Below are positions 1 through 7,739 of a DNA stretch of 7,739 nucleotides, one piece after another. The notes under the pieces are model-generated. The model made no database searches. It was not told where the DNA came from and saw nothing but the letters and a program-made list of their open reading frames with translations. Origin of the DNA: Betaproteobacteria bacterium (GTDB lineage: Bacteria; Pseudomonadota; Gammaproteobacteria; Burkholderiales; Rhodocyclaceae). The stretch spans positions 1 to 7,739 of the forward strand of contig JAGWUW010000116.1 in assembly GCA_028868235.1 (NCBI GenBank). The letters run 5' to 3'. The stretch's first letter is position 1; every line of letters begins with the position of its first letter. The position numbers were made by a program, and so were the translations under genes.

Positions 1-286
1 GGTTGAAATAGTTCAGGAATACTAAGCGGCCTATCCCTTTGTGGAATTTGTCTCTCGGAAGAAGCAGCTTCTTGAAACGATTAAAATTGTCGTCCGTAAA
101 CCCATCGCCGTTATCCGAGACGGTGACTTTCAGCGTCTCAGGCTTGTCAAATGCCTGGACGTCAATCTCGATGGACACCTCGGTGGCGCCTGCATCCAGG
201 GCGTTCGCCAACGCCTCGAAGTAGACCAGCGTCAACGACGGATTGGGGAAAAACAGCCTGATTGCACCAGCGGTTTCAATGTCCAT
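1..286 (-). CDS. GHKL-fold ATPase, N-terminal part (cut by window edge)
   Basis: Only the first 95 codons lie in the window; the frame is open at base 2. The visible part carries the three ATP-binding motifs of the GHKL superfamily (gyrase B, Hsp90, histidine kinase, MutL). The N box is FEALANALDAGATEV (residues 23-37, with E24, N28 and D31). The G1 box is SDNGDGF (57-63). The G2-type turn is HKGIGRLVF (82-90). An N box this close to the N-terminus, with no sensor region before it, resembles Hsp90/MutL/MORC-like proteins more than two-component kinases. The ATG at 286 overlaps the last 11 nt of the upstream AlbA_2 gene, which suggests translational coupling. The function is unknown. By family it should bind and perhaps hydrolyse ATP, with dimerisation or effector domains beyond the edge. 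The fold call is fairly secure; any role in defence is inferred from context. Confidence 0.78.
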   Translation of the reverse strand, partial: MDIETAGAIRLFFPNPSLTLVYFEALANALDAGATEVSIEIDVQAFDKPETLKVTVSDNGDGFTDDNFNRFKKLLLPRDKFHKGIGRLVFLNYFN

Positions 287-2141
287 GTTCGTCCCCAGGC
301 TTGGCTGCGGCCTGCTCGCGCAGCAGCTTAAGCTGGATGCCGGCGTCCGTGAGAACATAGCGCTGCTGCGACGAGCGTGGCTTGTCGGGAATGGTCGGGC
401 GCAGTACACCGCCGGATAGGAGCGGCTTCATGTGAGCGGCCACGAAGTGCGGGCGCTGACTGTAGCCGGCGTGAGCCATCAGTTCCGCCAGCGAACGCGG
501 GACATCGGCGAAGTCGACGATGCGCCATTGCACCTCCGTCAACCGATCAAGTGACCGATCAAGTCCGGCATGTCCTGACGCCACTTGTTCGGTCACTTGA
601 TCGGAAGTGCCTGCCGCTCCCATGTCCGTACCAGGCGCTGGATCTTCGCGGGTATTCTCGGCCGCCTCGTTGGCGAAGCGCGTGCGAAGGTGAGGCACCA
701 AGCGCCAAGTGTGGGCCGCTTCGCCCAGCGGTTCCGTCAGCACTTGCACCGTCAGGCGTTGCGCCAGCTCCAGCGCCTGCGCGCCAGTGAGGCCGGTCAG
801 TGCCTTTATATCAGCAATATCGACCTGGCCGTTGCGCACAAGGAAAGCGAACACTGCGGCCTCGTGCTCGGACAAGTGCGCGCCCAAGCTTGCCTGCGCC
901 AGAAGCTGGGCTTCGGTAATGAGCTTTACCTTGCATAAGCGCAGCCGGAAGCTCTTTTCAGCCCTATGGTTCTCGATCACGGGCGGCAGGTAACCCAATT
1001 TGCGCCAGCCGTCGAAGATGGCGCGCACGCCGGTTCCGCCCTGATCTGAAAGGCCAATGCGCCGAAATGCATTGACGATGCTGGGATTGCGAACCTCTTT
1101 GTCGCCCGGATCGAGCAGCTGCTCGCGCGAGGCAAAGGCGTCGCCAGGGTTGAAGAATTCGGTTTGGTCACGGAAAAAGCGGATGACCGGAACGCGGGTA
1201 GTATCGCCGAAATCCTGATGGATCAGCAGATTTATAGCCGCTTCACGGAAGGAAATGTAGTCGGGCGGATCGTCATCGCGCCGCAGTGTGGTCGCGTCCA
1301 CGGCGAAGGGGCGTTCACTGTGGCGATAGTAGAACTCCACGATAGCCTGCCAGGCCTTGATAAGGTTGTCTTCCACGGAAAGGCGGTCGGCCCAACGCAC
1401 GGTGGAGTCATATTCGGTGCTGGCATTGCGGTAGAGCTGTATGTCTGTGACCATGCGCGGCAGCACCTGTCGGACATACTCGCCGCTGCCCAGAACTAGG
1501 ATGGCGGCGCGGGTAGGACGAAGCACACCCCCTTGTTCGACCAGAAAACCCCAATTCCGTAAGAATGTGGTATCATCTGCGGCAGTGTCTTTGCCGGGAT
1601 TGCTGGCGTCAAAGCGCGCACGATACCAGCGCACAGAGGTGTCATCGAAACAGCGAGTGATGTCCACGTCCAGCGTATCAGCATCGTAGCGGATGCTCGA
1701 TGCGTCGCGCATGAAGCGCATCAGCTCGTCGCCCGTGCACGTATCGTCACGACCGCCACGGCGGACGTAGGCCTTTTTGGGGTTCCCGTCGATGTACACT
1801 GGCTTCTGTTGTCGAGTGGCTTCGGGGACGTAGAAGGCCAGCACAATGCCTTCTGGCAAATCATGCTTCTTTGGCTCGATCGGCAGGAGAACGCTGACCT
1901 TGTTGGTATCACGTACCTGGCCGAGGAAGGTGTTTTGCATCTGATCGGCGTCGGTCACGCCGGTGACGGCAAATTTGCCGTTTGCCTGCTTGACGCCGAA
2001 CACCAAGTGCCCACCATCTGTATTGGCGAAGGCGCTGACAGTCGACAGTGCGTCCTTGGGCACGGCCCAGGTGGCTTCCTTGAATTCAATGTCGTTCCAT
2101 TCAATGGATTGGAGTGTGGCGAGCAATTCGTCCTTGGTCAT
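276..2141 (-). CDS. AlbA_2 (Schlafen-type) / RecG-C-like putative regulator with winged-helix C-terminus
   Basis: A 621-residue protein. Residues about 10-145 form an AlbA_2 domain: DIEFKEA (18-23), the FANTDGGHLVFGV core (38-50) and YVRRGGRDD (125-133). Residues about 290-390 match the HATPase_c_4 / RecG-C-like module usual in these proteins: FREAAINLLIHQDF (298-311), FFNPGDAF (329-336), RNPSIVNAFRRIG (351-363) and GGTG (368-371). A winged helix follows (about 422-470), then a low-complexity linker containing DQVTEQV (514-520), and a second winged helix similar to Fic-type C-termini (about 534-605). This is the usual layout of COG2865-like 'putative transcriptional regulators'. It starts 4 nt after the brxC stop and overlaps the GHKL gene by 11 nt. 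Such proteins are commonly annotated as ATP-binding or DNA-binding regulators, but their biochemistry is poorly defined. In this operon it could be a regulator or a nucleic-acid-binding effector. The domain assignment is strong and the role is inference. Confidence 0.87.
   Translation of the reverse strand: MTKDELLATLQSIEWNDIEFKEATWAVPKDALSTVSAFANTDGGHLVFGVKQANGKFAVTGVTDADQMQNTFLGQVRDTNKVSVLLPIEPKKHDLPEGIVLAFYVPEATRQQKPVYIDGNPKKAYVRRGGRDDTCTGDELMRFMRDASSIRYDADTLDVDITRCFDDTSVRWYRARFDASNPGKDTAADDTTFLRNWGFLVEQGGVLRPTRAAILVLGSGEYVRQVLPRMVTDIQLYRNASTEYDSTVRWADRLSVEDNLIKAWQAIVEFYYRHSERPFAVDATTLRRDDDPPDYISFREAAINLLIHQDFGDTTRVPVIRFFRDQTEFFNPGDAFASREQLLDPGDKEVRNPSIVNAFRRIGLSDQGGTGVRAIFDGWRKLGYLPPVIENHRAEKSFRLRLCKVKLITEAQLLAQASLGAHLSEHEAAVFAFLVRNGQVDIADIKALTGLTGAQALELAQRLTVQVLTEPLGEAAHTWRLVPHLRTRFANEAAENTREDPAPGTDMGAAGTSDQVTEQVASGHAGLDRSLDRLTEVQWRIVDFADVPRSLAELMAHAGYSQRPHFVAAHMKPLLSGGVLRPTIPDKPRSSQQRYVLTDAGIQLKLLREQAAAKPGDEHGH
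543..604. repeat. Near-perfect 22-bp inverted repeat inside the AlbA_2 gene
   Basis: The left arm is 543-564 and the right arm 583-604. They match at 21 of 22 positions as reverse complements (one mismatch, at 559), around an 18-bp loop at 565-582. Each arm is itself built from a short direct repeat, CGATCAAGTGAC followed by CGATCAAGT. Read on the coding strand, the right arm encodes DQVTEQV (514-520) and the left arm encodes LDRSLDRL (527-534), so one repeat unit is used in both orientations within one reading frame. It lies in the linker between the two winged-helix regions. The transcript could form a long hairpin here. Repetitive linkers of the DQVTDQV kind are common in this protein family; an inverted copy is not something I expect. 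Confidence 0.9.
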
Positions 2142-2145
2142 GGCG

Positions 2146-5100
2146 TCACTCGATCACGAACCGGAGCTTTGTGGCGTCCTTGCCCTTGCCTCGCTCGGTG
2201 ATAAGCGCGTCGAACCTCTTGCGCAGTTCATCGGGCATGGCGGGGGAGCCTCCTTGCAACAAGGCCTGGCGCAGTTCGTCCGTTTTGACCGTGATCTTCT
2301 CCAGCCCGGAAAGCGCTTCTTGCACGGCGTTGGCGAACTCGGTTGTGACAGGATCTGGCAGCTTGCGTGCGGCCAGGAAGGCGTCGATCAGCACCTTCGA
2401 TGCTGGCGGCAGCAGACCCAGGCTGTCTTGCGTGAATGGGTCTTCCAGATTCTCAAGCAAGGTCTGCTGCCAGTTGGCCTGCAACTGATCCAGATCTTCA
2501 TCCAGCTTGTTCAGGCGACTGGCAGCAGGCAACAGTTCCAATTGCTCGGCTGACGGCCGGAATTGGCAATAGGGGCACACCGGGGTTCTGAGCAGCGTCG
2601 GCTCGTCCAGCGCGGAGCAGCTCTTCAGACCGTTGAGCACGTCCTCGAAACCGGTGAGCTGACTGGTTGGCATAAGCGAAACGCCTGCAAGCACCCGCAG
2701 CGACAACAAACGGTCGTCGCGGCGGAGCGCATTGCGCGTCTTTTCTTCGGCGACGCCGAGTCGCGCTTTGCTGTGGCTGGCGATATAAGCGGTGACATAA
2801 TCCTTCTTAAGTCCGGCGAGAGCTTGACGTCCGTCCCCGAGGATGGCCGCGGCACGCTCCGCTGTGCGGTCCTCCGCCAGTTTGTCGAACAAGGCTTTGC
2901 GCGTCGCTTCGGCCTGCCTCACCCAATCGTGATCGGGCTGCAAAATCATCTCCGCCTGCGACAGATATGATGCGGCGCCGCCCAATTCTCCAACCAGTTC
3001 CAGCAAACGCTCGACACCGGCGAGTACCTCCAGATTCTTCTTCTGGATGTCGATGTCTTCTTGGGTCGTGCGCAGGTTCTTGAGCTTGCCGACGGTGTTG
3101 TAAGGCGACAAGGATTCTGTGAATTTTTTCAGTGCATCAAGCCGCGCGTACCAATCTTTGGCTTCTTCCTCGCGCAGCAGGTTCTGGCCCCAGAAGGTGA
3201 GCTTGCCCTGCTGGAGATCAGAGCCTGCCTTGAGCACGCGCGGCACTAGAGCGCTAATCCGCTCCTGCAATGCAATGACCGGTTCGGTATCGCCTTGGCT
3301 GGCCTTCTGGGCCAGGCCGGATGGCAGGTCGAGCAACTCGAACAGCGCACGCAGCACCGCGAGGTTGATTTCCTTGGGCGCCTCGATGTGCTTGAACTGC
3401 CTAAGCTCATCGAGCGAGCGTTCAGCCAGCAGGGCGAGCTTGCCGGAGTCAATTTTGTCGCCGGTGATCGAGAGCACGATGTCGCCGGAATAGGCCAGTA
3501 CGCCCAACACGACGACCAGCAGGTCCGGCTCAAGCCGGTGCTTGGTGGGGAAGAAATACTCAACATCGGTCGCGCCGGTGACGAGTTCATTGCGGTTGAG
3601 CACCTGCCCGTGGCCCTTGGCATTGAGGCGGTTCAGCACCTCCTGCGCGTAGCGGGAACCTGCTGGATCGATACGTTCGCCGTCGAGCATTTCCAACGCA
3701 TCAAGCACCGCCGTAGCATCCTTGGTGCGCGTGCCTCCAGCCAACGCACGCAGTGTACTTGCGATTAGGGATTTGCGGTTGGCCTCTGTGACGAGCACTG
3801 GAAACTTGGGGTATTCGGGCGCGATGTCGACGAAATGCTGGGACAAAACCAAGCCCGACACAATGTTCACAATGTCGCGGAAGTTGATCCTTTCCTCTGG
3901 CCCCAAGCGCGCGCGGTCACGCAATGACACACCCTTGGCCCAGTCTTGCAGCGTCTTGGCTTTGCCTTGATAGGTGACTTCAAACGCGGTCAGCTGTTTT
4001 TCTTGCAACCACTTGCTCATAGCCCGCAAGGCATCCTGCGCCTTGGACTGATAGACCGCCTTTGCGCCCCCGCTGGCGGTCGAGCCCAGGTCAAGCGAGG
4101 CAGCATATTGGGACAGGAAGCGCCGGTAGTCCTCGTCAAGCGCCTTCAATCGGAAGAACACTTCATCCGGACGTTGCGAATCGCTGAAGCGCGGCTTGTC
4201 GAAAGGCTGAACGAAGTAGATGTAGAAATCGCGTTCGGGCTGCGCGGTAGGGCGATCGTTCGGCGCTCCGAAGAACAAATAGCCGAGGCGTTCGACGCGA
4301 TTCTCCTGCCATTCGATCTGATATTGCCAGATCTGGAAGCCAGGGTAGCGAAGGTCGTCGCTGCACTCCATTAGTGCCTTGATGGCGCTATAATAGGCCC
4401 GGTCGAGAGCATCGTCGGACAATGCTTCGGCGCGTTTATCGATCTGGGCGTCATAATCGACGTCCTTTTTGAGATCGAGGTAATACTGTTCCGTGTCGGC
4501 GGCCTTGGAGATAAACTGGCCATTGACCGTCTTTAGCACCTCGCGCATCACTGTCTGAACCATCGACAGCAAGTTCTCGGCGGGTTCGCCGGGCATATCG
4601 CCCACACCAGGCTGGAACAGGCACAAGGAGTCGCGCAGCTCTGCGGCAGTGGGGCCAATCGGGACATGGATGTCGCCGCCGGTGGTCAAGCGATGTACAG
4701 CCAGGCCGTTGATGACGCGAAGCGCCATGGGCTTGTAAGCTGGCCGCGTGAATGCCTGCTGGATGCGAGATTCTAGGACTTCAGAGACACGCAAGACCTC
4801 CTTGATGTTGGGGTCAGCCCGCAGCACTTGGTTGCTCTTGACCGTATTCCAGAAGCTTTCATAGGCGATCAGTTGCGGACGATCAGTCGGCACGTCCTGT
4901 TCCAGAATGGCCTGCATCGCAGCTTCAATGGTCTTAAGCGCACCACGCTTCTCGGTGAAATGAATCTGCTCGAATGTCTTTAGGTAGTCTGGATGTACCG
5001 GAAATAAGCGAACATACTCGTCAATACGTTCATTCATTGAGCCGTAAAATTTAGCAAATGGCTTCAGATATTCACGAATTTTATTTTGCTGATCAGCAGA

Positions 5101-5886
5101 CTTTTTGAGAAGGCGAGCGGAGACCACGAAGCTCACATCTTGGCGGTCGATCAGGATCTGCGTGAAGCGTTCGTTTACTCGGCGGATGCTGTCGGCCACG
5201 TGCTGGAAACGTCCGCTATCGAAGATGGCTTCCTGTACGCCCGCAACAAAACGGAATTTCAGATGCTTGGCTACCTCGCCGATCTGACGCAAGATGGCGA
5301 GGTCGAGCACCAGTTCGTGATCACGGCGCGATTGCAGGTACTCGAGGAACTCGTCCACCACGAGTAGCAGCCCCTGGTCGGGGAACTTCTCGCCAAAGGC
5401 GGTCATCATCTCCTCGAAGGAGTCCTTGTTGTTCAGTTCCTGATCGGCGCGCGGGAAAGTGAAATCGACGCCAAGCTTCTTGAGGAAGCGCTCAATCTGC
5501 TGCGTGATGATCTGACGCAGCGGCATTTCAAGGCCGCCGACTTCAATGCGCAGCACCTGGAATCGCCCCGCTATGGACGCGACGGCATCCACCACTTTTG
5601 GGTGACGGATCATCGGCACATACGCTGCGTCCTCGGCCACCAGCGATAGCACCGACATCAGGTGCGATTTGCCGGTGCCATAGTTACCGACAATGAGCAC
5701 ACCCTTGTGATCGACCGCTTCGTCAAAGCTGAGCTGCGGCACCATGAGCGTGGCAATGCGTTCGGCCATGTCATCGGAAATGACAAAGGTCGAAACTAGC
5801 TTCTTGGCTTCATCGGGACGGTCAGCGTCGAGAAGTTGTACAACCGACTCGATCTGCTCGAACTGAATAAGATCCTTGTACTTCAT
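2146..5886 (-). CDS. brxC: BREX ATPase BrxC / PglY-like (DUF6079 family)
   Basis: A 1246-residue protein, the usual size of BrxC/PglY. The N-terminal AAA+-like ATPase has a canonical Walker A, GNYGTGKS (67-74, K73), and Walker B, LLLVVDEF (173-180, D178-E179), followed by a sensor-like strand FRFVAGVQEA (211-220). The opening MKYKDLIQFEQIESVVQL is typical of DUF6079 proteins in BREX loci. The C-terminal third is helical and charged, and contains one CPYC pair (C1104, C1107). In BREX systems this large ATPase works with the methyltransferase PglX and the phosphatase-like PglZ to block phage replication without cutting DNA; its own activity is not fully defined. The gene lies 21 nt after brxF and 4 nt before the AlbA_2 gene. 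The ribosome binding site is weak (GGA about 12 nt upstream), which may mean coupling to brxF. Family assignment is strong; type 3 is inferred from the preceding brxF-like gene. Confidence 0.88.
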   Translation of the reverse strand: MKYKDLIQFEQIESVVQLLDADRPDEAKKLVSTFVISDDMAERIATLMVPQLSFDEAVDHKGVLIVGNYGTGKSHLMSVLSLVAEDAAYVPMIRHPKVVDAVASIAGRFQVLRIEVGGLEMPLRQIITQQIERFLKKLGVDFTFPRADQELNNKDSFEEMMTAFGEKFPDQGLLLVVDEFLEYLQSRRDHELVLDLAILRQIGEVAKHLKFRFVAGVQEAIFDSGRFQHVADSIRRVNERFTQILIDRQDVSFVVSARLLKKSADQQNKIREYLKPFAKFYGSMNERIDEYVRLFPVHPDYLKTFEQIHFTEKRGALKTIEAAMQAILEQDVPTDRPQLIAYESFWNTVKSNQVLRADPNIKEVLRVSEVLESRIQQAFTRPAYKPMALRVINGLAVHRLTTGGDIHVPIGPTAAELRDSLCLFQPGVGDMPGEPAENLLSMVQTVMREVLKTVNGQFISKAADTEQYYLDLKKDVDYDAQIDKRAEALSDDALDRAYYSAIKALMECSDDLRYPGFQIWQYQIEWQENRVERLGYLFFGAPNDRPTAQPERDFYIYFVQPFDKPRFSDSQRPDEVFFRLKALDEDYRRFLSQYAASLDLGSTASGGAKAVYQSKAQDALRAMSKWLQEKQLTAFEVTYQGKAKTLQDWAKGVSLRDRARLGPEERINFRDIVNIVSGLVLSQHFVDIAPEYPKFPVLVTEANRKSLIASTLRALAGGTRTKDATAVLDALEMLDGERIDPAGSRYAQEVLNRLNAKGHGQVLNRNELVTGATDVEYFFPTKHRLEPDLLVVVLGVLAYSGDIVLSITGDKIDSGKLALLAERSLDELRQFKHIEAPKEINLAVLRALFELLDLPSGLAQKASQGDTEPVIALQERISALVPRVLKAGSDLQQGKLTFWGQNLLREEEAKDWYARLDALKKFTESLSPYNTVGKLKNLRTTQEDIDIQKKNLEVLAGVERLLELVGELGGAASYLSQAEMILQPDHDWVRQAEATRKALFDKLAEDRTAERAAAILGDGRQALAGLKKDYVTAYIASHSKARLGVAEEKTRNALRRDDRLLSLRVLAGVSLMPTSQLTGFEDVLNGLKSCSALDEPTLLRTPVCPYCQFRPSAEQLELLPAASRLNKLDEDLDQLQANWQQTLLENLEDPFTQDSLGLLPPASKVLIDAFLAARKLPDPVTTEFANAVQEALSGLEKITVKTDELRQALLQGGSPAMPDELRKRFDALITERGKGKDATKLRFVIE

Positions 5887-5907
5887 ATTTATGATCGTCC
5901 AGTTCCG

Positions 5908-6405
5908 TTATGGGCGTTGCGCTGTTTCAAAGACGACGATGCCGTCACGACTGTAGTCGCGGTGTTCGGGGTGCCCCATGCCGGCGTATGTCAACCGATC
6001 ATTGCGCAATTCTCCCGGCCATACTGCGATGACCCGACGTGAGTGTGCCAGAAGTCTAGTGACGTTGAGCGGATTGACCTTCAGGCTGGGCTCAAAAAGC
6101 ACTTCTAGATTGTCGAGCAGCAGCGGAGAGTTGCCGCCCACGTTATCAGTGAGTTCGCGTAGCAGTTCGGTCGTCGCGAAACCGCGATTGCTGACGGGCG
6201 TGACGGCTAGCCGGCGTCCCAGCGTCACGCCAACATTGAGTGGCTCAACCTTCAACCGTCGCGCCAATGCGCGAAGGAGGCGCGTTTTGCCACTTCTGCC
6301 GACTAGCAGAATCAGCTTGCTCTGAAGGTCGTTGATATCCCCGATCAGCTGTTCAAGCGCAGGAAGGTTGGCCACCCCTGCTGACGATGCGAACGCATAG
6401 GTCAT
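5908..6405 (-). CDS. brxF: Small P-loop protein BrxF (BREX type 3)
   Basis: A 165-residue P-loop protein directly upstream of brxC, the position and size of BrxF in type 3 BREX. The strand and nucleotide loop are KLILLVGRSGKTRLLRAL (30-47). The glycine-rich loop is compact: G36-R-S-G39-K40-T41 has two residues between the glycines, where the classic Walker A has four. A Walker B-like strand, SPLLLDNLEVLF (93-104, D98), and a later strand, VIAVWPG (125-131), complete a short P-loop NTPase core with little else. The frame is open upstream to 6495, but the ATG at 6405 is preferred. It sits in an ATGA overlap with the HTH gene and follows an AGGGGAA ribosome binding site at 6409-6415, whereas the extra 30 residues would overlap the HTH gene and are arginine-rich. 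The BrxF call rests on recognition of the family plus synteny; another small AAA protein is possible. Confidence 0.8.
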   Translation of the reverse strand: MTYAFASSAGVANLPALEQLIGDINDLQSKLILLVGRSGKTRLLRALARRLKVEPLNVGVTLGRRLAVTPVSNRGFATTELLRELTDNVGGNSPLLLDNLEVLFEPSLKVNPLNVTRLLAHSRRVIAVWPGELRNDRLTYAGMGHPEHRDYSRDGIVVFETAQRP

Positions 6406-6620
6406 TGCTTCCCCTCGTCCAGCACGGGCTTGCCTTCCTGTGCGTCGATACGAGCGGCGATCCATCGTTCCAACTCGGCGCGGCGGAAGCGCCATACACC
6501 GCCTAGCTTGAAAGCCGGAATTTTGCCGTTGGCCGCAAGGCGATAGACCGTGCGCCGACCTGCTTTGAGGTAGACGGCAACTTCCTCGATGGTGAGGATC
6601 TCACCGGATTGCTCAACCAT
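6402..6620 (-). CDS. Excisionase-family helix-turn-helix protein, first gene of the operon
   Basis: A 72-residue protein that is almost entirely one MerR-like/excisionase (TIGR01764-type) winged helix-turn-helix. Residues 9-19, LTIEEVAVYLK, form the first helix; GRRTVYRLAANG (21-32) is the turn and recognition helix; KIPAFKLGGVWRFRR (33-47) is the wing; and AELERWI (48-54) is the closing helix. Its stop overlaps the brxF start by 4 nt (ATGA), so it is part of the operon. No strong ribosome binding site precedes the ATG at 6620. Known relatives are transcription regulators or recombination directionality factors. As the promoter-proximal gene of a defence operon with tandem repeats just upstream, an autoregulator is the more likely role, but no regulatory evidence exists beyond that arrangement. 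Confidence 0.86.
   Translation of the reverse strand: MVEQSGEILTIEEVAVYLKAGRRTVYRLAANGKIPAFKLGGVWRFRRAELERWIAARIDAQEGKPVLDEGKQ
6409..6415 (-). promoter_or_regulatory. Ribosome binding site of brxF
   Basis: AGGGGAA on the coding strand, 3 nt before the ATG at 6405 (GAGGGG gives a 5-nt spacing). It lies inside the last codons of the HTH gene. It favours the 165-residue start over the in-frame start 90 nt upstream. Confidence 0.65.
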
Positions 6621-6650
6621 AGGATCGCCAGCTTGTGATGGTTAGTTTGT

Positions 6651-6684
6651 GTCATACTGGCATGATTTGGCAAGAATCGGCAAG
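6651..6684 (-). promoter_or_regulatory. Tandem decamer array, candidate operator/promoter of the defence operon
   Basis: Three head-to-tail 10-bp units on the plus strand: TACTGGCATG (6655-6664), ATTTGGCAAG (6665-6674) and AATCGGCAAG (6675-6684). They share GGCA at a fixed 10-bp period, about one helical turn, so bound protein would sit on one face of the DNA. The array ends 35 bp upstream of the HTH start codon. A TATGAC hexamer (minus strand, 6656-6651) abuts it and resembles a -10 element at 4 of 6 positions, with no good -35. The array would therefore occupy the -35 area. Binding by the HTH protein is inference. Confidence 0.45.
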
Positions 6685-6703
6685 CTGAAATACCAGCGAT
6701 TTG

Positions 6704-6904
6704 ATGGATTCCAACGCCAGGGAGAGCTGGCCCAAAGGTCACCGGGCTCGCCCGCGCAGCAGCGGTAAGATCGTTCGGAACTGTCCCCGCAAGGACTTGA
6801 TGGCACTGCACGAACGGATCACGCCATACATCGCTGAGCGGATGCTTCGCCGTCGTCATGAAGACCGGAAGGTGAAAGCGCGCCGGTCGATTTGTTGCCG
6901 TTAA
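6704..6904 (+). CDS. Weak small ORF, hypothetical or gene remnant
   Basis: An ATG-started frame of 66 codons in the intergenic region, ending at TAA. The product is very basic (many arginine and lysine residues, for example RMLRRRHEDRKVKARRS), has no recognised domain, and has a few cysteines. There is no ribosome binding site before the ATG, and the frame could be chance in GC-rich DNA. Third codon positions are moderately GC-rich, as in real genes here, so a degraded or short gene cannot be excluded. I do not recognise it. Confidence 0.2.
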   Translation: MDSNARESWPKGHRARPRSSGKIVRNCPRKDLMALHERITPYIAERMLRRRHEDRKVKARRSICCR

Positions 6905-6921
6905 CAGAGCGGTGGTTGTTC

Positions 6922-6987
6922 GGGGAAGGTCTTCCCCTGCGACCGAGCCTTGATCTCGGCCTACCCCTTCTGCGGGGACACCCCGCA
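6922..6987 (+). repeat. Three consecutive short hairpins in the DUF932 upstream region
   Basis: Three perfect inverted repeats follow each other: GGGGAAG/CTTCCCC (6922-6937, 2-nt spacer), CCGAG/CTCGG (6943-6959, 7-nt spacer) and TGCGGGG/CCCCGCA (6971-6987, 3-nt spacer). None is followed by a T-tract, so they do not look like rho-independent terminators. If transcribed, they would form a structured 5' leader for the DUF932 gene; as DNA they could be protein-binding sites. Further on, TGACGG (7024-7029) can pair with CCGTCA (7059-7064) just before the ribosome binding site. Confidence 0.55.
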
Positions 6988-7065
6988 ACGCCCCGAAGAG
7001 TGAGAGAGGGACAAGAATTTCCGTGACGGAGAAATGCGGGGAGAGAGGCTTCCGGCGCCCGTCAT

Positions 7066-7070
7066 GGAGG
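7066..7070 (+). promoter_or_regulatory. Ribosome binding site of the DUF932 gene
   Basis: GGAGG with a 7-nt spacer before the ATG at 7078. A second ATG two codons later (7084) is less well placed, so 7078 is chosen. Confidence 0.8.
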
Positions 7071-7077
7071 TTTTCCC

Positions 7078-7739
7078 ATGAACATGCAGGTTCTCGACGC
7101 CGGCCGCGATGTGAGCGGCGGCTACAAGGTCGATGTCTCGCGCGGAGAGCGCGTGGGTCGCGTATCGTCGGAGTGGTTTTCGCGGCCCGACGATGAACGG
7201 TATCTCTCGCTGGGTGACCTGGCCCACTCTGTGCGCGGCCGGTCCGAGCGCAGCCGGACCCGTGTTGTGGAAACGGCCCTCATCCATGTCGAGGCTAACC
7301 GCAGCGATCCCGAACGCCTGTCGCTGATCCTCCCGGGTGCCGACGACCCGGTCGCCCCGACGCATTGGAGCTTCGGCCAACTCGCCAGCCAGGTCGGCGC
7401 GCCCGCCGCCTATCTGCGCCAGCTTCCCGCGCCGCTTGCTGCTATCAACCTGCAATACGGGTTGAGCTCCCATCGCGCCGAGCAGATCAAGACGCTGGAG
7501 ACCGACAACGGTCGGGTCGAACTGCGCGCAGTGACCGGGCCGGACTATGGCCGGATCTACGACCACGAGCTGGTCGAGGCCGTGCAGAGGATCGCCGGCA
7601 ACGGCACGGGCGATACCCGCTGGAAAGTCCCGGGTGTGCTCGACTGGTCCACCGGCATCTACAATCCGCGTGTCGACATCACCCGCGACACGACCACCCT
7701 CTATGCCTCGGACCGCGACGTGTTCCTGTTCCTGGTCGA
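7078..7739 (+). CDS. DUF932 domain phage/plasmid-like protein, N-terminal part (cut by window edge)
   Basis: The first 220 codons are present and the frame is open at the right edge. Recognisable stretches are the opening DAGRDVSGGYKVDVSRGERV (7-26), WFSRPDDERYLSLGDL (33-48), HWSFGQLASQVGAPAAYLRQ (96-115), the GPDYGRIYDHELVEAV segment (154-169), and DWSTGIYNPRVDIT with SDRDVFLFLV (189-202 and 211-220). These are typical of DUF932 proteins (PF06067, TIGR03299-like), which are frequent on conjugative plasmids, integrative elements and prophages and have no established biochemical function. There is no signal peptide or membrane segment in the visible part. The gene is transcribed away from the defence operon and is likely a backbone gene of the host mobile element. 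Its GC content appears higher than that of the operon, consistent with a separate origin. Confidence 0.87.
   Translation, partial: MNMQVLDAGRDVSGGYKVDVSRGERVGRVSSEWFSRPDDERYLSLGDLAHSVRGRSERSRTRVVETALIHVEANRSDPERLSLILPGADDPVAPTHWSFGQLASQVGAPAAYLRQLPAPLAAINLQYGLSSHRAEQIKTLETDNGRVELRAVTGPDYGRIYDHELVEAVQRIAGNGTGDTRWKVPGVLDWSTGIYNPRVDITRDTTTLYASDRDVFLFLV

Follow-up and report, generated by a model that had tools for sequence, protein, structure and literature searches.

A BREX-3 operon head with a Schlafen-type gene and a truncated gene for a MORC-like ATPase and predicted nuclease: a probable exchangeable accessory pair

BREX type 3 operons consist of brxF, brxC, pglXI, brxHII, pglZ and brxA. In the stretch of DNA analysed here (the window; 7739 bases, an entire contig), brxC is followed by a gene for an AlbA_2 protein and one for a GHKL ATPase. 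Do these two genes form an accessory module embedded in BREX-3, or do they belong to a BREX-derived system that lacks the modification arm?

Layout of the operon head

All five genes lie on the minus strand in the order HTH, brxF, brxC, AlbA_2, GHKL. The first gene of the operon (6402..6620) encodes a 72-aa HTH protein of the HTH_17/excisionase type (Pfam HTH_17, 69.8 bits, cut-off 27), and its stop is overlapped by 4 nt by the start of brxF (5908..6405), which encodes the BREX-3 P-loop protein of 165 aa (NCBIfam BREX_3_BrxF NF033453, 148.6 bits, cut-off 50; PADLOC BrxF, 156.2 bits). Separated from it by 21 nt, brxC (2146..5886) encodes a full-length DUF6079 ATPase of 1246 aa (Pfam DUF6079 PF19557, 1874 bits over residues 1-1246; PADLOC BrxC, 1854.6 bits; NCBIfam BREX_BrxC, 45.8 bits, under the cut-off of 400). 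After a gap of 4 nt follows the gene for the AlbA_2/Schlafen-type protein of 621 aa (276..2141; SLFN_AlbA_2 PF04326, 63.1 bits; HATPase_c_4, 44 bits; C-terminal Fic-like_C, 43.7 bits), and this gene overlaps by 11 nt the GHKL ATPase gene (2..286; HATPase_c, 32.8 bits, cut-off 26.4). The latter is truncated by the contig end, so that its 5' part, 95 of about 629 codons, is visible. As the window spans the whole contig, the region left of base 1, which the initial annotation proposed to read, is not part of this contig. Sequence and family matches confirm the gene order, the gap and the overlap given in the initial annotation, and the family searches bear out its assignments of brxF and brxC.

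The 11-nt overlap is common to all six relatives with the AlbA_2-GHKL order, and the 4-nt gap between brxC and AlbA_2 is kept in four of them (in L009 and L031 the gap holds additional reading frames); the arrangement is therefore not a matter of chance.

A MADS gene set begins with a mad1-type HTH gene, followed by other mad genes. The HTH protein of the window reached 73 bits against NCBIfam MADS1 (cut-off 80) and 37.9 bits against PADLOC mad1, and the other window genes had no match among the PADLOC mad models (E 0.001). As the HTH alone resembles a mad gene product, and below the NCBIfam cut-off, MADS identity was rejected.

Related loci and the modification arm

For comparison, 80 brxC loci from named genomes were used; the close GHKL family (at least 76% identity) was sampled through these brxC loci only. 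The GHKL gene is present in 10 of the 80. The initial annotation had proposed counting co-occurrence among DUF6079 loci; in this set, each of the ten also carries an AlbA_2 gene, pglXI and brxHII (whole or starting). Furthermore, pglZ is visible in five, the remaining five loci ending earlier; the place of brxA, a gene present in other loci, lies past the end of the window and of all ten. The relatives retain the order brxF-brxC-...-pglXI-brxHII-pglZ, and in one of them (L006, from Rhizobium freirei PRF 81) the PADLOC PglX|PglXI model matched with 1360 bits. A pglXI match was present in 60/60 brxC loci having at least 9 kb behind brxC.

The loss of the modification arm from a BREX-derived system could be read from the window's own assembly, in which the search for pglXI gave no match and that for brxHII gave weak matches to other helicases only. 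However, this assembly comprises 646 contigs at 70% completeness, and the search for the remaining ~534 GHKL codons failed there too, so the missing pglXI and brxHII say little; an assembly gap accounts for the absence of pglXI. Considering that all ten GHKL-bearing relatives possess pglXI and brxHII, the latter at least in its first part, arm loss appears very improbable. Of the two options that the initial annotation had left side by side, the embedded accessory module is favoured: judging from the related sequences, the window likely holds an accessory pair in a BREX-3 operon with a modification arm, the arm itself lying outside the window.

The GHKL and Schlafen-type proteins

The 95 aa encoded in the window are 100% identical to the corresponding part of the L009 protein, from Pseudochelatococcus lubricantis, and include all ten motif residues checked (E24, N28, D58, G60, G62, F63, K83, G84, G86, R87). 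Full-length relatives, of 629 aa, belong to the MORC/MutL-like ATPases and have an S5/transducer-like domain behind the GHKL domain, as is characteristic of paraMORC3 and GHKL-Shedu proteins. A MORC-like fold is predicted for the ATPase half: in both fold searches, the matches listed consist of ATPase modules or entire chains of Hsp90 type, covering mainly residues 1-343. A first AF2 model, from close relatives only, stayed at a pLDDT of 55.6. No match for the GHKL protein was found in PADLOC-DB 2.0.0.

The C-terminal part carries an E-D-ExK motif (E413, D481, E502, K504) that is invariant over 87 sequences of GHKL relatives. Pfam matches to HSDR_N/SduA_C are weak and were obtained outside the BREX-linked GHKL family. 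Within this family, Pfam revealed no nuclease family (of three members, one reached DUF6826 at E 0.13, the best match), nor did PADLOC in two members; a C-terminal profile run against PDB sequences hit no nuclease (PerR, E 0.067; ferritin, 0.5), and four of six distant GHKL proteins scanned (L089, L090, L091, L094) had no nuclease family match. From the motif, the full-length relatives are predicted to be nucleases with a PD-(D/E)XK C-terminus, a property that the truncated window gene would share by kinship. Describing the pair as two ATP/DNA-binding genes thus undersells it, as one is of Schlafen type and the other, going by its complete homologues, joins an ATPase to a predicted nuclease part.

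The same architecture, i.e. GHKL, middle domain and PD-(D/E)XK, is described for VcSduA, a Shedu protein whose N-terminal part is a GHKL ATPase, proposed to control its nuclease (PMC12137116). VcSduA is a system by itself, whereas the GHKL family of the window sits inside BREX-3; VcSduA would probably group with the L094 subfamily. ParaMORC3 proteins combine GHKL and S5 domains with a C-terminal RE-fold bearing the E-D-ExK motif (Iyer, Abhiman and Aravind 2008, PMC2292703). However, in that account a subset of nuclease-bearing members is described as standalone, with no conserved neighbours, and a BREX link is not mentioned in the available portion of the article.

The AlbA_2 protein is 62-65% identical to the products of same-position genes in two plasmid BREX-3 operons and matches vertebrate Schlafens weakly (E 0.005-0.017). 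It has the AlbA_2 domain of Schlafen RNases, an RNase role being putative. According to the part of PMC12839542 that was available, a BREX accessory combining Schlafen, histidine-kinase-like and wHTH parts is recorded in no fewer than 1017 taxa that have BREX or a related system. The window protein, with AlbA_2, HATPase_c_4 and C-terminal Fic-like domains, looks like this known kind of accessory. The same source links Shedu nucleases to BREX; its main text does not mention GHKL, MutL, HSP90, HATPase, MORC or gyrase, while the supplementary tables may list the gene. An association of BREX with Schlafen genes and with Shedu nucleases has therefore been reported already; the predicted GHKL nuclease between brxC and pglXI appears to be new, and extends the cargo genes of BREX-3 by an ATPase of MORC type that ends in a predicted nuclease.

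Exchange of the pair and its possible function

GHKL relatives of 31-59% identity stand with no BREX-3 matches nearby (ten contexts of distant relatives were read), for which reason a BREX-only GHKL family was rejected. In one case, the terminal part of a relative (66% over 50 aa) adjoins a locus read as type I restriction. Between clades whose brxC is only 70-72% identical, GHKL is 77-87% identical, and the order of AlbA_2 and GHKL flips among loci. Because of the distant relatives elsewhere, the flipped order and the GHKL identity exceeding that of brxC, the pair is likely an exchangeable cassette, as far as sequence comparison can tell. The initial annotation had called the two genes integral to the operon; the spacing fits this, but their evolution does not, the pair having been swapped between BREX-3 backbones and GHKL relatives occurring with no BREX-3 nearby.

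Wider genome samples were searched for GHKL relatives. In a phylum sample, 10/398 genomes including the window's own matched (E up to 1e-3), of which G157 and G025 look like ordinary histidine kinases; in a class sample, 1/369, the window's own genome, matched (E up to 1e-10). The data did not support acquisition of GHKL from a phage: no relatives were confirmed in viral contigs (two short patterns) or found in phage records, plasmids gave one match of 25% coverage, and none to the window fragment, and E. coli genomes gave no DNA match.

Our preferred explanation, which we hold to be reasonably probable, is that the window contains a BREX-3 operon head followed by a Schlafen-type gene and the truncated gene for a MORC-like ATPase/PD-(D/E)XK nuclease as an exchangeable backup effector, pglXI, brxHII and pglZ likely lying beyond. 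In the BREX core, methylation by PglXI would mark self DNA, and phage replication would be blocked. By analogy to VcSduA and MutL-like ATPases, the GHKL protein may dimerise on ATP into a clamp that encircles phage DNA, and the clamped DNA could then be cut or nicked by its C-terminal nuclease. The AlbA_2 protein might serve as a regulator or, as a Schlafen that cuts RNA, as a second effector. The nuclease would act alone and not as a BREX subunit, similarly to VcSduA or to BrxU beside type I BREX; BrxU, a type IV restriction enzyme, is an independent second layer carried with BREX, but is an unrelated enzyme (GmrSD family) from a type I island (PMC8565348, in the portion available).

Alternatively, the nuclease could function as a component of BREX-3 in this clade, with the clamp reading PglXI methylation and cutting unmethylated phage DNA, so that BREX would restrict through the clamp. 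The placement of GHKL between brxC and pglXI and the tight spacing in all six AlbA_2-GHKL loci (besides the 11-nt overlap, 16-23 nt to pglXI with the start codons chosen) are consistent with it, and paraMORCs have been proposed, in the text available of PMC2292703, as a link between recognition and cleavage sites in restriction systems. Nevertheless, we regard it as unlikely, given the relatives away from BREX-3, the one beside the putative type I restriction locus, VcSduA defending alone (as PMC12137116 describes it), and three sister brxC loci (L005, L007, L038) that have AlbA_2 but a different reading frame where GHKL would stand. Equally doubtful is that AlbA_2 and GHKL make up an independent two-gene system, sensor/regulator plus nuclease, merely travelling in BREX-3. 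AlbA_2 is found in 10/10 GHKL-bearing loci versus 15/70 others (Fisher p 2e-6), and the two genes are neighbours in nine of the ten, in either order. However, AlbA_2 thus occurs apart from GHKL in those 15 loci, the association loses its significance when relatedness is taken into account (3 independent pairs, sign test p 0.5-1), no AlbA_2 match was found near four order-level GHKL relatives within the stretch read, and the AlbA_2 of L023 is only distantly related (46-48% identity to the rest) and is located behind pglXI.

A 2026 review still counts the restriction mode of BREX among the unknowns (PMC12904381, available part), although nicking of DNA has been reported for the PglZ of type I BREX (PMC12205998, likewise). 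If the nuclease depended on BREX methylation, a cutting step for BREX would be supplied and bacterial restriction would be linked with MORC/MutL clamp ATPases. A broader version, in which proteobacterial BREX-3 permanently offers the brxC-pglXI interval as an effector-swap site and a clamp nuclease became here the BREX-3 cutting arm reading PglXI marks, seems to us unlikely as well.

As for the interval itself, it exceeds 300 bp in 51/77 loci and is, on this sequence comparison, a cargo slot, whereas it measures just 35 nt in the plasmid relative L085. These interval counts rest on an automatic slot listing, which overlooked the GHKL of L026 and the AlbA_2 of L002 (overlong reading frames); the gene counts come from a separate scan. 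Single slot representatives match PD-T7-3, HEC-01/PDC-M07, SIR2 and HerA-type families, and the interval is worth searching for additional genes of defence.

Gene content of the window and the BREX-3 core of its relatives

Family searches supported each gene of the order HTH-brxF-brxC-AlbA_2-GHKL proposed in the initial annotation, including BrxF and DUF6079. All five genes lie on the minus strand: the HTH gene (6402-6620), brxF (5908-6405; BREX_3_BrxF, 148.6 bits, cut-off 50), brxC (2146-5886; DUF6079, 1874 bits across the whole protein), the AlbA_2 gene (276-2141; SLFN_AlbA_2, 63 bits, plus HATPase_c_4 and, at the C-terminus, a Fic-like domain) and the 5' part (95 codons) of the GHKL gene (2-286; HATPase_c), which runs off the contig end. 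The 4-nt gap between brxC and AlbA_2 and the 11-nt AlbA_2/GHKL overlap are as first read.

The host assembly (3.18 Mb, 646 contigs, 70% complete; the window is its contig G000:C32, 7739 bases) gave no match to a pglXI query and only weak matches to other helicases with brxHII. As a full-length GHKL relative matched solely the window's fragment, i.e., the rest of this gene is missing too, we read the absence of pglXI and brxHII as an assembly gap.

A brxC alignment scan of GTDB genome contigs revealed 156 relatives. Among the best 80 of these, ten loci (L006, L009, L023, L026, L031, L032, L047, L058, L060, L062) carry the GHKL gene, and all ten also possess AlbA_2, pglXI and brxHII, the last in whole or in its first part; pglZ is reached before the locus end in five and brxA in none. 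In L006, family models assigned PglX|PglXI (1360 bits) and BrxHI|BrxHII (1474 bits). Furthermore, in loci extending 9 kb or more past brxC, matches were obtained to pglXI (60/60), brxHII (58/60) and pglZ (49/60). As relatives continue with pglXI, brxHII and pglZ, the window most likely holds the first genes of a BREX-3 operon carrying an accessory pair. This favours the earlier option of an accessory module embedded in BREX-3; the other option, a system lacking the modification arm, is not supported, given pglXI in every GHKL-bearing relative and every locus of that length. GHKL is absent from two plasmid relatives, those of Roseomonas mucosa and Roseicitreum antarcticum, which run brxF-brxC-AlbA_2-methyltransferase-helicase-pglZ, and the Leisingera thetidis locus has neither extra gene. 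In L065, brxHII and pglZ are each split in two pieces (possibly a broken BREX-3 or sequencing errors).

The HTH protein resembles MADS mad1, just below the NCBIfam cut-off; it is matched in 19/80 brxC loci, and a WYL protein is matched anywhere in the locus in 43/80. Divergent from the operon, a gene start on the plus strand (7078-7737) runs off the contig. It had no Pfam match at E 0.001, and we take it to be DUF932-like. Among 83 loci searched, L031 has a 90% identical gene ~3 kb upstream of its operon and L085 a 137-aa piece at 72% identity, likewise upstream, a hint that these loci share an island.

The brxC-pglXI interval and its cargo

The interval between brxC and pglXI exceeds 300 bp in 51 of the 77 loci showing both genes and is at most 100 bp in the other 26; that between pglXI and brxHII exceeds 300 bp in 17/64. 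Clusters of reading frames in these intervals (80 loci and three plasmid loci; one representative scanned per cluster) include AlbA_2 proteins (26 frames), an ATPase matching PDC-M07A and HEC-01A (15), a PD-T7-3-like protein (10), DUF4276 proteins (HEC-01B; 7 and 4), SIR2 proteins (5) and HerA-type proteins (4). All eight PD-T7-3-like frames among those listed sit between brxC and pglXI; a member of this cluster is the 452-aa gene L042:13723-15081 (PADLOC PD-T7-3, 126 bits). In L005, L007 and L038, sisters in the window's brxC clade, another frame (249-326 aa) takes the GHKL place between AlbA_2 and pglXI; that of L005 had no Pfam match.

Schlafen, OLD-type, PD-(D/E)XK and Shedu nucleases are already given as BREX accessories in PMC12839542, so the principle of accessory effectors is known. 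A predicted MORC-like nuclease in the brxC-pglXI slot is new, as far as the searched literature on BREX with GHKL shows.

Exchange and possible action of the AlbA_2-GHKL pair

AlbA_2 precedes GHKL in six loci, each time overlapping it by 11 nt; in three others GHKL comes first, each time separated from AlbA_2 by 74 nt; in L023, an AlbA_2 gene of a distant type lies behind pglXI. Between two brxC clades, GHKL proteins are 77-87% identical vs 70-72% for brxC. The GHKL tree joins L023 and L032 (support 94/91), a pairing rejected by brxC (AU p 4e-5), and keeping the six HTH-type loci together in the GHKL tree is only marginally rejected (p 0.049), both groups having been chosen after the identities were seen. 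On a tree of 60 brxC rows, GHKL presence requires at least four changes. The GHKL gene has thus been exchanged between BREX-3 backbones. AlbA_2 is present in 10/10 GHKL-bearing loci vs 15/70 other brxC loci (Fisher p 2e-6), an association lost on correction for relatedness (three independent pairs, sign test p 0.5-1).

Beyond the anatomy, context and exchange shown here, we infer that the core would act as BREX-3. In parallel, the GHKL protein would act on phage DNA as a clamp gated by ATP and bearing a nuclease at its C-terminus. It may be a backup effector by analogy with VcSduA and BrxU, the latter described in PMC8565348 as providing a type I BREX island with a second layer that is independent. 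The AlbA_2 protein could be another effector or a regulator.

GHKL relatives away from BREX-3

The GHKL family appears tied to BREX, but not exclusively; sampling of its close members (at least 76% identity) was through brxC alone. Among 299 further genomes from the same order as the host (E up to 1e-10), four had relatives (59, 36, 31 and 31% identity) that keep the checked ATPase and E-D-ExK residues; Q519 is kept in one. The stretches read around these four had no BREX-3 or AlbA_2 match (left flank below 1 kb in L112). In total, contexts were read for ten of the 13 non-host genomes with GHKL matches, and none matched the type 3 queries, a test not very sensitive in L098 and L102, where even the GHKL query had no match. 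In L101, the contig opens with the C-terminal 50-60 residues of a further relative (66% identity across 50 residues), adjoining a locus read as type I restriction. A GHKL-nuclease relative (L113:9043-10917) lies between genes read as pheS and pheT, and another (L114:9012-10907) adjoins pheT, upstream pheS not being seen. Both genomes are presumably Neisseria or near; the phenylalanyl-tRNA synthetase gene region is the kind of site known for gene exchange in Neisseria.
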